DNA from: Acidobacteriota bacterium
Lineage (GTDB): Bacteria; Acidobacteriota; Blastocatellia; UBA7656
Length of the DNA: 64,000 nt
Assembly (NCBI GenBank): GCA_016201275.1
Contig: JACQDB010000161.1
Span: 1-64,000, forward strand
Direction of reading: 5' to 3'
A program made the translations under genes and the position numbers. Shown in pieces: positions 1 through 64,000 of the stretch (within the stretch, counting starts at the first letter, position 1; every line of letters begins with the position of its first letter). The notes beneath the pieces were generated by a model. That model saw only the letters and a list, made by a program, of their open reading frames with translations. It did not search any database and was not told the origin of the DNA.

Positions 1-1
1 C

Positions 2-115
2 TGGCATTATCAAGGACGCATCATCCGTAAGGTACTGGCGCATACGGTCGGCGTCTTTCTCAATCTACAAATGAGGCGACCGTCGCTTGATTTGGATGGC
101 CTCCTCGCAATTTGA
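2..115 (+). pseudogene. Transposase C-terminal end, cut by the window edge
   Basis: An open frame enters from the left edge and ends with TGA at 113-115. Its 37 residues contain RIIRKVLAHTVGVFLN followed by a short Leu/Asp-rich tail, which resembles the C-terminal helix of DDE transposases (IS982/IS4-like; the exact family is uncertain). The remaining sequence to 331 has no convincing gene and may hold the end of the insertion sequence, but I could not identify a terminal inverted repeat. The element may be complete outside the window. Confidence 0.45.
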
Positions 116-331
116 GCGATGAAAGAGTCGCACATTAGGTATACCTTGCATAGCGATATGAACTGTGCGGCTTGGCGACTTGGCCTGCAAATTAGATTAT
201 CCTTCCCGTTATCGGGTTTCGTGCAAAGAAGTGTTAGAAACGAGCGAGCGAAATCGGATTGTGGAATTCGCTTTTCGGCGTCGTCTCCTGCTAACATCTA
301 GCCTCTGAAATCTGGCATCTGAAAATCGTTT

Positions 332-1870
332 ATGTTTATTCCGCAAGGCAAAGTCGTGCATCAGAATCTGGCGACCAGCTATGTGCTGGTGGAGGCGCTG
401 GTGGCCGATTTATGCGAAGGCGGGTTTTCCGGCGTCGTCGAAATTACGCTGCGCGATACTGATAATCACATCGTTTTCGATAGAGGCAAGGTGATCGGCG
501 TCATCGAAAAACGCGGCACGCAATACGCCATCAAAACGGCTATCAACGATGTCACTGCCAGAGCTAAAACCGAACGCGGAGGCGTCTCTATCTTCGCTTA
601 CGCAGTCCCGGTCGCCAAAGCCTTGGCTGGAAGAATGTTTGCCGAAACCCTCTATGCAAAACTCAGCACAGAATTCGCCGACCTCGAAAAATTGATTGGC
701 AAATTTATGCGCGAACGCGAACGCCTGTGGTTCATAGAAGTATTTGCCGAAGCCAACCCGGTCATGATTTTCATAGACGATGGCAGGTGCAGCGTCATCC
801 CTTCCAATGCCATCGCCAACGACAGCGATTTGGAAATTGCCGGATTGCCAAACCACATCGCCTTGCGGCAATTGATTGAACGCTGCCAGCAAGCGGGCGG
901 CAGTTTTGATGTTCATTTCAAAACCGCTAACGATGAACCTGCGGCAACACCTTTGGCCAGCGGCGGGCGCGCCGCGCAAGGCGACAGCGCCGCGCCACCC
1001 ACGGTCGCGCCTTTGCCTGCCGCTGCTTTATCGTCAGCCGTTGATGCCATTCCTTCTTCGCCACACGCTGCGCTTGACCAAGGGTTGCCGCTTGAACCTG
1101 CCAGTTATCAGCGCCAGGAAATCGCCGCCACTCTTTCGCATCGTCAAGCGCCGCCCTCGCCGGACTTCATTACCGCAGACGATTTCGAGATGATGAAAGC
1201 CGCCGAACCAACTTCCTACGGCGTCGAAGTAAGTACCACGCCGACACCGGCCAGCGCCAAAAACGGCGCGGCAGAGCCAGCAAACTTTGACGCTTTGGTT
1301 GCGCCAAGCGCGGTGGGCGAAGGCAACGCACCGGTCCAACATCAAGCGAAAGCCAAACCGCAGGCTACGCCGAAAGCCGCAGGCAACAAGGCAAAAGATT
1401 TGCGGATTCTGCCGACTCGTGAATTGATGGCCTTGTCCGATGATAGCGAAAAAACCGCAGACGATTTACGCCTGGCGGAGATTAAAAAATTACTCGGCGA
1501 GATGGCCAAAGCTATCGAAGATGTTTTGCGAATCATCGAGCAGCGCGATGATTTCCCTTTGCACTTGCGCGCTGGACAATTGAAACTGGCGTTGCAATAT
1601 CCTTTCCTCGATCCCTTCGGCGCAGAGTTCGAGTACATGGAAGGCGAGATTGTTTTCGTCGGTCAGGCGACTGCCGAAGACTTCATCGCCGGCGTCACCG
1701 ATGCTCTGCGACTGGCGGTTACCAGCGCTCTTCAAGAGAGCGCCAACCCGACGCGCTTGCGCTCCTTTTTCATAGATAAACTGCGCTTCATTTTTAATCG
1801 CAGCCGCGAAGAGTACCTACAGCATGGGCTGGATGCGTCGCTGGAACAAATTGCTGGCGTGCAGTTTTGA
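332..1870 (+). CDS. Conserved hypothetical protein, DUF4388-like N-terminal region
   Basis: A 512-residue soluble protein with no signal peptide or membrane segment. Residues 1-200 look like a folded alpha/beta domain beginning MFIPQGKVVHQNL, with a phrase (FDRGKVIGVIEKRGTQYAI) reminiscent of DUF4388-type domains that report effector binding. Residues about 200-355 are Ala/Pro-rich and low in complexity, so probably a flexible linker. Residues about 370-512 form a second, mostly helical domain. No catalytic motif is visible. The ATG at 332 has no strong Shine-Dalgarno sequence. It stands alone, convergent with miaA. I do not recognise a function; a signalling or motility scaffold is only a guess. 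Confidence 0.75.
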   Translation: MFIPQGKVVHQNLATSYVLVEALVADLCEGGFSGVVEITLRDTDNHIVFDRGKVIGVIEKRGTQYAIKTAINDVTARAKTERGGVSIFAYAVPVAKALAGRMFAETLYAKLSTEFADLEKLIGKFMRERERLWFIEVFAEANPVMIFIDDGRCSVIPSNAIANDSDLEIAGLPNHIALRQLIERCQQAGGSFDVHFKTANDEPAATPLASGGRAAQGDSAAPPTVAPLPAAALSSAVDAIPSSPHAALDQGLPLEPASYQRQEIAATLSHRQAPPSPDFITADDFEMMKAAEPTSYGVEVSTTPTPASAKNGAAEPANFDALVAPSAVGEGNAPVQHQAKAKPQATPKAAGNKAKDLRILPTRELMALSDDSEKTADDLRLAEIKKLLGEMAKAIEDVLRIIEQRDDFPLHLRAGQLKLALQYPFLDPFGAEFEYMEGEIVFVGQATAEDFIAGVTDALRLAVTSALQESANPTRLRSFFIDKLRFIFNRSREEYLQHGLDASLEQIAGVQF

Positions 1871-1918
1871 TTTCCCCGTCGGGCGACGGAAAATCCCTCA
1901 CGCGAAGGCCTCGTGTGA

Positions 1919-2008
1919 ATTCCCAGCAGCTCAATCCGTTTGCGCCAATGGGGACGGATAATCCGCGCCGCGCCGCAGCCTCCGCCCTATCTGCTGGGAA
2001 TTTTTTTT
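1919..2008 (+). terminator. Possible terminator with a long stem-loop and T8 tail
   Basis: Arms ATTCCCAGCAG (1919-1929) and CTGCTGGGAAT (1991-2001) are perfectly complementary and are followed by a run of eight T ending at 2008. The loop is long (61 nt) but GC-rich and could itself fold. It lies 48 bp past the stop of the upstream gene and before the convergent miaA, so a terminator role is likely but not certain. Confidence 0.45.
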
Positions 2009-2077
2009 GCGGAGGCGGACATCGAATCTTCGCACCTTCACGCCATTGATTTTTCAACCCGCCTACTGCAAAGGTCG

Positions 2078-3010
2078 CTACAAATCTTTATCCCGCATCA
2101 TGGAAAGATAATCGCTGGCTTCGTGGAATGCCTGTTGGTCATCGCCGAAGCGTTGCAGCCATTTCACCTCGGCTTGGGCGCGCCACCAACTCAATTGCCG
2201 TTTGGCATAATGCCGTGTGTCGAGTTTCATCTGATTGAGCGCGTCCTCCCGCGTTCGCCAGCCCTGTAAATATTCGACCACGCGACGATAGCCATGCGCC
2301 TGAAAGGCTTTGGCATTGGCCGGTACGCCGCTTTCCAGCAAGCCTTTGACCTCTTCAATCAAGCCGCTTGCAAACATCAATTCAGCGCGGCGATTAATTT
2401 TTTCATAGAGCAAATCACGCGGCGGTGACAGCGCGACAATGCGTATGCGCGAAGCCAGTGGCGGCGGTGGCGGCAAGTCTTTTTGAGCTTCGGAGATGCG
2501 CCTGCCGGTTTGAAAATAAAACGCCAGAGCGCGCAGCGCTTTTGACCAATCACGCGGGCTGATGGCCGCAGCGGCTTTGGCGTCCAGGCGGCGCAACAGA
2601 CGATGCAGATGCTCTGGACTGTGGCGGTCGCGCACCTTCATCAAGCGCTCGCGCAAAGTTAAATCGGTCGCCGGACTTGCAAAAACCGGATGCGTGATGG
2701 CGCGCAGATAAAAGCCTGTGCCGCCGACTAAAATCGCCATACGCTGGCGCGCTTCTATCTCTTCAATCGTTGCAATGGCAAGTTTGGCATACTCACCGGC
2801 AGTAAAATTTTCCGTAGGCTCGACCAGATCAATCAAGTGATGCGGCACGCCGCCTTGTTCTGCGGGCGGCACTTTGGCGGTGGCGACATAGATGCGGCGA
2901 TAGACCTGCACGGAATCGAGATTGATGATTTCGCCATGAAATTGTTGAGCGAGTTTGATGCCCAGTTCACTTTTGCCCGACGCTGTGGGACCGACGATTG
3001 CAGGTATCAT
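2078..3010 (-). CDS. miaA: tRNA dimethylallyltransferase MiaA
   Basis: Transfers a dimethylallyl group from DMAPP to N6 of A37 in tRNAs that read codons starting with U. The 310-residue length is normal. The N-terminal P-loop GPTASGKS (residues 7-14) binds the pyrophosphate. The family motifs INLDSVQVYR and VGGTGFYLRA follow, as does the C-terminal helical region with TRHYAKRQLSWWR that contacts tRNA. The gene reads toward the hypothetical gene at 332 and is divergent from the efflux operon at 3265. No mutL or hfq neighbour, as seen in Proteobacteria, is present. Identification is firm. Confidence 0.97.
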   Translation of the reverse strand: MIPAIVGPTASGKSELGIKLAQQFHGEIINLDSVQVYRRIYVATAKVPPAEQGGVPHHLIDLVEPTENFTAGEYAKLAIATIEEIEARQRMAILVGGTGFYLRAITHPVFASPATDLTLRERLMKVRDRHSPEHLHRLLRRLDAKAAAAISPRDWSKALRALAFYFQTGRRISEAQKDLPPPPPLASRIRIVALSPPRDLLYEKINRRAELMFASGLIEEVKGLLESGVPANAKAFQAHGYRRVVEYLQGWRTREDALNQMKLDTRHYAKRQLSWWRAQAEVKWLQRFGDDQQAFHEASDYLSMMRDKDL

Positions 3011-3264
3011 GATGATTTTTTACAATGAATATTTGCCGCTGGCAACTGTAGCAGAGCGCGTCGAGATTCTGAAATGAAGGGCGCAGGCGGACCGCATAAT
3101 TTTTTTCTGAAGGCGTTTGAAACTTTTTGCTGTAGCCTTCGCTGTAACCGTGAAGCGCAGGCAAGCGTCTAAGAATAGGGCGAGAAAATCACCAAGATGA
3201 TTGATAAATTGGCTTGCTACGCAGCAATGTTGAGCGGCGAGAAATAGCCGGAACGGTAGAGAGC

Positions 3265-4863
3265 ATGAAGAATTTTTTCAGCGCCTTGAAAAAGCGCAAG
3301 GCCATAATCGGTATCGTCGTGGGAGTGGCGGCGGCAGCAACAACGGCTTATTTTATCTGGGGCAATAAAGCCAGCGCCAGCGATTACATCACCGCAAAAG
3401 TTGAACGCGGTTCGGTGGACGTAAGCGTTTCGGCAACCGGAACGGTGCAGGCGGTGACCACCGTGCAGGTCGGTTCGCAAGTGTCAGGTGCCGTGCAATG
3501 GCTGGGCGCGGATTTCAACACCGAGGTGAAACGCGGACAGGTGATTGCCCGTTTAGACCCTACGGTGTTTCAGGCGCAGGTTGATAATGCCCGCGCCAAT
3601 GTCACCAATGCAGAGGCCGCCGTTCAGGCCGCCGAAACCGAAATCACCAATCAACAAGCGAACCTGGCGGCGGCCCGCGCCAATCAGGAAGTCACCCGCG
3701 TGCAGCGCGACGATGCTCTAGCGCTGGTCAAACGCTATCAGGAAATCAAGAATGTGATTGCTGGGCGCGATATAGAAGCGGCGCAGGCCAACGCCAACGC
3801 TGCCGCTGCGCGTTATCAACAGGCGGCGGCGCAAGTCAATCAGGCGCAAGCCGCGAACGCTGCCGCGAAGGCCAAAGTGGTACAGGCGCAAGCCGCGCTG
3901 GCGCAGGCCCGAGCGCAATTGCAACAGGCCACCGCCAACCTCGATCATTCCATCATCACCTCGCCGATTGATGGCGTCGTCATTTCGCGCAACGTGGATG
4001 TAGGCCAAACGGTTGCCGCAAGTTTGCAAGCGCCTACCTTGTTCACCATTGCCAACGACCTTACGAAAATGCAGGTCTTGGCTTCGATAGATGAAGCCGA
4101 TGTCGGACAAATCAAACAGGGCATCAAAGCCAATTTCACGGTTGATGCTTTCGCCAATGAAACCTTCGCAGGGGAAATCACGCAACTGCGTTTGAACGCT
4201 CAGACGGTGCAGAATGTCGTCACCTACAACGCCGTAATCGAAGTGGCAAATCCGGAAATGAAACTGCGACCGGGGATGACTGCCAACATCACGATTCCTG
4301 TCAATCATAGGGAAAATGTTTTGACGATTCCGAATGCGGCTCTGCGGTTTCGCCCGAACCTCTCGGAGCAGGAACAGGCGGCCTTGCGCGAGAAGATGGA
4401 AGAGCGTCGCAAACAACGCGAAGCCCAACGCGGCGCAGCAGCGCCCGATCAAGCGCAGGGCGCGGCAACCGCGAATCAGGAGCCATCACCGCGACCAGGC
4501 CAACAGCAAGAACCAGCGCCTCAACAAGGCCAACCTCAACCAAGTCCGCAAGGGCGACAAAGCCAGCCGCCAGGGCAAGCGACGCCAGGCGGTGGACAAA
4601 CTCCAGCCGCCAACGCCACTGATGAAGGCCAACGTCGGCAAGCCGGGCAAATGGTTTGGGTGTTGATTAGCGGCAAGACTGTTGAGCCGCGCTTCGTTCG
4701 CACAGGATTGACCAACGGGCGCGTTACGGAAATCGTTAGCGGCGACATACACGAAGGCGATACCGTCATCATCGGCCAGACTGACGCGGGGGGCAATAAC
4801 AATCGCCAGCAACCCACTTCGCCGTTCACGCAACGACCCGGCGGCGGTCCTAGGGGCCGATAA
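3265..4863 (+). CDS. Periplasmic adaptor of MacA/HlyD family (efflux)
   Basis: Membrane-fusion subunit that links an inner-membrane ABC exporter to an outer-membrane channel. From ATG 3265 the protein has 532 residues: an N-terminal membrane anchor (IIGIVVGVAAAATTAYFIWG), a biotinyl-lipoyl-like half motif, a long Ala/Gln-rich coiled-coil hairpin, the returning lipoyl half (SPIDGVVISRNVDVGQTV) and a beta-barrel. An unusual Pro/Gln-rich insertion of about 90 residues precedes the C-terminal membrane-proximal domain. An in-frame upstream start at 3214 would add 17 residues ahead of the anchor and is less likely. It is first in an operon with the ATPase and permease. No TolC-like gene is in the window. 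Confidence 0.92.
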   Translation: MKNFFSALKKRKAIIGIVVGVAAAATTAYFIWGNKASASDYITAKVERGSVDVSVSATGTVQAVTTVQVGSQVSGAVQWLGADFNTEVKRGQVIARLDPTVFQAQVDNARANVTNAEAAVQAAETEITNQQANLAAARANQEVTRVQRDDALALVKRYQEIKNVIAGRDIEAAQANANAAAARYQQAAAQVNQAQAANAAAKAKVVQAQAALAQARAQLQQATANLDHSIITSPIDGVVISRNVDVGQTVAASLQAPTLFTIANDLTKMQVLASIDEADVGQIKQGIKANFTVDAFANETFAGEITQLRLNAQTVQNVVTYNAVIEVANPEMKLRPGMTANITIPVNHRENVLTIPNAALRFRPNLSEQEQAALREKMEERRKQREAQRGAAAPDQAQGAATANQEPSPRPGQQQEPAPQQGQPQPSPQGRQSQPPGQATPGGGQTPAANATDEGQRRQAGQMVWVLISGKTVEPRFVRTGLTNGRVTEIVSGDIHEGDTVIIGQTDAGGNNNRQQPTSPFTQRPGGGPRGR

Positions 4864-4872
4864 GCAACCGTT

Positions 4873-4981
4873 AGTCGTCTGGAGTCCGGTGTCCGGCGTT
4901 TAGGCTTGAACAAACGATTTTGTTTTTTGTGAACGTAGCCATTCATCAGCATAGACGCCGGACTTCGGACTCCAGACGACT
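4873..4981. repeat. 27-bp inverted repeat between the adaptor and ATPase genes
   Basis: Arms 4873-4899 and 4955-4981 are complementary with two mismatches out of 27 (core GTCGTCTGGAGTCCG). The loop is 55 nt. The structure fills the spacer between the two efflux genes, so the operon mRNA should carry a strong hairpin there. It could act as a partial terminator or a processing site, or be a dispersed palindromic element. Its presence argues against a translation start for the ATPase at 4920, inside the repeat unit. Confidence 0.75.
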
Positions 4982-5000
4982 GACGCAGGGGAGTAAGAAG

Positions 5001-5816
5001 TTGGAAACTCAGGTCACTGCACAAATTCATCAAGCCACCGATGCGCTGCATACTACGTCGTTGATTTCACTGGTTCACATTCATAAAACCTATATGATGG
5101 GCGACGTAGAAATTCATGCCTTGCGCGGCATCTCGCTCAATATTCAACGCGGCGAATTCGTCGCCATTATGGGCACCAGCGGGTCGGGCAAATCTACGAC
5201 CATGAATATACTTGGTTGTTTGGATAAACCGACGCGAGGCCATTATTACCTGGATGGCGAAGACGTATCGAAACTTTCACGCGATGAACTGGCCGACATA
5301 CGCAATCGTAAAATTGGTTTTGTCTTTCAAGGCTTCAATCTTTTGTCGCGCACCACGGCGCTGGAAAACGTCGAACTGCCCATGCTCTATCTCGGCTTGA
5401 AACCCGCCGAACGCCTCAAGCGCGCTACGGAAGCGTTGGAGATTGTCGGCCTCAGCGACCGTATGCACAATATGCCCAATCAACTTTCCGGTGGGCAGCA
5501 ACAGCGCGTCGCCATAGCGCGTTCGCTGGTCAATCATCCGGCGATTATTCTGGCCGACGAACCAACCGGCAATCTTGACAGCCGTACTTCGATTGAAGTG
5601 ATGGACGTATTTCAACGCTTGAACGAGGAGCGCGGCATCACCATCGCGTTGGTGACGCACGAACACGACATCGCGCAATACACCAGGCGCATGGTGGTTT
5701 TTAAGGATGGCAAAATCCGCAAAGATGAACCGGTAGGCGAGACGCGCTCGGCGCGTGAAGAGTTGAAAAATATGCCGCTCATCGCTGACGAAGACGACGA
5801 GGAGGACGACGAATGA
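5001..5816 (+). CDS. ABC transporter ATP-binding protein, MacB/LolD type
   Basis: Nucleotide-binding subunit driving the MacA/MacB-type exporter. The TTG at 5001 is preferred because AGGGGAG lies just upstream and the longer ATG 4920 form would be read through an inverted repeat; this gives 271 residues. Walker [10 protein letters not shown] is near residues 58-66, followed by the Q-loop, the signature LSGGQQQR, Walker [13 protein letters not shown] and an H-loop (VTHEHD). The C-terminus is strongly acidic (DEDDEEDDE). The stop overlaps the permease start in ATGA (5813-5816), so the two are translationally coupled. Confidence 0.93.
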
Positions 5817-7036
5817 ATCTGTGGGGGACCTTTAGAATTGCCTTGCGCGCCTTGAGCCGCAATAAACTGCGTTCGTCTTTAACGATGCTCGGCATCATCA
5901 TTGGTGTCGGTGCGGTCATCGCTATGGTGGGCATAGGGCAAGGGGCATCGGCTTCGATACAAGCGCAGATTTCCAACCTCGGCAACAATATGTTGATCGT
6001 CTTTGCCGGGTCGTCAAACACCGGCGGCACACGCGGCGGCTTTGGTTCAGGCACGACGCTGTTGCCCGAAGACATCACGGCCATCGAGCAGGAATGCTCG
6101 GCGGTCAAAGCCGCAAGCCCGGTGGTCAGAGCCAATGGGCAACTGGTTTTCGGCAATCAGAACTGGGTGGCTTCAAGCGGCATTCAAGGCACCAACGAAA
6201 AATTTCCTGAGATACGCGCCTGGCCTATGGCGGCGGGCGAATTTTTCAGCGAAGCCGATGTGCGGAATGCGACGCGGGTGTGTGTGATCGGCAAAACCGT
6301 TGCCGATAATTTGTTTGCTGGCAGCGACCCCGTGGGACAGACTCTGCGGGTTCGCAATCTGCCGTTTCGGGTGCTGGGCGTGTTAAGCGTGAAAGGCCAG
6401 AATCAATTTGGGCAAGACCAGGACGACACGGTGCTTGTTCCCTACACCACAGCGCAAAAAAAGATGTTAAACATCACCCATGTGCAAGCGGCAATGGTGT
6501 CGGCAATCAGCGCCGCTGCAACCTTCACCGCCGAAAAACAGATCACCGATTTACTGCGCCAACGGCATAAACTGTCGGGCAATCAGGAAAATGATTTCAC
6601 GGTTCGCAACCTCACAGACGTAGCCGAAGCGGCTGACCAGTCCAGCAAAATCATGACCAATCTGTTGGCCTCCATCGCCGGTGTGTCGCTGCTGGTTGGC
6701 GGCATAGGCATTATGAACATCATGCTGGTGTCGGTGACCGAACGCACACGCGAGATTGGCATACGCATGGCGATAGGCGCACGCAGCGGCGTCATTCGTC
6801 GGCAATTTTTAATCGAGTCCATCACGCTGTCGGTGGTCGGCGGTATCTTCGGCGTCTTGGTCGGTGTCGGCGCGTCCATCATTATCTCGAAGACCTTGAA
6901 TTGGCCGACCTTGATCTCGCCGGTTTCGATAATCGCTTCGGTGGTCTTTTCGGTACTCGTAGGCGTAGGCTTTGGCTATTACCCGGCGCGCAAGGCTGCC
7001 GCTTTAGACCCGATTGAAGCGCTGCGCTACGAATAA
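5813..7036 (+). CDS. ABC transporter permease, MacB/FtsX family
   Basis: A 407-residue inner-membrane subunit. The N-terminal helix ([24 protein letters not shown]) is the typical first segment of MacB-like permeases. A periplasmic MacB_PCD domain spans about residues 45-250, and three C-terminal helices form the FtsX domain ([14 protein letters not shown] is the coupling region). It pairs with the separate ATPase just upstream, unlike Escherichia coli MacB where both are fused. The substrate cannot be told from sequence; macrolides, peptides, lipids and siderophores are all known for the family. Confidence 0.93.
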
Positions 7037-7164
7037 ACTGCACCGCTCCAACACACCGGCCAAACGATTTCAGGTTTTCATCAGAGGCCGTTTGGTGGTT
7101 TGCCGATCAAGTTTTTTCAAGCGCAAGAACCGTGTCGCCGTGCAATTTTTAACCACGCGGTGTA

Positions 7165-7270
7165 GCGAGAGCGTGTCGCAGAATTTCAGCCACCGCCCAT
7201 ATGTTGTAGTTGGCTAAACCATCACCTACAATATCTGGACAAAACATTCATTTCTGCTACACGCTCTCGC
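7165..7270. repeat. Palindromic element family 1, copy 1
   Basis: A 106-bp near-perfect hairpin element with ends GCGAGAGCGTGTCGCAGAA (7165-7183) and, in complement, 7252-7270, with one mismatch. The interior (CCATATGTTGTAG...CTACAATATCTGG) matches the copies at 8829-8930 and 50890-50991. This copy lacks the TA termini of the other two. It occupies the spacer (7037-7398) between the exporter operon and the sigma-factor gene and could influence its transcription. I see nothing else in this spacer. Confidence 0.8.
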
Positions 7271-7398
7271 GACTTTTTCAACATCGCTCATGGTCTCACT
7301 CACAAAAATTATTTTTACTCACTAACTTTTTCGCCAGCGTTTGACTCTATATTCATGTGAGGCTATTGCAGCCGCGCAAAAATTGGTTCGGAGTAAGG

Positions 7399-7956
7399 AT
7401 GGCAAAGGCAAGCGCAGAACCGCCCGATGAAATCCTTGTGGTCGGGGCGATACTCGGCAGTCTGGATGCCTTCGATGAGTTGGCGTCGCGTTATCGCGCT
7501 GCGGCGGTGCGCGTGGCGCAAAGCATCGTCGGACGCGAGGACGCCGAAGACGTAGCGCAAGAGGCTTTGTTGCTGGCCTTCAAAGCCTTGCCTTCGATTG
7601 ACGAGCCGTCGAAGTTCGCTGCTTGGTTGTCGGCCATCACTCGCCATCGCGCCTTGCGCTTTGGCAAACGCGAAAGCCTGCACCAAGCCGGTCGCGTAGA
7701 ACTGGATGAAGTGCTGCTTGAAAATATCGCCGCCCTGTCGCGGCCTTTCGTGCAGCAAAGCTCAGAAGAATTGAATCGGGCGCTGGAAACGGTGGCACCG
7801 GATTACGCTTTGGTTTTGCGTATGCGGTTTCTTGACGAGATGCCTTTGAAACGCATCGCCGCGTTTTTAGGGGTGCCGGTTTCAACGGTGAAATGGCGCG
7901 TGCATCAGGGCAAAAAACTGCTGCGCGAAGCATTATTGAAAATCAGAGGTGAATAA
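7399..7956 (+). CDS. ECF RNA polymerase sigma factor
   Basis: A 185-residue sigma-70 family factor of the extracytoplasmic-function type. Sigma region 2 covers about residues 20-75 (LDAFDELASRYR...GREDAEDVAQEALLLAFKAL). Region 4 covers about 130-180 (DYALVLRMRFLDEMPLKRIA, VPVSTVKWRVHQGKKLL), the helix-turn-helix that reads the -35 box. ATG 7399 has GGAG at 7390-7393; an upstream start at 7357 would add 14 residues. The next gene starts directly after its TAA stop (7954-7956), the usual place of an anti-sigma gene, but that product has no recognisable anti-sigma motif. Confidence 0.9.
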   Translation: MAKASAEPPDEILVVGAILGSLDAFDELASRYRAAAVRVAQSIVGREDAEDVAQEALLLAFKALPSIDEPSKFAAWLSAITRHRALRFGKRESLHQAGRVELDEVLLENIAALSRPFVQQSSEELNRALETVAPDYALVLRMRFLDEMPLKRIAAFLGVPVSTVKWRVHQGKKLLREALLKIRGE

Positions 7957-8316
7957 ATGGAAAAAGAACAGGAGATCAAAAAATTGACCAGCGTGTTGCG
8001 GCGCATCGCTCGTTCGGCGAGTTATGCCGCCTGGTATAACGCCGCGCCGGACGCCGCCGCGTTTTGTGTCCGCCAATACAACGGCGTGCTGAAGCGCTTG
8101 ACCGAACTGGAACCGCAAGTTGCTCATGCCTTCGCGCCGCTTGCGGAAACGGCTTCGCCACAGGTGACGCGCCTGGTTGCGCGCGGACTCTGCGAATATT
8201 TTGCCGACCAGAGCGACGCGCAGGCCGCAAGAGAAGCGCCTTATCGCTCATTGCACACCGGCTGTTGGGGCGCAAAAAAAATGCGCCACGGCTGGGCGGC
8301 GTTCGGTCGCTGGTAA
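7957..8316 (+). CDS. Small protein of unknown function, paralogue of 8957-9415
   Basis: A 119-residue soluble protein that starts at the base after the sigma-factor stop, so translation is likely coupled. Its first 65 residues closely match the protein at 8957 (shared pattern: MExEQEIxKL, VLRR, AAFCVxQYNxVLxRLxEL). No membrane segment, zinc motif or known domain is visible. The region is probably helical. The C-terminal 30 residues (rich in Gly, Trp, Arg) do not match the paralogue and follow a run of eight A at about 8275-8282, so a frameshift or a recent divergence of the tail is possible. Position suggests an anti-sigma or co-regulatory role; this is inference. Confidence 0.7.
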   Translation: MEKEQEIKKLTSVLRRIARSASYAAWYNAAPDAAAFCVRQYNGVLKRLTELEPQVAHAFAPLAETASPQVTRLVARGLCEYFADQSDAQAAREAPYRSLHTGCWGAKKMRHGWAAFGRW

Positions 8317-8394
8317 GAAAGCCACAGCTAACCGTGGCGTGACCAATATCTGCAATAACGCTTTTGCCTGAGCAATGAAATAAGGAGGGCAACG

Positions 8395-8811
8395 ATGGCG
8401 GAAATGATTCGCGTAGCTTCGCTTGACGAGATGACCGAGACGATGGCGGTCTGCTTAAATCATCGAGACATTCCGTATTGCGTCATCAAATCCGGCGACA
8501 CCGTGCAAGCTTTCATTGCAGTCTGTCCGCACGAAAACAAAGTGATGAATCCGCCGTTGGTTCTTGATGGTTGCCTGGTCTGCCCTTTTCATAAGGTGGC
8601 TTTTGACGCAACGTCAGGCGCAGTACGAGAGGCGCGCAACAAGCGCCTCACCAAAGGGCTGTCGCCCGTGCAGACCGGAATTCTTGCCGGGGTGGTGTAT
8701 TTGCAGGCTCAAATCGAGCATCAGAGTTTTGCGCCCCTCAGCAAATGGCAACGCTTCATCAGAATATTCCGGCGTTTCGGGTTGCGCGCTACAAGTTTGG
8801 GCAAGGGTTGA
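8395..8811 (+). CDS. Rieske [2Fe-2S] domain protein
   Basis: A 138-residue soluble protein with both Rieske boxes: C44-P-H46 and C63-P-F-H66, which coordinate the 2Fe-2S cluster through two Cys and two His. It resembles stand-alone Rieske ferredoxins of dioxygenase or nitrite-reductase small-subunit type. The tail (residues 115-138) is basic and may be an interaction segment. A very good ribosome site (AAGGAGGG) precedes ATG 8395. It lies between the two paralogous small proteins and downstream of an ECF sigma factor, so electron transfer in a stress or redox response is plausible. No oxygenase partner is adjacent. Confidence 0.88.
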   Translation: MAEMIRVASLDEMTETMAVCLNHRDIPYCVIKSGDTVQAFIAVCPHENKVMNPPLVLDGCLVCPFHKVAFDATSGAVREARNKRLTKGLSPVQTGILAGVVYLQAQIEHQSFAPLSKWQRFIRIFRRFGLRATSLGKG

Positions 8812-8828
8812 AAGTAAAAGTTTATAGA

Positions 8829-8930
8829 TAGAGTCTGTCGCAGAATTCCAGAAACAGTCCATATCTTGTGGATGATTAAACCACCACATACAATATCTGG
8901 ACAGAAAATCCGTTTTTGCGACACCCTCTA
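8829..8930. repeat. Palindromic element family 1, copy 2
   Basis: A 102-bp palindromic element whose ends read TAGAGTCTGTCGCAGAA and, in complement, TAGAGGGTGTCGCAAAA. TA at both ends fits a TA target duplication of the IS630/mariner kind. The interior matches copies at 7165 and 50890. It lies between the Rieske gene and the second small paralogue, so copies 1 and 2 bracket the sigma-small protein-Rieske segment. Confidence 0.82.
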
Positions 8931-8956
8931 GTTAGCAATCACACAGGAGGTGTTGT

Positions 8957-9415
8957 ATGGAAAGAGAGCAAGAGATAGCGAAGTTGGTAAATGTATTGCG
9001 CCGCACATCGCGCATGGCTTTGCAATCGGAATGGACGGGCGGCGCGGCAGACACGGCGGCCTTTTGCGTCGAGCAATACAATCGCGTGTTGGCGCGTTTG
9101 AAAGAACTCGATGGCACGAATGTGGTCATCTTTGAACCGCTGGCGACGGGCAGTTCGTTGACCGTTGCGGCAATGGCCTGCCGACAACTGGCGGCATTTT
9201 ATGAAGACGAAGTGCCGCCGCAGCGAGGGGATCGCAAATGGACGAAAGAGATGCCGTTTTTTGATCCGCGACCCTTCAAAGAGTTCTGGGAAAAATCGGC
9301 GCGTGACATCGAAGACTTCGGCGAATATATACGCGAAAGCATCGAGGAATGGGCGCGTCAACGCCAAGCCAAAAGCGCCGACTCGCCGCCGAACCCTGAA
9401 CATAAACGCGATTGA
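8957..9415 (+). CDS. Small protein of unknown function, paralogue of 7957-8316
   Basis: A 152-residue soluble protein with a very strong ribosome site (AGGAGGTG at about 8946-8953). Residues 1-65 are homologous to the protein at 7957. The C-terminal half differs: it has an aromatic stretch (MPFFDPRPFKEFWEKSARD) and a charged helical tail. No known domain or catalytic motif is recognised. The duplicated N-terminal module beside an ECF sigma factor and a Rieske protein suggests a shared partner. A membrane role is unlikely because there is no hydrophobic segment. Confidence 0.75.
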   Translation: MEREQEIAKLVNVLRRTSRMALQSEWTGGAADTAAFCVEQYNRVLARLKELDGTNVVIFEPLATGSSLTVAAMACRQLAAFYEDEVPPQRGDRKWTKEMPFFDPRPFKEFWEKSARDIEDFGEYIRESIEEWARQRQAKSADSPPNPEHKRD

Positions 9416-9505
9416 AGAGATCACGCGCAGCCTTGCCGTTTAGAAATTCTCGGCAAAATCCGTAACCCCGAAGGGCAAAACCAACAGCGTCCCCGTTGTT
9501 GAAAA

Positions 9506-9545
9506 GCGGTCTCTGACTGTTGGAATTCCAACAGTCAGAGACCGC
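9506..9545. repeat. Perfect 40-bp palindrome without a spacer
   Basis: Bases 9506-9525 are the exact reverse complement of 9526-9545 (centre GGAATTCC; outer ends GCGGTCTCTG and CAGAGACCGC). It lies in the 9416-9769 spacer, where I see no gene. It may be a cruciform-forming element, the terminator of the upstream gene, or a relic related to the GCGGTC/GACCGC hairpins inside element family 2. Confidence 0.9.
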
Positions 9546-9769
9546 CGCTAGAGCAAAAATCTACAAGCCATCGCCTTTGCCAGTAATCGTTGACTGAGGT
9601 ACGTGATCCTTGGAACACACAGTGCAGAGAGAGGCACTATTTCCACAGAATCCCAACAATCAAAGTGAATTTTTGTTGACCAAAAAAAACGATATGATGC
9701 ACACCCGAAGTTCAAATCCAAAAGTAAAAAGGAAATTTAATTGAACCGAAAAACATAGCGATTGTTTCT

Positions 9770-10012
9770 ATGAGTGGCTTGGGTATGTTTGCCAAGCGAT
9801 TCGTCTTTCTTACACTCGTCGTTGCGGCGAGTCTTGTTTGTGGGGGATGTCCTGGCAATCAACCCTGTACCCATTGTGGGTATGCCGCTGGAGCAGATGT
9901 TCTCGTGCAAGCCCCAAATGGCATTCAGTATCGAATCACAGCCAATAGTCGTGGCTGTGCAAGTATCGGTCTTAATGATTGCAATGGACTTCGTTGGAAT
10001 GCTCTCGATTAA
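9770..10012 (+). CDS. Small Cys-rich secreted protein or lipoprotein
   Basis: An 80-residue reading frame with an N-terminal hydrophobic segment (FVFLTLVVAASLVCGG) that looks like a signal peptide, possibly ending at the Cys of VCGGC, which would be an atypical lipobox. The mature part is short and holds five more Cys, suggesting disulfides or metal binding. No domain is recognised. ATG 9785 is an alternative start, and neither start has a clear Shine-Dalgarno sequence. Base composition is more AT-rich than the neighbours, as for the next gene. It could be an orphan gene or spurious. Confidence 0.45.
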   Translation: MSGLGMFAKRFVFLTLVVAASLVCGGCPGNQPCTHCGYAAGADVLVQAPNGIQYRITANSRGCASIGLNDCNGLRWNALD

Positions 10013-10123
10013 AAGACAAAATCCAAAGGCGCACAACAATTCTATTGCCAAACGCATTTTTCCAGCTACCTTGTAGTTGGCAATACTTGTTCATGAAATG
10101 AAAAACCACCTGTGAGGTGAAAC

Positions 10124-11032
10124 ATGAAATCAAGAATGATGATGAAATATGGAAAGGTCGTTTTGACTATGAGTATGGTTATCGGGCTTGTTGTTTTGCT
10201 TGCCATGAAATGGAATCGAACGGCAAAAGGCGAACCATACTCGTTGCAAACCGTGCAGTTTTTGCAGGCAGGCATTGGCGCTCAAGCGCCGTGTCCAACC
10301 AGTAGCAGCAACTATCAAGTGCGGATCAACGGGGCTTTGTATTTTATGCAATGTCGCTCCGGGGTCACAGCAAGCCAAGCGGTTGTTGATAAACTGTCCG
10401 TTCTGGAATACCAAACTTTACCCGGTTCGTGCAATTCGTCAAATTGTTCTCGTTTAACGCGGGCGCAGGTAAAGAGCGTGATAACCGCAACCTTCATGAA
10501 TGTACTGAGCGCTTTGTCCGATGCTCAGATTGACGATATGTCACAAAACAGTTTGCGGGTGTTTCCGAATTATGCTCCCCCTGCCCGTATTGATCAGGTC
10601 AAGCTTATCGGCTCTCATGGAAATATGACCCCTGCTGAATTTGGACAAATGGCGTGGGATATACGCAGTTCGTATTCCTATCTCAGACCAATTGTTCAAA
10701 CGGAAATCGCTGCCTTGATAGACTCCAAGTTGGATATGCTGGCATATGCTTGCCCGGATTGGAATATGTCAACCTACTCACCTTATCAAGTCTATATGTT
10801 GGCGTACTCCTTAGCTCTTGATGACCATTTGGGACTGTCCATCACGGCTCTCAATCAGCGAATGAAAGAGATGGAAACTTATATCTACAACAACTGTAAC
10901 GGGCTGGTGTGTCCGTCCGAAGGCAAATGCGCGTTTGGCACTAACGGGTATATCTATAAAACCCCGGCGAACATCTTCTTCAGTGATGCGGTGCAAACCG
11001 ATTTATTAAACCGAATCAGTGCGCCCAATTAA
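10124..11032 (+). CDS. Hypothetical secreted or membrane-anchored protein
   Basis: A 302-residue protein with one N-terminal hydrophobic helix (VVLTMSMVIGLVVLLAMKW) after a short basic head, so it is exported or anchored. The rest is soluble, moderately helical, and carries eight Cys including CNSSNC and CPSEGKC, suggesting disulfides outside the cytoplasm. No family is recognised. GAGGTG precedes the ATG at good spacing. A strong terminator follows at 11060. Lower GC than the neighbours hints at lateral acquisition together with the small gene upstream. Confidence 0.7.
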   Translation: MKSRMMMKYGKVVLTMSMVIGLVVLLAMKWNRTAKGEPYSLQTVQFLQAGIGAQAPCPTSSSNYQVRINGALYFMQCRSGVTASQAVVDKLSVLEYQTLPGSCNSSNCSRLTRAQVKSVITATFMNVLSALSDAQIDDMSQNSLRVFPNYAPPARIDQVKLIGSHGNMTPAEFGQMAWDIRSSYSYLRPIVQTEIAALIDSKLDMLAYACPDWNMSTYSPYQVYMLAYSLALDDHLGLSITALNQRMKEMETYIYNNCNGLVCPSEGKCAFGTNGYIYKTPANIFFSDAVQTDLLNRISAPN

Positions 11033-11059
11033 AACGCCGCGTCAGCTATCAAGCTCTCT

Positions 11060-11093
11060 AAACCTGGAGGACTTGCAACGGTCCTCCAGGTTT
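11060..11093 (+). terminator. Rho-independent terminator after 10124-11032
   Basis: Perfect 13-bp stem (AAACCTGGAGGAC, 11060-11072, with 11081-11093) and an 8-nt loop, followed by TATTG. It starts 28 bp after the stop codon. The T tract is short but the stem is strong. Confidence 0.8.
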
Positions 11094-11119
11094 ATTGGTG
11101 TTGCGATAAATAATGCCCA

Positions 11120-11184
11120 TATAGCGAATTTCATTTGTCCGCGACCGCCTCTCAACAAATCGCACACCTCTGCAAGCCGCTATA
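11120..11184. repeat. Palindromic element family 2, copy A (short form)
   Basis: A 65-bp element starting TATAGCGAATTTCATTTG and ending TGCAAGCCGCTATA. It matches the ends of the longer copies at 16178-16276 and 42899-42994 but lacks the internal hairpin. The junction falls at a short GACC repeat, so it looks like an internal deletion of the full form. It is located upstream of the M14 peptidase gene. Confidence 0.8.
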
Positions 11185-11256
11185 TTCTTTTCAATACCCG
11201 CCTTTTCTTTTAGTATCTTTGCTGGTCAATTCAAAATCACAGGTGAATCTTTCAAC

Positions 11257-14190
11257 ATGAAATTAAAATCGTTGTTGCTGCTCTTTCTCATCGCAAGTTG
11301 CTTTTCGATCACCGCCACGGCGCAGGGAAAATTTGAATTTTATGCGCGTGGGCCGTATCGGGAAAACGTGCCGCGTCCGGCGGCCATCACCGGCTATGAA
11401 CCCGGACAATTTCAAACTTCGCATGGGCAAATCGTCCGCGTCATTGAAAAAATTGCTGAAGCCGCGCCCGACCGCGTTCGCCTCCTCGAAAACGGCGAGA
11501 CCTGGGAACATCGCAAACTTTATTTAGCCATCGTCTCCGCGCCGGAAAATTTAGCCCACCTCGATGACATCAAAGCCAGCATCGCCAAACTCGCAGAGCC
11601 GCGAAAAACCAGCGACGCCGAAGCCAATCAAATCGCCGCCAACGCGCCGGTCATCGTCTGGCTCAACTACGGCATACACGGCAACGAATCGGCCAGCTAT
11701 GAAGCCGTGCAACAGGTGTTGTATCAACTAGCGGCCTCGAACGAACCGCGCACCCTTGAAATTTTGCAACACGCCGTCATCGTCATCAACGTCATGCACA
11801 ACCCGGACGGCCACGAACGCTTTGCGGCGTGGGAAAATTCCGTCGCCATTGGTAACGCGGAAAATTTCAGCATCGAACATTTCGAGCCGTATCAAATTTA
11901 CGGACGCGGGAATCATTATCGCTTCGATATGAACCGCGATATGCTGGCCTTTACACAGCCCGAAAATATCGCCGTTGTTCAGGCCCTGCGCGATTGGCAT
12001 CCGCAGGTTTTCGTTGACCATCACGGCCAGGTCTCCAACTATTTCTTCCCGCCGGTTGCCGATCCGGTGAATAAAAATTTGCCCGAAAGGTCAAAGTTCT
12101 GGTTCGACAAATTCGGGCGCGGCAATGCAGCGGCCTTCGATCAATATGGCTGGAATTATTATTCGCGCCACGTCTTCGATTTGTACTATGCGGGCTATCA
12201 AGATTCGTGGGCGTCTTTGAACGGCGCAATCGGCATGACTTATGAAACCGACGCCGGGGGGCCGCGTTCCCTCAATAGCAAACTTGATGACGAGACCATC
12301 TTGACCTTTCGCCAAGGCATCGCCAAACACTTCACCGCTTCGCTGGCCACGCTGGCCACTGCTGTTGATAATCGGGAAGCGCGACTCAAAGATTATTACG
12401 CTTTCTTCAAATCGGGCATGGACGAAGGCAAAACCGGAGCGATGAAGCGCGTCGTTTTGCTGCCCGGCAAAGACCCTTCGCGCACCGCCGCGCTGGTTCG
12501 CAATCTGGTGCTGGAAGGCATTGAAGTAAACGTAGCGCGTGAAGCCTTCAAATCCGCTTCGGCGCATGATTATGTTGCCGGTAAAGTCGCGGCGAAAGAT
12601 TTTCCGGCGGGCGCTTACCTCATAGATTTTAATCAGCCGAACAAGCGCCTGGCGAAAGCGCATCTGGAACCGAATCCCGAACTCGATAAAGATTTTGCCA
12701 AACGCGAACTCGAACGCCGTGAACGCAACGACAAGCGCGGCAAAAATGTCAACAAAGAAGGCTACGAATTTTATGACATCACGGCTTGGTCTTTGCCTTT
12801 GGCCTTCGGCGTTGAAGCGTACTGGACGGAAGACGCGCCCACCGTGAAAGGCGCGTCGGTGAATCTTACCGATGTGATCACCATTTCGGGGCCGAATAAA
12901 TATTTCGGCGCGTTGCTGAGTGCGGCGGACGCGCAGCCCTTGTCGGGGCTCGGCGGCGGCGTCGAAGGCGGGCGCGCCAACACCGCTTACGTCATTCCTT
13001 ACGGCACCGACGCGGCGACAAAATTATTAATCCATCTGCTCGATGAAGGATTCAAAATTGCCGTGACGACCCGACAGATGAACGCCGGTGGGCGCAATTG
13101 GCCAGCGGGAACTTTGATTGTGCGAACCCATCGCAATCTCGAAAGCTTGCACGACCGCATAGCCAAACTCGCCAGCGAAACCGGCGCACGAGTTTATGCA
13201 GTGAATTCGGCGTACAGCGAAGAAGGCGACACCGGGTTGGGTTCGGAAAATATCGAAAGTTTGAAAGCGCCGAAAGTCGCAGTGGTGTGGGATGAAGGCA
13301 CCAGCCCTACCAGTTACGGCGCTCTATGGTACACCTTCGAGCGCGGCTATGGTTTGAAGTTTACGCCCGTCAACATAGAGGTTTTGAAATTCATCAACCT
13401 GTCGCCTTTCAACGTCATCATTTTTCCAGACGGCAGCGGCGGCGCGTATCAAAGCGCGTTAGGCAAAGATGGCATAGAGAAATTGAAAGGCTGGGTGAAC
13501 GGCGGCGGCGTGTTGATCGGCTTGGGCGGCGCGGCGGCGATGTTCACCAATAAAGACGTGGCTTTCTCAACCGCAACACTGGTCGGCAGCGAAGGCGATA
13601 CTGCGCCAACGGCTGCGCCTGCGCCTGCGCCAACGCCGCCAGTTTCTACGTCGGCTCAAGCGTCAACGCCGACTCAACCAACGCCCGCCTCCAGCAATGC
13701 ACAGCCCTCTTCCGCGACGAAAAAATCGTCGTCAGGCGCGAAAGAAAAGACCAAAGAAAAAAATGTTGAGGTGAGCAACGCGCCGACAGCGAAGGCCGAA
13801 GAAAAACCGGTGGCGAAAAAGAAGCCTACGGAACCCCTAGCACTGCCGGGCGCAGCGTTTTTGACGAAGATTAATCGCGACCACTTTTTAGCTTATGGTT
13901 ACGACGCCGATTCGTTGGTGGTGTTATTGACCGGCGATACCTTTTTGCGGCCCTCGAAGAATGGCGCGAACGTCGTCACCTTTGCTGACAGCGGCCAATT
14001 GACGGTAGCCGGATTTACCTGGCCGGATAACACGGAAGAATTGCTGCGCGGCGATGCCTATTTGATAGACGAACCGACAGGGCGCGGCCACGTCATACTG
14101 TTTGCCGAAGACCCGAACTTCCGTCTCTTGTGGCGCACCGCACAGCCGATGTTTATGAACGCGGTATTGCTCGCGCCTTCGCTGAGGTAA
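11257..14190 (+). CDS. M14 family zinc carboxypeptidase-like protein, exported
   Basis: A 977-residue exported metallopeptidase. The signal peptide covers residues 1-22 (ends ATAQG). The M14 catalytic domain spans about 40-360: zinc ligands H141-x-x-E144 (GIHGNES), NPDGHER near 182-188, and a histidine in VDHHGQ (255-256). A middle region of about 390-780 includes a glutamine-amidotransferase-like fold, typical of large acidobacterial M14 proteins. A Pro/Ala/Ser then Lys-rich low-complexity insert lies at about 785-870. It probably degrades peptides in the periplasm or outside the cell. It stands alone, with element family 2 copy A upstream. Confidence 0.9.
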   Translation: MKLKSLLLLFLIASCFSITATAQGKFEFYARGPYRENVPRPAAITGYEPGQFQTSHGQIVRVIEKIAEAAPDRVRLLENGETWEHRKLYLAIVSAPENLAHLDDIKASIAKLAEPRKTSDAEANQIAANAPVIVWLNYGIHGNESASYEAVQQVLYQLAASNEPRTLEILQHAVIVINVMHNPDGHERFAAWENSVAIGNAENFSIEHFEPYQIYGRGNHYRFDMNRDMLAFTQPENIAVVQALRDWHPQVFVDHHGQVSNYFFPPVADPVNKNLPERSKFWFDKFGRGNAAAFDQYGWNYYSRHVFDLYYAGYQDSWASLNGAIGMTYETDAGGPRSLNSKLDDETILTFRQGIAKHFTASLATLATAVDNREARLKDYYAFFKSGMDEGKTGAMKRVVLLPGKDPSRTAALVRNLVLEGIEVNVAREAFKSASAHDYVAGKVAAKDFPAGAYLIDFNQPNKRLAKAHLEPNPELDKDFAKRELERRERNDKRGKNVNKEGYEFYDITAWSLPLAFGVEAYWTEDAPTVKGASVNLTDVITISGPNKYFGALLSAADAQPLSGLGGGVEGGRANTAYVIPYGTDAATKLLIHLLDEGFKIAVTTRQMNAGGRNWPAGTLIVRTHRNLESLHDRIAKLASETGARVYAVNSAYSEEGDTGLGSENIESLKAPKVAVVWDEGTSPTSYGALWYTFERGYGLKFTPVNIEVLKFINLSPFNVIIFPDGSGGAYQSALGKDGIEKLKGWVNGGGVLIGLGGAAAMFTNKDVAFSTATLVGSEGDTAPTAAPAPAPTPPVSTSAQASTPTQPTPASSNAQPSSATKKSSSGAKEKTKEKNVEVSNAPTAKAEEKPVAKKKPTEPLALPGAAFLTKINRDHFLAYGYDADSLVVLLTGDTFLRPSKNGANVVTFADSGQLTVAGFTWPDNTEELLRGDAYLIDEPTGRGHVILFAEDPNFRLLWRTAQPMFMNAVLLAPSLR

Positions 14191-14349
14191 GCAGCAACCA
14201 AGAGATGCCTTCACTACCAAGCACACCAGACACACGAAACCAAAAAAGCGCGCCATCACCTGCGTATGCTTGGCGTTCTTCGTGGTTGAAAAACTGATGA
14301 TATTTTCAATGCGAAAAAAGCATCTGGCACTAATTGCCAAGGAGTCATC

Positions 14350-14679
14350 GTGAATATATCCGACATCCCGTTCAGCGTGATCGCCTGGTCAACAGTCGCC
14401 CCAACCGAACACCCGGGCGAAACAGGTGTGGCTTACTGGCGCACCCAAAACTTCGGCGACATCCGCGTTCGTATGGTTGAGTACACGCCCGGCTACCTCG
14501 CCGATCATTGGTGCAGCAAAGGCCACATACTTCTTTGCCTCGAAGGCGAACTCCACATCGAACTCGAAACGGATAGGCGATTCACCCTCGCCGCAGGCAT
14601 GAGCTATCACGTCGCAGACAACACCGCAGCGCATCGCTCGCACACAGAGGTCGGTGCCAAATTGTTCATCGTTGATTGA
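14350..14679 (+). CDS. DHCW-motif cupin-fold protein
   Basis: A 109-residue single-domain cupin. It contains DHWCSKGHILLCLEGEL at about residues 54-70, the hallmark of the small DHCW-motif cupin family, and a second cupin strand (GMSYHVADN, AAHRSHTE) with likely metal-ligand histidines. The enzyme activity of the family is unknown to me. The start is GTG 14350 with AGGAG five bases upstream. The spacer before it (14191-14349) carries a degraded inverted repeat of the ACCACGAAGA type. It is a single-gene unit. Confidence 0.85.
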   Translation: MNISDIPFSVIAWSTVAPTEHPGETGVAYWRTQNFGDIRVRMVEYTPGYLADHWCSKGHILLCLEGELHIELETDRRFTLAAGMSYHVADNTAAHRSHTEVGAKLFIVD

Positions 14680-14746
14680 AGCAGGTGATTAAATCGAACC
14701 TTGAAAGATGGGTACAGCGAGCCAGAGGTTGGCGCGAGGGATAAAC

Positions 14747-14783
14747 CTTCAGCTTGCTGGATTATCGCACCAGCAAGCTGAAG
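14747..14783. terminator. 14-bp stem hairpin between convergent genes
   Basis: CTTCAGCTTGCTGG (14747-14760) pairs perfectly with 14770-14783 around a 9-nt loop. It lies between the convergent cupin and phosphatase genes. There is no T run on either side, so it may be a bidirectional transcription barrier or an mRNA 3'-end stabiliser. Confidence 0.6.
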
Positions 14784-14829
14784 CTCTGAACCTTTCCCCG
14801 GTTGGGCTGCCATAAAAAGCGTGGAGTTA

Positions 14830-15432
14830 TCAATTAGCAATCTGCACTTGATGGCTCATCGCTTTTTGCGATTCGCCTGCAGGGGTCTGTTTCTCGCGGC
14901 TCAATTTTTTGTAGTAGTCCGAGATGTATCGCTTCATGCCAAACTGCACCCAACTCATGCCGTATTTTTCCGCTTCGGCTTTGGCTTGCGCGGCGGTTTG
15001 GCTTTCTTGACTCATGCGATAACAGGCGATGACGACACCGGTTCTATCGGCTCCGTGTTGGCAATGGACAAAGACCACACCGTTTTCAGGATTGTTGATA
15101 ATCGCTAAGGCCTGGGTGATTTGCTCATCGCTTGGACGACTCAACCCGCCCATTGGCAGAGCGAAATAATTCAAGCCCAAGGCTTGCGCTTCGCGTTGTT
15201 CGGCCTGGGTGTTTTCATCTTCGCCGCGCAGGTTCAGTATGCTCTTGACGCCTAGTGCGGCCAATTTTTTCAGGCCGTCTTTTTTCGGTTGTGCGCCGCG
15301 ATAGAGGCGTTCGTTGACCTGATGAAAATTCGGCAACTCCGCATAGCGCGGCTCGGTTTGTGAAAAGGCGTTGATAGACAACAGCGCCATCACCACAGCG
15401 ATGACGCTGAATTTCGGAAGAAAAAATTTCAT
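14830..15432 (-). CDS. Exported dual-specificity/tyrosine phosphatase (first of tandem pair)
   Basis: A 200-residue protein with a signal peptide (MKFFLPKFSVIAVVMALLSINAF), so it acts in the periplasm or beyond. The phosphatase P-loop HCQHGADRTG gives nucleophile C124 and R130 in the C-x5-R pattern of cysteine-dependent phosphatases (DSP/PTP-like fold). The phrase LYRGAQPK is typical of DSP proteins resembling the plant-type atypical phosphatases. It is the downstream partner of a homologous gene at 15487, 54 bp away on the same strand. The substrate is unknown; phosphoproteins, inositol phosphates and polyphosphates are options. Confidence 0.87.
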   Translation of the reverse strand: MKFFLPKFSVIAVVMALLSINAFSQTEPRYAELPNFHQVNERLYRGAQPKKDGLKKLAALGVKSILNLRGEDENTQAEQREAQALGLNYFALPMGGLSRPSDEQITQALAIINNPENGVVFVHCQHGADRTGVVIACYRMSQESQTAAQAKAEAEKYGMSWVQFGMKRYISDYYKKLSREKQTPAGESQKAMSHQVQIAN

Positions 15433-15486
15433 GGCTTTCCCTCAATTCAGATTAGCGGTTGCGGTCAAAGTTAGCGGCGGCGAGTT

Positions 15487-16062
15487 TTACTTGGAACTGC
15501 CATTGACGGTGGTTGCGCCGACAGCGCTGTGAGCATGGTAATCCAGCACATAATCTTTCAACGCGCCATGTCCGAAGCCGTAGCCGAAATCAAATTGCTT
15601 CATTTCGTCATAAGCTTTGGCGGCGTCCCAGCCGTCTTTTTCCATGCGATACACTGCCGTGATTAAACCGGTGCGATGGCGACCGCCTTTGCAATGCACG
15701 AAGACCGGTTGATTGGCCGGGTCATTGACGATTTGCAGAACCTTTTGCACCTGTTCGTCGGTCGGGCGTTCATCGTCTTTCATGCCGACCTGAACATATT
15801 TCATGCCAGCGGCTTCGACCAGTTGGCCTTCTTTGGAACTTCGCATTTGCAAATCAATAACGGTTTTCACGCCCATTGCGGCGAGGTCTTGATAGTCGGA
15901 ATCTTTGGGCTGGGCACCACGGAAATAGTTCTGATTAATGAAGCCGAAGTTTTTAATTTTGGTTTTGAAATACGGCTGTTTCTCCTGAGCGATTGAGGTC
16001 AACGCCAACGCCAGAAGTACCATAGCGGTTGCTACGAATGAAAATTTTTTTACCACACGCAT
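15487..16062 (-). CDS. Exported dual-specificity/tyrosine phosphatase (second of tandem pair)
   Basis: A 191-residue paralogue of the neighbouring phosphatase, with signal peptide (residues 1-26) and P-loop HCKGGRHRTG, nucleophile C124 and R130 at the same positions as in its neighbour. ATG 16062 is chosen because AAGGAG lies six bases before it; a GTG at 16068 is possible. The two genes share order and spacing typical of tandem duplication followed by divergence. The C-terminal tail beyond residue 165 differs between them, so substrate choice may differ. Confidence 0.87.
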   Translation of the reverse strand: MRVVKKFSFVATAMVLLALALTSIAQEKQPYFKTKIKNFGFINQNYFRGAQPKDSDYQDLAAMGVKTVIDLQMRSSKEGQLVEAAGMKYVQVGMKDDERPTDEQVQKVLQIVNDPANQPVFVHCKGGRHRTGLITAVYRMEKDGWDAAKAYDEMKQFDFGYGFGHGALKDYVLDYHAHSAVGATTVNGSSK

Positions 16063-16177
16063 ACACACTCCTTACTTCTCTATCTTAGTTTTGTTGTGAA
16101 TCTCTGCCTAATGATTTTAGGGGATTGCGATATTTATGATACCTTTCAAAATGAAAAAGTTGCAATCGTAAATTTAT

Positions 16178-16276
16178 TATAGCGGCTTGCAGAGATGTGC
16201 GATGGATTGAGAGGCGGTCTGTGACCGCTTCTCAACTAGAGGTGTCGTGGGTCGCGGGCAAATGAAATTCGCTATA
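16178..16276. repeat. Palindromic element family 2, copy B (inverted)
   Basis: A 99-bp element with TATAGCGG and CGCTATA ends, in the opposite orientation to copies A and C. It contains an internal hairpin (GAGAGGCGGTC with GACCGCTTCTC). It fills the divergent spacer between the phosphatase pair and hemF, ending 37 bp before hemF. Confidence 0.82.
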
Positions 16277-16313
16277 AGGATTTCTTGCTTTCGGCCAGGC
16301 TGTAGAAAGGAAA

Positions 16314-17261
16314 ATGGATATGCAAACCCAAGCCCTTTTGAAAGACCGCGCCAGAGATTTTTTCGCGTTGCTACAAGATGAAATCTGCGCGGCACTAGAG
16401 GCGTTGGACGGTGCGGCGCAGTTCCGCGAAGACCTCTGGCAACGCGAAGGCGGCGGCGGACGCACCCGCGTCATCGAAGACGGCGCGCTGTTTGAAAAAG
16501 GCGGCGTCAATTTTTCAGCCGTGCATGGCAACTTTGACGAAGCCTTTGCCGAGCGTATGCCGATAGGCAGCGGCACGGAGTTTTTTGCCACCGGGGTTTC
16601 CCTGGTACTGCATCCCTTGAATCCTATGGTGCCGACCGTTCACGCCAACTTCCGCTACCTTGAAAGAGGCTCTGGTGGCTGGTTTGGTGGCGGCAGCGAC
16701 TTGACGCCGTATTATCCGGACCGCGAAGACGCGGTGCATTTTCATCACACCTTGAAAGCCGTTTGTGACCGCTTCGACCCCGCTTATTATCCGCGCTTCA
16801 AAAAATGGTGCGATGAATATTTCTATCTCCAACACCGCGACGAAGCCAGAGGCATCGGCGGTATCTTCTTCGACTATTTACCCGGCCAAGGCCATTCAGA
16901 AGCGGCAAACGCAATAAGCAAAATCGAAGAAGTGTTCGCCTTCGTGCAGAGCGCGGGGCGCGCTTTTCTGCCTGCCTATCTGCCGATTGTCGAACGGCGG
17001 CGCGGCGAAAGCTACACCGAACGCGAACGCGAATTTCAATTGATTCGGCGCGGACGTTATGTGGAATTCAATCTGGTCTATGATCGCGGCACCACCTTCG
17101 GGCTGGAGACTCGCGGACGCACGGAATCCATATTGATGTCTTTGCCGCCGCTGGTGCGCTGGGTTTACGATTACCGCCCAGAGCCGCACAGCCGCGAAGC
17201 CCTAGCTTGGGAATTTTTCAAAGCGCAGGACTGGCTGGGCAAGCAGGGTGCGGACGCTTGA
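16314..17261 (+). CDS. hemF: Oxygen-dependent coproporphyrinogen-III oxidase
   Basis: Converts coproporphyrinogen III to protoporphyrinogen IX by two oxidative decarboxylations, using O2, in haem synthesis. The 315-residue length is normal. Family signatures are seen at [31 protein letters not shown], and near the C-terminus [16 protein letters not shown]. It is cytosolic. ATG 16314 follows AAAGGA; ATG 16320 is an alternative with better spacing. No other haem gene is adjacent. Presence of this enzyme rather than only HemN implies aerobic growth. Identification is firm. Confidence 0.97.
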
Positions 17262-17332
17262 TAAAAAATTCTTATCCGCTTGCGACGGCAACCGCTCATT
17301 CAGGTGCATAAATTCAGCAACGGAGATTGACC

Positions 17333-17629
17333 ATGGCTTTAGTGATTGATTCGGCTCGCAACGAAGTGCGCGCTCTGGAACAGGTGACAAACTGGCGCGG
17401 CAAACAGGTATTGGAAATCGGTTGCGGCAACGGGCGATTGAGCTTGCGCCTGGCGCGACTGGGCGCATACGTTCAGGCCGTTGACCCGGACGCCAGACAA
17501 ATTCGCGACGCGCAAGAAGCGTTGCCGAAGCACTTGTCGCGGCGAGTTCAATATATGGTCGGCAATGGCGAGCAGTTGGCTTTTCCATCCAACCGCTTCG
17601 ACCTTGTAGTATTTTCGTGGGTGCTGTGA
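17333..17629 (+). CDS. Class I SAM methyltransferase, N-terminal part ending at in-frame TGA
   Basis: A 98-residue segment that holds the SAM-binding half of a Rossmann-fold methyltransferase: motif I VLEIGCGNGRLSLRLA, an acidic residue at AVDPD, and strand LVVFSWVL at its end. A good ribosome site (GGAG, 17322-17325) precedes ATG 17333. The frame stops at TGA 17627-17629, followed at once by TGA 17630-17632, and then continues in the same frame as the C-terminal part. Alone it lacks the last strands of the fold, so either the gene is broken, or the two TGA codons are read through, or two polypeptides assemble. Confidence 0.75.
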   Translation: MALVIDSARNEVRALEQVTNWRGKQVLEIGCGNGRLSLRLARLGAYVQAVDPDARQIRDAQEALPKHLSRRVQYMVGNGEQLAFPSNRFDLVVFSWVL

Positions 17630-17632
17630 TGA

Positions 17633-18073
17633 ATGGCTCACGAGGGCATGGTTCATGCTCTGCACGAAGCGCATCGCGTGCTGAAGGCGGACGGCCTTTT
17701 GCTTGATTTGCGTCCCGCGCTTCAGCATCGCCGCGTCAGTCTGGTCGCAGGGAAACAGTGGCAACCGGTCGGCGTGATGCGCGAAAAATTTATTGATGAT
17801 CGGGCGGCGAATCGCGCTGTCGCCAGAGTCTTGCGCGCCGGGCTGTTCAATTGTGAAGCCGTCAGGGAATTTGACCTCGACCGCGTGATGGATACCACAG
17901 CGGATTTTCAGGCGTGGCTTGACGATTTCATAGCACGCGGCAAGGCCCCGTCGCATGAATGGTTAATCAAACGCCTCGAACGCTTGCAGCGCCCTCGACG
18001 CCCGAAACTGAAAATCGTTGTGCGCGGGGCGATCATGATGAAGGTGTTGAGGAAACCGTCTGGCAACCACTAG
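17633..18073 (+). CDS. Class I SAM methyltransferase, C-terminal part in the same frame
   Basis: A 146-residue continuation, in frame with 17333-17629, beginning at the ATG right after TGA TGA. It contains the expected next element of the fold (ALHEAHRVLKADGLLLDLRP) and the C-terminal substrate region. There is no Shine-Dalgarno sequence before this ATG, so expression would need stop-restart coupling or readthrough. The coding sequence looks well preserved across its whole length with no other stop, which argues against an old pseudogene. Confidence 0.7.
   Translation: MAHEGMVHALHEAHRVLKADGLLLDLRPALQHRRVSLVAGKQWQPVGVMREKFIDDRAANRAVARVLRAGLFNCEAVREFDLDRVMDTTADFQAWLDDFIARGKAPSHEWLIKRLERLQRPRRPKLKIVVRGAIMMKVLRKPSGNH
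17644..17660 (+). promoter_or_regulatory. SECIS-like 17-nt hairpin after the double TGA
   Basis: GGGCAT (17644-17649) pairs with ATGCTC (17655-17660; one G-T pair) around loop GGTTC. It starts exactly 11 nt after the second TGA. The minimal SECIS of Escherichia coli fdhF is likewise a 17-nt hairpin 11 nt after UGA with a GGUC loop. The bulged U of fdhF is absent here. A short hairpin can arise by chance, so function is unproven. Confidence 0.35.
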
Positions 18074-18115
18074 CAAGCGGCTAGAAAGCAGGCCGCTGTG
18101 ATCTTGCTCGGCGCT

Positions 18116-18228
18116 TAGGATTAGGGATGAAATAACCTGCAAGACTTGAGTAATTTTCCCCTGCCCTGTACGTGCGACCACCGCAGGGTCGCACGTACAA
18201 GGTTGCACTTGATTTCATCCAATCCTTA
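18116..18228. repeat. Palindromic element family 4, copy 1
   Basis: An element of about 113 bp with inverted ends (TAGGATTAGGGATGAAAT at left; ATTTCATCCAATCCTTA at right) and a central hairpin around GCGACCACCGCAGGGTCGC. It closely matches 40776-40890. It sits downstream of the methyltransferase gene. Confidence 0.8.
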
Positions 18229-18257
18229 CATTTTGCAATGACCTTCCCAACGTATGC

Positions 18258-18291
18258 GGCGGCTATTTGCAATCATCCGCAAATAGCCGCC
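18258..18291. terminator. Hairpin with ATTTTAT tail between convergent genes
   Basis: GGCGGCTATTTGC (18258-18270) pairs perfectly with 18279-18291 around an 8-nt loop and is followed by ATTTTATG. It lies between the convergent methyltransferase and M28 peptidase genes and is a reasonable intrinsic terminator. No gene is seen between 18074 and 18404. Confidence 0.65.
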
Positions 18292-18404
18292 ATTTTATGC
18301 AGAGAAAATTCTGCTTGCTGATAAAAGCGCTGCGAGAATTATTACCGCCTTTCAACGCCTCGGCTTGGACTCTGCAATTTGCTATTGCCTCATCGCAAGC
18401 GTCA

Positions 18405-20105
18405 TCATTGTTGACCGGCGCGCACGGTCATTGACTGACCCGGTTTAGCTTTGCGCGGCAACTTCTGGTCGCGCATCGCCGCGTGATAAACGAAGGACGC
18501 CATAATCACAGCCGCCTGTTTCATATCCTCTTCCTGTATGCGGTCGTACACATCCATGTTGGAATGATGGGTGCGGGTATCATATTCAATGCCGTCTTGA
18601 ATGAACTGAAAACCGGGAAGCCCTACGCTGTCAAACGCCAGATGATCGGTGCCGCCGGTGTTGGCTAACGAGAGCGTTGATGCGCCCATATCCTTAAACG
18701 GTGCGAGCCAGGCGCGGAAGATGGGGCGCACAGCTTCGTTGCCTTGCATATAAACGCCGCGAATTTTGCCAGTGCCGTTGTCGAGATTGAAATAGGCCGA
18801 GAATTTATCGTAGTCGGGCAAGAATTCATAAGTCGGTGTGGTTTGCGGCGCGCCCGGTTGCGGTGGGCCGAATTGATTGCCGCCCGCGTCTGTGCGTTTG
18901 CCGAAATGCTGCGCCACATAAGCGCGGGAACCGAACAAGCCTTGCTCTTCGCCGCTCCACAAGGCTACGCGAATGGTGCGGCGCGGCTTGAAGCCGGAGG
19001 CCATCAAGATTCGCATCGCTTCCATAGCGACTGCCGAACCGGCAGCATTATCGGTAGCGCCCGTGCCGCTGTGCCACGAATCATAATGGCCGCCGAGCAT
19101 CACGATTTCATCTTTCAAATCGCTGCCGGGAATTTCGGCGATGACGTTGTAATTCATCAAGTCCTGGTCTTGATAACGCGCCGCGACATTGACTTCCATC
19201 TGCACGGGAACGCCTTTTTCAAGAGCGCGCACCATGCGGTTGTACTGCTCGACGGCGACCACGACTTGCGGAAGAATTGCCGGTGCATCTTTGTCGCGGA
19301 AGGTTTTGCGTTGGTCAAACGGCACCTCCTGCGGATACGGCAAGGTTGCCGATTGCACGAAGATGGTGCCGCCATCGCCGCGACCGGATTCGACAATCAC
19401 TGTCGCGCCTTCCTGAGAACAAAACAATATTTTTTTCTGATTAAACGCCTGTTCCGTTCTCATCTGCTCGAAACGCTTACGCTGTTCTTCGCTCATTTCG
19501 GGACGACCCGTGCCGCCAACTGCTGGCGGTTCAGCATTGGCCAGGCGCAATAATTCTTCATCGGTCAGGCGCGTGCCTTCGGGTGTGAAATGCGCTTTGA
19601 CTTCGCGTGCGGGAGTAATGAGGACGATGGCTCCTTTGAGTTCACCTTTGTATTTTTCCAGATCCGCGTCGGTCTTCGCGTCCAGATAAACGACCGCGCC
19701 GCGTACCGTGCCTTTGGTGCTGCCCGACCAGGCCTTCGGATAGGCGATCAGCGGCGCATAGGTCGGTTTGGTCATGCTGGCGCTGAAGCCTTCCAATGAC
19801 CAGCCGCGCCCGAACGGCCCCCACGATTCGAGATGCGAATGTTGCAAACCAATTTCCGTAAAAGTCTTCTCAGCCCAGTCCTGAGCCGCTTTCAATTGCG
19901 GCGAGCCGGTCAATCTAGGTCCGTAAACATCTGTCATATAGCTTAAATATTCCATGACTTTGGAATTTTTCAAGCCCTGCTCTTTAATTTTGTTGACCGC
20001 TTCAAAATCAACTTTTTCCGGCTGCTGTGCCGCCGCCTTGAGGGCAAGGCCGGGCAACAAAAAGCTCGACACCAACAATAGTACAGTGGCGGATCTTTTG
20101 AACAT
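18405..20105 (-). CDS. M28 family metallopeptidase, exported, with PA domain insert
   Basis: A 566-residue exported aminopeptidase or carboxypeptidase of the M28 family. Signal peptide at residues 1-26. A PA-like insert lies around residues 130-250. The M28 dizinc site is clear: [19 protein letters not shown] (His and bridging Asp), [14 protein letters not shown] (catalytic Glu and ligand Glu), and [16 protein letters not shown] near the C-terminus (last ligand His). AGGAGG precedes the ATG at 20105. It probably removes N-terminal residues from peptides in the periplasm. It stands alone. Confidence 0.93.
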
Positions 20106-20332
20106 GGGTTCCTCCTATGTGGATAAAAAATGGCGTTGCATGAATTTGGTTACAAAGGGAATACCGCAGTCGCTGGCCATCGGTTACTCACTTTCTTTGC
20201 CAAAGAAAAAGCAGAATAGCATTTCCTGTGCGTATAATCGAAGCGATTGGCTGTTGCCAGAAAGGCTTGCAAAATTACTGGCGCAAATCGGTAGTGGCTC
20301 AATGCGGAGAGAAAAGAAAAGTTTGGAGTTCC

Positions 20333-20377
20333 GCCTTCAGGCGGTTGTTTCAGCAGCCAACAAGACCGCCTGAAGGC
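20333..20377. repeat. Inverted repeat, 13-bp arms
   Basis: GCCTTCAGGCGGT (20333-20345) pairs perfectly with 20365-20377 around a 19-nt loop. The segment GGCCAATG...GTTTGGAGT flanking it recurs in opposite orientation near 20522-20556. Confidence 0.75.
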
Positions 20378-20792
20378 CAATGGCATTAGGTTGAGAGAAA
20401 CTGTACCGCAGACGGTCTAGTCTGCGGCTGACAGCAGCAAGCTAAGACTTGGATTTCGCGCGCTTCTGCCACCAAGTCCGCCGCCGGCTAGACAGCCTGC
20501 GCTACATCTATGCCGCTTACTTCATGCCATTGGCCTGTAGGCGGTACTCCAAACTCTATCTCTCCCGATTGAGCCACTACCCGCAAATCTTGTGGGGCAA
20601 CTCTTTTTTACCTCGGTTATATGACCAGCGCTAGTGTGAAAGGGGGGGCCACCAACTTCACCGGAGACCGCAATGGTTTCATCATTCAAAAACTCTACAG
20701 CGTGTTCTTTGTGGGAAAAAAATCTGCGATGTGCGGAAAGCCATAGGCTCTCAGTGACGAGGCAACAATTCGTTTCGTCGCGCAGACGAAAA

Positions 20793-20830
20793 GCCAAAGG
20801 CTCGGTTGTCGAAACCCCTGAGCCTTTGGC
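20793..20830. repeat. Inverted repeat, 11-bp arms
   Basis: GCCAAAGGCTC (20793-20803) pairs perfectly with GAGCCTTTGGC (20820-20830) around a 16-nt loop, in the gene-free spacer. Confidence 0.7.
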
Positions 20831-21075
20831 GAAATGATTAGCTTGCTACTGAACGGCAAAACAAAATGAGATTCGTGCGGTTGAGAGAAGGTCTGTAATC
20901 GCTGGAAGCGTGGTCAAAGACCGCTTCTCAGCGCCTACCCGTCTATTTTGCCTTTTGGTGGTTTGCCGCAGTCAAAGACCGCCTCTGCGACTATTTTGCC
21001 TCTCGGTATCATGCAGCGGCGAATTATGGTGAGCGCGGCGCGACAAGTGGAAAGTCTCTGACGTTTAACGAGGCG

Positions 21076-21708
21076 CTAATTTGCTAGCACCTCGTAATGC
21101 CCCTCGGCGACAATCAAAACCGTAGCGCCGTTGATTGAGTACGGTCGTTCGTGAACGCTGCCCGGCATGGCGCAATGATAATCTCCAGCCCGCAGGTCTT
21201 TGCCATCCACTTGAAAATCGCCTTCCACCACGGTGCATTCTTCCAAGCCCGTATGGCGATGCAGCGGGGTCTTCGCTCCCGGCATAAACTTGACTAGATA
21301 AGTCGTTGTTCCGGCGCGCTGATTTTCAAATAAGACTTTGGCAAAGATGCCTTCCGATACCTGTTGATAGTCGCCCTCGTCGCGGCGAATGGTCAACAAC
21401 GCCGACGAATCAAGTTGGGCAATCTGGTGCGGCGCGGTTTCTTTTGCGGGAGCGTTGGCGGCTGGCGATTTCGGTTCGGTCTCCATCACCGCGCAGAGTT
21501 TATCCCACACGCCTGCGGACGGCTCAATCTCCGGCGCGCCGAAGGCGAGAAGATTGGCAACAGCGACAAACTCTTTGGCCTCGGCCAAACGGTCGGCGTC
21601 AAAAGTGGCGAGGTCTTCGGAAAAGGCGCGGGCTTCATTTACAGTCACGGTTCCCAGAGCATTCAGCGCGGCTCTCCAGTCAACATCATCGTTCATCTTC
21701 TGCGTCAT
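21076..21708 (-). CDS. ChrR-like cupin anti-sigma factor
   Basis: A 210-residue soluble protein. Residues 1-80 form a helical anti-sigma-like part. Residues about 105-205 form a ChrR-type cupin with candidate metal ligands H150, H152, E156 or E157, and H178 or H186 (core HRHTGLEECTVVEGDF). It overlaps the upstream ECF sigma gene by 4 bp (21705-21708), the standard layout for a sigma/anti-sigma pair. The N-terminal His/Cys zinc site of Rhodobacter ChrR is not visible, so signal sensing may rest on the cupin alone. It would hold the sigma factor until an oxidative signal acts. Confidence 0.85.
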   Translation of the reverse strand: MTQKMNDDVDWRAALNALGTVTVNEARAFSEDLATFDADRLAEAKEFVAVANLLAFGAPEIEPSAGVWDKLCAVMETEPKSPAANAPAKETAPHQIAQLDSSALLTIRRDEGDYQQVSEGIFAKVLFENQRAGTTTYLVKFMPGAKTPLHRHTGLEECTVVEGDFQVDGKDLRAGDYHCAMPGSVHERPYSINGATVLIVAEGHYEVLAN

Positions 21709-22316
21709 AAAGGACTCTCCATAATCGGTCTAAGAACCTCCCGCAATTTTATCATTCCGAGCCTTGTTCTTGTCTTAATCGTTCCCAGCGGCTGCCCCAG
21801 TTTCGCGGCGATTTCGGTTTGCGTATAACCCGAATAGTAAGACAATTCGATCACCTCGCGTTGTTCCGGCGGCAAGCCATCAAGCGCGGCGCGAACGATG
21901 CCGCTGATTTCCGACAACACCGTGGCGGTTTCGGGATTCGCCAGCCGCGCTGGTTCGGAGGTCGTCGCCTCGTTCAACTCGTCCTGTTGCAGGTTATGAC
22001 GTTCTGAACGCAAGCGGTCAATCGCCCGGCTGCGCGCAATGGTAGTAATCCATCCCAACGCCGCGCCGCGCGCAATATCATACCGATTCGCCTGTCGCCA
22101 CACCTGCGCGTACACATCCAGCAACACCTCTTCGGCCATGCTGCGATCTCCAAGAATACGCAGAATTAATCCGAAGATCAGTCGGTTGGTGCCGTTGTAG
22201 AGCAGACTCATCGCCTGCTGATCGCCATCAGCAATCCTGGCAATCAAGCCCACCCAATCCTGGTCATGCCGGGATGGCTCGACAGCTTCTTCAGTTAAGG
22301 GAATCTTTTTGACCAT
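21705..22316 (-). CDS. ECF RNA polymerase sigma factor (SigK/RpoE-like)
   Basis: A 203-residue sigma factor. Region 2 (NRLIFGLILRILGDRSMAEEVLLDVYAQVW) and region 4 (LDGLPPEQREVIELSYYSGYTQTEIAAKLGQP, then TRLGMIKLREVL) are both clear. It is co-transcribed and translationally coupled with the cupin anti-sigma gene. The closest well-studied arrangement is sigma-E/ChrR of Rhodobacter, which responds to singlet oxygen, and SigK/RskA types. Three CGATTCG-type heptamers lie just upstream (22325-22357) and may be an operator or leader hairpin. Confidence 0.93.
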   Translation of the reverse strand: MVKKIPLTEEAVEPSRHDQDWVGLIARIADGDQQAMSLLYNGTNRLIFGLILRILGDRSMAEEVLLDVYAQVWRQANRYDIARGAALGWITTIARSRAIDRLRSERHNLQQDELNEATTSEPARLANPETATVLSEISGIVRAALDGLPPEQREVIELSYYSGYTQTEIAAKLGQPLGTIKTRTRLGMIKLREVLRPIMESPL

Positions 22317-22324
22317 ACTCAGGC

Positions 22325-22357
22325 CGATTCGATGCCTACGAATCGAAAACCGATTCG
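22325..22357. promoter_or_regulatory. Three CGATTCG/CGAATCG heptamers before the sigma gene
   Basis: CGATTCG at 22325-22331, CGAATCG at 22339-22345 and CGATTCG at 22351-22357 lie within 45 bp upstream of the sigma-factor start. The second and third can pair as a stem with a 5-nt loop. They may form a binding site or a leader hairpin. No experimental basis is known to me. Confidence 0.4.
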
Positions 22358-22486
22358 GATGTACCTTACCTTAAAAGTTTTTTCTTGAATTGCGATTTCG
22401 CATCATACCAACGAATATACCGATATGCAAAAGCCCGAACCTGAAATCCAGGCGGAAATCTGCCCGACCAAATGCCGCACGCCTTG

Positions 22487-23407
22487 CTAACTGCCGCGCC
22501 GCATTTTCATAGCGGTCAACGTGTTCTTCATCAACATGGCGATGGTCAGTGGACCTACGCCGCCCGGCACTGGCGTAAAATAACTCGCCGTTGCCATCGC
22601 CTCTTGTGGATTAACATCTCCGACCAGCGTGTAGCCGTTCTTGTCAAAAGCAGCGCGACGTTTGGGATTATCGGGATAAAGCCGTTCCAGGTCTTCGCGG
22701 CTCTTCACATGATTCATGCCTACGTCAACGACCACCGCGCCGGGCTTGATGAAACTTCCATCCACCATTGCCATGCGCCCGATGGCCGCTACCAAGATGT
22801 CGGCGCGGCCCGTGACCGCAGGCAAATCCCGTGTGCGCGAATGGCACACCGTCACCGTGGCATTTTTATGTAGCAGCAACAGCGCCATCGGCAAACCGAC
22901 TAAACGACTGCGCCCTAAAACCACGACATTCGCGCCGGAAATTTTGATGTCATAGCGTTCCAGCATTTCGACTATGCCTGCCGGAGTGCAAGGACGTAAG
23001 CCATCTTCGTTGAGCGCCAGCCGCCCGGCATTGACCGGATGCAAGCCATCCACATCTTTGCCGGGGTCAACGGCAGTCAAAATTACTTTCGCATCAATGT
23101 GCGCCGGTAGCGGCATCTGCACCAGTATGCCGTCAATTTCGTCGCGGGCGTTCAACTCCTGCACCAGCGCCAGCAACTCGGCTGTCGAAGTGGTTTCCGG
23201 CAGTTCGATTTTTTCGGAGTAAAGGCCAAGCGCTTCGCAGGTTTTGACTTTGCTGGAGACATAAATATGCGACGCCGGATCGTTGCCGACCAGCACCGCC
23301 GCCAGTCCCGGCCTCAAATCGCGTTCTCTATATTCTGCCACCGCCGCTGCCACTTCCTCCTTAATGGCTTTGGCTACGCTTGTGCCGTCCAGTAAATTCG
23401 CCGCCAT
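22487..23407 (-). CDS. folD: Methylenetetrahydrofolate dehydrogenase/cyclohydrolase
   Basis: Bifunctional enzyme that oxidises 5,10-methylene-THF to methenyl-THF (NADP-dependent) and hydrolyses it to 10-formyl-THF. The 306-residue length is slightly above the usual 285-300. Signatures: YVSSKVKTCEALG with the catalytic Lys, DGILVQMPLPAHID, the Rossmann motif VVLGRSRLVGLPMA and the C-terminal PVPGGVGPLTIAML. It is cytosolic and a single-gene unit. Supplies one-carbon units for purines and formyl-Met-tRNA. Confidence 0.97.
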   Translation of the reverse strand: MAANLLDGTSVAKAIKEEVAAAVAEYRERDLRPGLAAVLVGNDPASHIYVSSKVKTCEALGLYSEKIELPETTSTAELLALVQELNARDEIDGILVQMPLPAHIDAKVILTAVDPGKDVDGLHPVNAGRLALNEDGLRPCTPAGIVEMLERYDIKISGANVVVLGRSRLVGLPMALLLLHKNATVTVCHSRTRDLPAVTGRADILVAAIGRMAMVDGSFIKPGAVVVDVGMNHVKSREDLERLYPDNPKRRAAFDKNGYTLVGDVNPQEAMATASYFTPVPGGVGPLTIAMLMKNTLTAMKMRRGS

Positions 23408-23687
23408 CTGATGTCATCCTCGAAAGCAAAATATAAGAGATAAAAGGTGAAGCGTAAAACTAAGCCAAAAGTATGATGGTGGACAAAGAAGTTGTCAAAG
23501 GCGAGGCGTTCGGCTTCCGCGTGCCGTGAAAAATTAAGCTACAACTACTGGAAAACGGATCTTGCATCAACCAGAAATTGAAGAGCAGCAGCAAACCGCA
23601 AGTAGCCAGTCAGCGTGCCGCCAAGCTCTACTGCTTGTGGTGGCTGGAAGCGGTGAGCTACACTGGCAAGCGATAATTACTGGTCAA

Positions 23688-24455
23688 ATGAAGATGAAAA
23701 AAATTTCCACCCTCGCCTTTCTCGTGCTGTTCTTTCCCAGTTGCTTCGCGCCCAGCAACGCCATTCCGGCCAATCAGGCCGGAACTTCGCCAACTCCAAC
23801 CGCCGCCCCCAAGCAAACGGCGAAAGCTCCTGCACCTACGGCGACGCCTGTCGTGTGCCTGGACCCCGGCCATCCTTCGGAGACCAGCGCCGGAAACGTC
23901 GTGCAAAACGGCACCACCGAAGTTCACATCGTCTGGCTGGTCGGTTTGAAATTAAAAGCTTTGCTGGAAGCCCAAGGCATCAAGGTGGTGATGACCAAAA
24001 ACCGAGAAGATGAAGTTGTCACGAACAAAGAACGCGCTATGATTGCCAATCGCGCCCAAGCCAAGCTGATGATCCGTCTGCATTGCGATGCCAGCAGCGA
24101 CAACGGTTATGCCGTTTACAGTCCCGATAGACCAGGCACGGTGCAAAACACAACAGGGCCAACTCAAGACCTGATCGAGCGCAGCAAGGTCGCCGCGAAC
24201 CTTGTGCATCAAGGCATGGCGGCGGCACTTGAAGGAGTCTTGAAAGATGGCGGCGTGCGCGGCGATTCGAAAACTTTTATCGGCGCGAAACAGGGCGCTT
24301 TGACCGGCTCGATCTTTTCCCAAGTCCCCGCCGTGTTGATTGAAATGGTGGTCTTGAGCAACCCGCAGGATGCCGAGTTTATCAAGTCCGAAGCCGGTCA
24401 GATGAAAATGGCTGGCGCTATTGCTCAAGGCATTACACTATACTTGAAGCCATAG
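23688..24455 (+). CDS. N-acetylmuramoyl-L-alanine amidase (Amidase_3), probable lipoprotein
   Basis: Zinc amidase that cleaves the bond between MurNAc and the stem peptide. ATG 23688 gives 255 residues and starts a signal peptide with a lipobox-like FFPSC, so a lipoprotein is likely; an upstream ATG at 23562 would place 42 residues before the signal. A Pro/Thr-rich linker precedes the catalytic domain: CLDPGHPSE (zinc His), EVHIVWLV (zinc Glu region), IRLHCDAS (zinc His) and VLIEMVVLSNP (catalytic Glu). A second, larger amidase is at 28100. Confidence 0.9.
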   Translation: MKMKKISTLAFLVLFFPSCFAPSNAIPANQAGTSPTPTAAPKQTAKAPAPTATPVVCLDPGHPSETSAGNVVQNGTTEVHIVWLVGLKLKALLEAQGIKVVMTKNREDEVVTNKERAMIANRAQAKLMIRLHCDASSDNGYAVYSPDRPGTVQNTTGPTQDLIERSKVAANLVHQGMAAALEGVLKDGGVRGDSKTFIGAKQGALTGSIFSQVPAVLIEMVVLSNPQDAEFIKSEAGQMKMAGAIAQGITLYLKP

Positions 24456-24521
24456 CAGCGCATCGCCGCCATCGGCATCTAAAGGCCGCAGCAACATTCC
24501 CGATTGGAAGGAGCATTTGTT

Positions 24522-25688
24522 ATGCGAAGAAAAATGAAGGCCACATTGCACGCAGGAGTTTTGTTGGCTTCCCTCATCACCCTGCTGTGCGGATTCACCT
24601 GGCAAGACCATGTGCCAACCTCGGAATGGGAGAAATTCGATTTTGCCAAACAGCCGATAGACCCCAGGACGCTGCCAAGAATTCCTTTGAAGGAATTGAA
24701 ACTGATACGCGGCATCATCTTCGGGCGGCATGGCAGAATTTTCATGGAGCAGGAGATACAGGAGTTTCTCTACACCACCAAGTGGTACAAGCCCGATGAC
24801 AATTTCACCAACGCCATGCTCAATGCCACAGAGCGCCAGAATCTTGATTTGATTCGCGAAGCCGAGACCAGAAAACACCAGCGCGTTGAACCCGGCGACT
24901 TGCGATTTTATCAGGACAAACTCATCAGCAACGCAATGCTAGGCAAACCGACGCTCGCCGAACTGCACATCATGCAGGCGGAGATCGAGGCGATTCGCGG
25001 CAAGCGTTTCGAGGCCGAGCCGAGCCTGCAAAAATATTTCGAGGAGCGCTATTGGTACGCGCCAGCGGCAAAATATGATCCCGGCGCGTTGAGCGAAATC
25101 GAGCGCCAAAACCTTACCACGCTGGCGACTTTTCAAAAGGTGCAGCGCAATTTGAAACTCGCACCGGGCGATATGATTTCTTTTCAAAACCGTTTGGTGA
25201 CCGAAGACCTGTTGCGCGGTTTGAGCCTCCATGAATTGCGTTTGATACGCAACGAAATTTACGCTTTGCGCGGTCGGCAATTTCGCACCTTCTGGATACA
25301 GGACTATTTTTACGGCCAGAGTTGGTACAAGCCTATGGAGGATTTTCGCGAGCCGGAATTGTCCGACATCGAAAAGAAGAACATCGCCACCATCGTCGCT
25401 TTTGAAAACCGCATTCACGAAGAATTAAGCACCACGCCAGTAAGTAAAGCTTTGCTGGACGGAATGTTTCTGGAAGACGCCCACAAACTGCGCGACGAAA
25501 TTTATGCGCGGCGCGGCAAGGTCTTCAAAAATAAATGGCTGCAAAAATATTTCGCCAGCTTCAGTTGGTACAAAGCCAATCCCAAATTCACCGAGGCTTT
25601 GTTGAGCGAGATTGAAACCAAGAACATCGCCACCATCAAGGCTTATGAAGGCAAGGCCGAAAGCCTCATGCGTATGGTCGAGGGCTGA
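24522..25688 (+). CDS. Exported protein with four YARHG-type repeats
   Basis: A 388-residue protein with a signal peptide (hydrophobic at about 8-26). Four repeats of about 80 residues each carry the YARHG-domain pattern: a helix ending in GRHGRIF, IRGKRFE, ALRGRQF or ARRGKVF, then an aromatic segment such as YFASFSWYK, and EIExKNIATI. YARHG is an extracellular domain of unknown role. ATG 24522 has AAGGAG eight bases before it; a TTG at 24504 is less likely. The amidase gene ends 66 bp upstream, so the two may be co-transcribed and act in the envelope. Confidence 0.82.
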   Translation: MRRKMKATLHAGVLLASLITLLCGFTWQDHVPTSEWEKFDFAKQPIDPRTLPRIPLKELKLIRGIIFGRHGRIFMEQEIQEFLYTTKWYKPDDNFTNAMLNATERQNLDLIREAETRKHQRVEPGDLRFYQDKLISNAMLGKPTLAELHIMQAEIEAIRGKRFEAEPSLQKYFEERYWYAPAAKYDPGALSEIERQNLTTLATFQKVQRNLKLAPGDMISFQNRLVTEDLLRGLSLHELRLIRNEIYALRGRQFRTFWIQDYFYGQSWYKPMEDFREPELSDIEKKNIATIVAFENRIHEELSTTPVSKALLDGMFLEDAHKLRDEIYARRGKVFKNKWLQKYFASFSWYKANPKFTEALLSEIETKNIATIKAYEGKAESLMRMVEG

Positions 25689-25725
25689 TAAGGCAAACGG
25701 TTTGTCCCGCGTGTCGGGACTTCAC

Positions 25726-25836
25726 CAAAAGTGACTCCCCGTAACTTCCGTGAAAGGTATCAAGATATGGTGCTAACTATCGCAACGGCGTACAACATCT
25801 TGGGAGTCTTCACGGAAATTACAGGAGAGTCCAAAA
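25726..25836. repeat. Imperfect palindrome of about 110 bp
   Basis: GTAACTTCCGTGAA (25741-25754) pairs with TTCACGGAAATTAC (25810-25823) apart from one mismatch, and weaker pairing extends on both sides (CAAGATAT with ACATCTTG, GACTCC with GGAGAGTC). No second copy was found. Its size matches the dispersed element families. The spacer 25689-26086 holds no gene. Confidence 0.55.
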
Positions 25837-26086
25837 CGTAAAAAGCCAGCCTTACGCAAGTAAAAGGCAAGCCTTGGATTGGAATCTTGGCCGCCAATAA
25901 AACCATCCTGTTAACGGCGAGCGCAAGGCAAGTGAGCCGTGCGCTCCCTGTTTTCATTACGGCAAGCGCGCTCAAAAATCCGCAAACTAGGGGTCAATAA
26001 TTTCGTTCGACACCACAGGTTTTTCTTGAGCGTTCGTCGTGCCGTTCGCTGTGGTAATTGCTATACTGGCTGCGAGGCTTTATCAG

Positions 26087-27424
26087 ATGAAACAATTTTT
26101 ACGCATTGTGGTGCTGCTCGTGCTATTGGTTTCCCTGGCAACGGCGCAAAGCAACACCCTGAACCCTCCTGCCGCGCCGCTGGCCAAAACCGAGGACAGC
26201 CGCAGTGCCGCCGAGATTCGCAAAGATACTTTCAACATCGTCTGGCGCACTGTTAAAGAGCGACACTTTGACCCGACGCTGGGCGGCGTGGACTGGCAGA
26301 AGGTGCGCGAAAAATATGAGCCGCGTCTGGCGGCGCTCAAGGATAACAACGCCCTCTACGCTTTATTGCAAGAGATGCTCGGCGAATTGCATCAATCGCA
26401 TTTCAACATCATTCCCCCCGAAGCGATTATTCCCGATGATGTGAAAGAGCCGCCGCTGGGTGGCGTCGGCATTGATGTGCGGATGATTGACGGACAGGTG
26501 ATCATCGTTCACCTCGAAAGCCAGTCGCAGGCTGAAAAAGCCGGAATCAAAACCGGCTTCATCGTCAAAAAAATAGACTCCACCACGGTTGAACAGATTT
26601 ACGAACAAGTCAGAAAGAAGAAAGAGTCAAGCGTGTGGATGAACCTGCGAACGGCGCGCGGTGTGATGTCTCGCATCAACGGCAAACCGCAAACCACCGT
26701 GCAAATCACTGTGCTTGACGAACGCAATCACCCACGCGAAGTCAAACTTCAGCGGGAGCGCTTGAAAGGCGAGTTGTCGCAACGCCTGGGAAGTTTCCCG
26801 CCGCAATACACCGAGTTTGAAGCCAAGCGCCTGACTCACAACATCGGCTACATACGTTTCAATACCTTTGTGCCGATTCTGACCGAGCGCATACGCCAAG
26901 CGGTTCGCTCGATGAACGATGCGAGCGGTGTCATCTTCGATTTGCGCGGCAACCCCGGCGGCCTCGGCATTATGGCGAACACCATCGCCAGTCTGTTCTC
27001 TAATCAAGGAGGGTCGCTGGGCAAGATGAAGATGCGCGTCGGTGAAATCAACTTCGCCATCTTTCCCCAACCGAATCCGAACCTCAAGCCGGTGGTTATT
27101 TTGATAGATAGCACCAGCGCTTCGACGACGGAAATTTTTGCCGGAGGGATGCAAGAGTTAGGGCGCGCCATCGTCATCGGTGAACGCAGCATGGGCGCGG
27201 CTTTGCCGTCCACCTTTCAGAAACTGCCTACGGGAGCGCTCTTTCAATTTGCCATCGCCGATTTCAAAACTCCCAAAGGCATATTGATCGAAGGGCGCGG
27301 CGTCATTCCCGATGTTGAAGTGAAGTGGAATCGCGCCAGTCTGCTCAATGGGCGCGACGCCCAATTGGAATCGGCCATTGAACAGATTTTGAAACGCTCG
27401 AAAGCCATCGCCAGCGTCCGGTAA
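26087..27424 (+). CDS. S41 family peptidase with PDZ domain, exported
   Basis: A 445-residue exported protease-like protein. Signal peptide MKQFLRIVVLLVLLVSLATAQ at the start from ATG 26087 (an upstream ATG at 26039 would add 16 residues). A PDZ domain lies at about residues 115-210 and the S41 core at about 240-420, with the nucleophile Ser in DSTSASTTEIFAGG. The following loop is GERSMGAALPS, where C-terminal processing proteases have GKG with the catalytic Lys; that Lys is absent. The enzyme may belong to an S41 branch with a different general base, or be inactive. Confidence 0.88.
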   Translation: MKQFLRIVVLLVLLVSLATAQSNTLNPPAAPLAKTEDSRSAAEIRKDTFNIVWRTVKERHFDPTLGGVDWQKVREKYEPRLAALKDNNALYALLQEMLGELHQSHFNIIPPEAIIPDDVKEPPLGGVGIDVRMIDGQVIIVHLESQSQAEKAGIKTGFIVKKIDSTTVEQIYEQVRKKKESSVWMNLRTARGVMSRINGKPQTTVQITVLDERNHPREVKLQRERLKGELSQRLGSFPPQYTEFEAKRLTHNIGYIRFNTFVPILTERIRQAVRSMNDASGVIFDLRGNPGGLGIMANTIASLFSNQGGSLGKMKMRVGEINFAIFPQPNPNLKPVVILIDSTSASTTEIFAGGMQELGRAIVIGERSMGAALPSTFQKLPTGALFQFAIADFKTPKGILIEGRGVIPDVEVKWNRASLLNGRDAQLESAIEQILKRSKAIASVR

Positions 27425-27491
27425 GGCAGCGCCGCAGGTAAAAGTAAAACTATATTGTAGAAAAGTTTATTGCGAACCTGGAAAAAAATAC

Positions 27492-27797
27492 TTATGGGAT
27501 GCCGCTCGACTTGATGATGCCGTTAACCGGGCTGATGTTGATGAAGTTAAACAACTCCTCAATGAAGGGGACACTCCAAATACTTGTAATCTTCTTGGCG
27601 ACCCCATTTTGATCACTGCCGCCTGGATTGGAAGCTCCGAAATCATACAACTATTGATCCAGCGAGTAGCGGATGTTAATGCAAAAGAAAACGATGGTAA
27701 GAGCGCCCTTCAACGCCTTCGGCAAAATAACGCTTATTGGCATGAAGGTCATAAGCAAGTGATAGAAATTTTGCTTCATTCAGGTGCGAAAGAGTGA
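27492..27797 (+). pseudogene. Ankyrin-repeat gene remnant without a start codon
   Basis: The frame ending at 27797 codes for about 100 residues of ankyrin repeats (AARLDDAVNRADVDEVKQLL, then TAAWIGSSEIIQLLIQ and VIEILLHSGAKE). Coding character begins near 27492, well before the first ATG in the frame at 27609, but no ATG or GTG with a ribosome site is available upstream. The 5' part therefore seems lost or frame-shifted. The first 62 residues after 27609 could still be made. Confidence 0.6.
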
Positions 27798-27820
27798 ATT
27801 GTGTGCAGGGTTTCTACCAC

Positions 27821-27947
27821 TAGAGCGGTTTGCATATGTGTGTACGGAACGCGCTATCGTTGAGCAGCGGTCTTCGACCGCGCGAAGGTCTTCGACCGAC
27901 GCTCAACGGGTTTGATATTTCAGTAATCTCAAACCAAAACCGCTCTA
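27821..27947. repeat. Palindromic element family 3, copy 1
   Basis: A 127-bp element with ends TAGAGCGGTTT and AACCGCTCTA-type complement, TA at both termini, and an internal GCGGTCTTCGACCGC hairpin region. Its reverse complement matches 52458-52584 over the full length with about ten mismatches counted by eye. It interrupts the 3' end of the small minus-strand frame at 27929-28060. Confidence 0.88.
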
Positions 27948-28060
27948 GCCTCGCAAAAACCAGTGTGGAATGAGTAGAACAATTTTTTATTTCCGTGCCA
28001 GATATTATTAATCACTTCGATAATCCGCTCAATTTCTTCTCTATCCAAGCGTTCACTCAT
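27929..28060 (-). CDS. Small frame ending inside a repeat element
   Basis: A 43-residue frame starts at ATG 28060 and reads as normal coding sequence (MSERLDREEIERIIEVINNI, then IWHGNKKLFYSFHTGF). The last six codons and the stop (27929-27931) lie in palindromic element family 3. It looks like a gene truncated by insertion of the element, or the head of a lost gene. No domain is recognised. Confidence 0.35.
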   Translation of the reverse strand: MSERLDREEIERIIEVINNIWHGNKKLFYSFHTGFCEARAVLV

Positions 28061-28099
28061 AAATCAAAATGTAGGAACAACGATGAAGGCAATCTAACC

Positions 28100-30115
28100 T
28101 TACTTCGCCTGCGCTTCGGTGGGGCGGTTCTTTTTCAGATACGCATTCAAGCCCGCGAACAATGATGCGGCGATGCGTTCGCGGAATTGCGAGGTCTGCA
28201 ATAATGCTTCGTCTTTGGGATTCGATAAGAACGAGACTTCGGCCAGTACGCTCGGCATAGCCGCCCCCAACAACACCACAAAGCCCGCGTGTTTGACGCC
28301 GCGATTGGCAGCCGTGCGCGGCGAGGCTGCGCCAATGCCGCGCACCAATCCCGATTGAATGTAACGGGCCAACTCGCGGGATTCGGCGACACGATTGCCT
28401 ATGGTGACGCTGGCGGTTATCGGTGGCGCTTTTTCTACAGGCTTGTCGCTTAGGGGTTTGGTATTCTCGCGGTCGGCGGTCTCTTGGTCATCAGCCTTGG
28501 CTTTGTCGGGGCTGACGAAATAGGTCTCGACGCCGGACGCCACTTTCGAGGGGCTGGAATTGGCGTGAACCGAAATGAATAAATCGGCATGGCGCGCATT
28601 GGCTATGGCGGTGCGTTGTTCGAGCGCTACGAAATAATCGCCGTCACGCGTCATCACCACATCAATGTCTGGATAGGTGCGTTTGATATAGCTTTTCAAA
28701 CGGCGGGCGACATCGAGGGTCAAATCTTTTTCGCGCATACCGTTGCCGCTGATGGTTCCGGTATCGTGGCCGCCGTGTCCCGCGTCAATTACTACGCAAT
28801 TGATGGACACGCCGCTGGCCACTTTGGCGTCAACCGCTCCGGCAATCGTGGTGGCTGGGGAGGTCGTAGAAGCGGCGGGGCGCGCTTCATTTGGAGTGTG
28901 CGGAATAATCGGCTCGGTGATTTCCGGCAAGCCCATAAGCGGCGGTTGTCGGTTTGCAGAGTTTGCTTTATTGGCTCTGGCAAGCGCTTCCGAGCCTTCC
29001 AGTTTCGGGCGCGTTAGATTTGCGGTTTTGGCTATCGCTTCATTCGGTTGCGTTGATGATTTGGAATTGGGTGCATCCGTGACGCGCTCTGTCGCTTTCT
29101 CTTTCGGCGCAGTGGCAAGCGCTTCACGGTTTTTAGCCAGCGCCGTCGCAGCGTGTATGTCCACGACGATGCGTGCCGGGTCGGACAATTTGAACGCCGA
29201 ATACTCCGACTGTTCGCCGATTTCGATTTCGATTTGCACGCCCGATTTTTCCGATGCCGTGGCCGCGCCGCTTTCCTGCACGGTGAGGCGTTTCAATAAG
29301 TGCGTATCGCCAACGATAAAACGTCTGCCGTATAACGAGGGCGCGATGGCGGTTCTGTCAAGCTGAATGGCGATGCGCTGGTTGCCGAGTTTAGTCGGTG
29401 TGAAGGTCGCATCGCGGGATAAATCAATTACCACGCGGGCATAATCCTGACCGCTGAAATTTCGCACGTTGGTCAATTGCGGTGCATCCGGTGCGGCCTC
29501 TGGGTTGCTGGACAATTTTCCTGCCGCCATCACATCAACCGAACGATTGCCAATTTGCGATTCGAAGCGCATCACCACAGCACGCGCTTCACGCGCCAAC
29601 ACCGAAGCAGGAAAGTAAGCGACCAGTTCTTGATAGGCGGCGACCGCGCCATCCAGGTCTTGCAGATTCTCTTCATAAATCTGCGCGATGTTGATGAGCG
29701 CATCGCCTACGAAAGCGCTGTGCGGATGCTCGGCGACGAGTTGTCGCAGGGTTTCGATGGCCTGTTGATAAAGCGCCGAATCGCCCGTCACGTCGGCCAT
29801 TTCGCGTTGCAGTTCAGCGCGTTTGGTTAATGATTCGGCGGAAAAATAGTTGTCCGTGTTCAGGCGTATGACCTGACTGTAGGCGTCCAACAGGCGCAGA
29901 TAATCGCCCGACGAGCGTTCTTCGAGCGGCTTGGAATGCAGCGTTTGATTCAATTGACTGGCGTGTTGAAAAAGTTCTTCGGCAAGCGTGTGCGGTGGCG
30001 CGGCAGTGGCATTCGCCGGATAAGCGGCGTTTAAGGTTTGGCGTGCGGGCAGGCACAACACCAGCGTCAGGACAACGGCTTGGACAAACAACTTGTTGCG
30101 AGTCGGCTTACGCAT
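28100..30115 (-). CDS. N-acetylmuramoyl-L-alanine amidase with TPR and AMIN domains
   Basis: A 671-residue exported cell-wall amidase. A signal peptide (residues 1-31) is followed by tetratricopeptide-like helices at about 70-210 (YbgF-like: AIETLRQLVAEHPHSAFVGDAL), an AMIN domain at about 215-335, an Ala/Pro-rich linker, and the Amidase_3 catalytic domain at about 435-665. Zinc motifs VIDAGHGGHDTG, EKDLTLDVA and SVHANSS are intact, as is the catalytic Glu in VLAEVSFLSNP. AMIN domains target such enzymes to septa in other bacteria. TPR plus AMIN plus Amidase_3 is common in Acidobacteriota but longer than AmiC. Confidence 0.93.
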   Translation of the reverse strand: MRKPTRNKLFVQAVVLTLVLCLPARQTLNAAYPANATAAPPHTLAEELFQHASQLNQTLHSKPLEERSSGDYLRLLDAYSQVIRLNTDNYFSAESLTKRAELQREMADVTGDSALYQQAIETLRQLVAEHPHSAFVGDALINIAQIYEENLQDLDGAVAAYQELVAYFPASVLAREARAVVMRFESQIGNRSVDVMAAGKLSSNPEAAPDAPQLTNVRNFSGQDYARVVIDLSRDATFTPTKLGNQRIAIQLDRTAIAPSLYGRRFIVGDTHLLKRLTVQESGAATASEKSGVQIEIEIGEQSEYSAFKLSDPARIVVDIHAATALAKNREALATAPKEKATERVTDAPNSKSSTQPNEAIAKTANLTRPKLEGSEALARANKANSANRQPPLMGLPEITEPIIPHTPNEARPAASTTSPATTIAGAVDAKVASGVSINCVVIDAGHGGHDTGTISGNGMREKDLTLDVARRLKSYIKRTYPDIDVVMTRDGDYFVALEQRTAIANARHADLFISVHANSSPSKVASGVETYFVSPDKAKADDQETADRENTKPLSDKPVEKAPPITASVTIGNRVAESRELARYIQSGLVRGIGAASPRTAANRGVKHAGFVVLLGAAMPSVLAEVSFLSNPKDEALLQTSQFRERIAASLFAGLNAYLKKNRPTEAQAK

Positions 30116-30309
30116 ACCACATCAATTTTCAATGGGGACGAAGGCAAAAGGGTCTGGTTTTTTCGCTGCTCAGGTGAACCGCTGGGGGTGGGTTCGCGGC
30201 CAGTATATAACACAATGGCGGTCAGCATCTAGTGGTCAGCGCAGCCGTAGGAAAAGCTTGCGCCAAAGTGACCGCTGGCAACTGACCGCTGCCCGACAAG
30301 GTGCGGAGG

Positions 30310-31128
30310 TTAATAATTGTTTGACAGCCGCCCTTTGGCGTTCAAGGCTTCGGGCGCAACCGGCTTGGTCGGTGCGGCAGTCGGTGCGCTGGCTTTGGCG
30401 GCGTGTTTGTTGCGCGAGTATTTCGCCGAGATTACCTTCACATAATTTTGCGTCTCGCGGTAACGCGGGATTTGATAGCCGGAATTGACGACAGCGTTTT
30501 CCCCGGCGTTATAACCGGCAAGCGCCAGTTGCACATCACCGTTGAACATATCCAACAAAAAGCGCAGGTAGCGCACACCAGCATCTATATTTTGTGCCGG
30601 GTCGAAAATATTGGTGACTCCGAAACGTCTGGCCGTCCCCGGCATCAACTGCATCAAGCCGCAAGCGCCTTTGTAAGAAACCGCACGCGAATTGTAACCG
30701 GATTCCTGTTTCATCAAAGCAAAAACCAGATTCGGATCAACCCCGTATTTGGCTGCCGATTGTCGCACCATCACGTCATAGGCCGGATTGCCTGTGGTTC
30801 CCAATTCGGCAGTAAAGGTCTGCACCATAGGCGCATTGGGTATGAGGATGGGCGTGGGCGATGCGCTTTGCGTCAAGGCTTTCGTGGGCGCGTCTTTTAA
30901 GGTTGAACTGACTTTCGAGGGTTCCGCGCTGGCGCTCGATTTAGCGGCTTCAATAGCAGCGGGGTGGGCGGTGACAGCGGCTTCGTGTATGACCAGTGCG
31001 GGAGTGCGCGGACGCGGTGTGTTGGCGGTCGCTTCAACGCTCATCGCCATATTGGCATCCTGCGCCTGTAGGTTGGTTTGCAAAACTCCCAGCAAAACGA
31101 TTGCGGCTAAGACGATAAACAATCTCAT
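30310..31128 (-). CDS. Lytic transglycosylase, SLT domain
   Basis: A 272-residue exported muramidase that cleaves peptidoglycan between MurNAc and GlcNAc, leaving 1,6-anhydro-MurNAc. ATG 31128 begins the signal peptide MRLFIVLAAIVLLGVLQTNL and is preceded by GGAG; the longer start at 31167 is less likely. The SLT domain at about residues 130-250 shows the catalytic Glu in FALMKQESGYNS, then GACGLMQLMPGTARRFGV and NIDAGVRYL, and GYNAGENAV. The amidase at 28100 is 195 bp downstream on the same strand, so the pair may remodel the wall together. Confidence 0.92.
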   Translation of the reverse strand: MRLFIVLAAIVLLGVLQTNLQAQDANMAMSVEATANTPRPRTPALVIHEAAVTAHPAAIEAAKSSASAEPSKVSSTLKDAPTKALTQSASPTPILIPNAPMVQTFTAELGTTGNPAYDVMVRQSAAKYGVDPNLVFALMKQESGYNSRAVSYKGACGLMQLMPGTARRFGVTNIFDPAQNIDAGVRYLRFLLDMFNGDVQLALAGYNAGENAVVNSGYQIPRYRETQNYVKVISAKYSRNKHAAKASAPTAAPTKPVAPEALNAKGRLSNNY

Positions 31129-31654
31129 TACATCTCCGAGCAAATGGGGCTGGTGAATGAGCGACACAGACGCCGATTGCGAAAACGGTTCGACAACCGA
31201 AGCCCGTCACGGATCGGGGGATAAGTCTTTCTCGTTTTGTGGAGTTGAAAACGAAGAATGGGAGACGTTGTTCAACTTCACTTCGGCAACCAGTCATTCT
31301 TGCAGAAGGCAAAGGGAAAAAGGTGAAAGGTAAAAGTGCTACGCTAACTAAGGATACGACTTTTACCCTTGGCCTTTTTCCGTTTGGCTTCCGCAAGACC
31401 TTGGCTTTGCGACCCGGAATCACTTCCGGTGTGCCTTTATCGGTGACGCTTCCAAACAACTTGTTGCGACCCAGCCAGTCTAATATGGGCGCAGGGCAAT
31501 GTCAATAATTAGCTTCGTAGCGATTTTTCCAATTCGCAATTCTCCGATGGCAGTTGTCAAGGCTGCGGCGTTGCACTAAAATTCCTGTTTCTTCTCGGGC
31601 TGCTTTTCTCGCTGAATAGGTCCTGAGCAATACTTCGGAGGCATTGGAAATACT
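31129..31654. other. Spacer with an imperfect inverted repeat
   Basis: No gene is supported between the divergent transglycosylase and foldase genes. An inverted repeat spans about 31314-31381 (GGTAAAAGTGC with CGACTTTTACC and flanking GGGAAAAAGG/CCTTTTTCC). Similar AAAGG/CCTTTT tracts occur before the cyclopropane synthase gene at about 48050. Both promoters must lie here. Confidence 0.55.
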
Positions 31655-33781
31655 ATGTTGAAGTTTTTAAGTCGGCGCAATCGCTCGCGCAATGCGTTAT
31701 TGATTATCTTCATCGCCGCTTTGACCATCGGACTGATTGGCTTTTTCGCGCCGGGCTTGCGCCCTTGGGCCAGCGGCGGCGCGGCGGCGGATGATGATTC
31801 GGTGGTTGCCACCGTGTTGAAGCGTGACATTACCGTAAAAGAGTTGCGCTCGGCACTGAACGCCTACGGGCAGCAGATGGCGCAAGGCCAAGGGGCCAGC
31901 AAACAGATGGACCTGGAAACTGTTTATAGCTTGTATGGGCAACAGGCCATAGATAATCTAATTCGCAAAGAGATTATTTTATATGAAGCCGAGCAGAATA
32001 ATCTGCTGGCTACCGATGGCGAAGTGCAGGAAAAACTCAAACAGGTCTTCAACCCGTGGCCGGGGCCGGAACAATATCGTGCGCGCCTGCAACAGGCAGG
32101 CACCACGCCCATAGAGTTTGAAGAGAATCTGCGCGCTTCGATTGCCGAAGAAAAATTGCGCGCCTTTATCTCTGCCGCCGCGCAGGTTTCGCCGCAGGAA
32201 ATCGAAGATGATTATCGCAAAGCCAACACCACCTATAAAGTGCGTTGGATGGAAGTCACGCCCGATAAATTCCGCTCGCAAGTGGTGGTCAACGATGCGA
32301 ATCTGCGCGCCTATTTTGACGCGCATAAAGCCGACTTCAAAATAACGCAGGAAGAACGCAAGGCGAAGTACATCTTCATAGACCAGAAGAAAGCCGGAGA
32401 AGCGGTGCAGGTGTCGGACGACGAATTGAAAAAAGCCTTCAATCCAGCAGCCAATATTCAACAGGTGCGGGTCAGTCAAATCGTCATCAATGTTCCCCAA
32501 AAAGCGGGCGAGGCCAAGCCCAAGTCCACCAAACCGAAAGAACTGGCCGGAGCCGCTGACGCCACGCCGGGAAGCGGCGAAGATCAGGAACTGGCGAAAA
32601 AGGTCGAAGACATTTTCAATCGCGCCAAAGGCAAAGACGGCAAAGCACCGGAAGACTTCGCCGCACTGGCGCGTGAATTCAGCCAGGACGCCAAGAGCAA
32701 AGCCGCCGGAGGCGACATCGGTTATTTGAACAAGAAAGACAAACGCGACAGCGACGACCCGCTTAACCGCGTCTTTTCGATGGCTAAAGATGAAGTCAGT
32801 TCGCCGATTCGCAAAGGCGACAAGTTCTACATCTTGAAAGTGACCGACCGCAAAACACCAACCTTTGACGAAGCGCGCCCCGATCTGCTCAAAGAAGTGC
32901 GGAATCAGAAGAGCTATTCGAAGGCGGTTGAAGTCGCTCAGGAAGCGGCGCAGAAATTCAAAGAGTCTAAAAATGCCGAAGCCGTGGTGGCGGAAATCAA
33001 CAGCAAATACGGCGCACAGGTTGCCGTAGTCAAGGAGACGCCGTTCTTTGTGAAGGGCGAAAACCTTCCCGAATTGGGCGCTGCCTCTGATCTGGAAACG
33101 GCGCTCTTCGCCTTGCCCAACCCCGGCGAGGTGAGCAATTGGGTCAATGCCAACAATGGCTTTGCCGTTGTGCAGTTCAGCGACACACGCGACCCTCACG
33201 ATCCGACTTTTGAAGAGGTCAAAGCTCGTGTCGAGCAACGCTATCGTGAGGACAAAGCCAAAGATATCGCCGCTGAACAGGCGCGCAAAATCGCTCAGGC
33301 GCAGACCCCCGATGCCATGAAAGCGGCAGGCGATGCGTTGGGCTTGCGTGTCGAAGAACGCGCCGGGCTGTCGGCCAGCGATTCCATAGGCCCACTGGTC
33401 AGCGAAGCCAACCGCGAGCCGATTTATAAACTCAAGGCTGGCGAAGTGCTGCGCGAGCCGGTCAAGATCACCGACAGCGATAATTATGTAGTCGCGGCAG
33501 TGATTGAACGCCGGGACGCTGACATGGGCGAGGCCTTTCAGAAAGCGAAGAAAGGCATCGAAGACAAATTGCTACAGGAGAAACAGGAAGCGCTGTTTAT
33601 GGCGCATCTGACCACCGTTGAAAAGCAACTCAAAGATGCCGGCAAGATTAAGATTCGTCAGGAAGTGATTGACACTTTGCTGGCCAGCAGTCCGACGAAG
33701 ATTGATCCCAGCAATCCGATGGGCACTCCCAATTCTACACGCCCACGCCGCCGCGCTCCGCAAGGACAACCCCGCCAGTAA
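31655..33781 (+). CDS. SurA/PpiD-like peptidyl-prolyl isomerase, membrane-anchored
   Basis: A 708-residue periplasmic foldase. The N-terminal helix (LLIIFIAALTIGLIGFFA) anchors it to the inner membrane, as in PpiD. A SurA_N-like helical region covers about residues 45-200. The parvulin domain lies at about 240-400, with the signatures FAALAREFSQDAKSKAAGGD and GYLNK. A second, degenerate parvulin-like region may follow at 440-620. The Pro/Arg-rich tail is low in complexity. GGAGG at 31637-31641 is the nearest ribosome site. A strong terminator follows. It assists folding of exported proteins. Confidence 0.9.
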   Translation: MLKFLSRRNRSRNALLIIFIAALTIGLIGFFAPGLRPWASGGAAADDDSVVATVLKRDITVKELRSALNAYGQQMAQGQGASKQMDLETVYSLYGQQAIDNLIRKEIILYEAEQNNLLATDGEVQEKLKQVFNPWPGPEQYRARLQQAGTTPIEFEENLRASIAEEKLRAFISAAAQVSPQEIEDDYRKANTTYKVRWMEVTPDKFRSQVVVNDANLRAYFDAHKADFKITQEERKAKYIFIDQKKAGEAVQVSDDELKKAFNPAANIQQVRVSQIVINVPQKAGEAKPKSTKPKELAGAADATPGSGEDQELAKKVEDIFNRAKGKDGKAPEDFAALAREFSQDAKSKAAGGDIGYLNKKDKRDSDDPLNRVFSMAKDEVSSPIRKGDKFYILKVTDRKTPTFDEARPDLLKEVRNQKSYSKAVEVAQEAAQKFKESKNAEAVVAEINSKYGAQVAVVKETPFFVKGENLPELGAASDLETALFALPNPGEVSNWVNANNGFAVVQFSDTRDPHDPTFEEVKARVEQRYREDKAKDIAAEQARKIAQAQTPDAMKAAGDALGLRVEERAGLSASDSIGPLVSEANREPIYKLKAGEVLREPVKITDSDNYVVAAVIERRDADMGEAFQKAKKGIEDKLLQEKQEALFMAHLTTVEKQLKDAGKIKIRQEVIDTLLASSPTKIDPSNPMGTPNSTRPRRRAPQGQPRQ

Positions 33782-33801
33782 AGGTTTGGCGATGAGGAAA
33801 T

Positions 33802-33838
33802 CAAGAGGCCGCAATTGATAATCAATTGCGGCCTCTTG
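33802..33838 (+). terminator. Strong terminator after the foldase gene
   Basis: An 18-bp perfect stem (CAAGAGGCCGCAATTGAT, 33802-33819, with 33821-33838) with a minimal loop is followed by GTTTTGAT. It lies 21 bp after the stop codon. The near loop-free symmetry means it could also serve the opposite strand. Confidence 0.8.
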
Positions 33839-33977
33839 GTTTTGATAAAACGATTTTGGTGCTGAATCCCAGTGCTGGCACTTTATTGCCGCCGTAATCA
33901 TTAAGCGTTGAGAGGTCGGTTCCGCCTCCTGGCTAAATTTATCTGAGCGCTATCTGGCCGTCTCTGCCGAATCGCTT

Positions 33978-35948
33978 TTACGGTTTTGTGGTTTGCGCGG
34001 TCTCCAGTTTGGCTTTCATTTTTTCTATATCCTGTTTCACTTTGGCAAGGTCTAGGGCGTTGGGTTGTAATTGTGTATAGAGGGTCAATTCCTCCACCGC
34101 TTTTTGCGTCTCGCCGCGATACGAGTAGCCGTAGCCCAAAAACTTGCGGGTGTCGGGGAATTTCGGTTCCTGTTGTTTGGCCAATTCCAGATAGCGTATG
34201 CCTTCATCCAGCATATTCTCTTTGATGAAGGTTGCGCCCATGTGAAAGTTGCTGAGGGCCAAGTCCGGTTCATATTGCAGCGCACGGGAAAAGTAGGCGC
34301 GGGCTTTCATATAATTTTTCAACTCGGTGTCATAGGTGTAGGCGTGCCCCAGCGTATCCCACAACGGCGCGCTCTTTTCATTGAGGCGCAAACCCTGTTC
34401 GCAAAGTTCTATGCCACGGGTCAGATGCGAACGCTCATTGGTCAATTCAAACATCTGTAGATGGGCATTGGCCAGATTGGTGATGACCATGATGTTATCG
34501 GCTTTGAGGGTCAAATAATGCTCGAAGATTTCGATGACCTTCTGCGGTTGTTGCAACTTGACGTAATAATGACCGAGGATGAAATTGGCCATCGGTTGAT
34601 CTTCGGCCACTGCTGCACCATGTTTCCAGAGCGTGAAGTCATCTTTCCAAGCGGTGTTCTGCGCCAGCGTTTTGCCGGTAAAAATAAGCGCTATGAGCAT
34701 GACCACCGCCGCTTGAGCGGTGCGCCGATTGCTGAACGACAGCCATTTTTCAAAGGGGATTTTTACGAAAGCCAGACCTGCGAGCAGCGAAAATCCTACG
34801 GACGGAATATAAACATAACGCTCCTGCACGAGGAAATCTTCGGCCAGCGCGCCGAGATTCAACACCGGCAACAAGTGAATGGCAAACCACAGTATGGCAA
34901 AGCGGGCGATGCTGGAATCTCGCAATCTCCACAGCAGAGCGCACACCGCTACGACAAAGAGCAAAGGCAGATAGAAGCGATAACTCAAAGGGCTTTTGAC
35001 CATTTCGGTCTGATGAAAAACCGTCAGATGAAACGGCCAGAACAACAAGCCTATGTACTTGGCAATCACCAGCGGAATGCTCATGGCCACCTGCTCATGC
35101 GGATAGGCATTGTAGTTGGCATCGCTTAACACGAAGCCCAGCGCCTTGAAGCGCATGGCGAAATAAAAGATCGTCGGCAGCAAAAACATGGAGGCGTATT
35201 CCAGTGCCGGTTTGAACTTTTCGACAAGCGGTTGATTGCGGTTGTGAATGAAAAGTTCGTAAGCGCCTATAAAGATTGGCAAAGCGACGGCAGGCTCTTT
35301 GGAAAAAGCCGCCAGCACAAACAGCCCCAGCGAATACAGAATGTTTCGCGTGCGCCCTTCTTCGCGATAGAGCATATAAAAATAGAAGGACGGCAACAGA
35401 AACAGCGCCAGAAACAGGTCCGTAGAACCGCTGATCCAGGCGACCGACTCGCTGCGTAATGGATGCACCGCAAATAACAGCGTAGCGATGGCCGTGAGTC
35501 GCAAATCGCCGCTAATCTTTTCGCAGATTTTGAAGACGAAATAGACGCCGATCAGGTGCATCAAGATATTGGCAAGATGCCAAAAGAAAGCGGAGGTGCC
35601 AAACAGCGTCCAGCCAATCATCAGATAAACGGTGAACACAGGGCGGTAATACGGCGTGGTTGGCCCGGCCTGTTTATTGGGGTCTTTGTCCTGTTTGACG
35701 CGCCAGAACCAGACCTCTTTGGTCAAGGCGTCCGGCAGATTTGACCAGCGTCGTATGAGTTCGTTCTGTAGAATCTGCGTGGTGTCGTCGTAAGCAAAAT
35801 CATTGAACAGGGTATTGGCAAAACTGCCAGCCGTGACGAATAAGATGGCGATAAGAATAGCATTACGCGACCAGTTGAAGGCCGACATTGATTTGCTGAC
35901 AGCGCTGCCGTAAGCCGGAACTTTCGGAGCGCGATTTTTTCTGCCCAT
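33978..35948 (-). CDS. TMTC-like multi-pass membrane protein with C-terminal TPRs
   Basis: A 656-residue inner-membrane protein. About ten transmembrane helices (residues 20-430) show a GT-C glycosyltransferase-like layout, with the acidic NDFAYDDTTQIL motif in the first outer loop, followed by HPLRSESVAWISGSTDLF. The C-terminal 220 residues contain TPRs (YEPDLALSNFHMGATF, YLELAKQQEPKFPDT). This architecture is like eukaryotic TMTC O-mannosyltransferases and many bacterial homologues. Probable sugar transfer from a lipid-linked donor. It is last in a possible minus-strand set with the genes at 36169 and 38623. Confidence 0.85.
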   Translation of the reverse strand: MGRKNRAPKVPAYGSAVSKSMSAFNWSRNAILIAILFVTAGSFANTLFNDFAYDDTTQILQNELIRRWSNLPDALTKEVWFWRVKQDKDPNKQAGPTTPYYRPVFTVYLMIGWTLFGTSAFFWHLANILMHLIGVYFVFKICEKISGDLRLTAIATLLFAVHPLRSESVAWISGSTDLFLALFLLPSFYFYMLYREEGRTRNILYSLGLFVLAAFSKEPAVALPIFIGAYELFIHNRNQPLVEKFKPALEYASMFLLPTIFYFAMRFKALGFVLSDANYNAYPHEQVAMSIPLVIAKYIGLLFWPFHLTVFHQTEMVKSPLSYRFYLPLLFVVAVCALLWRLRDSSIARFAILWFAIHLLPVLNLGALAEDFLVQERYVYIPSVGFSLLAGLAFVKIPFEKWLSFSNRRTAQAAVVMLIALIFTGKTLAQNTAWKDDFTLWKHGAAVAEDQPMANFILGHYYVKLQQPQKVIEIFEHYLTLKADNIMVITNLANAHLQMFELTNERSHLTRGIELCEQGLRLNEKSAPLWDTLGHAYTYDTELKNYMKARAYFSRALQYEPDLALSNFHMGATFIKENMLDEGIRYLELAKQQEPKFPDTRKFLGYGYSYRGETQKAVEELTLYTQLQPNALDLAKVKQDIEKMKAKLETAQTTKP

Positions 35949-36168
35949 GTTGCAACCTACAATAATAGAAAATTTCGGTATGAACCCAATGAAGATTCGG
36001 TAAACAAGATGCTACCGTTTAGGGCGTAGCGTGTCAACGCTACGCTCTGTCCCTTGTGATGAAAAACGCTGCACGGTTGAACTTCATAACCGAGAGAAAT
36101 AACCAATAAAATCGGGCGATTTTTCACCCTCAACCGTTTGTTGGCAAGCCCTTTGACGTAAGCCCGGT

Positions 36169-38406
36169 TCAGGGTTGAATCCAACTCTCCGGCACCCAGC
36201 CGTTGCGTTCACTATATGCGCCGCCCACTATCTGCACCTGAATTTTGCTGAAGTCGAGTTTGACAAGGCGAACCTTTGTGCCTTTGGGAACCCGCATGAG
36301 CCTGCCCTGTTGCACGAGATTTTCCAGCTTGCTTTGATCGCCGGTCGGCAGCGCATTCATTAACTCTTGCAAGGCATTGTCATCAACAGCTACGTAAATC
36401 GAGGATTGATTGCCCGCCTGTAAAGTGGCTTCCGCGCCTACGCCGAGCGCCGCGGTGGTCGCTCGATTGCTGACCTGCGGCGCGGGTTCCGAGGTCTTGA
36501 ACAGACGCCAACTCAGGATGATGACCGCAAGTCCGGCGAGTATGGCGACCGCAATCCAGAGTACGGGTTTTCGCGGCCACGCGCTTGCGGGTTTGGCGGC
36601 AATCTCAACTCGCTTGGTCGAGGTTGCCGCCATCATGGGCTGAGTCACCGCCTCCGCCTGCTCTTGAGGTTCAAGAGTTGGCGCAACCTGCTCCGCAGGG
36701 CTTGCGCGACGGCCTTGCCAGCGCGCTCGTTGTCCACGCACCCATAATCCGACGATGAGGAGAGCCGCGAATCCGGTTATACTCGCGCCCAAAGTGCGCG
36801 CCGCCGTGTTGCCAAACGACACCTCCAAGCGATGCTCGCCCGCTGGCACTGCTACGAACTGCACGCCATCCGGGTCGCTGGCCAACGTCACGGGTTGACC
36901 GTCTAAACGTGCCGACCAGCCGAGGAAATTATAGGTTTTCAATCTCACCGTCACCGGCGTGGATACCTGGACCAGCACTTCGCGGCGTGTCGGTTCCCAG
37001 CGGACAATTTCGCTCTCCCCGCTTTTGGGTTGCAGCACGACCGCTTCGGTCTGCGGCAACTCTTGTGGGTTCCTAGAGCCTTTGGGCGTAAAGCCTGCAT
37101 CCAGGTAGTTCGCCGGTTGCTGGTGAATCTCGTGCGAGAACGAGGTTTTCATAATATCGTGAAGGGTGAACCAGAAATTGAAGAGGAGAACCGCGCCCAA
37201 AGCGATGCGATAGCTCCAGCGTTTTGCCTTCGAGAGCGTCACCGTTCGGTGCAGCGCATCCAGAGTTGCCGCGACCATCAAGGCCGTGAACAGGCAGACA
37301 ATCAGCAGCCAGCGCCACGCAAAAGTGGCGACCTGAATTCTGGGCAGCAGTTTCGAGATATGAATCGAAAGCGATGTACACATGAAGGCGCTGATGATTG
37401 CCATCAGCATCCACAAGCGCGTTTGCACACGCCCCGGCCTTGCGCTTTCATCCGGCAACTCGCCGCCTGATGCTGCTTGACGGGCTTGCGAAAGCGCCCA
37501 TAGCGTTACGCCAATAACCAACAGCGTCACCGCCAAAAGTTCAAATGATCCGTTAATCAAGCTGCCGAAACTGTCTGTAGGCAGCAGCGTCAGATAGCTG
37601 GTGTGATAAGGAAAAATGGTGCTGAAGTGCTCTTGTATATCTTTGGTTTCAAGGGCAGCGGGCAGCAGATAGATGGCGCTAAACAGAAACCCCAGCACCA
37701 TGCCCAAGCCGATTCTGAAAGCGATTTTCCAATCGCTGGCGCGCAGCGCCCAGACCAAACCATAGAAAGCCAGCAGGTAGGTCAGCAAAAAAGCGGTCGG
37801 AATATGCGTAAGCAGAAAGAGTCCGAAACATAATCCCAATCCGGCATAGTGCAGCGCTTTGCCGCCCGTGCCGAGTTGCACCGCGAAGTACAGTATCAAC
37901 GGCGTCAGCACGAAGCCCATAAATTCCGGCATCGCGCCGCGCCAGTACAACTCCAGCGTGTGATACGGAACCGCCATATAAAAGAGCGCCGCCAGCAGAC
38001 TCGGCAGCTTGCCATAGTAAAGTCTGGCGAGCCTATAAAAAGTCAGGCCGGAAACGGCGAAACCGCAAAGGCTGACGCCGAAAAGCACATCAAGCCAATT
38101 CTTGAAGACCATATGAAACAGTGACGTAACATAATAAAAACCCGGCGGATAATAGTTCATCCAAGGATTGCCATAGCCCTGATTCATTGCGGGCAACCAG
38201 CGCGGATAAAGGACGCCGCTGCGTATGACCGTATCGAAGTCTTGCATCACGGCAAGGTGTTGCACCAGGTCGTGAGTCAACGGCATGGAATTTTTGTGGA
38301 CGCGAAAAAACGGCGCGGTTAGCGCCAGCGCCGCAACCGCGATCACCATCACCGGCGCGAATTTCGCTGCATAAAATGTTGCTGGGCTTTGGGGTTTTGC
38401 TGTCAT
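36169..38406 (-). CDS. PTPS-related multi-pass membrane protein with SH3-like tail
   Basis: A 745-residue membrane protein. The first 400 residues hold about ten helices with the GT-C-like pattern HDLVQHLAVMQDF and YYPPGFYYVTSLFHM, typical of the family named 6-pyruvoyl-tetrahydropterin synthase-related or YfhO-like. A periplasmic beta-rich domain follows (about 430-550), then a helix, a linker, another helix near 625-645, and an SH3-like tail (GTKVRLVKLDFSKIQVQIVGG). Likely role is modification or transfer of surface glycans; the activity is not established. It is 216 bp from the GT2-methyltransferase gene on the same strand. Confidence 0.82.
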   Translation of the reverse strand: MTAKPQSPATFYAAKFAPVMVIAVAALALTAPFFRVHKNSMPLTHDLVQHLAVMQDFDTVIRSGVLYPRWLPAMNQGYGNPWMNYYPPGFYYVTSLFHMVFKNWLDVLFGVSLCGFAVSGLTFYRLARLYYGKLPSLLAALFYMAVPYHTLELYWRGAMPEFMGFVLTPLILYFAVQLGTGGKALHYAGLGLCFGLFLLTHIPTAFLLTYLLAFYGLVWALRASDWKIAFRIGLGMVLGFLFSAIYLLPAALETKDIQEHFSTIFPYHTSYLTLLPTDSFGSLINGSFELLAVTLLVIGVTLWALSQARQAASGGELPDESARPGRVQTRLWMLMAIISAFMCTSLSIHISKLLPRIQVATFAWRWLLIVCLFTALMVAATLDALHRTVTLSKAKRWSYRIALGAVLLFNFWFTLHDIMKTSFSHEIHQQPANYLDAGFTPKGSRNPQELPQTEAVVLQPKSGESEIVRWEPTRREVLVQVSTPVTVRLKTYNFLGWSARLDGQPVTLASDPDGVQFVAVPAGEHRLEVSFGNTAARTLGASITGFAALLIVGLWVRGQRARWQGRRASPAEQVAPTLEPQEQAEAVTQPMMAATSTKRVEIAAKPASAWPRKPVLWIAVAILAGLAVIILSWRLFKTSEPAPQVSNRATTAALGVGAEATLQAGNQSSIYVAVDDNALQELMNALPTGDQSKLENLVQQGRLMRVPKGTKVRLVKLDFSKIQVQIVGGAYSERNGWVPESWIQP

Positions 38407-38441
38407 CGGATGCTTTGGGGGTTCAGAAAAAGAAGTTTGGC

Positions 38442-38497
38442 GTACCGCTTAAAGGCGGCAGGCTGAGACGGCGAAATCTGCCGCCTTTAAGCGGTAC
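38442..38497. repeat. 20-bp perfect inverted repeat
   Basis: GTACCGCTTAAAGGCGGCAG (38442-38461) is perfectly complementary to 38478-38497 around a 16-nt loop. Weaker pairing extends outward (GTTCAGAAAA with CTGAACTTT). It lies in the 216-bp spacer before the PTPS-related gene. Related GGCGGTACTCCAAAC motifs occur near 20325-20556. Confidence 0.82.
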
Positions 38498-38622
38498 TCT
38501 GAACTTTAGGTTTCAGTTTTGCAGAAAACATTTTCTTGAGCCTTATCGTTGGTCGGCCAAGGCTCCCAAGGAGCAGAGGGGGTTGGCCAGGGGAATTTTC
38601 GATTTGTGATGAAGGTCATCGC

Positions 38623-40068
38623 TTATACTTTCGGGCGGCACACCAGTATGAATTGATAACCGAGCAGCGTTTTCCTGAGCTTGGTCAATCCCCAGTTCAG
38701 CAAATGGAAGAAGCTGAAGGCGCGCCCTTTGCTGGTCGCTGGCAGAATCAAGGGCAAAGGAATCGGCGTGACGCTGGTGCTGATGACATCCAAGCCGCAA
38801 TCGCTGGCCAGTTTCTTGGCGGTCTTCAAGGTGAAGAAGCGCAGGTGCGTTTCATCCAGTATGCCGACACGGCTGTAGTTAAAGCGCCCGAAAAACAGAT
38901 TCAGCCGTATCCATATATTGGCAACATTGGGCAGCGAAATCAGCACGCTGCCGCCGGGTTTGAGCAAGCCATTGACCTTTGCCAGTACGGTGCGCGGGTT
39001 GTGCAGGTGTTCCAGCACATCGCCGAAAATGATGGCATCAAAGCGCCCCAGTCCGCTCAAATCCATCTTCTCAATATCGCCGACCAGCATCTTTTCACAA
39101 TACTGCTGGGCGATTTCGGCCATCTGCGGGTCTTGTTCGATGCCCGTGACTTTGCAGCCGAGCTTGACCATTTCGGAACTGAGATAGCCGGTAGCCGTGC
39201 CGATTTCCAAGACCTCCGCCGGTCGTTGTTGGCTCACCCATTTGACCATCTGCGCGTGGCTGCTGTACGGGTCGGCGTTTTTATAAACGTAGCGGTCGGC
39301 AGCAATTTCGTATTTCGGTTCGTGCAAGACGCGGGCTTTGTGCAATCTATATTTCATAGCCGATTTGATGCAGTTGAAAGCGTATGCCAGACCGTTGACA
39401 TAACAAATCTCGTCGCCGTAATAGGTGGGTATCGGGCGTTCGGCAATGCGTAAGCCCGCCTCTTTGAATTGAATCAGGATGTCTGTGTCGAAGTGCCATT
39501 CGTTGGAGTTCATCAAAAAGGGAATGCGCTTGAGGGCTTCGCAACTGTAGAGCCGATAGCCCGAATGAAACTCCGACAACTTCATGCCGATGATGCGATT
39601 TTCCAGCAAGGTCAGAATCTTGTTGCCGACGTATTTGTAGAGCGGCATCCCGCCAGCGCGTGGGTCGCAGCCCTCTGCCATGCGCGAACCGAAGACCATA
39701 TCAGCTTCATCGTTCTCCAGCGGTTCAAGCAATTGATTGAGGACTTCGGGCGCATATTGCCCGTCGGCGTGCAGCATCACGACAATGTCAAAGCCACGGG
39801 CGATGGCGTATTGATAACCGGCTTTCTGATTGCCGCCATAGCGCAGATTCTGAGCATTGCGATGCACGGTCAATTTATCCAAACGCTTGGTGTGCTTGTA
39901 GCCGAGCGCCGCATAATAGGTGTTGTCGGTGGAGCAATCATCGAACAAAAAGACCTCTTCAACCTTGTCCCACACCTCTTTCGGTATGCGATCCATCGTC
40001 CAGTCCAGTTTATTGACCGCGTTGTAGGCGATGACAAAGATGCCGATGCGCTTTTGTGGTGATGGCAT
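38623..40068 (-). CDS. Fusion of GT2 glycosyltransferase and class I methyltransferase
   Basis: A 481-residue bifunctional protein. Residues 1-240 are a family 2 glycosyltransferase of the dolichyl/polyprenyl-phosphate mannose synthase type (FLFDDCSTDN, VVMLHADGQYAPE with the DxD-like pair, FGSRMAEG). Residues about 255-480 are a SAM-dependent methyltransferase (VLEIGTATGYLSSEMV, FGDVLEHLHNPRTVL, LKPGGSVLISLPNV). No membrane helix is visible between them. It probably makes a polyprenyl-linked sugar and methylates a related glycan. It heads the set with two GT-C-like membrane proteins downstream. Confidence 0.9.
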   Translation of the reverse strand: MPSPQKRIGIFVIAYNAVNKLDWTMDRIPKEVWDKVEEVFLFDDCSTDNTYYAALGYKHTKRLDKLTVHRNAQNLRYGGNQKAGYQYAIARGFDIVVMLHADGQYAPEVLNQLLEPLENDEADMVFGSRMAEGCDPRAGGMPLYKYVGNKILTLLENRIIGMKLSEFHSGYRLYSCEALKRIPFLMNSNEWHFDTDILIQFKEAGLRIAERPIPTYYGDEICYVNGLAYAFNCIKSAMKYRLHKARVLHEPKYEIAADRYVYKNADPYSSHAQMVKWVSQQRPAEVLEIGTATGYLSSEMVKLGCKVTGIEQDPQMAEIAQQYCEKMLVGDIEKMDLSGLGRFDAIIFGDVLEHLHNPRTVLAKVNGLLKPGGSVLISLPNVANIWIRLNLFFGRFNYSRVGILDETHLRFFTLKTAKKLASDCGLDVISTSVTPIPLPLILPATSKGRAFSFFHLLNWGLTKLRKTLLGYQFILVCRPKV

Positions 40069-40342
40069 TTAAGACCTGCTTTGAGTCGAGAATAAGCCTG
40101 GAAAATTTATCAGCTTTACCTCGCCTTGTAAAGATTGATGAACGGCCTCGTAAGGCTATAGCTGTGAACGGCAAACAATTTGAAGTGCAGGTTGAGCATA
40201 GAAACTTTCTTTGAAAATGACCGAGTTTGCGTACCCGGCGACTCCAAAGAAAACGCCGGATGGCGGAGGCCATCAAGCCGTTCCGCTACGCCGCCAACTG
40301 AGGAGGAAAAAATGAAGCGGGTAAATTGTTGAAAAGGAGAAG

Positions 40343-40415
40343 TGGCCCCTCAGGGATTTGAACCCCGGACCAAAGGATTATGAGTCCTCTGCTCTAACCG
40401 CTGAGCTAAGGGGCC
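40343..40415 (-). tRNA. tRNA-Ile2 (anticodon CAT, lysidine type)
   Basis: A complete 73-nt cloverleaf on the minus strand: acceptor GGCCCCT/AGGGGCC, D arm GCTC/GAGC, anticodon arm GAGGA-CTCATAA-TCCTT with CAT (complement at 40380-40382), and T arm CGGGG/CCCTG with loop TTCAAAT. The acceptor stem and A73 match tRNA-Ile2 of Escherichia coli, and not elongator or initiator Met. The anticodon C would be changed to lysidine by TilS to read AUA. The CCA end is not encoded. Confidence 0.93.
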
Positions 40416-40775
40416 AGCGTATGGAAATTCATTCAATGACTTGATTCTGCAACCCCAAGGCAGAGGATTTTTTCTGTCTTCAAGCCGACGCCACTGCCGG
40501 TGCCGACCGTTTTGCACTGCCTCATAGTCAAGGGGAAATTAAACCATCTCGACGGCCATTTTGCAAACTCCAGCTTCAAACGATAGTGCCGAAAACTTGC
40601 TTTGTGAATAGGCGTGGCATAAAATTGTCGCGCTTTTACGGATCGTTACAAGCTTTCATCGAATTGCTAAAACGACGCTGAGATGGCTTCAGCCAATGAG
40701 TATCATTCAACCACTGTTGGCGTGCGCGCATCGCCATTAACGGGCAACCGGTGGGCGGGGTGAAGGCCGATAACT

Positions 40776-40890
40776 TAAGATCGTGGATGAAATAACCTGC
40801 ACAACGTAAGTGCTTTTCCAATGCCTTGTACGGGCGACCACCGCAGGGTTGCCCGTACAAGGTTGCACTTGATTTCATCCCCAATCCTTA
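40776..40890. repeat. Palindromic element family 4, copy 2
   Basis: A 115-bp element with TAAGA...GGATGAAAT at left and ATTTCATCCCCAATCCTTA at right; the central hairpin GGGCGACCACCGCAGGGTTGCCC matches copy 1 at 18116-18228. It lies in the spacer 40416-41236, which otherwise holds only a degraded ACCACGAAG-type inverted repeat near 41020-41100 and no gene. Confidence 0.8.
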
Positions 40891-41236
40891 ATGTTGCTTT
40901 GCCTCGGTATTCAACAGCACGCTGATTTCGAGTTGGGCCTTCGATGTCGTCTGGCGCAAGCGCGCAGAGCTTTTACAACTCGCTTGAAAGGACAAAGCAT
41001 GAGGCGAAATTTCTTCTTCCCAACCACGCAGAATATCAGGAATACGACGGGGCTTGCTTGATTCTCTGGCGTCGTGATCTTCGTGGTGAAGTGAGTTTGT
41101 CGTTGATCCGTAGTGGGAGAGGAAAAGCCCTGCGAGGCCAGCAAAAAGTCGTGCTTGAAATAAACCACCGATGACCGATGACCAGAGCTTCGCTGATCTT
41201 CGGTCGGCGGCAATTCATCACCATCGAAAGGACACC

Positions 41237-42217
41237 ATGAACGCACCAAGAGCTTGGCGAAAGCCTTATTTGACGGGCTTGATACTGTTTGTCATAGTTT
41301 TTTTCGCCGGGTTTTTCAGCTTTGCCGTACCGTCTAGCTGGCAGGAAAAATCTCCTGCTGGTGCGCCGCCGCCTGCTGTTGCTGCGCCAACCGTGGCGGC
41401 GCATTTTCATCACCTGCATTTGAACACCACCGACCCGAAAGCCGCGATGGCTTTTTATCCGGCGAAATTCGATTGTGAAAAAGGGCGGTTTGCCGGTTTG
41501 TTGGACGGTATATGGACGCAGAAATCATGGCTGCTGTTTCGCCAGGTAACGAAGCCGCCGCTTGCCGATTTCACTTCGGCAGTCTGGCATTTCGGCTGGG
41601 GCGCAGAGGACATGAAAGCGACGTATGAAAAACAGCTTGCTTCGGGAACGAAATTTTTTACCCCGCTCACAGACATCAGCGACATCGGCGGCACGCAAGG
41701 CGCGACCGGCACTTTTTTTTATGCCTATGTTTCCGGCCCCGATAATGCCTTGATTGAATTGAACACTGCCGGACATCATCGCTTCGGGCATATCCATTTA
41801 TTCAGCGCCGACCCGATTGCCGCAGGCCAGTGGTACATGAAATATCTGGGCGCGAAAGGGCGCGTCAGTTCGTCACGCGAACCGCGCATTTATCGCGGCG
41901 TACAAATTGGCCCCAGCGCTTCGCTGATGGTGGATAATGTCAACCTCATCATCTTCCCTGTCGAATATACCAAGGCCGCTTATCCCGAACAGTGGAAAGG
42001 CAAAAGCGAACTCGAATCCACCAAAGGCCACGTCGTTGACCACCTCGGTTTTAGTTTCGACAATCTGGCGGAGGCCGTAGCCAGGTTGCGTAAAGAGGGC
42101 GTCAAGGTGACAGAAGAAATCCACTCGGTCGCGGGCGGCAAAATCAAATTCGCGTTCATTGAAGGGCCGGACAAAATTCGTATCGAATTGATTGAAGGCC
42201 ACGCTCACAAAGAGTAA
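41237..42217 (+). CDS. VOC (glyoxalase-fold) protein with N-terminal anchor
   Basis: A 326-residue protein with a hydrophobic N-terminal segment (LTGLILFVIVFFAGFFSFAV), so secreted or anchored. Two vicinal-oxygen-chelate modules follow: the first at about 60-180 (HFHHLHLNTTDPKAAMAFY; NALIELNTAGHH) and the second at about 185-320 (FGHIHLFSADPIAAGQWY; HLGFSFDNLAEAVARL; IRIELIEGHAH). The His/Glu metal-ligand pattern is kept. ATG 41237 has AAGGA upstream. Substrate unknown; relatives include dioxygenases and glyoxalases. Confidence 0.85.
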   Translation: MNAPRAWRKPYLTGLILFVIVFFAGFFSFAVPSSWQEKSPAGAPPPAVAAPTVAAHFHHLHLNTTDPKAAMAFYPAKFDCEKGRFAGLLDGIWTQKSWLLFRQVTKPPLADFTSAVWHFGWGAEDMKATYEKQLASGTKFFTPLTDISDIGGTQGATGTFFYAYVSGPDNALIELNTAGHHRFGHIHLFSADPIAAGQWYMKYLGAKGRVSSSREPRIYRGVQIGPSASLMVDNVNLIIFPVEYTKAAYPEQWKGKSELESTKGHVVDHLGFSFDNLAEAVARLRKEGVKVTEEIHSVAGGKIKFAFIEGPDKIRIELIEGHAHKE

Positions 42218-42248
42218 TCCAGTCGTCTCTTTTTCGTCGGCATTCTTC

Positions 42249-42775
42249 AGGCGTCGAGCCGTTATCGCTTGCCCGACGATTTTCCTGCTGCAACTTTTCG
42301 CCTTCATCGGTCTTGCTCAAACAGGCAAATTGTCTAGGCGTTGGGAAGGCAAATATCATCTATGCAAGGCGAACGCCCGGCTCTTGCGACCTTCAAAAAA
42401 GAGGACGACAAGTACACCGATGCAATCACCGGTCTGCGCGGCGACCCACCGCTCAAAAAGAGCAAAGTTGAGGGCGACAAAGTTATTGCCAAAGCCGAAA
42501 TCGAAACGTCGCAAGGCAATTTTGTTAACAATTACACCTTCACCTTGCAAGGCGATTCGTTAAAGGAACAAGGAGTGCTTGATTTCAACGCTAGTCTTTT
42601 CACGTTTGATATAGCGTTGAAACGTGCTGCTGATGAAACTGCTACGCCAGCAACTCAAGCGTCAACTGCGCCGCGCCCACAACCCCAAATCCAAGGACAG
42701 GCAGCAGCGCATAAACATACCGCAGCCGCAACAGAAATAGTCCATAGATTATTTTGTCAGTCAGTGGAGTCTTGA
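42249..42775 (+). pseudogene. Frame-shifted secreted protein gene
   Basis: A signal-peptide-like stretch (TIFLLQLFAFIGLAQTGKL) runs in one frame to WEG at 42342-42350, and the matching mature part (ISSMQGERPALATFKKE) continues in another frame from 42353. A loss of one base or gain of two near 42350 explains it. The mature part reads like a small beta-rich domain to about 42640, then a low-complexity tail. The 5' boundary is approximate because no start with a ribosome site could be fixed. Confidence 0.6.
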
Positions 42776-42898
42776 ATACATCGGACGCGAAAGCGCTTTC
42801 GGTCCTGCGTTGCGTGAAGGCGTGGTGACGTTTACGAAACGCCCGGATGGCAAATCGGTTGGAGGTTCAATCGCCGGCAAACACAATGGCGGCGCTTA
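42759..42898 (+). pseudogene. Gene fragment abutting element family 2
   Basis: A conserved-looking coding stretch ([19 protein letters not shown], then [20 protein letters not shown]) has no start in its own frame and runs straight into the repeat at 42899. It appears to be the 3' part of a broken gene, possibly the same as or next to the frame-shifted gene upstream. Confidence 0.5.
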
Positions 42899-42994
42899 TA
42901 TAGCGAATTTCATTTGTCCGCGACCACGATACCTTGTTGAGAGGCGGTCTTCGACCGCCTCTCAACAAATCGCACACATCTGCAAGCCGCTATA
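42899..42994. repeat. Palindromic element family 2, copy C
   Basis: A 96-bp element with TATAGCG and CGCTATA ends. It contains an internal perfect hairpin at 42936-42966 (GTTGAGAGGCGGTC, loop TTC). It follows directly on a broken coding fragment. The stretch from 42995 to 43333 shows no gene; it contains another degraded hairpin of the same kind near 43073-43105. Confidence 0.85.
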
Positions 42995-43333
42995 AAGAAA
43001 GCTGCGTGATTGCCTTCGCTTGGGCAATACGATCTATGCCAAAGAGAGGAGGAAATAAAATTTCCAGTGGCAGTTGAGAGACGGTCTTCGGATTACCGCT
43101 CAACGAAAGCAGAGGAATTTTGTGAGAACTCTGCCGATTGAAAAGCCGGATAAGCAATCAGGCTGTTGAGGTAAAACCATGTGGTGCTTCAGCGGCTGTC
43201 TCACAGGGCACATCACGATCAAAACTATTGTAAGCGATAAAATCCGACGCTAGGATGGGAAACGTTACAGTGCCCCTTCCAGTATTTTAATGCTTTGAAC
43301 CCTGTGACTGCTCTATGTAATGAAGAGGATGAC

Positions 43334-44311
43334 ATGAGAAAGCTTTTGCTCTTCCTATTGCTCTTTGGGTCTTTTTCTCTGGCCATAATGATCGGCGTAC
43401 ATTCGCAAGAGCGTAGCAAATCTAAGGTACCTAGACTAACAACGGACGATGTGAGTGGGACGACGCACAACCCGACAGGGAATAACGAGAATGATACAAA
43501 AGCAGTGCAACCGTCTGGCAAAGACGGCATCACCTCAATCGCGTTTAAAGAACTTTTTAAGGCAGGCGAGACCAAAGTAACTCGCATCAATCCGGGCTCG
43601 GTGACAGACCTCCCGACAGGCTGCACGGTTTACAACAACCTAGCTTTTGATGTGACAACCGAAGCAATCGCATCGGGGCCGCACACTATCGTTTTCAGTG
43701 TCGCTTCCGTGCAGGACCCAAATGTATTTGCTCACTTGAGGGTACTCAGTCGGGAAAGAAATATTCTTGACCCTGCCACAACGACCTGGATTGATCGTAC
43801 TGTCGCTCCGCCTAGTAAGTCCGCGCCAGATTTTGCCAACAAGACGATTACGGGCAAGCCTGATGAACTCGGGCAGATCGTCGTCGTGATCTTTGACCCA
43901 CAACAGATGGATAAACTGCCAATGGCGGATTTATCCGTGCAAATCACTGGCTCCCCCGACCCAGTGGTGCAAGGTGAAAACACTACCTACACATTCACCG
44001 TCAGGAATAGTGGCCCACAGGAGGCACCCGATGTCGTTTTTAATGGGGTGGTGGATACTGATATGCAAGTGGTTTCTATGGCATCCAGTCAGGGGGACTG
44101 CCGACAGTCCGAGCAGTCAGATAGCACTGTCATTTGCCACATCGGCACACTCTCAACAGATAGGATGGTAACGGTTACAGTCGTCACCAAGCCCAGACCG
44201 AATTTAGCGTATTCCAAAGGTAAGCAAAAGTATTCTGCTATGAGCATCGTAATATCTAAAGCGCGTGAATCGAACTATACGAATAACCAAGCCCGAATTA
44301 TTTCAAAGTAG
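43334..44311 (+). CDS. Exported protein with DUF11-like repeat domain
   Basis: A 325-residue protein with a signal peptide (KLLLFLLLFGSFSLAIMIG). The N-terminal half is not recognised. The C-terminal 130 residues match the DUF11/CARDB-like surface repeat: ADLSVQITGSPDPVVQGENT, YTFTVRNSGPQEAPDVVF, and a C-x-C pair typical of disulfide-stabilised copies, ending ESNYTNNQARI. ATG 43334 is preceded by AGAGG. Likely a cell-surface or secreted protein. Lower GC than neighbours. Confidence 0.75.
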   Translation: MRKLLLFLLLFGSFSLAIMIGVHSQERSKSKVPRLTTDDVSGTTHNPTGNNENDTKAVQPSGKDGITSIAFKELFKAGETKVTRINPGSVTDLPTGCTVYNNLAFDVTTEAIASGPHTIVFSVASVQDPNVFAHLRVLSRERNILDPATTTWIDRTVAPPSKSAPDFANKTITGKPDELGQIVVVIFDPQQMDKLPMADLSVQITGSPDPVVQGENTTYTFTVRNSGPQEAPDVVFNGVVDTDMQVVSMASSQGDCRQSEQSDSTVICHIGTLSTDRMVTVTVVTKPRPNLAYSKGKQKYSAMSIVISKARESNYTNNQARIISK

Positions 44312-44497
44312 GTAAACGTGGGGTCTATAATGTGACGCCGCCTCACTTGATGTGAATAGCTGCTGATGTCGAACTCCGGCTAGATACAACTGCCTTGCCA
44401 AGCAAAGGAGTATCGCACCGTTGAGCCGTGGTCTTTGACCACGCCATCCGTCGGCCTCTGACCGAATTTCAACGGGTTCAGGATATTTGGGCATTTG

Positions 44498-44998
44498 CTA
44501 CTTCAAACGCTTTTCCATAGCCAGCAGTGCAGGGCTGTTTCTGTAGAGAGGAATTTCGTAAAAGCCCAAGGCTTGGTAAAACGCGATGGCGCGCTCTTGC
44601 CTAGGCGGTTCGTAAACTTCTAGGCGCACTTTTTGGTAGCCGCAATGTTGGGCGAATTGCAAAAGCTCGTGGGCAATTTTTACGCCCCAGCCGTGCGCTC
44701 GATAGTCGCGCAAAATCCACATCCGTTTCAATTCGCACACCGCTTCGTCCAAGCGCTTGATGCCGCCGGTTCCGACAATTTTTTCGTCATCGGCAAGCAC
44801 CAGAAAAATCCCGCCATTATCGAAATAAGCCGCTTGCACATTGTCCAAATCGGCAAACTCGCCCACCTCGTTGAACGCCTGTACCAATTCTTCGACCGTC
44901 GGTTTGAGTTTCCAGATTTCATTGCAGACTTCCGCCATCACTCGCTTGGCGGCGTTGATGTGTTGCGGTTGTAGCAGTTTGATTTCAATCACGCGCAA
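44498..44998 (-). CDS. GNAT family N-acetyltransferase
   Basis: A 166-residue acetyltransferase. The GNAT core is visible: strand 4 GGIFLVLADDEKIVGTGGI, the acetyl-CoA loop RDYRAHGWGVKIAHELL (R/Q-x-x-G-x-G/A equivalent), and strand-helix QKVRLEVYEPPRQERAIAFYQALGFYEI at the end. The substrate is unknown; GNAT proteins of this type act on amino acids, amines or antibiotics. Monocistronic. Upstream of its 3' end a degraded inverted repeat (about 44418-44474) contains GTGGTCTTTGACCAC. Confidence 0.9.
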   Translation of the reverse strand: MRVIEIKLLQPQHINAAKRVMAEVCNEIWKLKPTVEELVQAFNEVGEFADLDNVQAAYFDNGGIFLVLADDEKIVGTGGIKRLDEAVCELKRMWILRDYRAHGWGVKIAHELLQFAQHCGYQKVRLEVYEPPRQERAIAFYQALGFYEIPLYRNSPALLAMEKRLK

Positions 44999-45072
44999 AT
45001 TTCTCTACGCAGAAAAGCAATGCCAGATATAGTTTTTCTGACATCGCTTCAGCTTCACGAGTGAGCCATGCG

Positions 45073-46401
45073 TTACGCTTTCGGCGGGTTCTTGACGACT
45101 TTCTGTTTCGCTTCGTCAAAGTACAACACGCGCCCCTGACGATACGATTCAACGCTCATGGCGATGGCCACCATGGTCTTGTAAGCGGTCAAGGAATCAA
45201 GTCTGGGCAACTCGCGGGTCTTCACGCAGCGCAAGAAATTTGCCATGTGCGATTCCGTTGGTTCGCTCTTCCAAATCAATTCACTGGCTCCATGTTTTTC
45301 TTCAAATTGTTTCTTAAAAACTTTTTGCGGCGTGATGGTAATCTGCTCAACCCGCGCTTCAAATTGGCCGCTTGGATTGATGAAAATGGTGCCTTCGTGA
45401 CCGCGTATGAGCGCCGGTGTGTGGGTATCGTTGGCCATCGAAGAACTGATTATCACCGAATGACCTTTGCCATAATCGGCGGTCATGGTGAAGGTGTCCG
45501 GCACTTCGCGTTCATCTTTGAAAACGTAGATGCCGCCGGTTCCGGTGACGCGATAAGGGAACTGCGCTTCGCCCCAACATATCTGCATGGGAGCCATGAC
45601 GTGATAGAACAAATCGGTAGCGATGCCGCCCGAATAATCCCAATACTTGCGGAAACGGAAGAAGCGGTCGGCATCAAAAGGACGACCAGGCGCGTTGCCC
45701 AGCCACATTTTCCAATCAATATAATCGTCGCCCGATTTATCCGGCCCCGCAGCTTTATCAATCGGCCAATTCCATTCGCCGGTGGTCGAGTTGCGATGGA
45801 AAGAACCTTGACTCATGATGAGTTTGCCAATCAAGCCGTCCTGCACGGCTTTGCGAACTTTCCACCATTGATCGGAACTGGTGGTCTGTGAACCGACCTG
45901 CAAAACGCGCTTGGTCTCCTGCACTTTTTCGTGAATCTTTTTGGCCTCTTCGACGGTCTTGGTCATGGGCTTTTCCAGATAGACATCTTTGCCTTTGTCG
46001 AGCGCCGCCAGCGCTATTGGCGCGTGCCAGTGATCGGGCGTGGCGATCAACACGGCGTCCAGGTCTTTGCGCTCCAGCAATTCTCGATAATCCATGTAGC
46101 CGTCGCATTTGCTGCCCTCGCCGTATTCTTTCATCACCGCTTCTTTGGCCAGCCGTGTGCGCTTGGCATAAACATCGCAAACGGCGAGCGCCTGGGCTGG
46201 CGTCTTGTCCTCTTTGCCGGTGTCTATTGCCCATTTCAAGATGTCGCGTCCGCGTCCACCTGCGCCAATCAAGCCATATTGAATTTTGCCATTGGCCGGT
46301 GTGCCATAAACGGAAGCGGAATTTTTCAGGATGGTGAGAGCCGCGCCTGCGCTCGCGGCAGTCTTCACAAAATCTCTGCGGTTTACTTTCGATTCAGCCA
46401 T
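45073..46401 (-). CDS. Gfo/Idh/MocA family oxidoreductase with Tat signal
   Basis: A 442-residue NAD(P)-dependent sugar oxidoreductase-like protein. The Tat motif [15 protein letters not shown] at residues 7-21 indicates export of the folded, cofactor-loaded protein. The Rossmann motif is [14 protein letters not shown], followed by the family signature [18 protein letters not shown] (catalytic Lys). The C-terminal domain carries [20 protein letters not shown], typical of secreted members in Acidobacteriota, Planctomycetes and Bacteroidetes. Probably acts on sugars or sugar acids. Monocistronic. Confidence 0.93.
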
Positions 46402-46560
46402 AAACTTTCTCCCGTGTTAAAAATTTCGTAGAGCGAATTTGCGGGGTGAAATCCGTTGCGAATATATGTCACACCGGGGCGCAACTTCAAGGCGGAAAGA
46501 GCGAGAGGAAAGCTTGTGCAGATAAGAAGTACGCTTGTCATGCACGGGAACAACTAATTC

Positions 46561-46653
46561 TTTGCCTTACTTGGCGGCTTGGCGCGTGGGGAAGGCTTGC
46601 TCAACCACCATCAAGGGTTCGCGCCAAGTCGCCAAGCCGCCAAGTAAGGCAAA
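46561..46653. repeat. 24-bp perfect inverted repeat
   Basis: Arms 46561-46584 and 46630-46653 are perfectly complementary (core TTACTTGGCGGCTTGGCG) with a 45-nt loop. CTTGGCGGCTTGGCG-type repeats are common dispersed palindromes in environmental genomes. It lies in the 317-bp spacer between the cyclopropane synthase gene and the oxidoreductase gene. Confidence 0.85.
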
Positions 46654-46718
46654 GAAAAATTTCTCTCCATCAAAATGTCTCTCCATCAACATGACAAGCG
46701 TAAGGCTGCGTGACGCCT

Positions 46719-48011
46719 TCAATCGAAACAGACTGCCAGTTCGCGGCGCGGTCGTTGATAATCGTCCAACGCTTCCCAAGGTTCTTCAAACAAATTTTGC
46801 TGGGTGAAATTTTTGCTCAACAGCAAATGGCAATCGCTGATTTGGCGTTCTAAAAAGGCCGCTTCGCAACTCGCCAGATAATAATCCCACATCCGTATGA
46901 AGCGTTCGTCGAAGCCCAAAGCGCGCACCGCCTCCAAGGTTTTATGAAAGCGTTCGCGCCACACATTCAAGGTGCGCGCATAATGCGTGCCGATGTCCTG
47001 CATATGAAAGAGCGTCAAGTGCGTGACGCGCTTCAACGATGCCAGTATGCCGCCAAGCGTAGCCAGTTCGCTGCCCGGAAAAATATATTTCTGAATCCAG
47101 TCGGCGCGTTGGCGATAGGCCGTGAATTTCTGATCGGGAATCGTGATGGTCTGCAACAACATCGCGCCATCGTCTTTCAACAAACGATTGCACGCGCCAA
47201 AATACTCGTCATAAAACTTGTAGCCGACGGCCTCGAACATCTCTATGCTGACGATTTTATCGAAGCGACCTTGCAGGTGGCGATAGTCTTCATAAAGCAG
47301 ATGGATTTGCGCTTCGCCGAAGCCATTGCGCGCAAAGCGGTCAGCGGAAAATTCGTACTGCTCGCGGCTGATGGTCGTCGTCGTCACTTTGCAACCATAC
47401 TGTCCGGCGGCGTACAAGGCGAAGCCGCCCCAGCCGGTGCCGATTTCCAGCACCTGATCTTGCGGCGTCAATTTCAACTTGCGACAAATCAAATCGAATT
47501 TATTAATCTGCGACGCCTGCAAAGAATCGTTGAGGTTTTCATAGACGCCGCACGAATACGCCATCGTCGGATCGAGAAAGAGCCGATAAAAATCGTTGCC
47601 CAGATCATAATGATGCTCGATGTTTTTGCGACTGCCGGTCAAGGTGTTGGCGCGCAGTTTGTGCGCCAGAAAATCGAAAGCCTCTTTAAGCATAGACATC
47701 AGGCGATGACTGCTTTCGACGGTGGTGATATTGCGAAACATCAGGCGCAGCGCGTCAACAATATTCGGCGAAGACCAATCGCCATCCATATACGCTTCGC
47801 CAAAGCCTACATCATTGCCCGCCAGCACGCGCTTGAAGACGCGCTCGTTGTGAACCTGAATGGTAGCGCGCAACTCGGCGTCCGTCTGGCCAAAGCTGTA
47901 GGTGCGTTCGGGGCAGACGATGTCCAGATGTCCGCCGTCAAATTTTTCCAGCATCTTTAACATCAGTTGTCTGGCGAGGTGTGTACTCCAGCCGTTGCCT
48001 GTTTGTACCAT
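46719..48011 (-). CDS. cfa: Cyclopropane-fatty-acyl-phospholipid synthase family protein
   Basis: A 430-residue SAM-dependent enzyme that adds a methylene or methyl group to the double bond of phospholipid acyl chains. Signatures: YDLGNDFYRLFLDPTMAYS, the SAM loop VLEIGTGWGGFALYAA, and FDKIVSIEMFEAVG. GGAG precedes the ATG. It is the third gene of an operon with DUF1365 and an FAD oxidoreductase; this trio is found in many bacteria and is linked to methylated or furan fatty acids and to stress resistance. It may therefore make a methyl-branched lipid rather than a plain cyclopropane. Confidence 0.92.
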   Translation of the reverse strand: MVQTGNGWSTHLARQLMLKMLEKFDGGHLDIVCPERTYSFGQTDAELRATIQVHNERVFKRVLAGNDVGFGEAYMDGDWSSPNIVDALRLMFRNITTVESSHRLMSMLKEAFDFLAHKLRANTLTGSRKNIEHHYDLGNDFYRLFLDPTMAYSCGVYENLNDSLQASQINKFDLICRKLKLTPQDQVLEIGTGWGGFALYAAGQYGCKVTTTTISREQYEFSADRFARNGFGEAQIHLLYEDYRHLQGRFDKIVSIEMFEAVGYKFYDEYFGACNRLLKDDGAMLLQTITIPDQKFTAYRQRADWIQKYIFPGSELATLGGILASLKRVTHLTLFHMQDIGTHYARTLNVWRERFHKTLEAVRALGFDERFIRMWDYYLASCEAAFLERQISDCHLLLSKNFTQQNLFEEPWEALDDYQRPRRELAVCFD

Positions 48012-48061
48012 GATGATTCTCCGTTTCGGTCGCTATTTTTTCTCTTCCCACTTTTGCCTTT

Positions 48062-48841
48062 TTACTTTTTACTTTGGCCTTTTTCTTTTTGCCTTACGCC
48101 GGGGTCTGGATAAAACTTCGCGCCTTTCCAATAGAGTTTCAGCGCCTGCCAGTGAATTGCCGTGATGACTTTGGCGGTCATCCACGGATGCTTGAGCAAG
48201 GCTTGATGCAGCGCTTTACCGGACCAGGCGCGGCGTTCAAGTTGCAAAGTCGCGTCAAGATTCACCTGCCCGTCTGCGATGGTGTTCATGTGAATCATCA
48301 GTTGATTGCTCGCCGTCAACTCATTAAACACGAAGGTATAATCCAGATGCAGACGGTTGAACGGCGAAACGTGCATACGCTTGGCGTCGCGATAGCGATG
48401 CACTTTTTCAGCGCGCCATTCATTGTGCGAGGCGAGCCAGTAATTTTCCGAATCGCCAAAAGTGTTGTTGACTTCGGCGACGATGGCTTGCAAACTTTCC
48501 GCCCGGTCATAGCAGTAAAAAAACGACACCGGATTGAAGACATAACCGCAATAGCGCAGATGGGTGAGCAGAAAAATGCGCCCGTCGGGTAAGGCCAGAC
48601 CGTTGGCTTCGGCGTCTTGCGCCAGCCGTTCGCGCAAGCTCAAATGCGGTTCACCGAAATGGTCGCGCTCATAAAACGCCGCCCAGTTCCAGCGGTTATG
48701 ACTGATGAAGGGCGACACCTGCACCAGATCGGCAAGGCAATCAATATCCATCAACACCATGAAAATTGGATAGGTGAAGTCGTGTTTTACCGGCGTGAAT
48801 CTTCGGTGCCGTAAATTGCCTGTGCAGATCGCTGATTCCAT
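48062..48841 (-). CDS. DUF1365 domain protein
   Basis: A 259-residue protein of the DUF1365 family. It shows the typical start (YP, DIDCL), RERLAQ, ILLTHLRYCGYVFNPVSFFYCYD and the C-terminal KALHQALLKHPWMTAKVI. ATG 48841 is preferred since homologous proteins start near this point; a TTG at 48856 would add five residues. Function is not established. Always seen with CFA-like and FAD-dependent partners, as here, which suggests a role in modified fatty-acid synthesis or transfer. The spacer to the FAD gene holds an inverted repeat. Confidence 0.9.
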   Translation of the reverse strand: MESAICTGNLRHRRFTPVKHDFTYPIFMVLMDIDCLADLVQVSPFISHNRWNWAAFYERDHFGEPHLSLRERLAQDAEANGLALPDGRIFLLTHLRYCGYVFNPVSFFYCYDRAESLQAIVAEVNNTFGDSENYWLASHNEWRAEKVHRYRDAKRMHVSPFNRLHLDYTFVFNELTASNQLMIHMNTIADGQVNLDATLQLERRAWSGKALHQALLKHPWMTAKVITAIHWQALKLYWKGAKFYPDPGVRQKEKGQSKK

Positions 48842-48862
48842 AAATAGCTCATGCAAAGATTG

Positions 48863-48924
48863 GAACCACGAAGCACACGAAGCAGTGAAAAAGTTCTTCG
48901 AGGTTTTCGTGGCCTTTGTGGTTC
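48863..48924. repeat. Imperfect inverted repeat in the FAD-DUF1365 spacer
   Basis: GAACCACGAAGCACACGAAG (48863-48882) pairs with CTTCG...TTTCGTGGCCTTTGTGGTTC (48896-48924) with interruptions. ACCACGAAG-type palindromes also occur near 14200 and 41020. It must be transcribed inside the operon. Confidence 0.65.
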
Positions 48925-48930
48925 AACCGT

Positions 48931-50178
48931 TCAACAGTCAACCCCCAGCGCACGCGCCACGCGCAAGGCCGAATTCAAACCGTCTTCGTGAAAGCCATAC
49001 AACCAGTACGCGCCGCAAAAATGGGTGTGATGTTTACCGCTGATTTCCGCCCAACGCTGTTGCGCCGCAATCGCTTCGCGGGTGTAGAGCGGGTGATGAT
49101 AAACCAGATTGCGAATCACTGTGCTTTTATCCACCGCGCCGTTGGTGTTCAACGACACGCAGTAGTCTTCGTTCGTGTCGAGTGTTTGCAGCCGATTCAT
49201 GTGATAAGTCAGCGTCGTGCCGCTGAGGCTTGCGTCATTGACGTGATAATTCCACGAAGCGCGAGCGTTTGGTCGGCGCGGCAGTAAACGCGAATCGGTG
49301 TGCAAAACGGTTTCGTTGCGTGAGGTGTGAAAGTGCTTGAGAATCGCAACCTCAGCTTCTGTAGGGGTGGCCAGCAAGGGCAAAATTTGATTGCCGTGAC
49401 AGGCGAAGACCACTTCATCAAACCACAATTCTTTATCCGCAAACCTCAACTTCACACCGGCGTCGGCGCGCTCGACCGCCAGCAGGTTTTGCCCGGTAAA
49501 GACGCGCTCTTGAAATGGCGCAATCAGCGGCTTGATATAACGCGAACTGCCGCCTTTGATGACTCGCCATTGCGGATTGGTGTTGACGCCGAGCATTCCA
49601 TGATTGTCGAAAAAACGTATGAGCGTTGCGGCGGGAAAATCTAAAACTTTGACAAGCGAAGTTGACCACACCGCCGAAGCCATCGGGTAGAGATACATTT
49701 CGCGGAAGCGTTTGCCGAAGCGCTGCGCCTCCATGTATTCGCCGAGCGTGATGCTTTCGCTTTGCGGCGTGTCCAACAAACGCCGTGATTGACGATTGAA
49801 ACGCAGAATCTCGGTAAACAAAGCGTAATGTTGGAGGCTGAGAAAATTGCGCCGTTGAGCGAAAAAACCTTTGCTCCCGCGACTCGAATATTCAAAGCCG
49901 GTCGCTTGATGCGATACGGAAAACGACATATCGCTCGGCTGCGTTTCGACGTTGAGTTCATTAAGCAGGCGAATCAAATTCGGATAGGTGCGCGTGTTAT
50001 GAACGATGAAGCCGGTGTCAACGGCAAGCTTGCCGCGACTGCTGTCCACCTCTACGGTGTGGGTGTGGCCGCCGAGCCGCTGGTCTTTTTCAAACAGCGA
50101 GACCTCGTAGCGGCGGCTGAGATAATAAGCGGCGGCAAGGCCGGAGATGCCCGCGCCGATGAGCGCAATTTTCTTCAC
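48931..50178 (-). CDS. FAD-dependent oxidoreductase, amine-oxidase-like
   Basis: A 415-residue flavoprotein. The FAD-binding motif IALIGAGISGLAAAYYLSRRY is at the N-terminus, followed by LGGHTHTVEVD, and a C-terminal FAD region (HFCGAYWLYGFHEDGLNSALRVA). The start is GTG 50178. Homologues in the same three-gene neighbourhood are annotated as NAD/FAD-binding or amine-oxidase-like proteins. It leads the operon with DUF1365 and CFA synthase and could oxidise or desaturate the modified acyl chain. Confidence 0.9.
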   Translation of the reverse strand: MKKIALIGAGISGLAAAYYLSRRYEVSLFEKDQRLGGHTHTVEVDSSRGKLAVDTGFIVHNTRTYPNLIRLLNELNVETQPSDMSFSVSHQATGFEYSSRGSKGFFAQRRNFLSLQHYALFTEILRFNRQSRRLLDTPQSESITLGEYMEAQRFGKRFREMYLYPMASAVWSTSLVKVLDFPAATLIRFFDNHGMLGVNTNPQWRVIKGGSSRYIKPLIAPFQERVFTGQNLLAVERADAGVKLRFADKELWFDEVVFACHGNQILPLLATPTEAEVAILKHFHTSRNETVLHTDSRLLPRRPNARASWNYHVNDASLSGTTLTYHMNRLQTLDTNEDYCVSLNTNGAVDKSTVIRNLVYHHPLYTREAIAAQQRWAEISGKHHTHFCGAYWLYGFHEDGLNSALRVARALGVDC

Positions 50179-50889
50179 GATTAAAATTTCTTTCGCCTTG
50201 GATTTGACTGCTGCTCTGCACCGGCTGTTCTGTTGCGGCTCGTAGAAAAACCTGGTCGAGCGATGCTCACCTTATAGTGATTTGAATTATCCTTGTCAAT
50301 CTTCGTCATTTTTCTGAACCAATTTTCAGGAATCTTTTCTCGTCAAATTTATCACTGTATATTCGTTGCCAAGCGGCGTTTTGGATTCATTGCGCCAGAG
50401 TGAAACGGCGGCTGGGTTAAGCACAGGCCGCGCAATGGCAGCGTTGCGGCATACACGGTTCGAGGGTTGCAGAAAGGGTTGTTGAGGCGCTGACGAAAGC
50501 GCTATTTCAGAGCCGGCGATTACCAAGTCGGCAAACGCCGTTCGCAGGAAAATTAATATGGGCGGCGTGGCGAACACCAACGGCTCGTTGGCCGGATTTG
50601 CTTGCGCCGGTGAGTCAAAGCCGCTATGCCCATGACGGGTTGGCGCTATCGTTTTGGCGCGCTGGCGCGCTGTTCATCCATGACTGATAGCAAACCGGCA
50701 TTCTCAAATCCGACTTTGCCGTAGCCCTGAACGAGAAGTGAAGATGCAGTACAAAGTTTATAGCGCTTTGCACCTCAATGTATGGGCGGCACTGCGGTGA
50801 TCGCCCATACAAACAAGCGCCATCTGATTCAGTAATCTCAAGAAGTCAATCATCATCCGATCAACCGCGCCTTTTGCCTTTTTTTTAAT
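50179..50889. other. 711-bp spacer without a supported gene
   Basis: No coding region is supported. It should contain the promoter of the FAD-DUF1365-CFA operon near 50200-50300. A hairpin GTATGGGCG (50780-50788) with CGCCCATAC (50802-50810) resembles the centre of element family 4 in layout. Element family 1 copy 3 follows at 50890. Confidence 0.6.
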
Positions 50890-50991
50890 TAGAGCGTGTC
50901 GCAGAATTCCAGAAATAGCCCATATGTTGTAGGTAGCTAAATCATCACATACAATATCTGGGCAGAAATTCTATTTCTGCGACACCTTCTA
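50890..50991. repeat. Palindromic element family 1, copy 3
   Basis: A 102-bp hairpin element from TAGAGCGTGTCGCAGAA to TTCTGCGACACCTTCTA, with TA ends flanked by AAT/TAATT. The interior matches copies at 7165 and 8829. The last three bases (50989-50991) are the complement of the TAG stop of nadA. Confidence 0.87.
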
Positions 50992-51975
50992 ATTATCTCT
51001 AGGCACCGCCAGCATACGTTCGAGCGCACGGCGTGCGCCTGCCATCACGTCGCCCTCGACCTCGACCTCGAAGACGCCTTCCAGAAGCGAACGCTTAATA
51101 TCCCACGGCGTAATCATCTTCATATACGGGCAGTTCAAACGACAGCCTATGCAACCATCGGCGACCACGAATTCTTTATCGGGATAACGCTTCTTCATCT
51201 GATGAATGATGCCGTTTTCCGTGGCCACGATAAAAGTTTTCACGTCCGGGTATTTCGCTACGCGCCCGAGCATGGCCGTCGTCGAACAAATTTCGTCGGC
51301 GATGGCGAGAATGTCTTCGCGGCATTCGGGATGGGCGATGACGACAGAATCGGGAAAGGCCGAGCGCGTTTTCTCGACGTTTGCGCCGCGCAAGACATCG
51401 TGAATTGGACACGCGCCGTCGTAAACCACGACCTCTTTTTCCGGCACTTGTTTCTTGACCCAGTTGCCAAGATTGCGATCCGGCGTGAAGAGAATTTTAT
51501 CGTTCGGCAAACTGCGAACGATGGAAACCGCATTCGCAGAGGTGCAGCAAATATCGCTCAAGGCTTTGACCTCGGCTGTCGAATTTACATAAGTGACGAC
51601 CGCGTGATCGGGGTAGCGGCGTTGCCATTCTTCCAGACTTTCCGGCGTGATCGAATCGGCCAGCGAACAACCCGCCGAAAGATTGGGCAACAAGACGCGC
51701 TTTTCCGGGTTCAAGACTTTGGCCGATTCCGCCATGAAATGCACGCCGCAAAAAATAATCGTTTCGGCTGCGGTCTTCTGCGCTTCAAGCGACAGCCCCA
51801 GACTGTCCCCGACAAAATCGGCGATGTCTTGAACTTCGGGGATCTGGTAATTGTGCGCCAGTATGATGGCGTTTTGTTGACGCGCCAAGTCGCGTATCTC
51901 TTGCATACGGGCGAGGCGGTCGGCGTCAGTCAGCGGCGCAAAGGCCGCAGCAAAATTGACAAGTTGTGTACTCAT
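50989..51975 (-). CDS. nadA: Quinolinate synthase
   Basis: Condenses iminoaspartate with dihydroxyacetone phosphate to quinolinate in de novo NAD synthesis, using a [4Fe-4S] cluster. The 328-residue length is normal. Cluster cysteines are visible at LSAGCSLADS, HPECREDI and CIGCRLNCPYMK, with ILAHNYQIPEVQD and HFMAES as substrate motifs. The stop TAG lies within the end of palindromic element family 1. The start overlaps a small upstream gene by 4 bp. No nadB or nadC is present in the window. Confidence 0.96.
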   Translation of the reverse strand: MSTQLVNFAAAFAPLTDADRLARMQEIRDLARQQNAIILAHNYQIPEVQDIADFVGDSLGLSLEAQKTAAETIIFCGVHFMAESAKVLNPEKRVLLPNLSAGCSLADSITPESLEEWQRRYPDHAVVTYVNSTAEVKALSDICCTSANAVSIVRSLPNDKILFTPDRNLGNWVKKQVPEKEVVVYDGACPIHDVLRGANVEKTRSAFPDSVVIAHPECREDILAIADEICSTTAMLGRVAKYPDVKTFIVATENGIIHQMKKRYPDKEFVVADGCIGCRLNCPYMKMITPWDIKRSLLEGVFEVEVEGDVMAGARRALERMLAVPRDN

Positions 51976-52166
51976 TTTTCCTCCACTTTCGCGCCACGGT
52001 CGGGTTTGATTTTATCGGTTCCGGCAGGAAAAATACGCCAGAACTCTTTGCGAACCAGACTCGCAAGCGTCGCACTTTTATTCAGACCGTGATAGCGCGC
52101 TACGGCTTCCAGCATCGCTACATCCCGATCCGTCGCTGAAAATGTTCTCACCTTTTTGTTCTGCAT
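51972..52166 (-). CDS. Small ribbon-helix-helix-like protein overlapping nadA
   Basis: A 64-residue basic protein that overlaps the nadA start by 4 bp, so the two are co-translated. The pattern VRTFSATDRDVAMLEAVARY, then HGLNKSATLASLVRKEFWRI, suggests a strand and two helices like CopG/Arc-type DNA-binding proteins. It could be an autoregulator of the NAD operon. An AT-rich stretch with TATA-like runs lies just upstream (52167-52215) and is the probable promoter or operator. Function is inferred only from fold-like pattern. Confidence 0.65.
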   Translation of the reverse strand: MQNKKVRTFSATDRDVAMLEAVARYHGLNKSATLASLVRKEFWRIFPAGTDKIKPDRGAKVEEK

Positions 52167-52457
52167 TCAAAAAACTCTATATACAAAATTTATATAAATT
52201 TTATACATAAAAAGATTTCGCCTGTCAATGGTTTTGTCAGAAAAAAGTTGACTGACGAGCGACAAGCGAAGGCGAGAAATTTTTGCGGAACAGGAGTAGC
52301 GCGGCAGCCCGATTCATCGGGCTTGGCGGTCGGTTCACAGGCCAGCGCTTTGAGCGCCGGATTGGGCAAGGTGGCGACGATAGGTGAGCGCGCTTGCGCG
52401 TGCTTCTCGATGCGGCTTTAGCCTTGCGGGTGGCGCGGCAACGATGTGCGAAAGGTA

Positions 52458-52584
52458 TAGAGCGGTTTTGGTTTGAGATTACGGAAACCTCAAACCCGTT
52501 GAGCGGCGGTCGAAGACCTTCGCACGGTCGAAGACCGCTGCTCAACGATAGGGGGTTCCGTACACCCATATGAAAACTGCTCTA
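52458..52584. repeat. Palindromic element family 3, copy 2 (inverted)
   Basis: A 127-bp element with TAGAGCGGTTTTGG and CTGCTCTA ends, TA at both termini. It matches the reverse complement of 27821-27947 with about ten mismatches. It lies in the 605-bp spacer 52167-52771, which has no gene. Confidence 0.88.
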
Positions 52585-52620
52585 GGGTCATACAGTTCTC
52601 GTTAAAGAAGGGAGAACGGG

Positions 52621-52704
52621 AACCACAGATGAACACCGATGCACACCGATAGGAAAAGCCTGGTTTTTTCTGGTATCGGTGTGCATCGGTGTTCATCTGT
52701 GGTT
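52621..52704. repeat. 31-bp perfect inverted repeat with T tail
   Basis: Arms 52621-52651 and 52674-52704 are perfectly complementary (unit CACAGATGAACACCGATG), loop 22 nt, with TTTTTT at the right side. The unit is a known type of dispersed junk repeat in bacterial genomes. It might end transcription on the plus strand; on the minus strand it lies downstream of the galactose operon end. Confidence 0.88.
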
Positions 52705-52771
52705 TTTTCTTTATTCTTAAAAAGCTGAATGCCCCTGGCGAAAGGCGTAGCTTTGCGAATCAGATTTTGCT

Positions 52772-53932
52772 TTAAGAATTGCCGCGACAGAAGGTTTTGT
52801 AGAAGGCTTTATGGTTTTCCAAGCGTTGCGCCGCGCGCAAACCTTCCAGCATAGGCGAATGCAGTATGCGTTCGAGGCGGTCTTCGCTGGCGATTAAATC
52901 CCACAAGCCCATGCGCGTCCATTCGTCGCGTTGATGCCATTCGGGCATTCCTAAAATTGGATACAAGCAGACGCCTTGCAGTGGTATCCCCGCGTTCAAT
53001 ATGGTTTCGACTTCCGTGGTCAATTCGCGCATCCACACCACACGCATATCGCCTAGGTGACTGGTTTCGGTAATCAACATCTCTGCGCCATAGCGTTCCC
53101 AAACCCCGCGCACCAACTCGCGCAGCAAGGCGCGGCGCGGGTCATCATCCGCCAGCGGCGTACTGTTGCCCTGCCACTCCCATTGATTGGTCCAGTAATA
53201 ATTGATGCCGACGATGTCCAAGTGTTCAGGGCTGCCGCCGAGTTCAGGCAACAATCTGCCGCTCAACATATCCCACGCCTGAAAGACCGCGTTAGCGTTG
53301 AAGGCTTCGGCTTCGGCCTGTAAATCCGGCCTGCCTACCGGCGCGACGACGCGACACAGCGGGTCAACATTGACGATGCGCGCACGCGGACAGGCAGCGC
53401 GAATCGCATTGATACCGGCAATCGCCGCCTTCATCAAGCGCACTTTCAATTCATAGCCGCGTCCGCTTTGATGCGGCGCAAAATGGCCGACTTCACCTGC
53501 CGCCCAAGAAAAATAGGAAGGCTCGTTGATCGGCGTGAAGTAACAGACGCCCACTTGATGCGCGCTGATGAAACGGGCGACCGCATAGCAGTAGTCGGCA
53601 AAACGCGCTGGCAAGGTATCGGCAAACAGATCCACATCATGCGGATAGCCGAAATGAAACAGGTCATAGATAACTTCGACGCCGTGTTTCTGGCTGGCCT
53701 CTAAAATCGGCAGCAACGTCGAAAAATCATAGCGACCTTTTACATCTACCAGCGGCCAGCGCACCACTTCACGCGCCGCACGTATGCCGACTTCGCGCAG
53801 CCGCGCATAATCTGCGTCCACGAATATATCGTGTTGCGTTGCCGACACCTGATCAATCCACTGCCGGTGGCGATTGAATCCGGTGCTGCCTTCAAATCCT
53901 GCGATAAAAAAACTCTTAAACATCATGCTCAT
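52772..53932 (-). CDS. GH1-like glycoside hydrolase (first of three)
   Basis: A 386-residue TIM-barrel glycosidase of clan GH-A, probably GH1-related. Acid/base E137 is in TPINEPS and the nucleophile E289 in LITETSH, at the expected strand 4 and 7 positions. It is shorter than classical GH1 enzymes (about 450). No signal peptide, so it acts in the cytoplasm on imported oligosaccharides. It ends the minus-strand operon with glf, a glycosyltransferase, galK, galE and an SDR. Substrate is probably a galactoside, inferred from neighbours. Confidence 0.85.
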   Translation of the reverse strand: MSMMFKSFFIAGFEGSTGFNRHRQWIDQVSATQHDIFVDADYARLREVGIRAAREVVRWPLVDVKGRYDFSTLLPILEASQKHGVEVIYDLFHFGYPHDVDLFADTLPARFADYCYAVARFISAHQVGVCYFTPINEPSYFSWAAGEVGHFAPHQSGRGYELKVRLMKAAIAGINAIRAACPRARIVNVDPLCRVVAPVGRPDLQAEAEAFNANAVFQAWDMLSGRLLPELGGSPEHLDIVGINYYWTNQWEWQGNSTPLADDDPRRALLRELVRGVWERYGAEMLITETSHLGDMRVVWMRELTTEVETILNAGIPLQGVCLYPILGMPEWHQRDEWTRMGLWDLIASEDRLERILHSPMLEGLRAAQRLENHKAFYKTFCRGNS

Positions 53933-53938
53933 GGCAAG

Positions 53939-55048
53939 CTATTTAAGTTTCGTGCGCGTTGCGCCCGCAAGCTTGGCGTACAGTGTCAACGCCTGCGCGA
54001 CGACTTGATCTTGGTTGTAGTATTTGTAGGTCGCCAGTCGTCCGACAAAATGCACGCCCGTAGTTTGTTTCGCCAACTCCTGATACTTCTTGTACAACTC
54101 CATATTTTCCGGGCGCGGAACCGGATAATAAGGGTCGCCTTCGGCGCGTGAATATTCTTTCACGATGCTGGTCTTGGTGTGTTCCTGCCCGGTCAAATAT
54201 TTGAATTCGGTGATGCGCGTGTAAGCGTGTTCATTCGGATAATTCACCACCGGAGCCGGTTGATAAACCGGTTTATCAAGGGTTTCGTGGTGAAATTCCA
54301 GCGACCGATACGGCAATTTGCCAAAGCGACATTCAAAGAATTCGTCCACGGGGCCTGTGTAAATCATCTCCTTGTACGGCACGATGCGCTCGATTTCGCG
54401 GTAATCGGTGTTCAATAATATTTTGATATTCGGATGGTCGAGCATCTTTTCAAACATCCGCGTGTAACCGTGCAGAGGCATCGCCTGATAAGTATCAGTG
54501 AAATATCTATCGTCGCGATTGGTGCGAATCGGCACCCGCGAAGTCACGGTTGCGTCGAGTTCCGAAGGGTCTAAATCCCACTGCTTGCGCGTGTAGTTGC
54601 GAAAGAATTTTTCGTACAACTCGCGCCCGACGCGGCTGATGATGACATCTTCCGAAGTGCGTATCGGCTCGCGAGGTTCGGCGACCGAAGCAAAGAAATC
54701 TTCCAGTTGAAACGAAGTCAGATTCAACCCGTACAAACGATTCACGGTGTCCAGATTAATCGGTATAGGCAACAACTGCCCGTCAACGCTGGCTAAAACG
54801 CGATGCTCGTAAGCCCGCCATTTGGTGAAGCGCGACAGGTAATCGAAGACCTCGCGGGAATTGGTGTGAAAGATATGCGGACCGTACTTATGTACCAAAA
54901 TACCTGCGTCGTTGTAGTGGTCATAAGCGTTGCCGCCGATGTGTGGGCGCTTGTCCACAATTAAAACTTTTTTGCCCGCCTCGCTTGCCAGACGTTCGGC
55001 CAGCACACTGCCAGCGTATCCGGCTCCAATAATTAAATAATCAACCAT
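53939..55048 (-). CDS. glf: UDP-galactopyranose mutase
   Basis: FAD enzyme that converts UDP-galactopyranose to UDP-galactofuranose, the donor for galactofuranose in surface glycans. The 369-residue length is typical. FAD motif IIGAGYAGSVLAERLA at the N-terminus, then RPHIGGNAYDH, HKYGPHIFHTN and RNYTRKQWDLDP; the C-terminus has VGRLATYKYYNQDQVV. It lies 6 bp upstream of the GH1-like gene and 22 bp downstream of a glycosyltransferase. With galE, galK and GHs it suggests both salvage of galactose and building of galactofuranose. Confidence 0.96.
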   Translation of the reverse strand: MVDYLIIGAGYAGSVLAERLASEAGKKVLIVDKRPHIGGNAYDHYNDAGILVHKYGPHIFHTNSREVFDYLSRFTKWRAYEHRVLASVDGQLLPIPINLDTVNRLYGLNLTSFQLEDFFASVAEPREPIRTSEDVIISRVGRELYEKFFRNYTRKQWDLDPSELDATVTSRVPIRTNRDDRYFTDTYQAMPLHGYTRMFEKMLDHPNIKILLNTDYREIERIVPYKEMIYTGPVDEFFECRFGKLPYRSLEFHHETLDKPVYQPAPVVNYPNEHAYTRITEFKYLTGQEHTKTSIVKEYSRAEGDPYYPVPRPENMELYKKYQELAKQTTGVHFVGRLATYKYYNQDQVVAQALTLYAKLAGATRTKLK

Positions 55049-55070
55049 GATGCAACTCCAATTCGGTGTC

Positions 55071-56414
55071 TTAATCGCCCGTCACCTGTGCGGCTGCCAG
55101 CGGCATCAACATCGCTTCGCTTGGCGGCGTCAGCGCCACCCGCTTGTCCACTGGCGGCGTATAGCGCGCCGTCAGAACCGCGTTGATTAAATGATTCATA
55201 CGCGCCCAGGTGCGATCCCAAGAGTTGTACATCAGCGCTTCTTCCACTTGACGCAACCACGCCGTTTTGTTGAACGCATCGCTCAACAGGTATTCAGCCG
55301 CCGCCACAAACTCTTCGACGCGGTCGGCAATCTTCACCAAGCCTTGCTGCCCATACGGACGAATCACATCGCGTATGGAAGTAGAGACCACAGGCACGCC
55401 TGCGGCCAGGTATTCCGGCGTCTTGGTCGGGCTGATAAATTTGGTAGATTCGTTGCGCGCAAACGGCAGCATGGCTACATCCCAGCCGCTCAAGTAAGCC
55501 GGTAGTTCCTGATACGCTTTGCCACCCAGATAATGAATATTCGGATGTTGCGGTAAATCCGCAGGGTCAATCTTGACGACCGGGCCGACCATTATAATCT
55601 GCCAATCGGGTCGCGCTTGGGCTAGACCATCGAGCAATTCAATATCTAGCCGTTCGTCAATGACACCGTAAAAACCGAGGCGCGGATGAGGAATGTTACG
55701 TTGGTCATTCGGTTCTTTGAGAGGCTGTCGAGCTTGTGAAAAATGCTCGACCTCTATGCTGCTCGGAAACGGATGAATGTTGGCATGGCGATGGCGTTTG
55801 GCTTCATACAAACTGAAGCCGCCGGTGAATACGACATCGGCGCGTTCGAGCAATTCATCTTCGCGGTCTTTCAAACGTGGCGGCGGATTTTTGAAGGCTG
55901 ACAATTCATCCATGCAATCGAAGACAGTCGCCAACGGCTCCAACTGTCGCGTAAAGCCGAGCGCCATAGGCGTGTAGTACCAGCAAATATATTCGCTAAT
56001 CTGCTGCTCCAAAATCAGTTCATCTATCAACAGCGACTGTAAGGTGGCTTCGACTTCCTCTTCGTTCAAGCCGTGCGGCAGATGCGGCACAACGACCCAG
56101 ACGCCGCCCTCGCGACGGCTGATGTCAAAGCGCGGTGCGGTGTCGGAAAATCTTGGCTCTTCGACAAAAAAGACGCGCCGCTCTTTGGCGCAACGACTCA
56201 ACAGATGCTGCGGCCTTTGATAAACAAAGTCCCAACGCAGATGAGAAAAGCAGAGCAAATCCGGGGTTCGCGCTGTCGTTGAAGCGCGCAAATTCGCGTA
56301 AGACGATTTTCCGTTGATTGTCGGAAGTAGGTAATTCGCCGGTCGCGTCAGGCCGTTGGTGAGGGCTTTGGTGTTGTGGTCATTCTTCTGTTGCAATTTT
56401 TTTAGTTTCTCCAT
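55071..56414 (-). CDS. Glycosyltransferase (GT1/GT4-like)
   Basis: A 447-residue glycosyltransferase with a GT-B fold. It shows FSHLRWDFVYQRPQHLLSRC near the N-terminus, typical of bacterial GT4-like proteins, then RLGFYGVIDERLDIEL and SPTKTPEYLAAGVPVVSTSI near the C-terminal nucleotide-sugar site. No membrane segment. GGAAAAGG precedes the ATG. Adjacent to glf, it may transfer galactofuranose, though the specificity is inferred from position only. The 347-bp spacer upstream (56415-56761) holds no gene and no clear repeat. Confidence 0.9.
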   Translation of the reverse strand: MEKLKKLQQKNDHNTKALTNGLTRPANYLLPTINGKSSYANLRASTTARTPDLLCFSHLRWDFVYQRPQHLLSRCAKERRVFFVEEPRFSDTAPRFDISRREGGVWVVVPHLPHGLNEEEVEATLQSLLIDELILEQQISEYICWYYTPMALGFTRQLEPLATVFDCMDELSAFKNPPPRLKDREDELLERADVVFTGGFSLYEAKRHRHANIHPFPSSIEVEHFSQARQPLKEPNDQRNIPHPRLGFYGVIDERLDIELLDGLAQARPDWQIIMVGPVVKIDPADLPQHPNIHYLGGKAYQELPAYLSGWDVAMLPFARNESTKFISPTKTPEYLAAGVPVVSTSIRDVIRPYGQQGLVKIADRVEEFVAAAEYLLSDAFNKTAWLRQVEEALMYNSWDRTWARMNHLINAVLTARYTPPVDKRVALTPPSEAMLMPLAAAQVTGD

Positions 56415-56761
56415 AAATCCTTTTCCTTAGGCGCAGACGATCTCGCGCCGTGTATGAATCTGAATGTTTCAGGCTCAAATAAGTAGGTCGCATGAAGAAA
56501 GTGCAATGGACGTGCCAAGACCAACGTATGAATTTTTTTCAGAGTGAATAAGGCGAGATTTCGCCAATAAAATCAGGGGTATTTTTCCTGTTCGAGGTTG
56601 TGATTGAAGGCGCGGACGAAAGTTTTTTTGCGGGAAAATCGTATGCTTGCCATACGTAGATTCGCACCTCGTATGTACTTCATACGCAGCGGCGCGAACC
56701 GACCAGCAGCAGTTGCAAGGCGAAACTTGGCGGCTTAAAAAAAATATTTAGCTGGAAAAAA

Positions 56762-57922
56762 TTAATCCTTGAGCTCTTCAGCGCCATCGCCTGAGTGAAT
56801 GTGATAAAGCGTCGCTGTACGTTTCGTGACTTGTTGATAGCGTGTTGCGAGTGTATTGCAGAAATGTTCTACGGCGAACGGTTCAACGAAATTAACGGTG
56901 CAACCGCCAAAGCCGCCGCCCGTCATGCGCGCTCCGATAAGGCCGGGAAGTTGTCTGGCAATTTCGACCAGCGCATCCAATTCGCTGCTACTGACTTCAT
57001 AATCATCGCGCAGCGATTGATGCGATTGCAGCATCAATTGCCCGAAGGCTGCAAGGTTGTGTTGGCGCAGCATCTGCGCGGCTTCCAGGGTGCGGGCGTT
57101 TTCGCTGATCACATGGCGACAGCGCCGCCGGATGACCTCCGGCAGTTGCTCTTGATAGCGTTGAAAATCTTTCATGCGGACATCGCGCAGGGCCGTGATT
57201 TGTGGCAGTTCCTTTTTCAATATGGCGACGCCGATTTCGCATTCTTCACGGCGTTTGTTGTACTCCGAAGAAGCCAGCGCGTGTTTGACGTTGCTGTCGC
57301 AAACGATTACCGCTGTCGTTTGCGTGTCTATAGCAATGTCGGCAGTTTCCAGCGTGCGACAATCGAGAAACAAGGCGTAGCCGCGATGCGCCAGTGCCGC
57401 CGCCATCTGATCCATCAAACCGATATTCGCGCCTACGTAGTCGTGTTCGGCGCGTTGTCCGGCTTGGGCTAATTGCACGCGGTCTATGGCGACCTCGGAT
57501 AAACTCAAGAGCGCCAGGCCCGCGGAGATTTCCAGCGCCGCCGAAGACGACAAGCCACCGCCTATCGGCACTTCCGATTGAATCAATAAATCCGCGCCTT
57601 TTAAGGTTACGCCGCAGGCTTCCAGACTGCGCGCCACGCCTTCCACATAATCGAGCCAAGGGGCTTGCGACTGGCGTTCCGCATCATCAAGATCAAAGGC
57701 ATAGCGTTCATTGAAGTCCAGCGAACAGACGCGCACCAAGCGATCAGAGCGCGGCGCTGCGGCCACAAACGTCGAGCGATCAATCGCCATAGGCAAAACA
57801 AAACCATCGTTGTAATCGGTATGCTCACCAATCAGATTGACTCTGCCGGGAGCGCGAAACAAGCGCGGCGGACTGCCGAACATCTCCAGAAATTTTTGTT
57901 GTAAGGCTTGCCTGTCAACCAT
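56762..57922 (-). CDS. galK: Galactokinase
   Basis: ATP-dependent phosphorylation of galactose to galactose-1-phosphate, first step of the Leloir pathway. GHMP kinase signatures: GRVNLIGEHTDYNDGFVLP (galactokinase-specific), PIGGGLSSSAALE (ATP loop) and RMTGGGFGGCTVNFV. From ATG 57922 the protein has 386 residues; a GTG at 57988 would add 22 residues that are not typical of the family. It is part of the galactose operon with galE upstream. galT is not in the window. Confidence 0.96.
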   Translation of the reverse strand: MVDRQALQQKFLEMFGSPPRLFRAPGRVNLIGEHTDYNDGFVLPMAIDRSTFVAAAPRSDRLVRVCSLDFNERYAFDLDDAERQSQAPWLDYVEGVARSLEACGVTLKGADLLIQSEVPIGGGLSSSAALEISAGLALLSLSEVAIDRVQLAQAGQRAEHDYVGANIGLMDQMAAALAHRGYALFLDCRTLETADIAIDTQTTAVIVCDSNVKHALASSEYNKRREECEIGVAILKKELPQITALRDVRMKDFQRYQEQLPEVIRRRCRHVISENARTLEAAQMLRQHNLAAFGQLMLQSHQSLRDDYEVSSSELDALVEIARQLPGLIGARMTGGGFGGCTVNFVEPFAVEHFCNTLATRYQQVTKRTATLYHIHSGDGAEELKD

Positions 57923-58067
57923 GTTTACAGCTTTCGTTTCTGATGCTTGCTCTTGGCCTTGGCGGCGCGGCGCATCCCGATTATTCACCTCGCCAAATTA
58001 ATTTTCAAATGCTCATCATAATTTTTACATCGCCAAAATAATTTTCACCGCATCACGAGGCAGCCTT

Positions 58068-59054
58068 TTATTTTTCATCAGCGTAGCCGTGAGGATGTTG
58101 CTGCATCCATTGCCACGCCGAGGCGATGATTTCGTGCAGGTCTTGTTTCTGTGGCGACCAACCCAACTCGCGTTTGATCTTGTCGGAACTGGCAATCAAC
58201 ACCGCCGGGTCGCCGCTGCGGCGTGCGCCAACGCGCACCGGAATTTCGCGCCCGGTTACGTGCTGCGCGGCGGCGATGACTTCTTTGACGGTATAGCCTT
58301 CGCCGCCGCAACCGAGATTATAAATGGCGCTGCGGGCATTGAGTATATCGAGCGCCAGTATATGCGCCCGCGCCAAATCCACTACGTGTATGTAATCGCG
58401 CACACAGGTGCCGTCGCGGGTCGGGTAATCGTCGCCGTAAATTTCCACCTGTGGCCGTTGTCCGCTGGCCGCTTGCAAGAGGATCGGTATCAGATGCGTT
58501 TCCGGATTGTGATGCTCGCCACAATGCGTGGTCGCGCCCGCCGCATTGAAATAGCGCAAGGCCGCGTAATGAATGCCGTAGGCTTCTTCGTACCAGTGCA
58601 AAGCGCGCTCAAAGGCGAGTTTGGTTTCGCCATAGGGATTGGTTGGCGCGGTCGGGTCGCGCTCTTCAAGCGGTTGTTTTTCCGGCTCGCCATAGGTTGC
58701 TGCTGTCGAAGAAAAGACGATGCGCCGCACCTTACACTCGCGCATGGCGTCAAGCAAAGCAAGTCCGGCAAAGACATTATTATGATAATACTTCGCGGGA
58801 TTCTGCACCGATTCGCCAACCAATGAATCCGCCGCCAAGTGAATCACCGCTTCAATGTTATGTTCACGCAACGCGGCGCTGAGTTTGGCGCGCTCCAGCA
58901 AATCGCCGTGAATGAAAGTCGCGCCGCGCACCACCGCCCCGCGATGCCCTTTGTAAAGGCTGTCATAAACCACTACGTTGTGGCCATCTTTGACCAACTC
59001 TTCGGTAACTACGCTGCCTATATAACCGGCTCCCCCGGCAACCAGAATTTTCAT
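58068..59054 (-). CDS. galE: UDP-glucose 4-epimerase
   Basis: Interconverts UDP-glucose and UDP-galactose with bound NAD. ATG 59054 gives 328 residues and starts right before the Rossmann motif VAGGAGYIGS; a longer form at 59078 is less likely. SDR-type catalytic site: SSTAATYGEPE (Ser/Thr) and YGETKLAFE (Tyr-x-x-x-Lys). C-terminal motif GYTVKEVIAAA is typical. It links galK and glf in one pathway. The SDR gene ends 20 bp upstream. Confidence 0.96.
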   Translation of the reverse strand: MKILVAGGAGYIGSVVTEELVKDGHNVVVYDSLYKGHRGAVVRGATFIHGDLLERAKLSAALREHNIEAVIHLAADSLVGESVQNPAKYYHNNVFAGLALLDAMRECKVRRIVFSSTAATYGEPEKQPLEERDPTAPTNPYGETKLAFERALHWYEEAYGIHYAALRYFNAAGATTHCGEHHNPETHLIPILLQAASGQRPQVEIYGDDYPTRDGTCVRDYIHVVDLARAHILALDILNARSAIYNLGCGGEGYTVKEVIAAAQHVTGREIPVRVGARRSGDPAVLIASSDKIKRELGWSPQKQDLHEIIASAWQWMQQHPHGYADEK

Positions 59055-59074
59055 AACCTGATGATGAGCCTCAA

Positions 59075-59812
59075 TCACAGACGATCCAGGCGTCCGCCAT
59101 CTACTCTCACCGCTGCTCCTTGTATAAAGCTTGCTTCATCGGATGCCAGAAATGCTATCACAGCCGCGACCTCTTCGGCCTTGCCGACATCGTGTTGTTC
59201 AATTTTTTCTGCCCCCGATTTGACATTGGGATTTTCCCACAGCATCGGCGTATCAATCGCGCCGGGCAGTATGGCATTGACCCGTAAACCTTTGGGTTTG
59301 CCTTCCAGCGAAGCCGAGCGCGTCAGCGATAACAAGGCCGCTTTGGCCGCCGCATACGGCGCAACCAAAGGTTCCGTCTCTACAGCATGAATGCTGGAGA
59401 CATTGACAATCGCGCCGCCGTATTTCATGTGCAGAAACGCCTCTCTGATGAAATGAAAAGCGCCAAGCAGATCAACCTTCAAGACGCCCAGCCAATCTTC
59501 CTCGGTCAAATCTTCGAGGGCTTTGAAGACCATCAAACCGGCGTTGTTGATCAAGACCTCGAAGCCGCCGAATGTTTCCATCGTCAAGCGCACCGTCGCC
59601 GCGACTTGCCGGGCATCTGCGACATTGCACAGGCTGGCGAGGGCGTCGGGAGCGCCAGCGGCTTTCACAGCCCGAACGGCTGCTTCGGCGTGTTGCTCAT
59701 TGATGTCGGCAATGACGATGCGAGCGCCTTCACTGGCCAGACGTTTGGCGGTCGCCAGGCCAATGCCACTGACGCCGCCCGTAATAATCGCAACTTTGTT
59801 GGTAAATCGCAT
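59075..59812 (-). CDS. SDR family oxidoreductase
   Basis: A 245-residue classical short-chain dehydrogenase. Cofactor motif TGGVSGIGLATA, NNAG at about 90, catalytic Ser in NVSSIHAVETEP, and YAAAK as the Tyr/Lys pair. ATG 59812 follows AAGGAG; a longer frame from 59977 would overlap the next gene. Placed between galE and a GH1-like gene with 5 bp spacing on the upstream side, it could oxidise galactose or a related sugar (some galactose dehydrogenases are of this type). The substrate is not provable from sequence. Confidence 0.9.
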   Translation of the reverse strand: MRFTNKVAIITGGVSGIGLATAKRLASEGARIVIADINEQHAEAAVRAVKAAGAPDALASLCNVADARQVAATVRLTMETFGGFEVLINNAGLMVFKALEDLTEEDWLGVLKVDLLGAFHFIREAFLHMKYGGAIVNVSSIHAVETEPLVAPYAAAKAALLSLTRSASLEGKPKGLRVNAILPGAIDTPMLWENPNVKSGAEKIEQHDVGKAEEVAAVIAFLASDEASFIQGAAVRVDGGRLDRL

Positions 59813-59817
59813 AGGCT

Positions 59818-61131
59818 TCACTCTCCTTGATCGTTGGTTGCCGGTGCGGTCGGCAAGGCTTGATTGCTGTTGCGTGCGGCGGCTCTTTTCTTTTGCGCCC
59901 AGGGTTCTTGGTGTTCGCTGGGCAGCACAATCGGCACGCGCAAACAGACGCTTTGGGTCGGCAAGACCTCGCGCCAATCTTCGATCAATTGTTTGTAAGC
60001 CCGCCCCACCGGGCGTATGCGCCGCTCTAAATCGAAAAGCCCAAGCGGATTCACTCTGCCATTGTTTTCACGCAGTGCGGTGTCCCAATCCACCTGATCG
60101 GTAAGCGAGTACCAGGTAAACCCAACCACAGGCATTCCGTTATTTCGCACCCGCAAAACATTCGCCCACTCTTTCCACAACCAGTTCACCGCTTCGTCAC
60201 CCTGCGTTCCTTCTTTGAGATTGGTCTCGGTGTGCATCACCGGCAAACGATAGCGGTCATAATATTGCCGGGTGATTTCATCGTAGCCAAAGACTTCGCC
60301 GGAAGCTCGCGTCGTGCCATCGGCGGATACCCGATGTTCGTTGGTGACATAGTAATCGTTGCCCATGATGCAATGATGTTTCAGGCGATTCTCCAGAAAG
60401 AAATGATATTCGTCGCGGGTCACGCCGTTATCCATCAGGTATTCATACATCTCTGAATCCACCCGTTGACCATAATTCAAATCCAGCGACAGAAAGCGGC
60501 GGGCGTTCATGATCTCTGCCGGTTTGATGGCTTGGGGATTTTCGGCGTGAAAATATTCTGACGATTCGCTCTGTATAAAAATGGCATCGGCGCGCACCTT
60601 GAGAATGGCCTGCATCGCCAACACGTTGGCCTTGACGATATGTTTGAGCGCCGTCACAAACGCCTGATCGCTGCTCAACTGCTCGTTCCACCAACCGTAG
60701 AGCGCCGAGAACGTCGCGCACACAAACATCTCGTTGATCGGCGTATAAAGCTGCACCCAGGGAAAGCGCCGCGCAAAGGCTTCGGCATAGCCGGCAAACA
60801 ATTCGGGAAAGTCGGGATTCTGAAAATTGCCCACCCAATCCGGCACTCCGAAATGGCACAAGTCCACAATCGCCACCAGGTCGCGGCTCTGCAACTCGCT
60901 AAAGGTTTCGTCGGCAAACTGCCAATCATACCGCTCGGCTCCCAACCACACGCGATGCAGCGGCGGACCATAACGTAAAAACCGAATACCCAGTTCCTGC
61001 ACCAAGTCGAAGTCCTGCCGCCAATATCGGTAGTGTCCGCATTTCTCCATCTCATCTACTCGCAAGCGGCCTTGTTGAATGGTGGGCGCGCTGTTCTCTA
61101 TTCCTGTGGCAAACAAGAAAGCTGGTGTCAT
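59818..61131 (-). CDS. GH1-like glycoside hydrolase (second of three)
   Basis: A 437-residue clan GH-A glycosidase. Acid/base E134 in YTPINEM and nucleophile E302 in VMHTETNLKEG. N-terminal FLFATGIENSAPTI resembles the third copy at 63500. The C-terminus after about 410 is a Gln/Ala-rich tail. No signal peptide, so cytosolic. It heads the minus-strand operon and is divergent from the GH43 gene at 61369; the 237-bp spacer should hold both promoters. Confidence 0.86.
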   Translation of the reverse strand: MTPAFLFATGIENSAPTIQQGRLRVDEMEKCGHYRYWRQDFDLVQELGIRFLRYGPPLHRVWLGAERYDWQFADETFSELQSRDLVAIVDLCHFGVPDWVGNFQNPDFPELFAGYAEAFARRFPWVQLYTPINEMFVCATFSALYGWWNEQLSSDQAFVTALKHIVKANVLAMQAILKVRADAIFIQSESSEYFHAENPQAIKPAEIMNARRFLSLDLNYGQRVDSEMYEYLMDNGVTRDEYHFFLENRLKHHCIMGNDYYVTNEHRVSADGTTRASGEVFGYDEITRQYYDRYRLPVMHTETNLKEGTQGDEAVNWLWKEWANVLRVRNNGMPVVGFTWYSLTDQVDWDTALRENNGRVNPLGLFDLERRIRPVGRAYKQLIEDWREVLPTQSVCLRVPIVLPSEHQEPWAQKKRAAARNSNQALPTAPATNDQGE

Positions 61132-61368
61132 GATAGGTTCTCACCTGTAGCTTGAGTTGCTGTAAACATAATTTGAAGTGAAGAGCAAACCAGATGCCAC
61201 ACAGAAGACGAGGCGATTGTATGAAGCGCGGACACTCGCTGTGGCGTGCCGCTTGATGCGGAAAATCTTTTGTTGAATTTATTGCAGCTATCGCATTGGT
61301 ACAAAAGTTGCGACTTATGAAATCTTCAAGGAGGTAAATTTCTTGCAGGAGATGTTTGACCTACGTAT

Positions 61369-63390
61369 ATGAAAGACGCTACCAATCAGAATCATAGAGC
61401 AACGTATATTAATCCGGTTCACCCGCGTGCTTGCCCGGATCCATATATTTTGAAATATCGCAATGAATACTGGTGTTACTGTACAGGGATATGGCATGAC
61501 GGGCGTTGTTTCGGCGTATTGCATTCGCGTGATTTGCTGCACTGGCGCGAACTGGGCGGCGCTATGGAACGCTTGAACCCGGAGGCTACTTGTTATTGGG
61601 CACCTGAAGTCAGTTATGACAACGGGCGATTTCTGATGTATTACAGTGTCGGCAACGAAGCGACCATGCACATACGGGTTGCCATCGCCGACCATCCGGC
61701 AGGCCCGTTTGTAGATGCGGGCAGACGCTTGACCCGCGAAGAGTTTGCCATTGACCCGCACCTGTTCCGCGATGAAGACGGCACTTGTTATCTGTTTTAT
61801 GCGACCGATTTTTATCAGCACACCCACATCGGCACCGGCACGGTTTGTGATCGAATGCTGGATTGGTTCACCTTGGCAGGCGAAGCGCGACCGGTAAGCC
61901 GCGCCCGTTTCGACTGGCAGGTTTATGATCCGCAACGCGCCGAAAAAGGCGGCGTGCGCTGGCACACTGTCGAAGGCCCTTTTGTCGTCAAACGCAAAGG
62001 CATCTATTACCAAATGTTCAGCGGCGGCAACTGGAAGAACAACACCTACGGCGTCAGCTATGCGACCAGCAACCGCGTGGTGTCGCCCGATGAATGGCAA
62101 CAACTAGCCGATGGGGAACGGGTGTTGCCTATCCTGCGCACGCTTCCCGGTCTGGTCATCGGCCCCGGTCACAATTGCGTGGTGCGCGGCCCTGATAATT
62201 CGCAGATGTTCTGCATCTATCATCGCTGGGCGGATGACTACAGCGACCGCGTGTTGGCCATAGATCGAATGGATTGGGCTGGCGAGCGAATGTTTATCAT
62301 GGGGCCAACGACGACGCCGCAACCTGCGCCCAATGCGGCAACCTTGACGGACTTTTTTGATGAACCGCAGGCCGCCGGTTTGGGAGCAAACTGGCAATGC
62401 GTCAGCGGCCAATGGGCGGTGAAAAATCAGGCGGCGGTGCAGGCGGCGGTTGCCGAAAAAGCGGAAGCGCGTTGTCGCCTCAAGGCGGCGCATTTCATTG
62501 CCGAAGTGCATCTGCGAGCTTTGCCGGACGCGCCGCCAGCCGGTGAATACGGCGTCCGTCTGCTCGAAGAGGATAACGCCGTGGTGATCTTCAAACTCAA
62601 TGTCGAAACGCGTCAGGCGACCATTGCTTGGCGTTTATCAGAGCCGCGTTCGGCGCATTGGGTCGAGCAGAGTTTCGCTTTGCCGAAAAGTTTTCGCATG
62701 GAGGCGTATCATCTTTTGCATCTCGAAGTGAACAGTGCGTTGATCAAAATTTGCCTCGATGACAATGCCGTAAGATGGCACAGCCGCATCAACGGTCTGC
62801 CGCAAGCGCTGGCCTTGTGGACGCACAACACCGCGGCGGCCTTCGCGGGGTTTGCCTTGACCTGTGGCTGGCAGGATTTATTCACCGAGTCGCACAGCAG
62901 TCCCGACAAGCTAGGCTGGGAAATCAAACCCGACAACGGCAACTGGCATATCAAAGCCCAGCAATTATGGTTTGCCGGTTCGCGCTCGGTTCCTTCGATA
63001 CTCACCAAAGGGAGTTTGCCGGAAGATTATGAATTCGTCGTCAATGTGAAACTCTGTAGTCCGCCGAATAATGGCGTCGGGTATGGCTTTTTGCCCGCCC
63101 TGCAAAATAATTTTGGCCCACTGTTGACCGTCGAACGACAACCCTCTGGCGGTTGGGCGATGCGTTGCGACCAGTTTTCTCAACCCTGTTTGATCGCTCT
63201 GCCGCCGACCTTTGACCCCTACCACGATCAACAATTCCGTTTTCGCAAGGTCGGCGGCGAATTGAGTATGCAATACGAAGGGCAGACACTGGGCAGCATA
63301 CAGGTGGCCGTAGCCGCCAATCGCATCGGGCTATTTGCTGCAAAAGCCGCTCTCGCTTTTGATATGGTGCGGGTGACAGCCATCAAATAA
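61369..63390 (+). CDS. GH43 family glycoside hydrolase with two C-terminal beta domains
   Basis: A 673-residue five-bladed propeller glycosidase. Catalytic residues fit GH43: base Asp in ACPDPYIL, pKa-modulating Asp in AIDPHLF and acid Glu in VEGPFVV. Members act on alpha-L-arabinofuranosides, beta-xylosides or beta-galactans. Residues about 330-500 and 510-673 form two concanavalin-like domains (VRLLEEDNAVVIFKL; VGYGFLPALQNNF), maybe carbohydrate-binding. No clear signal peptide is visible, so location is uncertain. It is divergent from the galactose operon and followed by a third GH1-like gene. Confidence 0.88.
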   Translation: MKDATNQNHRATYINPVHPRACPDPYILKYRNEYWCYCTGIWHDGRCFGVLHSRDLLHWRELGGAMERLNPEATCYWAPEVSYDNGRFLMYYSVGNEATMHIRVAIADHPAGPFVDAGRRLTREEFAIDPHLFRDEDGTCYLFYATDFYQHTHIGTGTVCDRMLDWFTLAGEARPVSRARFDWQVYDPQRAEKGGVRWHTVEGPFVVKRKGIYYQMFSGGNWKNNTYGVSYATSNRVVSPDEWQQLADGERVLPILRTLPGLVIGPGHNCVVRGPDNSQMFCIYHRWADDYSDRVLAIDRMDWAGERMFIMGPTTTPQPAPNAATLTDFFDEPQAAGLGANWQCVSGQWAVKNQAAVQAAVAEKAEARCRLKAAHFIAEVHLRALPDAPPAGEYGVRLLEEDNAVVIFKLNVETRQATIAWRLSEPRSAHWVEQSFALPKSFRMEAYHLLHLEVNSALIKICLDDNAVRWHSRINGLPQALALWTHNTAAAFAGFALTCGWQDLFTESHSSPDKLGWEIKPDNGNWHIKAQQLWFAGSRSVPSILTKGSLPEDYEFVVNVKLCSPPNNGVGYGFLPALQNNFGPLLTVERQPSGGWAMRCDQFSQPCLIALPPTFDPYHDQQFRFRKVGGELSMQYEGQTLGSIQVAVAANRIGLFAAKAALAFDMVRVTAIK

Positions 63391-63499
63391 TCCTTTATCA
63401 TTTCAAGCTTCCTCGTGCAGGATTTCAGCCGTTCTCACCAGTGGTTGAAGAAAGGGGTAGAACAAACCACGCGCCTCGTGTAAGGTGTTGTCAACGTAA

Positions 63500-64000
63500 A
63501 TGAGCAATCCGGTACTAGAAACGAATGCGAAGAATTTCCTGTGGGCAAGCGGTATCGAAGACACCTTTGTACCCCAAACCAAAGTCGGGCATCGCGCCCT
63601 TGATGAATATGAATTGATGGGGCATTACGAGCATTGGCGTGACGACCTCGCCTTGCTGCGCGAGTGCAAAATGCAGGGCGTGCGCTGGGGCGTTCCGTGG
63701 TATCGCGTGGAACCCGCGCCGGGCGAATTTGACTGGCGCTGGACCGATCAGGTGCTGCCCTACATCGTCGAAGAACTGGGCATCACGCCGATTATAGATT
63801 TAATGCACTACGGCTGCCCATTCTGGTTGCGCCGCGAATTTGCCAACGATCAATACGCCACCGCCGTGAGCCATTATGCCGAAGCCTTTGCGCGCCGCTA
63901 TCATCACCTGATCAAATTTTATACACCTTTGAACGAGCCTTTGGTCAATGCCTTGATGTGCGGCAAACGCGGCGTCTGGCCGCCGTATTGGAAAGGCGAC
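63500..64000 (+). CDS. GH1-like glycoside hydrolase (third of three), cut by window end
   Basis: The frame opens at ATG 63500 and stays open to the window end (167 codons). It begins with FLWASGIEDTF and holds GVRWGVPWYRVEP, IIDLMHYGCPFWLRRE and acid/base E146 in YTPLNEP, so it is the N-terminal third of a clan GH-A enzyme close to the proteins at 59818 and 52772. The ribosome site is weak (AAGGTG). It lies 109 bp after the GH43 gene on the same strand and may be co-transcribed. Confidence 0.85.
   Translation, partial: MSNPVLETNAKNFLWASGIEDTFVPQTKVGHRALDEYELMGHYEHWRDDLALLRECKMQGVRWGVPWYRVEPAPGEFDWRWTDQVLPYIVEELGITPIIDLMHYGCPFWLRREFANDQYATAVSHYAEAFARRYHHLIKFYTPLNEPLVNALMCGKRGVWPPYWKGD

Follow-up and report, generated by a model that had tools for sequence, protein, structure and literature searches.

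In ECF operons, when the gene of a small soluble protein overlaps that of the sigma factor, the protein is usually taken to be the sigma factor's regulator. Several described systems come close to the locus studied here. In the account of ECF41 given in parts of PMC3426412, the sigma factor has just one detectable target, a gene or an operon, to which the sigma gene itself belongs where the two are cotranscribed; a conserved partner gene, encoding a COE-type enzyme, lies adjacent, and the sigma factor itself carries a fused C-terminal regulatory domain. The relevant sections of PMC8999054 describe SigX (ECF102), which regulates many genes and is encoded with CfrX, a small soluble protein proposed to be its regulator. 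Class I anti-sigma factors, including the soluble zinc anti-sigma (ZAS) proteins, are likewise small proteins encoded beside ECF sigma factors, and the divergence of the two partners is correlated (PMC7406223, in part); among them is ECF270, for which PMC8999054 lists an example from an Acidobacteria bacterium. The literature searched contained no paper that brought together Blastocatellia, sigma factor and ECF, nor, with the main ECF reclassification paper outside its scope, any description of the pair reported here: an ECF sigma factor and a small protein of a family that we call S. ECF41, with its single target, and the pair of SigX and the soluble CfrX are the nearest precedents, and the sigma-S unit varies the known ECF modules without amounting to a new kind of system.

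The locus lies in a 64,000-nucleotide window (the whole stretch of DNA analysed) from a genome of 6.84 Mb that is 98.7% complete. Its four genes run on the forward strand in the order sigma factor, S1, Rieske protein and S2, as originally described. The sigma gene (7399..7956) encodes 185 amino acids from the ATG at 7399. The protein exceeds the Pfam cut-offs for Sigma70_r2 and Sigma70_r4_2 (E-values of 2.7e-12 for region 2 and 1.1e-11 for region 4) and scores 79.9 bits against the NCBIfam sigma70-ECF model, for which the cut-off is 42.9; twelve orthologues share 52–82% identity with it. Among the Pfam sigma models, it matches those of regions 2 and 4 alone, with no region 3, and no domain was found beyond these two regions. 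In this respect it differs from ECF41, with its fused regulatory domain. The sigma gene abuts S1 (7957..8316, + strand, 119 aa) without a gap, as had been claimed: the TAA stop codon occupies 7954–7956, and the ATG of S1 begins at 7957. S2 (8957..9415, + strand) encodes 152 amino acids. Just 3′ of S2, at 9506–9545, there is a perfect 40-nt palindrome with 20-nt arms and no loop. Farther downstream, neither a short, lipoprotein-like open reading frame (9770–10012) nor a 302-aa protein (10124–11032) had a credible match in Pfam or NCBIfam.

S1 and S2 are paralogues, being 43% identical over 101 residues (BLASTP, E 2e-23). The N-terminal module that they were predicted to share is thus real, although its length is nearer 85–90 residues than the 65 first assigned. 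The S2 type is the single form of S in genomes without a duplicate, and it has a long C-terminal helix bearing an IEDLGEFIRE-type motif. S1 lacks this helix and has a basic tail instead, which carries a net charge of +2 to +9 and contains one or two cysteines. A branch supported at 100/99 separates the S1 sequences (12 rows from two families) from the rest, as a clade that fits one old duplication; the gene order sigma-S1-S2 occurs in 12 genomes. We examined AlphaFold2 (AF2) models of both proteins. In that of S1, 67 of the 119 residues have a pLDDT of at least 90, and the tail (residues 93–119) falls below 50. The S2 model (mean pLDDT 67.8) repeats the three helices less confidently and continues into the long C-terminal helix, also modeled with low confidence. 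S is, then, predicted to fold as a bundle of three helices, with a tail that varies.

No credible known family for S emerged from Pfam, NCBIfam, PHROGs, PADLOC or the sequences of the PDB. The S1 and S2 proteins of the window had no Pfam match, and NCBIfam returned only WXG100 for S2, at E 0.06. Across 14 S2-type proteins, no value was better than 0.0027 (Pfam THBD), 0.0026 (PHROG 6355) or 0.06 (NCBIfam WXG100), each of these obtained for only one or two members; PADLOC matched none of the 14. Sequences from the PDB reached E 0.083 or worse, with interferon-gamma chains at the top. The absence of an anti-sigma motif from S1, which had been remarked upon at the outset, extends to profiles: no anti-sigma profile of Pfam or NCBIfam matched S1 or S2 of the window or any of the 14 S2-type proteins. 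A transmembrane-like stretch was found in none of 39 S proteins, and neither the Hx3Cx2C motif of ZAS proteins nor a CxxC motif occurs in any of the 39. S thus differs from the class I anti-sigma factors in lacking both a profile match and, in all 39 cases, Hx3Cx2C.

Fold comparisons did not place S either. Foldseek gave no match reaching E 0.001 for either model. The top VIA-align match of both was Bpa (PafE) of Mycobacterium tuberculosis; the top five rows for each model had Z-scores of 9.2–10.2 over 89–100 residues, below the level of about 13 at which this program becomes informative for common helical bundles, and another Bpa entry scored 5.3 against S2. Foldseek ranked Bpa first for S2 and third for S1, at E 0.98 or worse. 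Bpa has no sequence match to S. Nor was a 20S proteasome apparent: eight of nine genomes have a single PF00227 gene (HslV, in the genome of the window), and the ninth, G004, has a second, weak and partial match. A Bpa-like proteasome adaptor was therefore set aside. The listed fold matches of the S models include no anti-sigma chain, an absence that excludes nothing.

Searches for S were positive in 14 of 58 genomes (that of the window and its relatives), in 23 of 162 genomes of the class and in 11 of 396 genomes sampled from the phylum, four of the last belonging to one family of another class. Combined, these searches yielded 27 S-bearing genomes, that of the window included. In 25 of the 27, the gene immediately upstream of S is that of the sigma factor; we counted G496 among these, as the contig end that interrupts its operon leaves the sigma gene and the start of S1 on one contig. 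Approached from the other side, 22 of the 162 class genomes have a match to the sigma factor at E ≤ 1e-28, and all 22 have S. The 23rd S-bearing genome of the class, G041, has no such sigma factor, but it is 78% complete; there (L042, 4038–5432), S stands directly behind a SCO1-like gene, named by eye from its sequence. In the other exception, G234 (L105, 2018–2461), S adjoins a histidine kinase and a DUF2254 gene, and no sigma gene appears in the 8.5 kb read. The occurrence of S without an adjacent sigma factor in these two genomes suggests a function of its own. Where the spacing could be measured (24 operons), S starts 22–52 nt before the sigma stop codon in 16 and 0–48 nt after it in the other eight; a GAGGTGA-like ribosome site often precedes the S start. 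No neighbor besides sigma and S recurs in more than four of 28 stretches. S was found in no plasmid or phage, and none of 23 pattern matches in viral contigs was confirmed. The original prediction had suggested that the shared module may be a sigma-binding domain, an idea that would fall if most homologues lacked such a neighbor; for the sigma factor the distribution goes the other way, and the module belongs to a protein family tied to this ECF sigma factor.

Does S also diverge together with the sigma factor? Sequence distances for the two proteins correlate at 0.88 over 25 genomes. Using HslV as a housekeeping control in eight genomes, a small number, we obtained correlations of 0.84 for sigma and S, 0.66 for sigma and HslV and 0.68 for S and HslV, with a partial correlation of 0.70 for the sigma-S pair. 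For comparison, section 6 of PMC7406223 gives 0.82 for ECF/anti-sigma pairs and 0.5–0.6 for negative controls. The genome G305, of the other class, offers a hint that the pair possibly moved between classes together. Against three copies from f1, the family of the window, its sigma factor scores 58, 57 and 60%, and the f5–f7 copies, which are of the same class as f1, 50–57%; for S, the figures are 56, 58 and 56% vs. 41–47%. HslV of G305 is no closer to f1 (62–66%, vs. 61–76% for f5–f7). This comparison (L103 of G305 with the window, L044, L046 and L049–L052) covers sequence distances for one genome of the other class.

We then considered the region upstream of the sigma gene. Alignment of 24 upstream regions revealed the motif CTAWCYTTT-N11-TGWCTCTATA, in whose position counts the row of G022 was misplaced. 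In the window, the predicted autoregulatory ECF promoter occupies 7322..7351 (+ strand) and consists of CTAACTTTT (−35-like), an 11-nt spacer and TGACTCTATA (−10-like). An AAC in the −35 region has been described for ECF promoters (PMC3426412); here its second A is present at most loci and is replaced by T in eight of the 24 rows. This combination of an AAC-type −35 and a conserved −10 element (TAWC...GWCTCTATA), a predicted promoter, precedes the sigma gene at all 24 testable loci with three or fewer mismatches, and at 22 of them with two or fewer. G495, whose locus is cut at a contig end, was left out.

The genome of the window contains a single exact match to a shorter version of the pattern and still only one match to the full pattern when two mismatches are allowed. 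We extended the scan to 48 genomes, comprising the 27 with S and 21 controls without S or the sigma factor. The exact shorter pattern matched 17 times, always upstream of the sigma gene, and had no match in any control genome; its reversed form matched twice. At two or fewer mismatches, matches outside the sigma promoter numbered two in the 27 S-bearing genomes (in G445 and G240) and three in the controls, as compared to 13 and four, respectively, for the reversed pattern. At three or fewer, there were 65 matches elsewhere in the S-bearing genomes vs. 159 for the reversed pattern, and 68 vs. 88 in the controls (32 vs. 72 without the outlier G033). Even at this tolerance, then, the 27 S-bearing genomes show no excess of matches outside the operon and no sign of a second target. 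Since there is no such excess, the regulon, as far as it is visible, consists of the operon alone; in silico, the sigma factor's single visible promoter is that of its own operon. A search of 7037–9770 for a sigma-70-like promoter found none, a weak result given that shuffling led us to expect 1.5. One target operon, recognized computationally, and a conserved partner gene beside the sigma gene are the features that recall ECF41, although the partner is S and not a COE-type enzyme.

Taken together, the linkage, promoter and coupling facts make S the dedicated partner of the sigma factor. To the fuller reading, which takes the unit for an autoregulated ECF module of one operon, with S as the cognate soluble regulator of the sigma factor and possibly also as its output, we would assign an even chance. 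The linkage, the conserved promoter, the restriction of that promoter to one locus and the duplication can be read directly from the sequences, and the steps of the mechanism build upon them. The sigma factor would use a single dedicated promoter to transcribe the operon that encodes it, as the conserved −35/−10 motif implies. Besides the sigma factor, the constant product of that operon is S, a putatively soluble helical protein, and the S gene in most cases begins within the 3′ end of the sigma gene. S would most likely bind the sigma factor and restrain or tune it, the negative sign being part of the supposition, and the loop would be switched on by a signal that S, or its C-terminal helix, perceives. 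Counting against this reading are the lack of any match to a known anti-sigma profile, the absence of Hx3Cx2C from all 39 S proteins, and the S genes of G041 and G234 with no sigma gene beside them. In the two families with a duplication, S2 keeps the full form, while S1, devoid of the C-terminal helix, ends in a short basic tail. The same arrangement of a sigma factor and a small soluble protein is found in SigX/CfrX, to which S is likened by description, and SigX differs in the many genes that it regulates.

S could alternatively be the output: the production of S (and S1) from a single promoter would be the purpose of the sigma factor, and S would act elsewhere in the cell. The lack of any excess of promoter matches outside the operon (65 vs. 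159 reversed in the 27 S-bearing genomes) speaks for this possibility, as do the two of 27 genomes in which S has no adjacent sigma factor, the duplication and diversification of S, and the single-target precedent of ECF41 (PMC3426412, in part). Yet overlap with the sigma gene and near-strict co-occurrence are also seen with cognate regulators, and the control of the sigma factor would be left unexplained. We hold this account of S to be possible but improbable on its own terms. It does not compete outright with a regulatory role, as S may be both; if S were purely an anti-sigma factor and the sigma factor had no other target, the system would be left without an output. Only tentatively do we propose the closed loop that would unite the two: an ECF sigma factor whose only genomic promoter is its own, with S as both regulator and output, the genes being kept together in two Acidobacteriota classes.

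A wider regulon, controlled by a conventional ECF/anti-sigma pair through promoters that diverge too far for a pattern search, seems to us unlikely. To be sure, only promoters of the sigma gene itself went into the motif, weaker sites can occur in ECF regulons, and two matches with two or fewer mismatches do occur elsewhere (G445 and G240). However, such matches exceed neither the controls (two in 27 genomes vs. three in 21) nor the reversed pattern (13 in 27), and no excess appears at three or fewer mismatches.

There remains the gene between S1 and S2. The Rieske [2Fe-2S] protein (8395..8811, + strand, 138 aa) exceeds the Pfam Rieske cut-off (34.5 bits, E 2e-8), and its cluster ligands are intact (CPH-x16-CPFH, i.e., CxH-x16-CxxH). 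No homologue of it was found in 27 stretches of 4–15 kb from the 26 other S-bearing genomes. A bare match to the ligand pattern in L055 was judged to be due to chance, as it falls in an opposite-strand frame that overlaps another open frame. In 57 relatives, a search at E ≤ 1e-6 found one match, with 31% identity over 72 aa of a 546-aa frame in G007; the genome of the window has seven other genes with Rieske domains. The original prediction had also drawn attention to two copies of a repeat that bracket the first three genes. These hairpin-forming copies of about 100 nt (7163..7267 and 8825..8929, strand unassigned, the second between the Rieske gene and S2) are present and 78% identical over 105 nt. 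A third copy lies in the window at 50891–50985, and the genome has at least 40, a lower bound obtained from 40 scored among 208 first-look candidates; no copy was found in 13 other stretches that we compared. With so many copies genome-wide, the bracketing of these genes is unremarkable, and the repeat was rejected as part of the module. Because the Rieske gene is absent beside the module elsewhere, has one weak match in relatives and neighbors a genome-wide repeat, it is best seen as an insertion, apparently local and lineage-specific, outside the conserved module. It and the common repeat may simply be co-transcribed with S1 and S2. The suggestions that the shared module partners the Rieske protein and that the whole forms a redox-responsive unit fail accordingly, with nothing to indicate a redox role. 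S1 and S2 do flank the Rieske gene, all three are read in the same direction, and no terminator-like site occurs on the + strand from the S1 stop to the S2 start. Even so, joint action of the Rieske protein and S in one unit is highly improbable and is rejected by distribution, given the adjacency of a Rieske gene in none of the 26 other S-bearing genomes, the one weak match to this Rieske protein in 57 relatives and the lack of Hx3Cx2C or CxxC in all 39 S proteins.

Our preferred reading, the autoregulated module with S as cognate regulator, bears on a broader gap, as some ECF sigma factors have no recognized regulator nearby. S, a family absent from the libraries searched, is a clear candidate partner family for one such sigma factor, and the precision of the predicted promoter renders both binding and activity directly testable. 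If the sigma factor serves only its own operon, the unit would be a compact natural feedback switch, and it would provoke a question: why should a cell maintain a dedicated sigma factor for one transcript?

Follow-up and report, generated by a model that had tools for sequence, protein, structure and literature searches.

A bacterial methyltransferase gene with a conserved in-frame UGA pair and a SECIS-like hairpin, a probable case of adjacent selenocysteines

Within the window, the whole 64,000-nucleotide stretch of DNA that was analysed, two consecutive in-frame UGA codons are very probably both decoded as selenocysteine (Sec) in a single methyltransferase of 246 residues. The computed support for this reading consists of the conserved UGA pair, a conserved and covarying hairpin, selection on both sides of the pair, and a complete Sec machinery in the genome. 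In the proposed mechanism, SelB and Sec-tRNA(Sec) would decode both UGA codons as Sec, with a single SECIS hairpin just 3′ of the pair directing both insertions. We infer that Sec is present at both positions of the protein and that a single hairpin acts on the two codons.

From the ATG at 17333 to the TAG at 18071-18073, the reading frame is broken solely by the TGA TGA at 17627-17632 (Table 1). The initial annotation had taken the two sides for parts of one class I methyltransferase, and this is borne out by the read-through product, which matches the Methyltransf_11 profile with 75.3 bits over profile positions 1-93 of 95 (cut-off 21.2), compared with 54.6 bits (profile 1-70) for the N-terminal piece alone and no domain match for the C-terminal piece alone. 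Motif I of the class I SAM-methyltransferases is present as LEIGCGNGRL, and the AlphaFold2 model (pLDDT 88.8) has a Rossmann-like fold and matches methyltransferases in the PDB. Judged by its sequence, the gene product is one class I SAM-dependent methyltransferase, with methyl transfer as its predicted activity. Gene finders break the gene at the TGA pair, and the family has therefore probably been missed in annotations. The gene directly upstream (16314-17261, + strand) looks like hemF, encoding coproporphyrinogen III oxidase, and is a neighbour that is not kept in other genomes. Two adjoining genes on the minus strand (14830-15432 and 15487-16068) resemble related tyrosine/dual-specificity phosphatases with the motifs HCQHGADRTG and HCKGGRHRTG, and both have signal-peptide-like starts.

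Table 1. Coordinates of the methyltransferase gene and its predicted recoding elements in the window.
Feature	Position	Strand	Remarks
Methyltransferase gene, both TGAs read through	17333-18073	+	246 residues; stop TAG 18071-18073
GGAG, ribosome-site-like, 7 nt 5′ of ATG 17333	17322-17325	+	sequence
First TGA, predicted Sec, residue 99	17627-17629	+	TGA in column in 18/18 orthologues
Second TGA, predicted Sec, residue 100	17630-17632	+	TGA in column in 18/18 orthologues
Bacterial SECIS-like hairpin	17643-17661	+	stem 17643-17649 with 17655-17661; loop GGTTC 17650-17654

A first orthologue search covered 396 genomes drawn from the phylum and yielded four orthologues outside the window's class, with identities of 50%, 37%, 36% and 32% and two TGAs in each; in the five-sequence alignment, identity to the window protein is 31-52%. 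A second, profile-based search of one class (193 genomes) added 13 further orthologues with two TGAs, as well as one that runs into a contig end ahead of the site and was left out, so that the set covering the site comprises 18 sequences from four classes (the window and 17 others). Searches of two further classes added no orthologues, a contig scan with a single protein query returned solely an unrelated Streptococcus methyltransferase, a plasmid search gave no match, and the matches from a viral-contig search included none that extends the family.

TGA TGA occupies the identical column in all 18 orthologues across the four classes, and the depth of the orthologue tree means that its retention is of long standing. 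A Cys or Trp codon is only one base from TGA, yet both TGAs are invariant throughout the set. The initial annotation had suggested that Sec-Sec stands in place of Cys-Cys and that homologues be examined for Cys or Sec at the site. The Sec-Sec part of that proposal is favoured by the invariant pair, the hairpin and the machinery, whereas the replacement of Cys-Cys is conjectural, there being no Cys-Cys orthologue among the 18 that cover the site. Cys versions are usual, though not required, among homologues of selenoproteins, and the lack of one here is a point against Sec. The more distant methyltransferases among the fetched loci carry varied residues at this position, sometimes with Cys as the first of the two. 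Values of dN/dS are below 1 both before and after the TGA pair, being 0.26-0.46 downstream of it in seven orthologue pairs, where they indicate purifying selection.

The 18-orthologue alignment also separates two forms of the family, a W-type (SWxLUU...GMV[HD]AL) and an R-type (SR[SM][LM]UU...[SNR]VGD[AV]L). The sequence from genome G369 clusters with R-type sequences belonging to a class other than its own, a placement suggestive of gene transfer from class to class or of an ancient duplication. Outside a single group of related genomes no gene neighbour is conserved, and no function gains support from a conserved neighbour. In genome G142 (L086 9617-10951), an ArsM-like methyltransferase frame with a Cys-rich tail (ACCPPGSCC) lies right behind the orthologue, a single case read by eye, and a rhodanese-like gene is found two genes upstream.

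The hairpin reported in the initial annotation at 17644-17660, with the loop GGTTC and 11 nt from the second TGA, is confirmed as a core of 6 bp, to which an extra A-U pair (17643-17661) adds a seventh, making the distance 10 nt when counted to the 7-bp stem. As a single sequence the hairpin is unremarkable (z -0.07 to -0.48), and for the window sequence alone the chance of all 7 pairs is 0.09 given the protein and codon usage. Its significance derives instead from its conservation, as all 7 stem pairs are kept in 18/18 orthologues at the same distance, ungapped and with compensatory changes. RNAalifold independently recovers the same helix, the cells changed on both sides number 15 compared with 5.2 in shuffles (over eight pairs), and sliding the partner columns lowers the pairing from 95% to 31-52%. 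Since the stem lies in coding sequence, each sequence was recoded synonymously with the family codon usage in 5,000 trials; all 7 pairs survived in 1.3 of the 18 sequences on average and in 6 at most, versus 18 of 18 observed, a result that is not a strict p-value as the sequences are related. The protein forms GMV[HD]AL and [SNR]VGD[AV]L build the same helix from different bases. With a 5-nt loop, a 7-bp stem, a G within the first two loop positions, UGA-to-loop distances of 17 and 20 nt for the two UGAs and energies of -9.7 to -14.7 kcal/mol, the hairpin falls within the published limits for a bacterial SECIS (bSECIS), among them a UGA-to-loop distance of 16-37 nt, counted from either UGA (PMC13188914). 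A search of Rfam gave no meaningful match. As a rule, each bacterial SECIS acts on a single UGA at a fixed spacing, and it speaks against the proposal that we know of no bacterial precedent for two adjacent codons served by one hairpin. The arrangement of UGA UGA with one short hairpin raises the testable question of SelB reloading for the very next codon.

The lack of any sel gene in the 64-kb window, counted against Sec in the initial annotation, carries no weight since these genes sit elsewhere in the source genome (6.84 Mb, 98.7% complete), which encodes selA, selB and selD together with a tRNA-Sec with anticodon UCA. A genome devoid of selB or tRNA-Sec, the case envisaged there as speaking against the proposal, is thus not what was found. 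The SelD of this genome (L148, G000:C76:39650-40579) has one in-frame TGA at the usual place, within the motif SCAGUAAK, and is itself a selenoprotein that serves as an internal positive control for decoding of UGA as Sec. A tRNA-Sec scoring over the Rfam cut-off is present in each of the first five genomes (5/5). Among the 15 carriers of the gene in the class of G155, 13 have tRNA-Sec, and it was not detected in the carriers G486 (87% complete) and G487 (74% complete). Both of these assemblies are incomplete, and of their gene copies (L133 and L146, respectively) one is complete and the other is cut by a contig end. As tRNA-Sec is common in this class (137 of 193 genomes), its co-occurrence with the gene says little either way.

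Apart from the TGA pair that divides it the gene is intact, and an intact copy is absent from the source genome, as would be the case for an ordinary methyltransferase disrupted by two nonsense mutations or by an error in sequencing. The occurrence of the same pair in 17 other assemblies, spread over four classes, excludes a sequencing error at 17627-17632, and together with the purifying selection behind the pair it makes a broken gene scarcely credible. Stop-restart, in which two proteins are made and the second starts at the ATG right after the TGA pair (TGATGAATG), is highly improbable. The codon after the pair is indeed ATG in the window, but among the 18 orthologues it is CTG in eight, ATC in five, GTG in two and ATG, TTG and CAC in one each, so that ATG, GTG or TTG follows in only four and the start is not conserved. 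Furthermore, the split falls within the methyltransferase domain, and restart or termination would leave unexplained both the conserved hairpin and the fact that the stops are always TGA. A double stop mutation and stop-restart coupling, which the initial annotation had considered as also fitting, are therefore rejected on the conserved pair, the dN/dS values and the start codon in 4/18.

It is also quite unlikely that only one of the codons specifies Sec, with a near-cognate tRNA (Trp or Cys), or read-through of a general kind, accounting for the other UGA. The hairpin lies 10-11 nt from the second UGA and 13-14 nt from the first, the shorter distance being closer to the classical spacing, and this would suit a single Sec; however, both UGAs lie within the 16-37 nt limit to the loop, and neither TGA has given way in any of the 18 orthologues to the Trp or Cys codon one base away. 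A general reassignment of TGA was discarded, as ordinary genes here end in TGA, for example the upstream gene at 17261.

With both UGAs decoded as Sec, the location of the pair in the protein bears on its possible function. In the AlphaFold2 model, residues 99-100 come after the strand 89-95 and before the helix 103-116, and profile alignments to solved structures place the UU pair opposite the HH of RebM and AtmM and the Cys-His of TleD. The Sec-Sec pair is thereby predicted to follow strand beta-4, at the position of the active-site 'LHH' pair of related methyltransferases, and the histidines aligned with it presumably line the active site in RebM-type methyltransferases. Besides the UU pair, the sole nearly invariant Cys is that of motif I, itself absent in G486, and so no resolving Cys is evident. 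Two neighbouring Sec at an active-site position, never replaced in 18 members, suggest that sulfur is no equal for their chemistry at this site. ArsM-type enzymes bind metal(loid)s via thiols and methylate them from SAM. By analogy with these and with other selenoprotein methyltransferases, the vicinal selenolates might hold a soft metal(loid), or another soft acceptor, to which a methyl group from SAM is passed. This is the most likely of the functions considered, but still a speculative guess of fairly low probability, with a vicinal diselenide switch and a Se-methyl intermediate as alternatives. Also tentative, with the balance of probability somewhat against it, is the combined proposal that one SECIS drives two successive Sec insertions and that the selenolate pair replaces active-site residues and performs chemistry new to the fold, for example by holding a soft metal(loid) between the selenols or by passing a methyl group via Sec.

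The known systems that most resemble this gene each share only some of its features. The E. coli fdhF SECIS is a short stem-loop about 11 nt after the UGA, with a GGU loop. The hairpin described here has two UGA codons in front of it where fdhF has one, and it lacks the bulged U, as the initial annotation had pointed out; this absence does not count against Sec, as the bulge belongs to the fdhF type and the general limits in PMC13188914 are respected. RebM, AtmM and TleD (3bus, 6uv6 and 5gm1) are alike in fold and SAM domain and share the aligned position after beta-4, but they are without Sec, have a different C-terminal part and act on natural-product substrates. In NCBIfam release 20, no model scores over its cut-off. 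The corrinoid protein-associated methyltransferase CpaM (NF043040) has the best NCBIfam E-value in all five members scanned, with 71.9 bits compared with a cut-off of 180 and a likeness confined to the common SAM domain. A SAM-methyltransferase domain is combined with Sec, in some cases two or three, in MduS (NF045649), UXPK-star (NF047649), ArsM/AhpD (NF041537) and ArsM/DUF2284 (NF041536), and the MduS, UXPK-star and ArsM/AhpD models give the window protein 38.1-44.4 bits with cut-offs of 380-510. The families of Haft and Tolstoy 2025 were compared via NCBIfam and a 2026 review, which covers 119 prokaryotic selenoprotein families with no UU motif; the motifs of known selenoprotein methyltransferases are CxxU or UxxG rather than UU, none of them being listed with neighbouring Sec residues (PMC13188914). 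No bacterial Sec-Sec protein was found in the literature searched, which took in few subscription papers. Two consecutive Sec are shared with the algal PDI_e selenoprotein (GUGUU motif), the only published Sec-Sec case found, which a 2020 paper reported as the first of its kind (PMC7539508). That protein, however, is eukaryotic, a PDI according to its authors (thioredoxin-like fold), and in eukaryotes the SECIS works from the 3′ UTR, whereas the protein described here is bacterial, has the domain and fold of a methyltransferase, and its hairpin is in frame right after the codons. The methyltransferase thus seems to be a bacterial selenoprotein of a kind not described before and a new family, and what sets this family apart is an adjacent Sec pair behind one bSECIS.
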